A stretch of DNA of 32,923 nt from Laspinema palackyanum D2c (lineage in GTDB: Bacteria; Cyanobacteriota; Cyanobacteriia; Cyanobacteriales; Laspinemataceae), in contig NZ_JAMXFD010000037.1 in the NCBI RefSeq assembly GCF_025370875.1, positions 19,434 to 52,356 of the forward strand, given 5' to 3'. Positions 1-32,923 of this stretch are shown here, in pieces. The translations under genes and the position numbers were made by a program. Under the pieces are notes generated by a model. It worked only from the letters and a program-made list of their open reading frames with translations, was not told the DNA's origin and did not search any database. Each line of letters opens with the position of its first letter. The stretch's first letter is position 1.

Positions 1-166
1 AGTTCGTAGTAACGACTTCAGTCGTTTCCGGATTCCCCAGAACCCAAGGGAGTTCTTTCTTAGTTCGTAGTAACGACTTCAGTCGTTTCCGGATTCCCCA
101 GAACCCAAGGGAGTTCTTTCTTAGTTCGTAGTAACGACTTCAGTCGTTTCCGGATTCCCCAGAACC
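1..166 (+). repeat. Tandem 61-bp repeat carrying a GTAG-hairpin motif
   Basis: Two full 61-bp units (starting at 1 and 62) and a partial third (from 123) are essentially identical until the third diverges near 166. Each unit begins with GTTCGTAGT followed by the hairpin AACGACTTCAGTCGTT, whose 7-bp arms pair around a TC centre. A spacer with TCCGGATTCCCCAGAACC and GGGAGTTCTTTCTT follows. The same hairpin family recurs at 211-341, 4565-4853, 11612-11636 and 22309-22860, all outside genes. There is no coding potential. Confidence 0.9.
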
Positions 167-210
167 AGCGAATCGACCCTACGGCTAGTGGGAATGCGTA
201 AATCCTGCGA

Positions 211-341
211 AGAGAACGACTGAAGTCGTTACTACGAACTAAGAAAGAGAACGACTGAAGTCGTTACTACGAACAGAAGAGAACGACTGAAGTCGTTACT
301 ACGAACTCTTGAAGATAACGCCTGAAGGCGTTACTACGAAC
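211..341 (-). repeat. Four inverted copies of the GTAG-hairpin repeat
   Basis: Four copies in the opposite orientation to 1-166 read AACGACTGAAGTCGTT followed by ACTACGAAC, ending near 239, 274, 305 and 341. The last has a changed arm pair, AACGCCTGAAGGCGTT, which still pairs. Together with 1-166 the left edge forms a large head-to-head arrangement flanking the 3' end of the aspartase gene, which stops at 356. Confidence 0.88.
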
Positions 342-355
342 TTAAGATTCGCGGT

Positions 356-1765
356 TTAATGCGGGAGGGCGCTCATTTTTTGTAAGTCCAGAACCTCCGC
401 TAACTGTTCGGAGGACATTAGACCCCGTTCTAGGACGATTTGCCGTAGAGATTTACCTGTTTCTAGGGATTCTTTAGCAACAGCGGCGGCGTTGAGGTAG
501 CCGATATGGGGGTTGAGGGCGGTGACGAGGGCTAAACTGCCTTCAGCATAATGTTCACAGCGAGTGCGATCGCAGGTAATCCCCTGGAGACAAAACTCGC
601 TGAGTGCCCCGATCGCATGACCTAAAATTTCAATGCTGTGAATTAGGTTATAAGCAATCAAGGGCATCATCACGTTCAGTTCTAATTGTCCCCCTTGTGC
701 GGCCAGGGCGATCGCACTGTCATATCCCATCACCTGAAAACACACCATCGAAGTCATCTCTGCCATCACCGGATTATATTTCCCTGGCATAATCGAGGAC
801 CCCGGTTGTACCGGAGGTAATTGAATTTCCTTCAGTCCCGTTTTTGGTCCCGAATCCATCAGGCGCAAATCATGGGAAATTTTTAGGCAATCGGTGGCTA
901 AATTTCTTAATGATCCCGAAACACTGACAAAGGGGGCCATACTTTGCATGGCTGCCATCAAGTGCGGCGTCGGAGTCAGGGGGATATTGATCAACTCCGA
1001 CAGAATCTTCACCACGCGATCGCGATACTTCGGATGAGTATTTAAACCCGTTCCCGCGGCACTTCCCCCAATTCCCAGTACCGTCAGTTCTTTCCCCGCA
1101 GTTTCGATGCGCGTCCGGTGTTCTGTAAGTATATAGGCCCAGGCGCGAAAACTTTCCCCGAGTCGGACGGGTACTGCGTCTTGCAGATGGGTTCTGCCGG
1201 ATTTGACGATATCCTGGAATTCCACCGCTTTGGCTTCTAAGGCTGCGATCGCCGCGTTGAGTGCCGGATAAAGACTATGCTGCAATGCCAACAGTCCCCC
1301 GATGCGAATGGCGGTGGGGATGACATCATTGGTGGATTGTCCGTAGTTGACCGTATCATTGGGGCTAATCCGCTGATAATTGCCCTTAGCGTCCCCCAGC
1401 AGTTCCAGGGCACGATTTGCCAGCACTTCGTTAACGTTCATGTGGTGAGAGGTTCCGGCACCGGCTTGGTAAACATCGACCACAAATTGATCTCGTAATG
1501 CGCCGTTGAGGATTTCATCGGCGGCATCGGCGATCGCCTGACTCAGTTCCGAGGGAATGCAGCCGAGTTCACCATTCGCAACGGCTGTGGCTTTTTTGAT
1601 CAGCAAACAGGCATCCAGGTAGGTGGGTAAGGGTTTGAGTCCGCTGATGGGAAAATTTTCCGTGGCCCGCAGGGTTTGGATACCATAGTAGGCAGCGGAG
1701 GGAATTTGCCGTTCTCCCATCGAATCCCGTTCTATGCGGTAGTCTAATTCAGATTGTGCGCTCAT
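356..1765 (-). CDS. aspA: Aspartate ammonia-lyase (aspartase), class II fumarase/aspartase superfamily
   Basis: Cytosolic enzyme expected to deaminate L-aspartate reversibly to fumarate and ammonia. The 469-aa protein carries the family signature GSSIMPGKYNP at about residues 322-332, which contains the mobile SS loop with the catalytic serine. Near the N-terminus DVYQAGAGTSHHMNVNEVLA matches the aspartase form of the first conserved region; fumarases have QTGSGTQ there. SGRTHLQDAVPVRLG is also present. The length matches the usual 460-475 residues. The frame opens two codons earlier in effect at a TTG (1768), but the ATG at 1765 is the natural start. The gene is alone on its strand, with repeats at its 3' end and a divergent TPR gene upstream. 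A fumarase function is less likely given the aspartase-type motif. Confidence 0.9.
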   Translation of the reverse strand: MSAQSELDYRIERDSMGERQIPSAAYYGIQTLRATENFPISGLKPLPTYLDACLLIKKATAVANGELGCIPSELSQAIADAADEILNGALRDQFVVDVYQAGAGTSHHMNVNEVLANRALELLGDAKGNYQRISPNDTVNYGQSTNDVIPTAIRIGGLLALQHSLYPALNAAIAALEAKAVEFQDIVKSGRTHLQDAVPVRLGESFRAWAYILTEHRTRIETAGKELTVLGIGGSAAGTGLNTHPKYRDRVVKILSELINIPLTPTPHLMAAMQSMAPFVSVSGSLRNLATDCLKISHDLRLMDSGPKTGLKEIQLPPVQPGSSIMPGKYNPVMAEMTSMVCFQVMGYDSAIALAAQGGQLELNVMMPLIAYNLIHSIEILGHAIGALSEFCLQGITCDRTRCEHYAEGSLALVTALNPHIGYLNAAAVAKESLETGKSLRQIVLERGLMSSEQLAEVLDLQKMSALPH

Positions 1766-1887
1766 CAAATCTTTCTGGGCTTATTGTTGAAAATTTAAAC
1801 AATTCAAAGTAATTTTACCGAGCAGAGTGAGCTTTGATCGCAGTATCCTTAATATTGGAGAGATTTAATAGATTTTGCAATAAAAGT

Positions 1888-3081
1888 ATGAGTCAAACAA
1901 TGAGTCGTGTCATCTCTATCTATGAGCGGACTTTAGAGTGTCGGCCCGATAGCTATTGGGAATGGTATCAACAGGCCAATGCTATGCGGGATGGAGGTCA
2001 TTATCAGGATGCCCTCAGTTGCTACGATAAAGCGGTGGAATATCGCCCGGAAGACTATTGGGCCTGGTATCAAATTGGGAATGTTTTAGATGAGTTGGGG
2101 CGGTATGAGGAGGCAGTCGCCAGCTATGACCGCGCTTTAAAAGCCCGTCCGGGAGACTATTGGGCCTGGTATGAACGGGGAAGCGCCTTCCGGCAATTGC
2201 GGGAGTATGACGAGGCGATCGCCAGCTATGACCGCGCCCTAGAAGCCCGTCCGGGAGACTATTGGGCTTGGTATGAACGGGCAATTACCCTGGTCCGGGC
2301 CTGTCGCTACGAGGAGGCTGTCTCCAACTATGACCGCGCCCTGGAAGTGCGGCCTACGGATTATTGGGCCTGGTATCGTCGGGGGATTGCCCTGGAAATG
2401 ATGCAGGAGTATGAAAAGGCGTTAGCAAGTTATGATTTGGCTCTGGATATGAAACCCACCGCAGAGATGGCCTGGTATCGCCAGGGGAAAATGTTGGATT
2501 TGTTAGGAGAAACGGAAGCGGCGATCGCCAGTTATGACCGGGCATTGGAGATTGACCCCGAGGATGATTTGGTGTGGTACGATCGCGGCATTGCCCTGGA
2601 TGACCTAGACCGTCCGGCAGAAGCCCTCCAGTGCTACGAACGGGCTATTTCTATCTATTCGGATAATTTCTGGCCTTGGTATCAATTGGGGAACGCCCAT
2701 AGTCAGTTAGGCAACTACGATGAGGCTGTGGCCAGCTTTGACCGCGCCTTGGAGTGTGAACCGAACTGGACCCGTTGGGGTGAAGAGTATCAGGGTTTAA
2801 GCGGTTGGGTGTGGCATGACCTGGGCATCGCGTTAGGGGAACTCTGTCGCTACGATGAGGCTATTATGAGCTTTCAAAAAGCCCTGACGATAGAACCGGA
2901 AGATGGGGCAATTTGGTACGACCTGGCCCGCTACTTGATTCGCCAAGGGGATGGCCCCGGGGCCGTTGCCAGCTTGGAACAGGCGATTCACTGGGGGGGA
3001 GACTCCTATCTGGAGAAAATTGCCACAGACAGGGAATTTGACGGTTTGCGGGGCGATCGCTCCTTTCAAGGGTTGATGTAA
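1888..3081 (+). CDS. TPR-repeat protein with DYWAWY-type repeats
   Basis: A 397-aa protein made almost entirely of about ten 34-residue tetratricopeptide repeats of the form YEEAVASYDRALEARPGDYW AWYERG. TPRs are helical protein-protein scaffolds, so partners rather than catalysis are expected. No signal peptide or membrane segment is obvious. The repeat boundary is unusually aromatic (DYWAWY in at least four repeats). One repeat near residues 285-300 holds an 11-residue insertion (TRWGEEYQGLSG). The last ~20 residues (EKIATDREFDGLRGDRSFQG) are a common cyanobacterial TPR C-terminal cap. The frame extends to a TTG at 1834, but ATG 1888 (or 1900) gives a more natural start; the ribosome-binding site is weak. 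The next gene is a shorter relative. The partner and pathway are unknown. Confidence 0.82.
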   Translation: MSQTMSRVISIYERTLECRPDSYWEWYQQANAMRDGGHYQDALSCYDKAVEYRPEDYWAWYQIGNVLDELGRYEEAVASYDRALKARPGDYWAWYERGSAFRQLREYDEAIASYDRALEARPGDYWAWYERAITLVRACRYEEAVSNYDRALEVRPTDYWAWYRRGIALEMMQEYEKALASYDLALDMKPTAEMAWYRQGKMLDLLGETEAAIASYDRALEIDPEDDLVWYDRGIALDDLDRPAEALQCYERAISIYSDNFWPWYQLGNAHSQLGNYDEAVASFDRALECEPNWTRWGEEYQGLSGWVWHDLGIALGELCRYDEAIMSFQKALTIEPEDGAIWYDLARYLIRQGDGPGAVASLEQAIHWGGDSYLEKIATDREFDGLRGDRSFQGLM

Positions 3082-3499
3082 CTTTCTTTCGGCTGATCTT
3101 GCACTAAGAGCTTAGACTCTTGGGGTGGAACGTTGAAAGACTCTGGCCTAAATTTTTCACGTTTCATCCCCTGTCTACGGTATCAAGGGAATCGACGATT
3201 CATGGGTTTCAAATTGTCAAGATTTACTGACAAAACTCCTCTAAAATTGGGGAATCAAGTGCGTTTAATTCGTGAAAGAAAAAGATTAATTTAATTGAAT
3301 AGAAAGGGTCAAAAATCCTTTAAGATTCTAGTGGGGATTTACAGTGAATGGACCCCCAGTAACCTCGGATTAAAAATTTAGCCAGGTCAGTATAAACGCT
3401 TATCGAAAGGGCAGACAAGCAGCTAAATGGCAAAAAGATAGCCCGAATCGAGGGAACCAATCCACAAAGCGCAGATATTTTCTGCTTTGGAGCGCTATT
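3082..3499. other. AT-rich intergenic spacer between the two TPR genes
   Basis: 418 bases with no convincing ORF, RNA gene or member of the window's repeat families. Only a weak short hairpin (AAGAG/CTCTT near 3105-3121) is visible after the first TPR stop. The AT-rich stretch near 3280-3330 may hold the promoter of the second TPR gene, but no clear -35/-10 pair can be assigned. A good Shine-Dalgarno GGAG lies at 3489-3492, just before the ATG at 3500. Confidence 0.5.
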
Positions 3500-4408
3500 A
3501 TGAGCGAAAATCAAGACTCAATGGGATTAGACCGTTCAACAGATCTAGGGAACAGCGCCACTGCGACGGCACTCAGGCCAGAATCAGCAGACCAACCGAA
3601 GGATTATCAAGAGTGGTATAAGCGCGCCAGCGTTCTCCATGACTCGAAACGGTATGAAGAGGCGATCGCCAGTTATAACCAGGCCCTGGAAATCCGCCCC
3701 GATGATTATTGGGCCTGTTATGAACGGGCCAATGCACTAGCGGCCCTCCAGCGGTATCAAGAGGCGATCGCCTCCTATGATCAGGCACTGGAAAGCAAAC
3801 CCAATGATTATTGGGCCTGGTATCGCCGGGGAAATGCCTTAAGACACCTGAACTGTCATGAAGAGGCCATTGCCAATTACGATAAAGCCCTAGAATTGCG
3901 GTCCCGGGACTATTGGGCCTGGTATCAACGGGGGAAAGCGTTAGGGGAACTCGGACGGGTTGACGAGGCAATTGCCAGCTTTGACCAGGCCCTCAAAGAA
4001 CGTCGAGATGACTATTGGGCCTGGTATCGTCGCGGGGAAGTTTTAGCCAAACATAATCGCTATGAAGAAGCCCTTGATAGTTATGACTACGCCTTAGACC
4101 TGCGTCCAAACGATCGCTGGGCCTGGTATCGTCGCGGGGAAACCTGGCAACGGTTCGGTCGGTATGAAAAGGCGATCGCCAACTATGCCGAGGCCCTGGA
4201 TATTGAGGCGGATTTTCCCGAAGTCCATTATGCCAAGGCGACTTGTCATCTCCTCCTGGGTCAAATTGAACGGGCGATCGAACATTTGCACGCTTATATT
4301 TCCCAAGCCCCAGAACAATGTCAAGAACGGACTCGCCTAGATGGAACCTGGGACTCGATTCGCCATGACCTCCGCTTCCAAGCCTTGTTACATGAAATCC
4401 AAGCTTGA
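3500..4408 (+). CDS. TPR-repeat protein, paralogue of the preceding gene
   Basis: A 302-aa protein with roughly seven 34-residue TPR units, again with the aromatic boundary DYWAWYRRG. The repeats are close in sequence to those of the 1888-3081 product, which suggests tandem gene duplication followed by loss or gain of repeats. The N-terminal ~35 residues are polar and low-complexity (SENQDSMGLDRSTDLGNS) with no signal peptide. The C-terminus (RLDGTWDSIRHDLRFQALLH) is the same type of cap. The ATG at 3500 is supported by GGAG 8 bases upstream. Several repeats encode EAIAS with GAGGCGATCGCC, so HIP1 sites recur inside the repeats. A hairpin at 4480-4503 probably ends the transcript. The role is likely as a scaffold or adaptor; the target is unknown. 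Confidence 0.82.
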   Translation: MSENQDSMGLDRSTDLGNSATATALRPESADQPKDYQEWYKRASVLHDSKRYEEAIASYNQALEIRPDDYWACYERANALAALQRYQEAIASYDQALESKPNDYWAWYRRGNALRHLNCHEEAIANYDKALELRSRDYWAWYQRGKALGELGRVDEAIASFDQALKERRDDYWAWYRRGEVLAKHNRYEEALDSYDYALDLRPNDRWAWYRRGETWQRFGRYEKAIANYAEALDIEADFPEVHYAKATCHLLLGQIERAIEHLHAYISQAPEQCQERTRLDGTWDSIRHDLRFQALLHEIQA

Positions 4409-4469
4409 CCGATTGCGATAAACCTCGAACGGAGTTGCACCCGATTATACTAATTGGCTGCTAACTCAC

Positions 4470-4512
4470 AAAAAAAAGGCGATCGCCTGTCAAGAGGCGA
4501 TCGTATTTTGTG
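4470..4512 (+). terminator. Rho-independent-type terminator after the second TPR gene
   Basis: A perfect 9-bp stem CGATCGCCT / AGGCGATCG (4480-4488 and 4495-4503) encloses the 6-nt loop GTCAAG. It is preceded by a run of A and followed by TATTTTGTGT. It lies 72 bases after the TPR stop. The stem is built from HIP1 palindrome sequence. The A-run on the left could allow termination in the other direction too. Confidence 0.6.
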
Positions 4513-4564
4513 TATATTAGTATCATGGGAATCTGTGCCCAAATATATATAGCCTATCGCGATC

Positions 4565-4701
4565 GTTCGTAGTAACGCCTTCAGGCGTTCTCTTCGTTTG
4601 TAGTAACGACTTCAGTCGTTTCCGGATTGTTCGTAGTAACGACTTCAGTCGTTTCCGGATTGTTCGTAGTAACGACTTCAGTCGTTTCCGGATTGTTCGT
4701 A
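4565..4701 (+). repeat. GTAG-hairpin repeat cluster with 33-bp tandem array
   Basis: The first copy (4565-4589) has the GTTCGTAGT lead and the variant hairpin AACGCCTTCAGGCGTT. After a short spacer come three units of 33 bp (starting 4596, 4629, 4662), each GTTCGTAGT (GTTTGTAGT in the first), then AACGACTTCAGTCGTT, then TCCGGATT. A seven-base beginning of a fourth unit is at 4695. The near-exact copies indicate recent tandem expansion. Confidence 0.9.
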
Positions 4702-4733
4702 TTGTGGATCTAAACCTGATAGTCTTGTAGTGC

Positions 4734-4790
4734 GAGCATCTTGCTCGCTTTCTCTATGACCAATTTATTTAGACGCGCTATACAAATCTC
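4734..4790 (+). repeat. Second dispersed repeat, copy A (GAGCATCTTGCTCGC family)
   Basis: The sequence starting GCGAGCATCTTGCTCGC forms a 7-bp hairpin around TCT and runs on to about 4790. A diverged relative is at 32681-32738, sharing ATCTTGCTCGCTTTCT and then CAAATT.ATTTAG at the same spacing. It lies between two GTAG-hairpin clusters. Confidence 0.6.
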
Positions 4791-4797
4791 GGAAGAG

Positions 4798-4853
4798 AAC
4801 GACTTCAGTCGTTACTACGAACTTAAGAAACGACTGAAGTCGTTACTACGAAC
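4798..4853 (-). repeat. Two inverted GTAG-hairpin copies
   Basis: AACGACTTCAGTCGTT plus ACTACGAAC (4798-4822) and AACGACTGAAGTCGTT plus ACTACGAAC (4829-4853). These face the 4565-4701 array and end 13 bases before the stop of the ABC transporter gene. The two copies differ only in the orientation of the central loop (TC versus GA). Confidence 0.88.
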
Positions 4854-4866
4854 GGGGGAGATTTCC

Positions 4867-6741
4867 TTATTTTCCTAACATTTGTAACTGATATAACCCG
4901 GCATAGAGTCCACCTTGTTGTAGTAATTCTTCGTGACTGCCTTGTTCCACCAGTTGACCTTGCTTGAGGACGAGAATGCGATCGACATTTTTAATGGTCG
5001 AGAGACGGTGGGCGATAATAATCGCTGTGCGGTCCTGTAATAGATGGTCTAAGGCATCTTGAATTAAAGATTCGGTTCCTACATCTAAACTGGCGGTTGC
5101 TTCATCTAAGACTAAAATTTTGGGGTTGCGAATGGCTGCCCTAGCAAAGGCTAACAGTTGCTTTTGTCCACCGGATAAATTCGTTCCCCGTTCTCGTAAT
5201 TGGGTATTGTATCCTTGGGGTAAATCCTCAATAAAACTGGCGACATTGGTTCGTTCTGCGGCGGATTGAATCTCGGCGAGGCTATAGGTTTCTCCGAGGC
5301 TGATATTACTTTTAACGTCCCCAGCAAATAAAAATCCATCCTGCAAAATTACACCAATATGCTGGCGTAATTCGGCTTGGCGCATATCTCGAACATTGAC
5401 GCCATCGACGAGAATTTGACCTTGACTCGCTTCGTATAGACGACATAACAACCGAACAATCGAACTTTTTCCCGCGCCGGTGGGACCGACTAGGGCGACT
5501 TTTTCACCGGGTTTGATGGTAAAGTCCAGGTTTTTGAGAACATATTCATCATTTTTATAGGCAAAGGAAACGTTCTGGAAGCGAATTTCTCCAGCATGAG
5601 GGTTAGAGTCATCGATCGCCAGAGAACTATTCTCTGAGACTGCACCTTGCCACGGGGCACCCACTGCCCGTTCTTTGACATCGGGATCGCGAATTTCGAT
5701 GGTTTCGTTGAAAATATCGCTAATCCGTTCAATGGCGGTAAATCCAGCCTGAATGGCGGTGAATTTCTCGGCAAATTGGCGCAGGGGGTCAAATAAGCGC
5801 TGGGAAAATAGGATAAACTCAGCTAATCTCCCCACCGTCATGGTATCACCGAGGACGAGTTGACCCCCTAACCACAAGACTCCGGCGATCGCCACAAAGG
5901 CAATCCATTCTAAGGTTGCAGAGACGGCAGAATCATAAAAAATGGTTTTGTCAACGGCTTTAATATAACGCTGGTTATTCACCCGGAAGATTTCCGCATT
6001 AAAGGCTTCCCGGCGAAAGATTTGGACGACCCCTACGCCTACAATATTTTCTTGTAGCTTAGAGTTGAGGGAGGAGAGTTCTTCTCGGGCTTTATAGTTT
6101 TCTAGGCGATATTGCTGTTGGAAATAAATAATTAAGGAAGCGATGGGAATCAGCATCAGCAACAGCAGGAGTGCGAGTTGCCATTGCCGATAGAACATGA
6201 TGATTAAGACGATCGCAATGGAAAATAAATCCGTGACTACCCCAATTGCCCCTGTAGAAAACACCTCCCCGAGGGCTTCTACATCGCTAGTGAGGCGGGT
6301 AATCAAGCGTCCGACAGGAGTGCGATCAAAAAAACGCACCGCCAAAGAGGTGACATGATCAAACAAATCATTGCGAATATCGGCGGTAATTTTCTGCCCG
6401 ACTTCCTGAACGAAATAAGACTGAATCGCTTGTAAGGCAAATCTGACCGTAATCGTGAACAAAAGTAACCCAGAAAGGAGATTTAAACCTTGTTGCAGGG
6501 TCACCGTTGACAAAAACGGGAGATTGGTGGGTTCCCCCCGGATCAGGGAAATCGATTGTCCGATAATAATCGGTTGGACCGCCCCTGCAAAGGCTAAGGG
6601 GACTAATAAGATCAGGGAAATCCCCAACAGACGACTACTGCGACGGGCATAAGGAACCAAGCGCAGAAATAAACGCCAATCATTTTCGCGACGGCGCGAT
6701 CGACCTTCTTTGGCAGTTGGGGGCGGTGATAAGCGAGTCAT
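4867..6741 (-). CDS. ABC-type exporter, fused membrane and ATPase domains (MsbA/LmrA-like)
   Basis: A half-transporter of 624 aa. A ~320-residue membrane domain has about six hydrophobic helices, beginning LLGISLILLVPLAFAGAV. The nucleotide-binding domain follows. It shows Walker A GPTGAGKSS (about residue 418), signature LSGGQKQLLAFARA (about 520), Walker B ILVLDEATAS and switch histidine in AHRLSTIKN. It should work as a homodimer pumping a lipid or hydrophobic compound out of the cytoplasm; the substrate is not deducible. The frame extends to a TTG at 6789 with an ATG at 6774. ATG 6741 is preferred because AAGG precedes it and the basic, soluble N-terminus (TRLSPPPTAKEGRSRRRENDW) fits the family. 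It follows hisG on the same strand with under 90 bases between, so co-transcription is plausible. Confidence 0.88.
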   Translation of the reverse strand: MTRLSPPPTAKEGRSRRRENDWRLFLRLVPYARRSSRLLGISLILLVPLAFAGAVQPIIIGQSISLIRGEPTNLPFLSTVTLQQGLNLLSGLLLFTITVRFALQAIQSYFVQEVGQKITADIRNDLFDHVTSLAVRFFDRTPVGRLITRLTSDVEALGEVFSTGAIGVVTDLFSIAIVLIIMFYRQWQLALLLLLMLIPIASLIIYFQQQYRLENYKAREELSSLNSKLQENIVGVGVVQIFRREAFNAEIFRVNNQRYIKAVDKTIFYDSAVSATLEWIAFVAIAGVLWLGGQLVLGDTMTVGRLAEFILFSQRLFDPLRQFAEKFTAIQAGFTAIERISDIFNETIEIRDPDVKERAVGAPWQGAVSENSSLAIDDSNPHAGEIRFQNVSFAYKNDEYVLKNLDFTIKPGEKVALVGPTGAGKSSIVRLLCRLYEASQGQILVDGVNVRDMRQAELRQHIGVILQDGFLFAGDVKSNISLGETYSLAEIQSAAERTNVASFIEDLPQGYNTQLRERGTNLSGGQKQLLAFARAAIRNPKILVLDEATASLDVGTESLIQDALDHLLQDRTAIIIAHRLSTIKNVDRILVLKQGQLVEQGSHEELLQQGGLYAGLYQLQMLGK

Positions 6742-6823
6742 CGATAAACCTTGACAATGGAAAACAGAAGTCATCCCACTGTAGCGCAACCGCCGAGGCG
6801 ATCGGTCCTCGGGATCCCCGGGA

Positions 6824-7468
6824 TTACACGGAGGTTGTTGTCATTTCGCGGATGGCGGCAATGCGATCGCATAAGCCATCGGTATTTAGACGATAGCTAA
6901 TCGGATGGGCAATCAATCTTGCAGAACTCTCAAATAACACTTCCATTTCGATGAGGCCATTTTCCTTGAGAGTCCGTCCAGTGGAGACCAAATCCACGAT
7001 CGCCTCCGACATCCCCGTAATCGGTCCCAGTTCCACCGAACCCGACAGAGGCACGATTTCCACCGGCAAATCCAACCGTTGAAAGTATTCCCGGGCACAA
7101 TGGACAAACTTACTAGCAACTCGTCCGTGGGCCGGTAAATCCAGCGATCGCCGGTAGGGACTCGACTCCTTCACCGCCACGGACAAGCGGCATTTGCCAA
7201 ATCCCAAATCCAGGACTTGGGCGACTCGTGGCTGTTTTTCCCGCAATACATCATAACCGGCAACCCCCAACTGTGCTTGACCGTACTCCACATAAACCGG
7301 CACATCATGGGTCCGGACCAACAGCGCCCTGGCGGTCCCGGTGGGGTCTAAAATTTGCAACTGTCGATTCGACGAATCCAGAAATGCACTAAAATCCAAT
7401 CCCACCGACTGCAACAGTCGGATGCTATCGGTTAACAACGATCCTTTCGGTAAAGCGACGGTCAGCAT
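6824..7468 (-). CDS. hisG: ATP phosphoribosyltransferase, short (HisG-S) form
   Basis: Catalyses the first step of histidine synthesis, joining ATP and PRPP to give phosphoribosyl-ATP. The 214-aa length and absence of the C-terminal regulatory ACT-like domain mark the short form, which in known organisms needs the HisZ subunit for activity and histidine feedback. Diagnostic sequence: [11 protein letters not shown] at the N-terminus and [27 protein letters not shown], the PRPP-binding and family signature. The start ATG at 7468 gives the standard N-terminus. It is divergent from the response regulator gene (124 bases between starts) and followed by the ABC exporter. No hisZ is visible in this window, so it must lie elsewhere. 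Confidence 0.93.
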
Positions 7469-7592
7469 AAGACAAAATGAGAATATCGGTTTTAGATTTT
7501 ACTGGGGAATGGGGACAAGATTTAGAATCGGGGACAACAAACCGAAATTCTGGCCCTCGTTTCTAACGTTCAACCCTCACCAATCATACATA

Positions 7593-8306
7593 ATGCGAAT
7601 TCTTTTAGTGGATGATGAAGTCCAACTCACGGAACCTTTAACTCGGGTTCTGACGCGGGAAGGATATCAAGTAGAAGTCGCCTCCGATGGCGCAACCGGG
7701 GCCGAATTAGCCCGACAAGGGGGATATGACTTGCTGATTTTAGATTGGATGTTACCCCACCAATCGGGATTAGCGATTTGCCAGGAAATCCGGCGTCAAG
7801 GGGATGTGACCCCGGTTCTATTTCTGACGGCAAAAGATACCTTAGACGATCGCGTTCAAGGACTGGATGCGGGTGCCGATGATTATCTCGTGAAACCCTT
7901 TGAATTGCTAGAATTATTAGCAAGAGTCCGAGCACAACTGCGGCGATCGGTCACCCAGAAAACCCCGGACCCGGAGACTCATCTCCACCGGGATGACCTA
8001 GAACTCGACCTTGACAATCAGTTAGCATACCGAGGCGGGCGCACCATTGAACTCTCGGAAAAAGAAAGCACCCTCCTGGAATATTTTATGCGCCACAGCG
8101 GACAATTACTCACCCATAGCGAAATTTATCAGCATTTGTGGCCTACCGGGGAAAAACCGAGTAGCAACGTCCTCGCCGCCCAAATTCGCCTCCTCCGGCG
8201 CAAAATTGAAGCCCCCGGGGAGGTGCCATTAATTCATACGGTTTATGGCAAAGGGTATCGATTTGGGTCCGGGGGAGAATCGTCCTCATCATCAGGCCCC
8301 GACTAG
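7593..8306 (+). CDS. OmpR/PhoB-family response regulator
   Basis: A 237-aa DNA-binding response regulator. The N-terminal receiver starts MRILLVDDEVQLTEPL, with acidic pocket DDE, phospho-acceptor Asp in LLILDWMLPHQSG (about residue 51) and conserved Lys in YLVKPFELLELLARVR. The C-terminal winged helix ends in IHTVYGKGYRF, typical of OmpR-type effectors. The frame is open back to 7341, but that part overlaps hisG antisense and is not family-like; ATG 7593 gives the canonical start. No sensor kinase gene is adjacent, so it is an orphan here. The receiver resembles cyanobacterial proteins labelled RppA; this is recognition by pattern only and not enough for a symbol. Confidence 0.92.
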   Translation: MRILLVDDEVQLTEPLTRVLTREGYQVEVASDGATGAELARQGGYDLLILDWMLPHQSGLAICQEIRRQGDVTPVLFLTAKDTLDDRVQGLDAGADDYLVKPFELLELLARVRAQLRRSVTQKTPDPETHLHRDDLELDLDNQLAYRGGRTIELSEKESTLLEYFMRHSGQLLTHSEIYQHLWPTGEKPSSNVLAAQIRLLRRKIEAPGEVPLIHTVYGKGYRFGSGGESSSSSGPD

Positions 8307-8423
8307 ATTTTAGGCGGATGATTTCGGCGAGAAATTAGACTCCGGAATCAGGATATCCCGAATTAAGTCTGACGAACAGAAAATTGAACTATTCACTGAT
8401 TTAGCATTGGGAAACAGAAAGTT

Positions 8424-9026
8424 ATGTATTTGGATTATTTGTGGAAAACTATGACTCAATCGGGCAACGATCGCGGTAGATTTAAGCCTCTAGGGTTGCC
8501 GATGTTACTGGCGATCGTCACCCTGAGTACCCTAAGCTGTACAACATCTCCCCAATCTCCCCCATCTACCCAATCTCCCCAATCTCCAGTAGTCAATCCC
8601 AATTCACCCCCCATCCAGGACGATCGCGGCAGCGAAACACCGGATGAAATGCCACCGATCGCCACCTCGGTGTTACCTCAAACCAATGCCCAAGGGGATT
8701 ATACAGGGAAATCTAACCATATCAATTGGCGAGTCGTAGACCCAGACCCCAATGGGTTGAACTGTCGCATGGGCGATCAACCCATTGATCAAGTCTGGAA
8801 TCCCTCTGCCGGGGCCTTAAATATCGGCAGTTGGCCCGTAGCGGGAACATTACCCCCCGATTCCACCTTCAAAGCAGCACTTTCTCCCGGTGGGTTTGTC
8901 TTAACTTTTGATGCCAACACTCAACCCTGGATGTTTGTAGAAAGTAGCAACGGACCCGAACAAACAAGCAATTGTTTCATTCGCGCCAATTCCAAGTACA
9001 TCGAACCCATAATCCCCCCTCGTTAA
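8424..9026 (+). CDS. Putative secreted lipoprotein with SH3-like C-terminal region
   Basis: A 200-aa protein. A basic N-terminus and the hydrophobic stretch LGLPMLLAIVTLSTLSC suggest export. The Cys at the end could be lipid-modified, although T-L-S-C is a loose lipobox. A Pro/Ser/Gln low-complexity linker follows (TTSPQSPPSTQSPQSP), encoded by degenerate CCCAATCTCC DNA repeats. The C-terminal ~110 residues begin NWRVVDPDPNGLNCRMG, the opening of a bacterial SH3-like fold common in cyanobacterial periplasmic proteins. ATG 8424 and ATG 8451 are both possible starts. It follows the response regulator on the same strand by 117 bases. The specific function is unknown. Confidence 0.7.
   Translation: MYLDYLWKTMTQSGNDRGRFKPLGLPMLLAIVTLSTLSCTTSPQSPPSTQSPQSPVVNPNSPPIQDDRGSETPDEMPPIATSVLPQTNAQGDYTGKSNHINWRVVDPDPNGLNCRMGDQPIDQVWNPSAGALNIGSWPVAGTLPPDSTFKAALSPGGFVLTFDANTQPWMFVESSNGPEQTSNCFIRANSKYIEPIIPPR
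8545..8587 (+). repeat. Low-complexity CCCAATCTCC repeat inside the lipoprotein gene
   Basis: Units such as CATCTCCCCAATCTCCCC and CATCTACCCAATCTCCCC run in frame and encode the Ser/Pro/Gln linker. The same short word occurs as a long non-coding array at 22856-22941 and, in reverse, near 22274-22299. It may be a slippage-prone linker. Confidence 0.6.
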
Positions 9027-9035
9027 TCTTCTCCC

Positions 9036-9093
9036 AGTTCCACGTCCCGACTTTAGTCGTTCCGGATTGTTCAACGTCCCGACTTCAGTCGTT
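9036..9093 (+). repeat. Two degenerate hairpin-repeat copies
   Basis: Sequences CGACTTTAGTCGTT (about 9048-9061) and CGACTTCAGTCGTT (about 9080-9093) keep the hairpin core and the TCCGGATTGTT spacer. Each is preceded by CACGTCC or AACGTCC instead of GTTCGTAGT. They look like decayed or variant members of the family, and a similar variant is at 11551-11600. Confidence 0.72.
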
Positions 9094-9106
9094 ATCTTAA
9101 GTTCAG

Positions 9107-9159
9107 GGGAGCATCTTCCTTCCTAGGGATAGCCAGGGAGAAAGATGCTCCCTTTTTTT
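9107..9159 (+). terminator. Strong intrinsic terminator after the lipoprotein gene
   Basis: An 11-bp perfect outer stem GGGAGCATCTT / AAGATGCTCCC (9107-9117, 9142-9152) is followed by seven T. After one mismatch further pairing continues inward (CTTCCT against AGGGAG), giving a long hairpin. It lies between the lipoprotein gene and the convergent serpin gene. Confidence 0.85.
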
Positions 9160-9209
9160 AATGGCATGAGCAGAATAATTTAAAATTGCTCCATCTTAAT
9201 TTTGAAAAT

Positions 9210-10523
9210 TTAAAGCGTCGGATTAACTACAGTCCCCATAAACAGCAAAGTTCCGGTCGTATCATCCCGAATTGCAAAAAAGAAAGGGCGATCAATAATC
9301 ATTTCCACTGGGCCACCGCGAGTCCCCACTATTCCGGTTACTGCCGAAGCTTCCGTTCCTTTTTCATTCACCTCTACAAATGTTTTATGCTTAACTTTGC
9401 TAATCCAGAAAGGTTCTGGAGTAATTAAACTAAAATCTGCCTCGGGGCTAAAGGCTATGCCCATATTCATTGCGGTTAGAATATCTTTCAGTTCAATCTC
9501 ATATTCTATTTTAAACCGGGGAAACCCCAATTTTACAGGTTTGTGTTCCCAATATTCTTTAAGCCATAAATTCCAGTTTTCAGGATTCAGTTGCTCTAAA
9601 AACGAATCTAAACCCACTCCAGAATTCGGCAGGAAAATATATAAGTTTACTTCTGCTGTATTGCCATAAGGCAAGGCAATCGCCTGGAACAAGGCATTTT
9701 CATAGTAAGCAAAGTCTTGGGTTTGAAACATTAGCGGATGAGGTTTCATCTGTCCATCAGCTAAGACAAATGGATGTTCACGAGTGTCTGATTCAGAAAA
9801 TGGACTCAACCAGGCGGATTTAAAGTAAATCGCATTTACCAACAGGGCGATCGTCCCACTATCGAAATCATGAGGTTCTAAAATATGGTCTATCTTTTGA
9901 CCCGTTTTTTCCGCTACCCACCCATTAATTATAGGGGCAGTAGTAGCGGGGCTACTAAAATCAATTTCACGAGTTAGGGCTTGATAACAGGTTTTAGTCC
10001 TTTCCATAAAAGTAGAACTAAAAGAGTCACCTTGCCTCATCCAAAAAGAATTGGCAATGGCTAATTCTACTTCTGAATCTATTTCTTGGAGGTAAGTTTG
10101 CAGTGCAGATAGGGTAGAATCAATTTGCTCTTGCTCCATTGCTGGAGTTTCCAAAACCGAGGCGATCGCCTCGTGAGTTGCACCCGTTGCACCCCCATTA
10201 AGCATTTGTAAAGCCAGAGTCAAACTCAAGGGAGAAATAAAAATATTATTAGCCTTTTCTTGCTGATAAATTTGAGAAAATAACTTAATACCAAAGCGAG
10301 TATTGGCTGCAATGATGGGTTTAGTATCCACCGTATTTTCTAATCCTCCATTCAAAGTTATCCACAGTGGATCGACGGGTGTATGCTCCCTCATATTGAT
10401 GGCCGGAATCTGAGCATACAAGGCTTCAGAGCCCTCCAATCGTGCCATCCCACCTAGGATTGCGATCGCCACTGCACCCAGTAACGCGATCGGTCTTATC
10501 GCATCCATACAATCTTTTTTCAT
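9210..10523 (-). CDS. Serpin (serine protease inhibitor family), probably exported
   Basis: Serpins trap serine or cysteine proteases by insertion of a cleaved reactive loop into a beta-sheet. The 437-aa protein has the family landmarks NIFISPLSLTLALQMLNGGA, LLVNAIYFKSAWLSPF and near the C-terminus DRPFFFAIRDDTTGTLLFMG. The hinge GTEASAVTG (about residues 388-396) has the small residues needed for loop insertion, so inhibitory activity is likely. The loop then reads IVGTRGGPVEM. Counting from the hinge glycine as P15 places Arg at P2 and Gly at P1, one residue shorter than alpha-1-antitrypsin, so the cleavage site is uncertain. The N-terminus (IRPIALLGAVAIAILGG) looks like a signal peptide. 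It lies 118 bases downstream of the phosphoesterase on the same strand. Confidence 0.92.
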   Translation of the reverse strand: MKKDCMDAIRPIALLGAVAIAILGGMARLEGSEALYAQIPAINMREHTPVDPLWITLNGGLENTVDTKPIIAANTRFGIKLFSQIYQQEKANNIFISPLSLTLALQMLNGGATGATHEAIASVLETPAMEQEQIDSTLSALQTYLQEIDSEVELAIANSFWMRQGDSFSSTFMERTKTCYQALTREIDFSSPATTAPIINGWVAEKTGQKIDHILEPHDFDSGTIALLVNAIYFKSAWLSPFSESDTREHPFVLADGQMKPHPLMFQTQDFAYYENALFQAIALPYGNTAEVNLYIFLPNSGVGLDSFLEQLNPENWNLWLKEYWEHKPVKLGFPRFKIEYEIELKDILTAMNMGIAFSPEADFSLITPEPFWISKVKHKTFVEVNEKGTEASAVTGIVGTRGGPVEMIIDRPFFFAIRDDTTGTLLFMGTVVNPTL

Positions 10524-10641
10524 ACCCGTCTAATACATTCTGTTTATCTTCAAGGCAAACCCTTGTAGACAGCACCCTGAGCGATTTTTTGGAAATACTA
10601 GAGATGAGAAAACCGCTTTATCCCCTCTGTTTATCGTCATC

Positions 10642-11511
10642 TTACTGCAACGTAATAATCGTTACTTCGGGGGGACAAAATAGCCGTCCTGGGAAATAAG
10701 TTCCCAATCCCCGACTCACATAAAGTTGGTTGTTTCCAACCTGATGAAACCCTTGAGACCACTCCCATCGCTCCACAATTTTATAAGAGTTTTTGGATAA
10801 ATAAGGAATCCATTGCCTCAACCCTTTAGGAACTTGTTCACGGAAGCATTTTAAATAAGCTGGAAGTGGCCCAATTTTGGGTAAAATAATTTGTCCCCCA
10901 TGAGTATGACCGGATAGCTGTAAATCAACTCGCCGAGTTTGTAAATAAGCGGCAGTATCGGGACTATGGGAAAGAACAATTCGAGGAATTGACTGATTAA
11001 TTCCGGGAAAAACTGCCCGACTATTAAACTGACCCGACTGCACCTCTGCCATCCCCACAACGGCTAAACCTGACCCCAAAGGATAGACTACTTCGTTCCA
11101 GAGAATAGGAATTCCTATCCTCTCGAATGCTGCAATAATGGTTGACTTAGAATGAGGCAACTTGATATCATGGTTACCTAAAATACCATAGATACCCCTG
11201 CGACTTTGGAGATGCTTGAGTTTCAATGCTAAAGCGTAAATGCAGTCAGGATTATGGGTTATATAGTCCCCCGTCAGCAGGACCAAATCGGGGTCAGCAT
11301 GATTGGACGCGGCGATCGCCTCCGCCAAGAGTTTATCCGACAATCCCTCATTTTCATAATGAAAATCGGATAACTGGACTAACTTTGTCCCTCTCAGATG
11401 AGTGGGTAAATCGGCGATCGTCACCTTTAACCGTTCAATTTTTAACGATCCAGTCAAAAACCCGTGCATACCTGTAATTATCCTACTGGACAGATAATCC
11501 CAGCATAACAA
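10642..11511 (-). CDS. Calcineurin-like metallophosphoesterase (YkuE-type)
   Basis: A 289-aa two-metal phosphoesterase. Motifs in order: SDFHYE (the D-x-H block), LLTGDYI, GILGNHD, LSHSPD and GHTHGGQ, which supply the full set of metal ligands. Family members hydrolyse phosphomonoesters or diesters; the physiological substrate is not known. The chosen ATG at 11511 is preceded by GAGAAAG at good spacing. An alternative ATG at 11469 would remove 14 residues and start MHGFLTGSLKIERL, closer to the usual family start. The serpin gene follows on the same strand, and the two may be co-transcribed. Upstream is a repeat cluster separating it from the glutathione transferase gene. Confidence 0.88.
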   Translation of the reverse strand: MLCWDYLSSRIITGMHGFLTGSLKIERLKVTIADLPTHLRGTKLVQLSDFHYENEGLSDKLLAEAIAASNHADPDLVLLTGDYITHNPDCIYALALKLKHLQSRRGIYGILGNHDIKLPHSKSTIIAAFERIGIPILWNEVVYPLGSGLAVVGMAEVQSGQFNSRAVFPGINQSIPRIVLSHSPDTAAYLQTRRVDLQLSGHTHGGQIILPKIGPLPAYLKCFREQVPKGLRQWIPYLSKNSYKIVERWEWSQGFHQVGNNQLYVSRGLGTYFPGRLFCPPEVTIITLQ

Positions 11512-11548
11512 ACTTTCTCAAATCACCCCCCAAACCCACTCTCCCCAG

Positions 11549-11636
11549 TTCAACGTCACGACTTTAGTCGTTCTCTTCATTTCAACGTCACAACTTTAGT
11601 CGTGATCCGGTGTTCGTAGTAACGACTAAAGTCATT
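11549..11636 (+). repeat. Three hairpin-repeat copies, two of the AACGTC-led variant
   Basis: AACGTCACGACTTTAGTCGTT and a weaker copy AACGTCACAACTTTAGTCGT are followed by a normal GTTCGTAGT lead at 11612 with AACGACTAAAGTCATT, whose right arm has one mismatch. The patch fills the gap between the phosphoesterase and transferase genes. Confidence 0.78.
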
Positions 11637-11706
11637 CCCTCCCATCCCCTATAAAATTAAACCGCTTCCTTTTCTCCTGCACAATTTTCTCTTAAAAAAG
11701 AGTAAT

Positions 11707-12315
11707 TTATGCCGGGACTGCCATACCCCTTTGCACTGCCGGACGTTCCTGTAGTATTTCTACCCAATGCTTCAGATGGGGATGTTGTTCCAAAGTCAAC
11801 CCCATAAACTGGTAACTCGCCACCCAAGGATAAAGCGCAATATCCGCAATGGAGTAATCCTCCCCTGCAATATAGGGGCGATCGGCCAATTGTCCGTCTA
11901 ATACCCCATACAATCGTAAAGTTTCTTGCTCATAACGGGCGATCGCATAAGGAACTTTTTCCGGTGCAAACCGATTAAAATGATTAAACTGCCCAAACAT
12001 CGGACCCACACTTGCCATCTGAAACATCAACCATTCCATCACTTGATAGCGAGATTTGGTCTCCCTAGGCAGCAATTTCCCAGTTTTTTCCGCCAGATAC
12101 ATTAAGATAGCCCCCGATTCAAACACCGTTATTTCTGTATCCTGGTCGATAATGGCCGGAATTTTGCTATTAGGATTAATCTCTACAAAATCCGGGGAAA
12201 ATTGCTGTCGTTCGGTAATATCAATTTTATGGACATTGTAGGAAAGACCTAACTCTTCTAACAAAATAGAAACCTTGTGTCCATTGGGAGTGGGAAAGGT
12301 ATAGAGGTCGATCAT
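11707..12315 (-). CDS. Glutathione S-transferase, Nu-class-like (YfcG/YghU type)
   Basis: A 202-aa cytosolic thiol-transferase. The N-terminal thioredoxin-like domain reads MIDLYTFPTPNGHKVSILLE, with the T-x-N active-site motif of Nu-class enzymes rather than a catalytic Tyr or Cys. NPNSKIPAI contains the cis-proline and FESGAILMYLA the glutathione gamma-glutamyl contact. The helical C-terminal domain has GPMFGQFNHFNRFAPE and DYSIADIALYPW. Characterised relatives (E. coli YfcG) act as glutathione-dependent disulfide-bond reductases with little classical transferase activity, so that role is inferred. An AGGAG is present 12 bases before the ATG. The gene stands alone, with repeats downstream and a long spacer upstream. 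Confidence 0.9.
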   Translation of the reverse strand: MIDLYTFPTPNGHKVSILLEELGLSYNVHKIDITERQQFSPDFVEINPNSKIPAIIDQDTEITVFESGAILMYLAEKTGKLLPRETKSRYQVMEWLMFQMASVGPMFGQFNHFNRFAPEKVPYAIARYEQETLRLYGVLDGQLADRPYIAGEDYSIADIALYPWVASYQFMGLTLEQHPHLKHWVEILQERPAVQRGMAVPA

Positions 12316-12877
12316 CGGGGGAAAGTCTCCTAGAATTGCGCTAACATTATAACATTAAAAAAAAATTAAGATAATTGAGTGAACTGTTTCCTGATTAGGA
12401 AAAAACCAGTTCCCTGAATTATTATGAGATGAGAAGCCCTTCATTTCCAACACCTGCTTTAGTTTTTTTGAGGCAAGGATTACTGTTTGCTCTCCGTTTG
12501 TCAGACCGATCGCCCGAGACAACCCTCCCTTTTTTTAGGATCCCTAGGGGTTTTACCCCTCATTGACCTAACCCATCGGCACCCCCAAAAATATTCCGGT
12601 TCACAAAGGCGGTTGTAGGAGCGATAGTGGGGACTTTTCCCCCCATTTATCCCCGAAAAACTGGGTGTTCTCCCCTCATGCTCAGGGACACCCCAGACCC
12701 CCTCTAGCTGCGTGCAGAAGAGGCGATCGCCCATCCAAGGGACAGTTCCCTTGAGAAAAGTGAAAAAATCTTTAGTCCCTCTCCATCTCATGGTTTAATA
12801 AGTAGCTGTAACCCTTTGTCTATAGCTTCTTTTTCCAGTCAACCTCAGTCCTTAATTGGCAATACACGGAGGCCAAG
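12316..12877. other. 562-base intergenic spacer with two short hairpins
   Basis: No credible gene. A minus-strand frame at 12501-12791 is open but rich in Gly/Arg/Trp, with no homology signal or ribosome-binding site. Hairpins: AGGGGT/ACCCCT (12546-12560, loop TTT) and an imperfect CTGGGTGT / ACACCCCAG pair (12661-12696). A good Shine-Dalgarno GGAGG at 12869-12873 serves the next gene. No member of the GTAG-hairpin family is here. Confidence 0.5.
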
Positions 12878-14167
12878 ATGAAAAATTTAGAGTTGCTCGA
12901 TGAAACCATTCGCAACTTAGAGCAGGAAGCCAATCTAACTCGCATTAAAAAATTAATGCTTTGTCTATGTCAGGGAAGATGGGAAAACAATGCTGAATTA
13001 CTGTCTGCCTTGAATTTACGCGACTTAATTATTGAAGTCTGCGAAGTCACCGGAACTTTAGACAATCTTAAATTTTCTTTAGATGGAATTGTCAGCAATA
13101 TTAATAAACCGCAACAATATACCTTAGTTGCGAAAATTTTAATTTCAACTTTGGGTAAATTTTATGACGAGGGTTCAACCCAGTCCGGACTCTCGGATTT
13201 TCCTCCACCTCCGGATCTGGCCAATACCCTGGTCATTGTGTCTGATTTTACCAATGAGACTGACTTTGACCTGCCGAATTACCCTGAATCTCTGACTCCC
13301 ATCCCGCGAGAAAAAATATTTGATTTACGGCTCAAAGTCGTTCAGCACACGAGTCCATTACGGGCCAAAATTCTCATCTTCTCCGCACTCGATCGCCTCT
13401 TTGAATTTAATCGCGATGAAGACTGGCTCAACTTAAAAAAAATCCAGCTAGACGAACTGTTCCAGCAAATTTATGAACTCTGTCCCAGTGTGGATGCTCT
13501 GGAATCTCACTTGTATGAAACCGCCAAAAACCTCCCAGAAGCGGATGAAAACTATCAATCGGCTGGCGTGATTGTGCAGTACATGACGCCGTTATATTCC
13601 CCAATCGGAAAACTACCCCCCCTCCCGGACTCGATCGCACCCGGGAGCGATCGCTGGAATGCTGCACCGGGCATCCAGGGGACCGAAGAAAACAGCAGTG
13701 CTAGTCAAGGCTTTATCCCGGATGATGATGACGATCGCGATTATAGTGAAATCATGGAGGAAAGTCAGGACAGTAGCGATATATTGAGCGAAGTGTTACC
13801 GCCCGTCTCCCCGAATTCCGGAACTCTGAACGGTAGCGATCGCAAATTTTCCTTAAGCGCCCTCAAAAAAATAGATCCCGTTCAACAAAAACAAGAACTA
13901 GAGAAAAAACTAAATCTTAAAGTCAACCACAGTGTGGAAGAAATTGTGCAATTTATTGAAAATCGCTTAAATCATCTCGAACGGGAAATTAGCGACGAAC
14001 TCGAACCCCTGGATATTGAAGACGGAATTTCAGTCAAATATGAAACGATGGGAGATTTTATCACTCAAGTCAAACAGGCTACTTCTCAATTCCTAGAACT
14101 TCTGATAAACTTAGAAGAAGCCGAAAGAAACCAACCCATTGAACGAGAAGATAACTCGGGGTCTTAA
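12878..14167 (+). CDS. Unrecognised acidic, helical protein
   Basis: A 429-aa protein whose family I do not recognise. Residues 1-~235 look helical, with no signal peptide or membrane span (LELLDETIRNLEQEANLTRI; LRDLIIEVCEVTGTLDNLKF). A disordered middle of about 80 residues is strongly acidic and Ser/Pro-rich (IPDDDDDRDYSEIMEESQ). The C-terminal ~110 residues are charged and likely coiled-coil (QQKQELEKKLNLKV; IENRLNHLEREISDELE). The start ATG has GGAGG 5 bases upstream. The pentapeptide-repeat gene follows by 76 bases on the same strand, so they may be co-transcribed. An adaptor or interaction role would fit; no enzymatic motif is seen. Confidence 0.78.
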   Translation: MKNLELLDETIRNLEQEANLTRIKKLMLCLCQGRWENNAELLSALNLRDLIIEVCEVTGTLDNLKFSLDGIVSNINKPQQYTLVAKILISTLGKFYDEGSTQSGLSDFPPPPDLANTLVIVSDFTNETDFDLPNYPESLTPIPREKIFDLRLKVVQHTSPLRAKILIFSALDRLFEFNRDEDWLNLKKIQLDELFQQIYELCPSVDALESHLYETAKNLPEADENYQSAGVIVQYMTPLYSPIGKLPPLPDSIAPGSDRWNAAPGIQGTEENSSASQGFIPDDDDDRDYSEIMEESQDSSDILSEVLPPVSPNSGTLNGSDRKFSLSALKKIDPVQQKQELEKKLNLKVNHSVEEIVQFIENRLNHLEREISDELEPLDIEDGISVKYETMGDFITQVKQATSQFLELLINLEEAERNQPIEREDNSGS

Positions 14168-14243
14168 ATACCCACCGGGATAAACAAATGCAACCCTAAA
14201 TCCAGGGATTAATGTCAGGGGAAAAAGCGGGGAAAGAGGGATA

Positions 14244-15245
14244 ATGTTGATGAATGTCGAAGAATTATTGCGGCGCTATACAGCCGGAGAAACCAATTTT
14301 AACGGGGCCAGTCTCTGGGGTGCAAACCTTCGCGGGGCGGATTTAATTGGGGCGAAATTACGGGGAGCGGACCTCCACGGAGCGGACCTAATTTTTGCCT
14401 ACTTGAGCCGAGTCAACCTGAGTGCAGCCTACTTAGTCAGTACCAAACTCAGTGGTGCCAACCTCAATCAAGCCAATCTCTCCGGTGCCAATCTCAGCGA
14501 TGCGGACCTACATGGGGCGACCCTCCAAGGTGCCGATCTTCGCAAAGCAAACCTCAATTTAGCCAATCTACTGGATGCGAACCTCAGCGATGCGGATTTG
14601 CGCGGAACCACCTTGAGCGGGGTTTGTTTGCGCGGAGCCTGTTTGCGCGGGGCCAACTTCCGGGAGGAACGGCGGATCTACAGTGCGGCGAACTTGCGGG
14701 GTGCGGATTTACGGGGTGCGGATTTGCGCGGAGTCAACCTTAGCGGTGCGGACTTGACGAAGGCGGATTTAAGTGGGGCAAATCTCACCGAAACGAACTT
14801 GCGCGGGGCGAATTTGGAACGGGCAAAAATGGCCTCAGCAATTGTTAACGGAGGGTTTTTGAGTGATGCCAATCTATCTTATGTAGATTTGAGCGGGGCT
14901 TGTATGACCAATGTCAAGCTAGAACGAGCGCTATTAGGCGAGGCGAATTTGGAGGGAGCTAAACTGGATGTGGCGATCATCACGGATGCCAAACTGGGGA
15001 AAGCCAACCTATCCGGGGCAAATTTAACCCGGGCGAATCTATCCCGGACGGATTTGAGTCGGGCGAATCTGTCTCATGCGCTGTTGAATGAGGCGAATCT
15101 ATGTGAGGCATATTTGGCCCGAACGAATTTAATGCGGTCCAATTTGACTAAAGCGAGCTTAATCCGAGCAGAAATGAGCGGCGCGAATACTGCCGGGGCG
15201 TTATTTAGCCAGACGACGATGCCGAATGGGGATGTGCAGAATTAA
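14244..15245 (+). CDS. Pentapeptide-repeat protein
   Basis: A 333-aa protein of near-continuous A(D/N)LxG pentapeptides, predicted to form a right-handed quadrilateral beta-helix. The N-terminal MNVEELLRRYTAGETNFNG is the usual cyanobacterial cap. The five-residue register is broken near residues 140-150 by REERRIYSA and again near AIVNGGFLSD, which likely form loops or a bend. Known pentapeptide proteins include gyrase-binding DNA mimics and thylakoid or cytoplasmic scaffolds; none is specifically indicated. ATG 14244 (MLMN) and ATG 14250 (MN) are both possible, and GAGG favours the first. There is no signal peptide or membrane segment. It lies between the unrecognised acidic protein and the carotenoid-type oxidoreductase. 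Confidence 0.9.
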   Translation: MLMNVEELLRRYTAGETNFNGASLWGANLRGADLIGAKLRGADLHGADLIFAYLSRVNLSAAYLVSTKLSGANLNQANLSGANLSDADLHGATLQGADLRKANLNLANLLDANLSDADLRGTTLSGVCLRGACLRGANFREERRIYSAANLRGADLRGADLRGVNLSGADLTKADLSGANLTETNLRGANLERAKMASAIVNGGFLSDANLSYVDLSGACMTNVKLERALLGEANLEGAKLDVAIITDAKLGKANLSGANLTRANLSRTDLSRANLSHALLNEANLCEAYLARTNLMRSNLTKASLIRAEMSGANTAGALFSQTTMPNGDVQN

Positions 15246-15298
15246 ACCGATCGCCCATTCATCAAACCACGAGGGAATAAACCAGGAAGAACAGGCAG

Positions 15299-16810
15299 AT
15301 GACCCAGTATGATGCGATCGCCATCGGCAGTGGAATTGGCGGGTTAGTCACAGCAGCTTTACTTGCTCGGTATGGCAAGCGCGTACTCGTTTGTGAGAGT
15401 CATGCGATCGCCGGAGGTGCGGCTCATGGATTTTCTCGCCAGGGATTTCACTTCGACTCCGGACCCTCCTTTTACTGCGGATTGGGCGATTCCCACAGCC
15501 TCAACCCCCTGCGCCAAGTCTTGGAACTCCTGGGAGAAACGGTGCAAACTATCGCCTACGACCCCTTGGGACATTATCACCTCGGGGACATTACCCTGCC
15601 CATTTACGGCAGTTGCGATCGCTATCGGGCGGAAATTGCTGCCATTACCCCCAGGGGAGCCAAGGAACTTCAACGGTTTGAACGGCGGATGTTGTCCTTG
15701 TATGACGCTCTCAAAGGTATTCCTACTTTAATCTTACGCAGCGATCGCAAACTGCTGAGTGTCCTCCTGTCATACTGGCCCGCCTTACTCCAATTACTGC
15801 CCCATATTCAGGAGATTCAAGGGTCCGTGGGTCAACTCCTCGATCGCGATGTGAAAGACCCATTCGTGCGGCGTTTAATCGACCTGGAATGCTTCTTACT
15901 CTCCGGGTTCAAAGCCCATGGCACGATCGCCCCAGAAGTGGCCTTTATGTTCGGAGAACGTAGCCGCAGCGCCATCGACTATCCCCTGGGGGGGAGTACC
16001 GCCCTCATTGAAGCCCTGGTGCGAGGATTAACCCGATGGGGAGGGGAACTACGCCTGAATGCTCATGTGGAGCGTATTTTAGTCGAAGCAGGGCGAGTCA
16101 CGGGAGTGCAGTTGCGAAATGGCACCCTCCTCAAGGCACCGATTGTCATTTCCAATGCCACAATTTGGGATACCTATACCCATCTGCTCGCACCGGAGGA
16201 CCTCCCGGAGTCCTATCGCCGTCAAGCCCTAGAAACCCCGGTGTTAGATAGTTTTATGCATCTGCACCTGGGAATTAAATCGGAAGGATTAACCGGACTG
16301 ACGGGACATCATGTCGTGGTTCATGATCGCGATCGCGACCTCACCGAACCGGGGAATACCTGTATGATTTCCATTCCCTCGGTTTGGGACCCCAATCTGG
16401 CCCCAGCGGGACATCATGGGATTCATGCTTATACGATGGAACCCTACCAGTCTTGGCAGTCTGATGTCACTTATAAAGCCCGGAAACGACTGCGAGCACA
16501 ACCGCTATTTCGAGCCTTAGAACGGATTATTCCGGATCTGCGCGATCGCATCGTCCTGGAACTGATAGGTACTCCCCTCACCCATGCCAAATTCCTGCGG
16601 CGCGATCGAGGTACCTATGGTCCGGCGATCGCCGCTGGAAAAGGGACATTTCCCAGTATTCATACTCCCATTGCCGGATTATACCGAGTGGGGGATAGCA
16701 CCCTTCCTGGGATTGGAGTGCCCGCGGTGGCAGCATCGGGAATCCTCTGTGCCAACACCCTCGTGGAACCGGAGCAAACCGCACAATTACTCAAAAGTCA
16801 CCGGACTTGA
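15299..16810 (+). CDS. CrtI/CrtISO-like FAD-dependent carotenoid oxidoreductase or isomerase
   Basis: A 503-aa flavoprotein of the phytoene desaturase/carotenoid isomerase superfamily. The N-terminal Rossmann motif GSGIGGLVTAALLARYGKRV, followed by ESHAIAGGAAHGF, binds the FAD ADP moiety. The C-terminal GLYRVGDSTLPGIGVPAVAA is the second FAD-contact block of this family. ERSRSAIDYPLGGSTALIEA is also typical of CrtISO-like members. Substrates of relatives are poly-cis carotenes; whether this one isomerises, desaturates or acts on another polyene is not decidable by reading. AGGAAG lies 8-12 bases before the ATG. No other carotenoid genes are adjacent. The gene is 53 bases after the pentapeptide-repeat gene on the same strand. 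Confidence 0.85.
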   Translation: MTQYDAIAIGSGIGGLVTAALLARYGKRVLVCESHAIAGGAAHGFSRQGFHFDSGPSFYCGLGDSHSLNPLRQVLELLGETVQTIAYDPLGHYHLGDITLPIYGSCDRYRAEIAAITPRGAKELQRFERRMLSLYDALKGIPTLILRSDRKLLSVLLSYWPALLQLLPHIQEIQGSVGQLLDRDVKDPFVRRLIDLECFLLSGFKAHGTIAPEVAFMFGERSRSAIDYPLGGSTALIEALVRGLTRWGGELRLNAHVERILVEAGRVTGVQLRNGTLLKAPIVISNATIWDTYTHLLAPEDLPESYRRQALETPVLDSFMHLHLGIKSEGLTGLTGHHVVVHDRDRDLTEPGNTCMISIPSVWDPNLAPAGHHGIHAYTMEPYQSWQSDVTYKARKRLRAQPLFRALERIIPDLRDRIVLELIGTPLTHAKFLRRDRGTYGPAIAAGKGTFPSIHTPIAGLYRVGDSTLPGIGVPAVAASGILCANTLVEPEQTAQLLKSHRT

Positions 16811-17086
16811 TTTCGGGACCCCCTCGGGTTTTGCCCGATCTGGATTCTTTACTTCCCTGGAGCCATAAGCGATAATCATATAATGCTGATTTGGGAGTTG
16901 GATTGGGCATTATAGGTCTGAGGCTTCCCCGGTCCGGCAACGGGATGATCGAACTGACAAAGGCACCCCGGATAGAGGGACCTTAACCCTAGGGTAACTC
17001 CCTGGGCAAGATGCGCGATCGCAGATCGACCGATGAAGGATGAAGCTACAGTTTAGGGCTCGCATCCTGGTCTAGGGCGTCAGTAT

Positions 17087-17128
17087 AGTAGAGGAAAGAA
17101 ACCTTGTTTTCTTGACCCTATCTCTACT
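17087..17128 (+). other. Two-tier hairpin AGTAGAG...CTCTACT
   Basis: The outer stem AGTAGAG (17087-17093) pairs with CTCTACT (17122-17128). Inside, AAGAAA (17096-17101) pairs with TTTCTT (17108-17113) around CCTTGT. No T-run follows, so it is not a classical terminator. Confidence 0.45.
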
Positions 17129-17143
17129 CATTAGCAGTAAATT

Positions 17144-17170
17144 TGGACCCGAAATTCGGTTTCGGGTCCA
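17144..17170 (+). promoter_or_regulatory. Perfect 11-bp hairpin upstream of the kinase gene
   Basis: TGGACCCGAAA (17144-17154), loop TTCGG (17155-17159), then TTTCGGGTCCA (17160-17170) pair without mismatch. Downstream sequence is GGGGAACGAATC, not a T-tract. It is the strongest stem in this spacer and lies 109 bases before the small ORF and 231 before the kinase start. It could be a 5'-leader structure, a processing site or a DNA palindrome for protein binding. Confidence 0.5.
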
Positions 17171-17278
17171 GGGGAACGAATCAGGAACCGATGCTCTAGG
17201 GGGGTGGGCGATGCCGCCACTTCCTAACTAGGCGATACAGTAGGCCATATAGCGAACCGATCACCGATCTATAGAATT

Positions 17279-17404
17279 ATGGAGCGATCGCGCCACTCTT
17301 ATTCCGTGCAGTTACCTCGTGCCAACATAAACGATTTCTTCGCCGGAACTACCGTTTTGGTGGATCGGTTGAGTAACGAAGATGAGGGTGTCAGCATTCT
17401 ATGA
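17279..17404 (+). CDS. Candidate 41-aa ORF coupled to the CHASE4 kinase gene
   Basis: ATG at 17279 opens a 41-codon frame that ends with TGA at 17402-17404, overlapping the kinase ATG (17401) as ATGA. The product begins MERSRHSYSVQLPRANINDF and is not a family I recognise. The four-base overlap is the arrangement typical of translational coupling and is the main support. Against it, there is no clear Shine-Dalgarno sequence and the frame is short. It could be a leader peptide, a small protein or chance. Confidence 0.35.
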   Translation: MERSRHSYSVQLPRANINDFFAGTTVLVDRLSNEDEGVSIL

Positions 17405-20400
17405 AATTGCGAAAGAAAATACTGATTATAGTCGGCACGACCTTGTTAGGTCTAAATGTCGTGCTGTACGCTACAGCATCGAGTATTTTACTGGGAGACT
17501 TCAAAGAATTAGAACAGAAAGTCGTCCATCAAGATGCAGTCCGAGGCTTACAGTCCCTCCAGCAGACCCTTAACGAACTGGAATCCATCGCTCGCTATCA
17601 TGCGGAATGGGACGATACTTACAGCTTTATCACCCCGGGAGACCCCAATTACGTTAACTCCAATTTTGGCAATGAAACCTTCCTTCAATTAAATCTGAAT
17701 CTGTTGCTAATCCTGGACGAACAAAGAAAACCTGTTTTTAGCAAAGCCTTTGATTTCCAACAAAAGGTAGAAATCCCTATGCCAGGGGTCATTCAAGATT
17801 TAGCCTCGGCTTATCAACAACAACTTGAGAAAAAATTCACCGAAACCGGACACTACAACCACCCCATCAGTGGCATAGTCCTCCTCCCCCAGGGACCGGC
17901 CCTGATTGCGGCTCAATCCATTCTCACCAGTCAAGGAGAGGGTCCGTACCGGGGGACTTTATGGGTCGGACGCTTTCTGAATCAGCCGGAGATCGATCGC
18001 CTCGCGGATCTGACCCAATTATCCCTTTTGATTTATCCGATGAGTGCTTTGCCACCGGAATTAGACGGGGTGAGAACTCAGTTAGAGGAGTCGAACCCAT
18101 CGGCAACTCCCTCAGAACCATTCCAGAGGATGGATTTAGGGGGACTTCGGGGGCGATCGCCCATCGTGGTCAAAGCCCTCAGCGAGACAGAAATGGCCGC
18201 CTATACCGCCATCCCAGCGATCGCCAGCAATAACCGTTTACTCCTGCAAGTCACCCACAATCGCGAGATTTACGCCAAAGGTAAAACCAGCGTCCGCTAT
18301 TTTATCGGGGCTCTGTTAGGGGTAAGTCTCGGGTTTAGTGGTCTAACCCTGCTCTTATTTGAAAAATTAGTCCTCTCGCGACTGACGGTGCTCACCCGAA
18401 AAGTTGAACGCATCGGCGACAAAGGGGACCTGTCCATGCGCGTTAAAATTGTAGGTCATGATGAACTTTCTAGTTTAGGGATGACCATCAACGGGATGCT
18501 CAAAGCCCTGCAAGAGTCCCAGTATAAGCTCAGAGAAAGTGAAGAACGCTATCGCTTAATGGCGGAAAACTCCACCGACATGATTTCCCGCCATACACCA
18601 AAAGGCAAGTTTATTTATGTCTCCCCCGCTTGCCATTCGTTATTGGGATATGAACCCGACGAACTGATCGGCTTTAACCTCTATGACTTTTTCCATCCCG
18701 AGGATGCCAAGACCCTAGCCAAATCTTACTTGGCAATGGTCAAGGGTCAAGTCAGTTATACGGTTAGCTACCGGATCCGCCATAAATATGGTCATTACCT
18801 GTGGTTTGAAAGTACCAGTCGCACGGTTCGCAATCCCCAGACTGAAGAAATCGAAGAATTAGTCGCCATTTCCCGGGATATCACCGAACGCCATCAAACG
18901 GATGAGGAACTGCGGGAAAGTGAAGCCTCGATTCGAGCGCTTTATAAAATCACATCTTCGCGTAAACTCAGATTTGAGCAACGGTTGCAACGGTTACTGG
19001 TCATGGGAAAACGGCGGTTTGGGTTAAGCGTGGCGATTTTATCTCGGATTAAAGGCGATCGCTATGAAATCATCGCGGTTGAATCCCCGGACAATACCCT
19101 CCAACCGGGCGATCGCTTCTCCTTGAGTCAAACCTACTGTCGCGAAACCCTCCGCCTCAAAGAACCCCTCTATTTTGAATCCGTCAGTGTCACGCGCTGG
19201 CACAGCAAACCCACCCAAACCCCCTTTCCCCAAGAAGCCTATATTGGGACAAGGGTGATTGTCGGGGGCAAAATCTATGGCACTCTCAGCTTTTCCAGTA
19301 GCACCCCCCTGGGACGCCCGTTTAAAGCCGTGGATAAAGAACTGCTCAAACTCATGGCTCAATGGATTGGCAGTGAAATCGAGCGTCGGGCTGCCGCTGC
19401 GGATTTAGCCCGGGCTAGAGACGAGGCCCTCGCTGCCACTCGCGCTAAAAGCGAATTTCTCGCCACCATGAGCCACGAAATCCGCACTCCCATGAATGCG
19501 GTCATTGGCATGACTGGATTACTCCTGGATACAAACCTCAACCCCGAACAGCGCGATTTTGTCGAAACCGTCCGCGCCAGTGGGGATGCCCTGCTCACCA
19601 TTATTAACGATATCCTCGACTTCTCCAAAATTGAGTCCGGGAAACTCGACCTAGAACAGCAACCCTTTAACCTGCGCTCTTGCATTGAAGATTCCCTAGA
19701 TTTACTCGCCTCCAGAGCCGCCGAAAAAGGAGTAGAGTTGGCCTATCTCATCGAACCCTCGACTCCGGAAATGATTATCGGCGATGTCACCCGAGTCCGT
19801 CAAATCTTGGTGAATTTGCTCAGTAATGCGGTGAAATTCACGGAAAAAGGGGAAGTGGTCGTCTCGGTGAGTGCTTCGACTATTCACCCGCAACAGGCGG
19901 TAGGAATTGGGACTGACCGTTTAATCCTCAAGGATCAGGAGACGGAGAACGGTCATCTCCCCCAGGATCTGATCCAGGATCTCAGCACCAGGACCCCCCC
20001 CTGTCAAATCCAATTTACCGTGTCCGATACCGGCATTGGCATTCCCCCAGAACGGATGAATCGGCTGTTTAAGTCGTTTTCCCAGGTGGATTCCTCAACC
20101 ACTCGCGAGTATGGTGGCACGGGGTTGGGTTTAGCCATCAGCAAGCGTCTGAGCGAATTGATGGGGGGTCGGATGTGGGTGGTCAGTGGCGAGGGAGTCG
20201 GTGGCGACCCGGACCCGGCCTTTCAATGGCCGATCGCCCCTGCCATTCCTGACAACTTCTCCCCTCTTCCCGACCCCGAGCAAAGTATCTTTACCTTGAC
20301 CGATGCCAAATCCGCTCATCCCGATACCCCACCCACTGGCTCGACATTCTATTTCACCGTGATGGCAACTCCCGCAGTCAATCCTTTGCCGGTGGACCTA

Positions 20401-21714
20401 AATGGCACTCAACCGTCTTTGGCGGGTAAGCGGGTGCTGATTGTGGATGATAATGCCACAAATCGCCAAATTTTAACCCGTCAAGCCTTGTTTTGGGGCA
20501 TGAAGCCCAAGGCAGCGAGTTCGGCCCGGGAAGCCCTAGATTGGCTGCAAAATTCGGAAACCTTTGACATTGCCATTCTGGATATGCAAATGCCTCAAAT
20601 GGATGGGATTACCCTAGCGTCCTACATCCGAGGAATTGTCAAAAATCGTGAATTCCCCCTGGTGATGCTGACTTCTATAGGGAGACAGGAAGTAGACTTG
20701 CCTCATAAGGTCCCCTTTGCTGCGTTTCTAAATAAACCGATTAAACAATCCTATCTGTACAATGTGTTGGCGGGAATTTTTGGGGGAGTGCCGATTCTTT
20801 CTCGTCCGACTCTTATGAACGCCCTCGCCATTGACCCCCAGATGGCTCAACAAAAACCGTTACGCATTTTGTTGGCGGAGGATCATTTAGTCAATCAAAA
20901 GGTGGCCCTGCAAATTTTGCATCGGTTGGGGTATCGCGCTGATGTGGCGGGGAATGGGATTGAAGTGTTGCAAGCATTGGACCGGCAACATTATGATGTG
21001 GTCCTGATGGATGTTCATATGCCGGAAATGGATGGGTTGGCGGCAACTCGGCAAATTTGTCAAGATGCCCGAGATGGCCGACTGCTGCACAAACCGCGAA
21101 TTATTGCGATGACGGCGAATGCGATGCAGGGCGATCGCGAACTCTGTCTGGAAGCGGGGATGGATGACTATATCAGTAAGCCGATCCGAATGCCGGAATT
21201 GGTGGAAGCCCTGGCCCTCTGTCCGTTGGATTCCGACCCTTCCGCGCTGATGATGCCGACTTTATCCCCAGGGGATTCGGATGCTTCCAAGTCGAAATTA
21301 TCCGGGTCTGACCCCGAAAATCCTCCGGGTTCGCCGTCCAAGGCGATCGCAGAGCCGGTTCTGAATCAGGCCATGTTAGCCTCGTTACGCGATATTGAGG
21401 CTCTTGAAGAGGTGATCGAGATTTATTTACAGGAGTCTCCCAAGCTGATTGACCTGCTCACGGTGGCGATCGCCCAGGATGATAGTTTTGAACTGCAAGA
21501 AGCAGCGCACTCGCTGAAATCAACGAGTGCGGCAGTGGGTGCAATGAGTTTGGCCGATCTGAGTCAGCAACTTGAATCGATTGGGCGATCGCATCACAAC
21601 ACCCAAACCCCTCCCCCCCCAGAAGTTACCGATATTTTCTCTGACCTGATTATGGAATACCAACGGGTCAAAACGGCACTGAATTGGGAACTGGAACAGG
21701 GGGAATCTACCTAG
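17401..21714 (+). CDS. CHASE4-HAMP-PAS-GAF hybrid histidine kinase with two receivers and HPt
   Basis: A 1437-aa inner-membrane phosphorelay kinase. A membrane segment (ILIIVGTTLLGLNVVLYATA) is followed by a periplasmic CHASE4-like domain (about 33-280), a second membrane segment (about 298-322), HAMP, PAS (about 376-497) and GAF (about 510-660). The kinase core has phospho-acceptor His692 in MSHEIRTPMNAV, N-box LVNLLSNAVKFTEKG, G1 DTGIGIPPE and G2 GGTGLGLAIS. Receiver 1 is intact (D1016/D1017, D1061 in DMQMPQMDG), as is receiver 2 (D1161, D1204 in DVHMPEMDG). A C-terminal HPt has His1370 in AHSLKSTSAAVG. All relay residues are present, so the protein can pass phosphate internally and on to an unlinked regulator. 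The GAF lacks cyanobacteriochrome cysteine motifs. The ATG is preceded by a possible coupled small ORF, and the stop overlaps the convergent next gene. Confidence 0.93.
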   Translation: MKLRKKILIIVGTTLLGLNVVLYATASSILLGDFKELEQKVVHQDAVRGLQSLQQTLNELESIARYHAEWDDTYSFITPGDPNYVNSNFGNETFLQLNLNLLLILDEQRKPVFSKAFDFQQKVEIPMPGVIQDLASAYQQQLEKKFTETGHYNHPISGIVLLPQGPALIAAQSILTSQGEGPYRGTLWVGRFLNQPEIDRLADLTQLSLLIYPMSALPPELDGVRTQLEESNPSATPSEPFQRMDLGGLRGRSPIVVKALSETEMAAYTAIPAIASNNRLLLQVTHNREIYAKGKTSVRYFIGALLGVSLGFSGLTLLLFEKLVLSRLTVLTRKVERIGDKGDLSMRVKIVGHDELSSLGMTINGMLKALQESQYKLRESEERYRLMAENSTDMISRHTPKGKFIYVSPACHSLLGYEPDELIGFNLYDFFHPEDAKTLAKSYLAMVKGQVSYTVSYRIRHKYGHYLWFESTSRTVRNPQTEEIEELVAISRDITERHQTDEELRESEASIRALYKITSSRKLRFEQRLQRLLVMGKRRFGLSVAILSRIKGDRYEIIAVESPDNTLQPGDRFSLSQTYCRETLRLKEPLYFESVSVTRWHSKPTQTPFPQEAYIGTRVIVGGKIYGTLSFSSSTPLGRPFKAVDKELLKLMAQWIGSEIERRAAAADLARARDEALAATRAKSEFLATMSHEIRTPMNAVIGMTGLLLDTNLNPEQRDFVETVRASGDALLTIINDILDFSKIESGKLDLEQQPFNLRSCIEDSLDLLASRAAEKGVELAYLIEPSTPEMIIGDVTRVRQILVNLLSNAVKFTEKGEVVVSVSASTIHPQQAVGIGTDRLILKDQETENGHLPQDLIQDLSTRTPPCQIQFTVSDTGIGIPPERMNRLFKSFSQVDSSTTREYGGTGLGLAISKRLSELMGGRMWVVSGEGVGGDPDPAFQWPIAPAIPDNFSPLPDPEQSIFTLTDAKSAHPDTPPTGSTFYFTVMATPAVNPLPVDLNGTQPSLAGKRVLIVDDNATNRQILTRQALFWGMKPKAASSAREALDWLQNSETFDIAILDMQMPQMDGITLASYIRGIVKNREFPLVMLTSIGRQEVDLPHKVPFAAFLNKPIKQSYLYNVLAGIFGGVPILSRPTLMNALAIDPQMAQQKPLRILLAEDHLVNQKVALQILHRLGYRADVAGNGIEVLQALDRQHYDVVLMDVHMPEMDGLAATRQICQDARDGRLLHKPRIIAMTANAMQGDRELCLEAGMDDYISKPIRMPELVEALALCPLDSDPSALMMPTLSPGDSDASKSKLSGSDPENPPGSPSKAIAEPVLNQAMLASLRDIEALEEVIEIYLQESPKLIDLLTVAIAQDDSFELQEAAHSLKSTSAAVGAMSLADLSQQLESIGRSHHNTQTPPPPEVTDIFSDLIMEYQRVKTALNWELEQGEST

Positions 21715-22139
21715 TTAGGATTTTGGGTAATCGAGAGAGTGTAGCTATGCTGTTCTCCCGCAAGGTCGCCAATATAGATTTGATAAGTCCCAACGGTCCA
21801 TAAACCGGACATTTCCGGTTGTTCTCCGACGGTACTATCCGCAAGTACACAGAACCGTCCAGTGGGACCTTCAATTAATAAAGTGGGTTCTCCAGCACTC
21901 TCCACTGTTAATCGCAGATAGGGGAACTGCTGTCCGACTTCCAGGGTCTGACTCGGTTGCTCAGAAATGCTGCCACAGTCACTTTTTTGCAATCCACCGG
22001 ATGTCCCTTGGAGTTGGATCGGATCGCTACCGAACTGGGGTTGCAGTTGGACCACTTCTGCATGAAGTCGATGGGGGGCGATCGCGGCTAAAAGCACCGC
22101 GAACAAAGGAGCAATCAGGGGGCGAGTGGGTAGTTGCAT
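21711..22139 (-). CDS. Small secreted protein of unknown function
   Basis: A 142-aa protein starting MQLPTRPLIAPLFAVLLAAI, a clear signal peptide probably cleaved near HRLHA-EVV. The mature ~110 residues hold two cysteines (KSDCGS and GRFCVLAD) and a beta-rich pattern ending GLWTVGTYQIYIGDLAGEQHSYTLSI. This is reminiscent of PPC-like beta-sandwich domains in cyanobacterial exported proteins, although the resemblance is loose. Its stop codon and that of the convergent kinase gene share the palindrome CTAG at 21711-21714, so the two 3' ends interlock. The start ATG lies beside the large repeat patch. Confidence 0.75.
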   Translation of the reverse strand: MQLPTRPLIAPLFAVLLAAIAPHRLHAEVVQLQPQFGSDPIQLQGTSGGLQKSDCGSISEQPSQTLEVGQQFPYLRLTVESAGEPTLLIEGPTGRFCVLADSTVGEQPEMSGLWTVGTYQIYIGDLAGEQHSYTLSITQNPN

Positions 22140-22308
22140 AGATTATTTCCCCTTCGGGTTTAAAAAGCTTTTTTCGTAATCTCTATTACTTACAGACGCT
22201 CAGCATTTTCATCCGTTCCGATCGCCACAGGAAACTCCGCTTCAGGCAGTTCCCATCTTTTTCATTATAGATGATGGGAGGATGGGGGAGATGGGGAGGA
22301 TTACTCCT

Positions 22309-22542
22309 GTTCGTAGTAACGACTTCAGTCGTTGCTCTCCTGTTATGGCATCAGCCATAACAGGAGCAATCCCCGGGTAAACTGAAGTGGTTTCATCCTG
22401 TTCGTAGTAACGACTTTAGTCGTTGCTCTCCTGTTATGGCATCAGCCATAACAGGAGCAATCCCAGGGTAAACCCAAGCTATTTCTTCCTGTTCGTAGTA
22501 ACGACTTTAGTCGTTGCTCTCCTGTTATGGCATCAGCCATAA
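22309..22542 (+). repeat. 91-bp composite tandem repeat, third copy interrupted
   Basis: Units start at 22309, 22400 and 22491, exactly 91 bases apart. Each joins a GTTCGTAGT plus AACGACTTCAGTCGTT (or ...TTTAGT...) hairpin to a second palindrome, CTCCTGTTATGG-catcag-CCATAACAGGAG (22337-22366, 22428-22457), then CAATCCC(C/A)GGGTAAAC and spacer. In the third unit the second palindrome is complete only to CCATAA (22542). Its remaining CAGGAG appears at 22667, after an inserted segment. Confidence 0.92.
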
Positions 22543-22663
22543 GGGGATTGCAAAATATAAATTCTCCAAACGTTCGTAGTGACTCCGTTACTGAGTCATC
22601 TTTAAAGAAACCCCTGAAGGGGTTACTACGAACGTTTTGCGGGTTTTATTTTTTGGAGTTCCC
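22543..22663. mobile_element. 121-bp MITE-like insertion splitting a palindrome
   Basis: The segment from GGGGATTGC to GGAGTTCCC interrupts CCATAA|CAGGAG. TAA is present on both sides (22540-22542 and 22664-22666), consistent with a 3-bp target duplication. The ends are imperfect inverted repeats: GGGGATTGCAAAATA... and, reading the other strand, GGGAACTCCAAAAAATAAA. Both ends run inward to AACGTTCGTAGT. Inside are two hairpins, TGACTC..GAGTCA and AACCCCTGAAGGGGTT. It contains no ORF, so any movement would need a transposase in trans. Confidence 0.7.
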
Positions 22664-22666
22664 TAA

Positions 22667-22861
22667 CAGGAGCAATCCCCGGGTAAGGCGTGAAGAAGGC
22701 GATCGCCTTCGTAACCCGGATAACGACAGCAAGTCGTTACTACGAACATGAGCAATCCTCCCCACAGGAGCAATCCCCGGGTAAGGCGTGAAGAAGGCGA
22801 TCGCCTTCGTAACCCGGATAACGACAGCAAGTCGTTACTACAAACATGAGCAATCCTCCCC
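22667..22861 (+). repeat. 98-bp direct duplication
   Basis: CAGGAGCAATCCCCGGGTAA starts at 22667 and again at 22765. Each copy runs through AAGGCGATCGCCTT, a HIP1-centred palindrome, and the hairpin variant AACGACAGCAAGTCGTT followed by ACTACGAAC. The visible difference is ACTACGAAC versus ACTACAAAC in the second copy. The near identity indicates recent duplication. Confidence 0.9.
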
Positions 22862-22941
22862 CATCTCCCCCATCTCCCCCATCTCCCCCATCTCCCCCAT
22901 CTCCCCCATCTTCCCCATCTCCCCCATCTCCCCATCTCCCC
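22856..22941 (+). repeat. CCCATCTCC microsatellite
   Basis: About nine units of CCCATCTCC with minor variation (one CTTCC). The reverse complement of the same word appears at 22274-22299 (GATGGGGGAGATGGGGAGG), bracketing the repeat patch. It is a slippage-prone low-complexity tract; the open frames across it (WGR or SPI repeats) are artefacts. Confidence 0.9.
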
Positions 22942-23090
22942 AGACAACCCTACTCAAAATCGTTATGATTATGATATTCTTGTAACGGTTCGTAAAGAAT
23001 CGGGTGCGTTGATCGCCGTGAGCGTGCTTTTCAAGCCTACGCCATAGCCTGTTCGCGCCAGTTAACCCTCATAACATGGAGAATCAAACA
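22942..23090 (+). promoter_or_regulatory. Leader region of the 2-Cys peroxiredoxin gene
   Basis: This is the only non-repetitive part of the 22140-23090 spacer. TTATGATTATGATATTC at about 22962-22978 offers TATGAT-like -10 hexamers, although no convincing -35 partner is visible. GGAG at 23078-23081 lies 9 bases before the ATG at 23091 and supports that start over the in-frame ATG at 23076. Promoter placement is tentative. Confidence 0.3.
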
Positions 23091-23687
23091 ATGACCGAAG
23101 GATGTATCCGCGTCGGCCAACAGGCCCCCGACTTCACCGCCACTGCCGTTGTGGATCAAGAGTTCAAAACCATCAAACTCTCCGACTACCGGGGTAAATA
23201 TGTGGTGTTGTTCTTCTATCCCCTGGACTTTACCTTTGTCTGTCCGACGGAAATTACCGCTTTTAGCGACAGTCATGGAAACTTCAGCCAACTGAACACC
23301 GAAGTGTTGGGTGTGTCTGTTGACAGTGAATTTTCTCACCTGGCTTGGATCCAGACCGATCGCAAATCTGGGGGTCTCGGCGACTTGAACTATCCTCTGG
23401 TTTCCGATATCAAGAAGGAAATTAGTTCCGCTTACAATGTCCTCGATCCTGAAGCAGGAATCGCTCTGCGTGGACTCTTTATCATCGACAAAGACGGTGT
23501 GATCCAGCACGCCACTATCAATAACCTGGCATTTGGCCGTAATGTCGAAGAAACTCTGCGGATTCTGCAAGCTATCCAGCACGTTCAAACTCACCCCGAT
23601 GAAGTTTGTCCGGCAGGTTGGCAACCCGGTGCGAAGACGATGAATCCGGATCCCAAGAAGTCTAAAGAATTCTTTGCCGCCATCTAA
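23091..23687 (+). CDS. Typical 2-Cys peroxiredoxin
   Basis: A 198-aa thiol peroxidase reducing H2O2, peroxynitrite and alkyl peroxides with thioredoxin-type donors. The peroxidatic Cys lies in [19 protein letters not shown] with the Pro/Thr of the PxxxTxxC motif. The resolving Cys lies in [11 protein letters not shown] near the C-terminus. The GGLG motif linked to sensitivity to over-oxidation is present ([12 protein letters not shown]). The C-terminal tail reads KEFFAAI instead of the YF pair usually cited, so sensitivity may be intermediate. ATG 23091 ([15 protein letters not shown]) matches the family start and has GGAG at 9 bases; the in-frame ATG at 23076 overlaps that site. A strong hairpin follows the stop. 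Expected to be abundant and cytoplasmic. Confidence 0.94.
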
Positions 23688-23759
23688 TTCCGATTGGCGG
23701 GATTGGCATCGGAGGCGATCGCAAGGGAAACTTGATCCCCCTGCCCTTTCAACCTTTTG

Positions 23760-23812
23760 AAACCCAACTCTTTCCCCCAGCTACTTCAGCCAGGATTGAG
23801 TTGGGTTTAAAA
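23760..23812 (+). terminator. Terminator-like hairpin after the peroxiredoxin gene
   Basis: A perfect 11-bp stem AAACCCAACTC (23760-23770) / GAGTTGGGTTT (23798-23808) with a 27-nt loop, ending in TTTAAAATTT. The A-rich left and T-rich right arms fit intrinsic termination. It separates the two redoxin genes, arguing against one simple operon. Confidence 0.65.
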
Positions 23813-23858
23813 TTTATGAATGATTTTCTTTAATTAATCGGCTCAAGAGGTTTAAACC

Positions 23859-24425
23859 ATGTTGACATCTACGGATTTTAGAGGATTACTCAATCAACGC
23901 TTTTTCAATAATTTTCTGCCGGTTCCTGCCCTCAATAAACTCTACCCAGCAGTTTGCCCCCCTGACTTTCAACTTCCTCATGTCAATGGGGAGGGTTCGA
24001 TTCGCCTTTCTGAATACCGCGAAAAACAACCTGTTATTCTCTATTTTACTCGAATTTTTACGGAAAAACAATATTGCCCTCTCTGTTTTCCTCACATTAA
24101 AGCCATAAATACGGCTTATGAGCAATTTGTAGAAGCGGGTGCGGAAGTGTTATTAATCACCAGTACCGATGAACGTCAATCTCAAATTGTCATCCGGGAT
24201 TTGGGCTTAAAAATGCCGGTGTTGTGCGACCCGAGTTGTTTAGTGTTCCGGGCGTATGGGACGGGACAAGCTTTGGGTGCACCGTTACCAGCACAGTATT
24301 TACTGGATATTGAGGGCAAGTTACGGTTTAAGCATCTGTTTTCATTTTTAGAACCCAATGCTCAAGTGAGCCGCTTGTTAGAGCAGTTACAGGAAATTAA
24401 GTTGCAACAACCGGCGGGGGTTTAA
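23859..24425 (+). CDS. AhpC/TSA-family redoxin with a CPLC motif
   Basis: A 188-aa thioredoxin-fold protein. PVILYFTRIFTEKQYCPLCF PHI places a C-P-x-C pair where AhpC/TSA proteins carry the active-site region. Flanking CPPDFQLPHVNGEGSIRLSEY and VEAGAEVLLITSTDERQSQI fit the family core, and there is no signal peptide. The CxxC arrangement is more like a disulfide oxidoreductase or an atypical peroxiredoxin than the 2-Cys enzyme upstream; reaction and partner are undetermined. AGAGG 9-13 bases before the ATG supports the start. It lies 171 bases after the peroxiredoxin with a hairpin between, so it probably has its own promoter or depends on readthrough. Confidence 0.82.
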   Translation: MLTSTDFRGLLNQRFFNNFLPVPALNKLYPAVCPPDFQLPHVNGEGSIRLSEYREKQPVILYFTRIFTEKQYCPLCFPHIKAINTAYEQFVEAGAEVLLITSTDERQSQIVIRDLGLKMPVLCDPSCLVFRAYGTGQALGAPLPAQYLLDIEGKLRFKHLFSFLEPNAQVSRLLEQLQEIKLQQPAGV

Positions 24426-24485
24426 ACGTGGGCAGCCTCATAGCTAAAGTCGGTTAAAAACTGAAATCTTGCACCATTCTCAACA

Positions 24486-24614
24486 CCGGCGGGGGATCAA
24501 TCCCCCGCCTCATAGCTAAAGTCGGTTAAAACCGACTAAAAACCCCACAGGATAAGACTTTCAGTCGGTTTCAACCGACTTAATCTGTTAGGCGGGGGAT
24601 TGATCCCCCGCCGG
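24486..24614. repeat. 129-bp palindromic element with 25-bp perfect terminal inverted repeats
   Basis: The left end 24486-24510 (CCGGCGGGGGATCAATCCCC then CGCCT) is the exact reverse complement of 24590-24614. Each end is itself a near palindrome (GGCGGGGGATcaATCCCCCGCC). Further inside, TCGGTTAAAACCGACT and AGTCGGTTTCAACCGACT form two more hairpins. A partial relative, CTCATAGCTAAAGTCGGTTA, precedes it at 24437-24457. It has no ORF. It lies between the convergent redoxin and c-di-GMP genes, so it may also end transcription in both directions. Confidence 0.85.
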
Positions 24615-24643
24615 TTGGTGCTGTGCCAAGTCCTAGCTGAGGG

Positions 24644-26479
24644 TTACCACTGGGGAGAACCGGCTAACAATTGCGCGATCGCCTCTGGATCTAAGGGTTT
24701 AGAAAAGAGGTATCCCTGGGCGAAATCACAGCCTAATCCTCGGAGTTTTTCTAACTGGATGGGAGTTTCCACCCCTTCGGCGATCGCAATCATGCCCATT
24801 GTGTGAGCGATTCCAATAATACCAGGAACCAATCCGCACTGATGTTCCTTACCATCGATGCGCTGGATAAATGAACGGTCAATTTTGAGGACATTGACGG
24901 GAAATTCTTCGAGGTAACTTAAGGAAGAATAGCCGGTGCCAAAGTCATCAATGCTTAATTCAATCTGGCAGTCGCGAATTTGGTGGAGAATGTCCAGGGT
25001 GGCTTGGTTTTTATTGGCGATCGCACTTTCGGTAATTTCCAGTTTAAGCATTTGAGGATTGATTTGGGTGGATTCCAGGAGTTCCCGCAGATGCTGGATA
25101 AACGAAAATTGCAGAAAATGCCGCGCTGATAAATTGACACTACAAGTCACCTTGTCATTAATCAGGTTTTGATGTTGCCATACTTGGAGTTGTCCAACAG
25201 TTTCTTGTAATACCCACAGGTCAATTTGGGCGATTAAACCCGTTTCTTCGGCGATGGGGATAAAGTCGATGGGAGAGATAAATCCCCGGGTGGGATGTTG
25301 CCAGCGCACGAGGGCTTCAAAGCCATAAATTTGGCCCGTAGTTAGGGAAATAATCGGCTGATAATAAACTTTAAACTCCTGTCGTTCTACGGCGCGTCGC
25401 AAGTCGTTTTCAAGTTGGAGACGGTTTAATGCTTCGTCATGCATTCCCGGATCAAAGAGATAATATTGGCCTTTTCCTAGGGCTTTGGCGCGGTACATGG
25501 CGGTGTCCGCATCCCGGAGGAGATATTCGGGTTTTTCGTGGTAGAAACTGCCGAGGGTAATGCCGATACTGGCATTAATAAAGACTTCATACCGGGAGAG
25601 TTGAAAGGGTTCGGTTAAAGAGTTTAAGATGCGATCGGCGATGGTTTGGGCGCGATCGCGGGTGGGGAGTTCTTCCACGAGGATTGCAAATTCATCTCCC
25701 CCTAACCGCGCTAAGGTATCTTCTTCTCGGAGGGCGGATTGGAGGCGTTTGCCAATGGCAATCAGGAGTTCATCTCCGACGATATGACCGAGAGAATCGT
25801 TGACGACTTTAAAGCGATCGCAGTCTAAAAACAGGACGGCAAACTGATACTGTGGGTTGGCTTTGCGGAAGGCGATCGCCTGGTCCAATCGTTCCATAAA
25901 TAAAGCACGATTGGGTAAATTTGTCAAGGGGTCATGAAGGGCTAAATGGAGTAACCGTTCTTGGAGTTGCTTGCGTTCCTTGATTTCCTGAATTAGCTCT
26001 TGATTGGACTGTTCTAACTGGAGGGTGCGCTCTTGGACCCGAGTTTCCAGTTCGGCATTGAGTTGCTGAATTTTTAATTCGGCGTCCCGGCGCAATAGTT
26101 GGGTTTGGATGCGCGCTAAAACCTCTTCTAATTGAAAGGGTTTACTAATATAATCAATGCCCCCAACATTAAAGGCTTTGACTTTATCAAAGGCATCATC
26201 TAAGGCACTCAAAAAAATCACTGGAACTTCACAAGTGGCTTCATTTCCTTTTAAAATTTCGCAAACTTGATACCCGCTCATATCCGGCATCATGATATCC
26301 AGTAAAATCAGGTCCGGGACGACCACGCGACAGGCTTTGAGGGCCATTTGACCATTTAAGGCTTTGCGAACTTTATAGCCTTCTTCGGTTAAAATCGTGG
26401 CCAGATAGCGGAGATTATCTTGGGTATCATCCACGATGAGAATATCTTTTTGGAGCAGTTGAACAGATTCGGCGTTCAT
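24644..26479 (-). CDS. Response regulator with GGDEF and EAL domains (c-di-GMP turnover)
   Basis: A 611-aa cytosolic protein: receiver (1-~125; acidic pocket D17/D18, phospho-acceptor D61 in LLDIMMPDMSG, K113), coiled-coil linker (~130-180), GGDEF domain (~180-345) and EAL domain (~355-605). The cyclase motif RLGGDEF (GGDEF 260-264) is intact, with inhibitory-site R251-x-x-D254 five residues before it. The phosphodiesterase residues are also present: EAL 388-390, NLSARH, EITES, DDFGTGYSS, KIDRSF and AEGVETP. Either activity is therefore possible, with phosphorylation likely setting the balance. The ATG overlaps the upstream kinase stop as ATGA, with AGGAGG inside the kinase end, so translation is coupled and that kinase is the probable phosphodonor. 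Confidence 0.95.
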   Translation of the reverse strand: MNAESVQLLQKDILIVDDTQDNLRYLATILTEEGYKVRKALNGQMALKACRVVVPDLILLDIMMPDMSGYQVCEILKGNEATCEVPVIFLSALDDAFDKVKAFNVGGIDYISKPFQLEEVLARIQTQLLRRDAELKIQQLNAELETRVQERTLQLEQSNQELIQEIKERKQLQERLLHLALHDPLTNLPNRALFMERLDQAIAFRKANPQYQFAVLFLDCDRFKVVNDSLGHIVGDELLIAIGKRLQSALREEDTLARLGGDEFAILVEELPTRDRAQTIADRILNSLTEPFQLSRYEVFINASIGITLGSFYHEKPEYLLRDADTAMYRAKALGKGQYYLFDPGMHDEALNRLQLENDLRRAVERQEFKVYYQPIISLTTGQIYGFEALVRWQHPTRGFISPIDFIPIAEETGLIAQIDLWVLQETVGQLQVWQHQNLINDKVTCSVNLSARHFLQFSFIQHLRELLESTQINPQMLKLEITESAIANKNQATLDILHQIRDCQIELSIDDFGTGYSSLSYLEEFPVNVLKIDRSFIQRIDGKEHQCGLVPGIIGIAHTMGMIAIAEGVETPIQLEKLRGLGCDFAQGYLFSKPLDPEAIAQLLAGSPQW

Positions 26480-29400
26480 TGGCCCTCCTGTTGAGTTAAT
26501 TCCTCAATCAGATCAAACTGATAGTTATGGGCTAACTCGGCTAAGGCTTGGGATAAGGGGGCCAGATCCGGGGGAATCTCTTCGAGTAAGCGTAAAATCA
26601 AATCATCACTGCATTGCATGGCCGCATCATAAAGCTGATGAATCCAACTTTCGGGCATAATTTTCAAAGCCTCCGGGGAGAGGGAATACAGGGGTTTAGA
26701 ACTATTTGGGGGGGAGCCTTTCTGGTCCGGGGAGAGGTCTTCAAAAATATAGTCAATATTCAGATATTTGCCGATGGTTTCGAGCAAAAAGTCTTCTTGA
26801 AACGGCTTGCGAATAAAGTCATCGCAACCGGCATCTAAAATCATTTTTCTTTCTTCCTCAAAAGCACTAGCCGTTAAGGCGACAATGGTCGTTTTTTGAC
26901 CCTGAACGGTATTTTTAATATGTCGGGTGGCTTCATAACCATCCATGACGGGCATTTGCATATCCATTAAAATTAAGTGAGGTTTCCAACTTTCATAAAC
27001 CGCGATCGCCCCTTGGCCGTTCTCCGCCTCTTGCACTTGAAATCCGATGGATTGCAAGATTGTCTTCAACAATAGACGACTTTCAAAAGCATCATCCACG
27101 ACTAAAATGCGAGATTCCTTCCCCTGAGCTTGGGGGGCGATCGCCACTGCACGGCGCTTGGTTTGGCGAGTTTGAACCTCCCCCTCGCTACTCGGTGCGA
27201 TCGCCACGGCAAAGGCAAACACCGTTCCTTGCCCCACAGTGCTGGTGACCTGAATATCGCCTCCCATTAATTGTACGAACTTTCGGCTAATTGGTAAACC
27301 CAGGCCCGTCCCTTGCTGAGATTTACGTCCTGTTTCTGTTTGTCCAAAGGGTTCAAACAATTTCCCCATTTCCTCGGGAGCAATCCCTGGACCCGTATCC
27401 TCAATTTCCAAATATAAGAACTTCCCCTGATTACCGGAGTCCGAAAAATCCCCCGGGTCAGGATTCACCCCCGTCAAGGCATCTTTCACCTCAATCCGGA
27501 GGATAACGCGACCCGTTTCGGTAAACTTAATCGCATTCCCTACAATATTAATCAGCACCTGACGTAACTTGCTCTCATCGGTTTTCACAAACTGAGGAAG
27601 GGTCTCGCAACCCTCAAAAATAATCTGAAGTTGCTTGGACTCCGCCTTGAGTTGAAACATCTCATTTAACGATTTCAGCAAATTCAGTAAATCAAAATTT
27701 ACCGGATTAAAACTCATTCTCCCCGCTTCAATTTTTGACATTTCCAACACATCATTAATTAAAGCTAAAAGATGCCCTCCGGCCCGATTAATAATTTTTA
27801 AATGCTCGTGATTTTCCGGCTTCAGCGAGGAATCCCGGGCCAAAACTTGAGTAAACCCCAAAATTGCATTCAGGGGAGTTCGCAGTTCATGGCTCATATT
27901 CGCCAGAAACTCACTTTTGGCCCGGTTAGCCGCATCCGCAGCGAGGGCGGCTTTTTGGAGGGCGTGGGATTGTCGCTGAGTTTTGTCCAGTAACTCCGCT
28001 TGCTGGAGGGCCACTCCCAACTGATTGCCAATTTGCACCACCACTTTAATTTCTGCTTCTTTCCAATGGCGAGGACCGCTATTTTGATAGCTGGCTAATA
28101 ATCCCCAGAGTTTATTCCCCGAAAAAATAGGCACAATAATATAGGCTTTGGCTTGAAATTGCTCTAGGATATTCAAGTAAGACTCATCAAAACCCTCATG
28201 GTAAACATCTTCAACCGCTAAATAAGTCAAGCCTAAATTCCAGGTTTCAGTTCGGGCGGATTGCATATAGCAATCTTCCAGTCCAATCTCCTTGTCCCCT
28301 AGCAACTCCGAGTCATCCCCGTTTAGGTTCACCGCAGTTTCGGGTAAATTTTGGATGTTATCCATTAAAGAAATCCATTCGGAACCCGTGGATTCGGCCA
28401 CCACCTCACCTCGCCAGTCGTCATGAAAATGGTGAACTAAGACCCGATCGCACTTGAGCACCTGGCGCAATTCCCGGGTGGTTGCCGAAAAAATCGTTTC
28501 CAAATCCAGGGTTTCGCGCATCCGTTGAATCACTTGAGACAGGGCACGTTCTCGTTGGACACTTTCCTGTAATGCTTCTTCCGCTTGTTTGCGTTCCGTA
28601 ATATCCGTTAAAGTCCCCGTCAGTCGGTAAGCTTCCCCTGCTTCATTCCGGATACATTTACCCTTCACTTCCACCCAAATCCAACTCTTATCTTTCCGTT
28701 CCATGCGGTGGGTATGATAATAGTATAGCGGATTTTGCCCTTGCACATGGTCTTGCAGGGTTTGCATTGCCACGGACAAATCGTCTGGGTGGACCTTGTT
28801 AAACCAAGTGCTAACCCGATAGGGTAATTCTCCCTCCTCATAGCCTAAAATTTGCATCCAGACTGGAGAGTAATAAATTTGGTCATTTTTTAAATCCCAA
28901 TCCCAAATCCCATCATTTGTCCCGGATACGGCTAATTTAAACCGTTCCTCACTTTCGCGCAGAGCATCTTCCGCCCTCTTGCGTTCCAACAGTTCAGTTT
29001 TAGCTTGCTCAAACAGCGTACATTGTTGAATGGCGATGGACAATTGCACCGAAAGCTGCCGGAGAGATTCAATTTCCGATTCATGCCATTGTCTTTCGCC
29101 GCTACAGTGATGAGCAATCAGCAATCCCCATAATTGTTCCCCTTGTCGCAGTGGAACCACAAGATTGGCTTGAACTGCAAACCGACTGAGAAGTTCTACA
29201 TGGCATTCCGACAGTCCCGCCTTGTTAATATTATCAATGGTGCGAATTCGACCTTGCGCGTACAGGGGAATATGGGTTTCAATGAAACAGCGATCTTCGA
29301 TTTCAATCCCTTTGACGGACATCCAGTCAGAACCCACGGATTCAACGGCAATCACCCCACCCCAGTCCGGGTTAAAACGATAAATTAAAATGCGGTCCGT

Positions 29401-31962
29401 GTTTAAAAATCCGCGAACTTCGTTGACGGCAGTGTCTAGGACTTCTTCTAAGTCAAGAGAGGATCGAATCCGTTCCTGAATCGAACTCACCAGACGTTCC
29501 CGTTTAAGCTGCTGCTGTAAGGCAATTTCCGCCCGTTTGCGTTCACTAATATCGGTAATAGTGCCCAGATAGCCTTTGACTACGCCATCATCGCCGATTT
29601 CGGCGATCGCCTGCCCGATCGCCCAAACCACAATCCCATCAGGACGGACAAAGCGATATTCTGATTTAAACGGCACCCGCGTTTCAGCGGCTAAAAACCA
29701 CTCCGATTGCACCCGCTTCAAATCATCGGGATGGAGATTAGCAATCCAACTTTTGCCGATCGCCCGTTCCAAAGAAAGTCCCGTCAACTCACTCCAACGT
29801 TGGTTAACATAACGACAATTGCCCTGAGCATCGGTATGAAAAATACAAACCGGAGAGGCTTCAGCCAGGGTTTGGTACCGCCGCTGACTCTCATCTAAGG
29901 CCGCTTCCGCAGCTTTTCGAGGCGTAATATCTTTGTGGGTGCCACTCATGCGTAAGGGAATGCCAGATGGGTCTCGTTCTACTACTTTACCGCGAGAAAG
30001 AATCCATTTCCATTCCCCAGACTGCGATCGCATTCGTAATTCCCGTTCATAGACCGGGAGAATACCCGCTAAATGGTCCTGTAATGCTCTTAGCGTCTTT
30101 TTTTTGTCCTCGGGATGTAACAAATCCTCCCAAATTTGATAGGAGTTGCCAATTTCCTCCACGTCATACCCCAGCATCCGTTTCCATTGCGGGTCAAAAT
30201 AGGTTTTTCCCGTGGGAATTTGCCAATCCCAGATGCCTAAATCACTGCCTTCCAAGGCGAGTTGTAAGCGCCGTTCACTCTCACTCAGGGCCGCTTCTGC
30301 CATCTTTTGACCAATGGAGGACCCTAACTGAGTGGCAACCGCCCCCACCAAGGCGATCGCCCGTTCATCTCGGGGACTTTCTGTGCGTTTAAAGAAGGTT
30401 AAAACTGCTAGAATCCCATTCCCTCGGATAATGGGTACGGCAAAACAGGCTTTTAATCCTTGTCTTACTGCCATTAAAGCATCGTCGAAGGGTTTAGTTT
30501 CCTCGGTCAAATTTTCAATCCATTCCGGTTGCCGCGACTCCCAAACCCGTCCGGGAAGTCCTTCCCCCAACGGATAAGTCAGGGATTCCCGTTGCAGGCG
30601 GAACGCTTCTACATCAGGTGCGGGGTAATACCAACCGGGACGATAGGTGAGGATTTGCTGATTTTCATCGGGAAGCCACGCCTCTGCTACATCCCAATTA
30701 ATGGTCATACAAATTGAGCGTAAGACAGAGGCTATTGCTGTTTCTAAATCCGGTGCATGACGGATGGCTTGATTGGTATCTAACAGCAACCGAATTTCGT
30801 CTTCACTTTGCTTGCGATCGCTGATATTACTAAAGGTACAAACGACTCGTTCAACTTGGCCCGATGCGTTTAGTTGGGGGTCCATATTCAGCAGCAACCA
30901 TACGGTGTCTTTTTTCCCCCACCGACAGATTCCCGTGACTTGATTTTGCACAGGTTGACCCTGGGCAGTCGCCTTATGTAGGGGATGCTGTTCTTGAAGC
31001 GAAATTGTGCCATCCAGGGAGAGAATTTGCCAATTGAACTCGAAGGCACTTTTCCCTTGTAACTCGGATTCGGGAACATCAAGCAGTTCACTCGCCAGGG
31101 GATTACTTAATACAATGGTGCCCTTTTCATCGAGAAGTAATACCCCAACGGACATATTTTCCACCAGAGTTCGGAACCGGGTTTCACTTTCTTGGAGGGC
31201 CTGTTCTCGTAATAGGCGGGATTGGTAACGGCGATCGGCGAAGGAAGTAACCAGGGTGCCAATCAACAGAATCAGCGTTCCCACGCCGATTTGCATCGCT
31301 AACCAGGATTGGTCCGCCCCTTCAATCAGAATCGCTTCTGGGTTAGAAATTGCTGCAAAACAGGTGGCCCACATTCCGGTATAGTGCATCCCGGCGATCG
31401 CCACTCCCATAATTCCAGCACTCCCCAGTTTAACCCATTCCCGATGAGGACTGAGGGAGTCGCGAACCTGAAATGCCAACCCTAACGCCGTAGTTGAGGC
31501 AAAAATGGCGACTGCCACAGACAGGGCTACCCCCCAAGGATTGTAATGCAGGGTTGCCGGGACCTGGACTGCTGCCATTCCTAGATAATGCATCGAAGCA
31601 ATGCCCAATCCCATGACAATCCCCCCTCCCACCAGGAGGCGGACCCTCAACTGCTGCCGATTGTACAGCCACATCGCCAAAGCCGAAGCGACAATGGCAT
31701 CCACCCAAGATAACAGGGTCAGGGGGATATTGTAGGCTGTGGGGACGGGTAACTGTAACGCCAACATCGCGATAAAATGCATCGACCAGATGCCCGTTCC
31801 CATCGCCACCGCACCCCCCACACTCCAGACTAAGCGCGATCGCCTCGAAGAGTTCGGATTAACCCGTCCGGCTAAATCCAACGCCGTGTAAGAAGCAACC
31901 ACCCCAATGATAAAAGAAAGGGCGACTAAAACCGGCTCATATTGACCCTGAATCATCTCCAT
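26476..31962 (-). CDS. MHYT-PAS-GAF hybrid histidine kinase with a cyanobacteriochrome-type GAF
   Basis: An 1828-aa protein. The N-terminal seven-helix MHYT domain has MHFIAM (61), MHYLGM (124) and MHYTGM (192), proposed in other proteins to hold copper or sense diatomic gases. Then follow PAS (~258-385), GAF1 (~390-555), PAS (~560-690), PAS (~690-815), GAF2 (~820-985), PAS (~1000-1130) and GAF3 (~1135-1330). The kinase core has His1358 (MSHELRTPLNAI), G1 DTGPGIAPEE and G2 GTGLGLPIS. A receiver with D1667 (DMQMPVMDG) and a helical tail (~1740-1828) follow. GAF2 has D890-R-C892-F and C920-H921, the two-cysteine signature of DXCF cyanobacteriochromes. GAF3 is related but has Ser-Tyr in place of Cys-His. 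The frame is open to a TTG at 32025, but ATG 31962 is preceded by AGGGA. It is first in an operon with the GGDEF-EAL gene. Confidence 0.94.
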   Translation of the reverse strand: MEMIQGQYEPVLVALSFIIGVVASYTALDLAGRVNPNSSRRSRLVWSVGGAVAMGTGIWSMHFIAMLALQLPVPTAYNIPLTLLSWVDAIVASALAMWLYNRQQLRVRLLVGGGIVMGLGIASMHYLGMAAVQVPATLHYNPWGVALSVAVAIFASTTALGLAFQVRDSLSPHREWVKLGSAGIMGVAIAGMHYTGMWATCFAAISNPEAILIEGADQSWLAMQIGVGTLILLIGTLVTSFADRRYQSRLLREQALQESETRFRTLVENMSVGVLLLDEKGTIVLSNPLASELLDVPESELQGKSAFEFNWQILSLDGTISLQEQHPLHKATAQGQPVQNQVTGICRWGKKDTVWLLLNMDPQLNASGQVERVVCTFSNISDRKQSEDEIRLLLDTNQAIRHAPDLETAIASVLRSICMTINWDVAEAWLPDENQQILTYRPGWYYPAPDVEAFRLQRESLTYPLGEGLPGRVWESRQPEWIENLTEETKPFDDALMAVRQGLKACFAVPIIRGNGILAVLTFFKRTESPRDERAIALVGAVATQLGSSIGQKMAEAALSESERRLQLALEGSDLGIWDWQIPTGKTYFDPQWKRMLGYDVEEIGNSYQIWEDLLHPEDKKKTLRALQDHLAGILPVYERELRMRSQSGEWKWILSRGKVVERDPSGIPLRMSGTHKDITPRKAAEAALDESQRRYQTLAEASPVCIFHTDAQGNCRYVNQRWSELTGLSLERAIGKSWIANLHPDDLKRVQSEWFLAAETRVPFKSEYRFVRPDGIVVWAIGQAIAEIGDDGVVKGYLGTITDISERKRAEIALQQQLKRERLVSSIQERIRSSLDLEEVLDTAVNEVRGFLNTDRILIYRFNPDWGGVIAVESVGSDWMSVKGIEIEDRCFIETHIPLYAQGRIRTIDNINKAGLSECHVELLSRFAVQANLVVPLRQGEQLWGLLIAHHCSGERQWHESEIESLRQLSVQLSIAIQQCTLFEQAKTELLERKRAEDALRESEERFKLAVSGTNDGIWDWDLKNDQIYYSPVWMQILGYEEGELPYRVSTWFNKVHPDDLSVAMQTLQDHVQGQNPLYYYHTHRMERKDKSWIWVEVKGKCIRNEAGEAYRLTGTLTDITERKQAEEALQESVQRERALSQVIQRMRETLDLETIFSATTRELRQVLKCDRVLVHHFHDDWRGEVVAESTGSEWISLMDNIQNLPETAVNLNGDDSELLGDKEIGLEDCYMQSARTETWNLGLTYLAVEDVYHEGFDESYLNILEQFQAKAYIIVPIFSGNKLWGLLASYQNSGPRHWKEAEIKVVVQIGNQLGVALQQAELLDKTQRQSHALQKAALAADAANRAKSEFLANMSHELRTPLNAILGFTQVLARDSSLKPENHEHLKIINRAGGHLLALINDVLEMSKIEAGRMSFNPVNFDLLNLLKSLNEMFQLKAESKQLQIIFEGCETLPQFVKTDESKLRQVLINIVGNAIKFTETGRVILRIEVKDALTGVNPDPGDFSDSGNQGKFLYLEIEDTGPGIAPEEMGKLFEPFGQTETGRKSQQGTGLGLPISRKFVQLMGGDIQVTSTVGQGTVFAFAVAIAPSSEGEVQTRQTKRRAVAIAPQAQGKESRILVVDDAFESRLLLKTILQSIGFQVQEAENGQGAIAVYESWKPHLILMDMQMPVMDGYEATRHIKNTVQGQKTTIVALTASAFEEERKMILDAGCDDFIRKPFQEDFLLETIGKYLNIDYIFEDLSPDQKGSPPNSSKPLYSLSPEALKIMPESWIHQLYDAAMQCSDDLILRLLEEIPPDLAPLSQALAELAHNYQFDLIEELTQQEGQ

Positions 31963-32244
31963 AATTGTCCCTGAGATTGAATTTTTTGGCTTAAAAAATA
32001 TTATGAAATCCAGCGCAATTATCAACCCATTTTTGATAACTTTGGTTAAAATTAATTTTTAATGCCCTACTTTAATTTCCAAGTTAACAATACAACAATC
32101 TCTAATGGTCAATTATAAAACACCTCAAAAGGGGTCCAAGAGTCACCGCTCTTGTTGAGAATGCCACTTCTTCCCAGAAGCCCCTCAGTGTTGCCTTTGT
32201 ATCCCTGTTCGACTAACCCCTAAAGCAGGCTGGGAATATGCCTG

Positions 32245-32374
32245 TCTAATACTCCATACGGTACTGATAAGTCTACAAAAACAACCGGCATCAAGCGGTA
32301 TGTGTAGGGGCCTGCACATCGAAGCCCCTACAATCCGTTTTTATAGACCTTTAAATACCGTATGGAGTATTAGA
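32245..32374. repeat. 130-bp palindromic element with 19-bp perfect terminal inverted repeats
   Basis: TCTAATACTCCATACGGTA (32245-32263) is exactly complemented by TACCGTATGGAGTATTAGA (32356-32374). Pairing resumes inward: GTCTACAAAAAC against GTTTTTATAGAC, then TGTAGGGGC (32303-32311) against GCCCCTACA (32324-32332) around a 12-base centre. The whole element could fold as one long interrupted hairpin. There is no ORF and no clear target duplication. It resembles a non-autonomous MITE. Confidence 0.85.
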
Positions 32375-32680
32375 GGCACTCCAACCCTCTATGATTGTAG
32401 TCCACCCCTGAGTAAGGGCCGAGTGACCCGATTAGGTATTTCTCCCGGGACCCTAGACTGACCCTATCCTCTGTCAACCCCAAAAAATGCCCCAATTTCA
32501 GACAAGCCGCTTGGTGGGGGGGCTAACCAAACTAACGGAGCTTTTTCTAAGCATTTAGTTTGTTACAACTGATTTAAGATAGAGCATTTCCCACAGTTAT
32601 TATCGTACATTTAAGGAGTGGGTTGGCGTTGCCAGTGCGTCAGCACAGGGGGTTGCGATCGCACTCGTTAATAATTAATA

Positions 32681-32738
32681 GAGTATCTTGCTCGCTTTCT
32701 TGAGGTCAAATTCATTTAGGTGTGCGATAGCAGAGTCG
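32681..32738 (+). repeat. Second dispersed repeat, copy B
   Basis: GAGTATCTTGCTCGCTTTCT then TGAGGTCAAATTCATTTAGG matches the 4734-4790 copy at most positions and in spacing. The GCGAGCA hairpin arm of copy A is degraded here (GAGTA), so this copy is probably the older one. Confidence 0.6.
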
Positions 32739-32923
32739 GGGTTGAGAAGCGATCGCCTCCTTAAACCAGCAGTTTGGCCCAACTTCATCGGATAATTAAG
32801 ATGCCGTATTCAGCACCAATCATCATGGACCCCAGGAACTCCTATCGGCTCTTTAGGACTTGTGGTGATAAATTTATCTAATGAATTTCCAAAATCTTCA
32901 ATGTTCTTGAGTGGTTAAATCTG

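Follow-up and report, generated by a model that had tools for sequence, protein, structure and literature searches.

An apparent photosensor swap in a putative light-to-c-di-GMP gene pair of Laspinema palackyanum

The window, meaning the whole stretch of 32,923 nt analysed here, comes from the filamentous cyanobacterium Laspinema palackyanum D2c (GCF_025370875.1, NZ_JAMXFD010000037.1, 19,434-52,356 of the forward strand), and its minus strand carries a large hybrid sensor kinase gene followed by a response regulator gene; the kinase stop and the start of this second gene overlap by 4 bp. The kinase begins with MHYT repeats at its N-terminus, continues through PAS and GAF domains, and ends with HisKA, HATPase_c and receiver domains, an order read from Pfam. 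In window coordinates, the features are:

26476-32025, minus strand: MHYT hybrid sensor kinase ORF, 1849 aa from a TTG start or 1828 aa from the ATG at 31962
31261-31938 (approximate span), minus strand: MHYT membrane domain with its repeats (Pfam PF03707)
30319-30750, minus strand: GAF1, a generic GAF_2 domain (Pfam)
29017-29514, minus strand: GAF2, a DXCF-type cyanobacteriochrome domain (Pfam, tree and fold)
27997-28560, minus strand: GAF3, a cyanobacteriochrome GAF of the insert-Cys type, both bilin cysteines lost (tree and alignment columns)
27721-27921, minus strand: HisKA domain with H1358 (Pfam)
27205-27579, minus strand: HATPase_c domain (Pfam)
26773-27108, minus strand: C-terminal receiver domain (Pfam)
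24644-26479, minus strand: response regulator REC-GGDEF-EAL, 611 aa, downstream of the kinase

Residues are numbered from the ATG at 31962, which is the TTG numbering minus 21. The MHYT repeats score 163 bits against a Pfam cut-off of 21, identifying an MHYT membrane sensor, and the three PF03707 matches in the source genome all fall inside this ORF. Elsewhere in the window, a pentapeptide-repeat protein of 333 aa is encoded at 14244-15245 on the plus strand.

GAF2, whose best Pfam GAF stretch runs from residue 858 to residue 999 in TTG numbering, contains the following codons:

29293-29295, minus strand: D890
29287-29289, minus strand: C892, second cysteine, in the DRCF motif
29284-29286, minus strand: F893
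29260-29262, minus strand: Y901
29203-29205, minus strand: C920, canonical bilin cysteine, in the CH motif
29200-29202, minus strand: H921

The initial annotation had proposed a DXCF-type photoreceptor at this place, and its reading holds up well: with the kinase read from the ATG, D890-R-C892-F, Y901 and C920-H921 are all present, the coordinates were right, and the 28 residues that it had counted between C892 and C920 are correct and equal the spacing in TePixJ. The two domains align without a gap around the motif, share the tyrosine at +9 and the cysteine at +28, and are identical at 58 of 143 residues. GAF2 has both the D-x-C-F second cysteine and, 28 residues away, the canonical Cys-His of the DXCF class, TePixJ being the one characterised member compared. 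In addition, its AF2 model (mean pLDDT 90.2) has the bilin-binding GAF fold, matching TePixJ (4fof, 4glq) at 1.2 Å over 143 columns in Foldseek, in which the top match is 6oap. Among the best 60 of 110 phmmer matches in the PDB, cyanobacteriochromes come first and phytochromes next.

The spacing of the two cysteines does not reflect chance, because both columns are kept in relatives. Among the best 79 distinct loci, taken from 378 confirmed in named genomes, cysteine fills the second-Cys column in 67 and the canonical one in 75, with 63 having the two together; at 60% identity or more, both occur in 33 of 34. Purifying selection is also strong, with a mean dN/dS of 0.063 over 21 pairs of seven orthologues, the second lowest of 11 stretches measured. 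It is very likely that GAF2 binds a bilin. An alternative is that it does so with C892 outside the photocycle, as a single-cysteine red/green or similar sensor in which the DRCF cysteine is incidental. The best PDB relative, 6oap, reads D-Q-Y-F at this motif (among the best 60 of 110 matches), and tyrosine occupies the second-Cys column in 10 of the best 79 relatives; yet we consider this unlikely given the prevalence of cysteine in that column, the two cysteines of nearly all close relatives, and the residue two before motif D, which is isoleucine in 60 of the same best 79 of 378 and tryptophan in none. A red/green XRG assignment was likewise tried and rejected: the tryptophan of WXDXXL, which marks XRG sequences in the classification passages of PMC11284453, is replaced in GAF2 by Ile888, and the domain falls outside the XRG/NpR3784 branch.

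Phylogeny points the same way. In a midpoint-rooted tree of 79 rows, 39 of them drawn from the 79 relatives, GAF2 sits in a 25-row clade (support 98/94) in which every row has DxCF except OWN_L007 (QECF), and it groups with DXCF rather than XRG sequences. A separate branch holds AnPixJg2, NpR6012g4, Slr1393g3, 6oap, miRFP670nano and the insert-type GAFs, while TePixJ, the only characterised DXCF row of the tree, lies outside the 25-row clade on a long branch within a larger group. We thus regard GAF2 as a likely dual-cysteine DXCF photoreceptor, a reading that sequence, tree and predicted fold support well.

Phycocyanobilin should be available as chromophore, since the source genome encodes both PcyA and heme oxygenase. 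Its one bilin reductase match is assigned to PcyA with 349 bits (cut-off 206); of two heme oxygenase matches that pass the Pfam cut-off, one was also run against NCBIfam and matched nothing there. In typical DXCF domains, according to the sections of PMC11284453 on this class, phycocyanobilin is isomerised to phycoviolobilin and the photocycle runs between a blue and a green state, and DXCF photoproducts range from teal through orange in the corresponding part of PMC6628166. DXCF GAFs vary in chromophore and colour; for GAF2, the safest forecast from its sequence is a blue-absorbing dark state. A DXCF GAF as such is ordinary in this genome, since D.CF with Cys-His/Tyr at 28 occurs in seven of 30 distinct matched stretches (33 own-genome loci), GAF2 included, the 15 weaker of 45 matches lying outside the loci examined. 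The same genome also encodes a non-MHYT kinase (L218:1783-6522, on C18) in which an insert-type GAF comes after a GAF2-like domain that reads QECF and PCL and lies on a long branch.

Between GAF2 and the kinase core sits GAF3, which by sequence is nearest to red/green XRG structures and has a loop insertion before the D motif, as insert-Cys domains do. Two features within it bear on its state:

28276-28362, minus strand: GAF3 insertion loop, without the cysteine that homologous GAFs in MHYT kinases of other genera all have here (25 of 25)
28180-28182, minus strand: codon of S1261, in the canonical bilin-Cys column of the alignment

Counted by alignment column with duplicates dropped, both the loop cysteine and the canonical cysteine are present in 25 of 25 outside kinases, that is, MHYT kinases fetched from other genera with a GAF3-type GAF next to the kinase, as against none of the seven aligned members of the source genus, in which the canonical position is serine in five and alanine in two. 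The insert-Cys motif CxxR/K, described as poorly conserved in the passages of PMC5240096 that define it, is found in 21 of the 25 outside GAFs, and a canonical Cys-Tyr follows. An eighth genus member, G212, also lacks both GAF3 cysteines and has DRCF..CH in GAF2; its ORF begins at a contig end, and MHYT was not found in its genome (87% complete). In the sister genus (G008), by contrast, the kinase preceding the REC-GGDEF-EAL gene keeps both GAF3 cysteines; no GAF2-like domain was found in G008 at E 1e-50, and the MHYT part, on another contig, presumably belongs to that kinase. In the source genome itself, another non-MHYT kinase (L217:747-3920, at C18:2268-2837) has an insert-type GAF with both loop and canonical cysteines. 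Insert-type GAFs are broken by one in-frame TGA in L212 and L213 (G037 and G060), two genomes of the same family.

GAF3 nevertheless appears to be maintained. Its mean dN/dS of 0.109, beside 0.098 for HisKA to HATPase (21 pairs, seven orthologues), indicates that it is still constrained as a protein. The loop evolves fast (0.41), and we considered this as a sign of lost function but dropped it, as some control pairs that keep the loop cysteine are likewise variable (L148/L149, loop 0.66 and rest 0.95; L147/L150, 0.97 and 0.97). The GAF3 model is poor (pLDDT 70.3, with residues 70-109 below 50), so that its fold can be said to resemble cyanobacteriochrome GAFs and nothing finer. Perhaps GAF3 still binds a chromophore, either non-covalently or through another cysteine one residue after motif D (DCYM), and the protein has two photosensors. 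That cysteine occurs in six of the seven aligned genus members and in G212, which leaves some bilin contact possible; GAF3 is under purifying selection; and a DXCIP lineage without the canonical cysteine is still called cyanobacteriochrome in the relevant part of PMC6628166. We judge this to be quite unlikely all the same, as the DCYM cysteine misses the DXC position by one residue, L142 of the same genus has tryptophan there instead, and the motif around it has gone from DTYLQET-like to DCYMQSAR. We would therefore keep GAF3 as a domain that has probably lost its bilin and acts as a relay. That GAF2 is itself a bilin-free relic, leaving the kinase under the control of MHYT and the PAS domains, is very improbable, for although GAF3 of the same protein shows that such loss occurs and one or both cysteines are missing in 16 of the best 79 of 378 relatives, GAF2 keeps both cysteines, the histidine and the +9 tyrosine under strong purifying selection.

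The downstream gene suggests an output. GGDEF and EAL of the 611-aa partner both score far above their cut-offs in a profile search, so light would probably feed c-di-GMP, and the two overlapping genes are presumably co-transcribed. The pairing recurs: a full-length homologue (at least 540 of 611 aa, on the same strand) follows 20 of the 33 MHYT kinases that have a DXCF-type or insert-Cys-type cyanobacteriochrome GAF, namely all seven genus members and 13 of 26 others, at least 1.6 kb downstream being covered in the kinases without one. The receiver part only is matched behind L164, L167, L179, L186 and L187, and L086 has a weak match; nothing was found within 2.6 kb, or up to the end of the stretch (at least 1.6 kb), behind L151, L153, L156, L157, L159, L171 and L188, so that L153 is without the gene despite having both sensors. 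None follows the less similar kinases L169, L189 and L194, and a GGDEF-EAL ORF of 619 codons lies behind the kinases of G212 and G008.

Hybrid kinases usually signal to a separate receiver by way of an Hpt protein, and Pfam found no Hpt domain in the kinase ORF. At 17401-21714 on its plus strand, the window encodes another large hybrid kinase, which combines CHASE4, PAS and receiver domains with an Hpt domain and could possibly serve as an Hpt relay.

How common is the combination of sensors? MHYT places were picked mainly by long open frames, 95 of 291 genomes having a match among the matches listed, and the scan comprised 57 fetched loci plus the window. An MHYT ORF was present in 56 of the 57 (L170 had none); L181 and L035, L145 and L040, and L144 and L086 are the same places, and duplicates were dropped before counting. 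At 40 bits, no cyanobacteriochrome-like GAF was found in L154, L155, L158, L161, L162, L163, L165, L166, L175, L176, L177, L180, L191, L192, L195, L196, L197 and L198, and L168 and L193 gave weak matches only. Among the MHYT kinases scanned, the union of MHYT with a cyanobacteriochrome GAF is nonetheless a recurrent architecture, a point that the initial annotation had missed, as it had the loss of both bilin cysteines from GAF3 and the overlapping REC-GGDEF-EAL gene with its homologues behind many such kinases. L169, L189 and L194, although less similar, also have a DXCF GAF, and one MHYT kinase GAF (L178:1124-3379, in G208) keeps DDCF but has glutamine at the canonical cysteine place.

In a tree of MHYT plus kinase core, from which rows without the exact HisKA pattern such as L190 were left out, the six kinases used whose GAF3 is without bilin cysteines come together in a single clade (100/100), which is nested in a group of 11 rows (99/96) whose internal branching is weak. 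This group includes kinases with both sensors intact (L145, L153), with the DXCF GAF only (L144) and with the insert-Cys GAF only (L143, L146). With the kinase core alone and rows added, the clade with the blinded GAF3 (now seven rows) is again recovered at 100/100, while the 11-row group is not and the wider grouping does not resolve. The simplest reading is that a DXCF GAF was gained, followed by reciprocal loss of either sensor; separate gains of DXCF GAFs by MHYT kinases are the alternative. A single origin of the DXCF GAF among these kinases finds no clear support, as their GAF2 copies intermix with copies from other proteins in the GAF2 tree and the branching in the 11-row kinase clade is weak.

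It is tempting to speculate that the colour channel of one light-to-c-di-GMP gene pair was replaced in nature, and we lean, if only somewhat, toward the following history. The common form of the MHYT kinase, sensing near-UV/violet-type light through an insert-Cys GAF, would have been the starting point; one lineage would have recruited an upstream DXCF GAF; and the source genus would then have dropped the chromophore of the old GAF while keeping its protein as a relay, while related lineages would have kept both sensors, the DXCF one only or the insert-Cys one only. If true, kinases of one kind would display a natural series in which one sensor replaces another, and the membrane MHYT sensor would provide a second input.

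We propose that the protein in the window is an MHYT hybrid histidine kinase anchored in the membrane, which senses light through GAF2 as a DXCF cyanobacteriochrome with two cysteines. C920 would hold phycocyanobilin stably, perhaps isomerised to phycoviolobilin, and C892 would add reversibly to bilin C10, so that the dark state would absorb blue light and the photoproduct light of longer wavelength. GAF3 would descend from an insert-Cys cyanobacteriochrome whose two bilin cysteines were lost in the source genus, and it probably serves in signal relay only. The kinase would probably control the REC-GGDEF-EAL protein of the overlapping gene, and hence c-di-GMP, by phosphorylating the partner receiver directly or through an Hpt protein. 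We put the probability of this proposal as a whole, from GAF2 as photosensor through a blinded GAF3 to control of REC-GGDEF-EAL, at about three in four.

What is unusual is the setting: an MHYT kinase with a c-di-GMP-type partner gene, a DXCF GAF, and a GAF3 whose bilin cysteines are lost. In function, as far as it can be inferred, the locus looks like a light-to-c-di-GMP gene pair in which one photosensor has taken the place of another. Retuning of cyanobacteriochromes has mostly been studied as mutations within one bilin pocket; here, entire sensors seem to be exchanged and the kinase is kept. A GAF without bilin cysteines has been retained under purifying selection between a live sensor and the kinase, which makes the relay role of such a GAF directly testable, and nature appears to offer four versions of one kind of photoreceptor, namely with both sensors, with the DXCF sensor alone, with the insert-Cys sensor alone, and with DXCF plus a dead GAF. 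MHYT, for its part, gains a light-sensing partner domain. The further suggestion of the initial annotation, that MHYT would add a gas or metal signal to the light input, is conjectural. The characterised Oscil6304_2705 of Oscillatoria acuminata is, judging by rough gene position, probably a different gene from the orthologue considered here. No description of MHYT and cyanobacteriochrome as a combination was found in the literature searched, with subscription journals mostly outside; in the sections of a c-di-GMP review that concern them, the two are treated apart and MHYT activity is called unknown (PMC8846402), and, besides that review, MHYT occurs together with cyanobacteria and GAF in a survey of Azospirillum.

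Several known systems resemble parts of this one. The GAF domain of TePixJ (PDB 3vv4, 4fof, 4glq) is like GAF2 in its DXCF and CH cysteines 28 apart, its +9 tyrosine and its fold, but it belongs to a protein named a methyl-accepting chemotaxis protein rather than to an MHYT hybrid kinase, and it does not form one clade with GAF2. The dual sensor histidine kinase 6oap is also a kinase and has the closest solved GAF by sequence and fold (among the best 60 of 110 matches), yet it has tyrosine at the second-Cys position. The insert-Cys domains NpF2164g3, NpR1597g2, Mbr3854g4 and Mbl3738g2, as presented in the pertinent part of PMC5240096, share the loop insertion with GAF3 and its homologues, the insertion and the motif being the basis on which GAF3 is placed in this class; in other genera the homologues have both the loop and the canonical cysteine, whereas GAF3 of the window has neither. 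Finally, light-to-c-di-GMP photoreceptors such as SesA/Tlr0924, known from titles cited in the c-di-GMP review (PMC8846402), likewise couple a cyanobacteriochrome to c-di-GMP enzymes, but in the present case GGDEF-EAL is part of a response regulator of its own, next to a membrane hybrid kinase.
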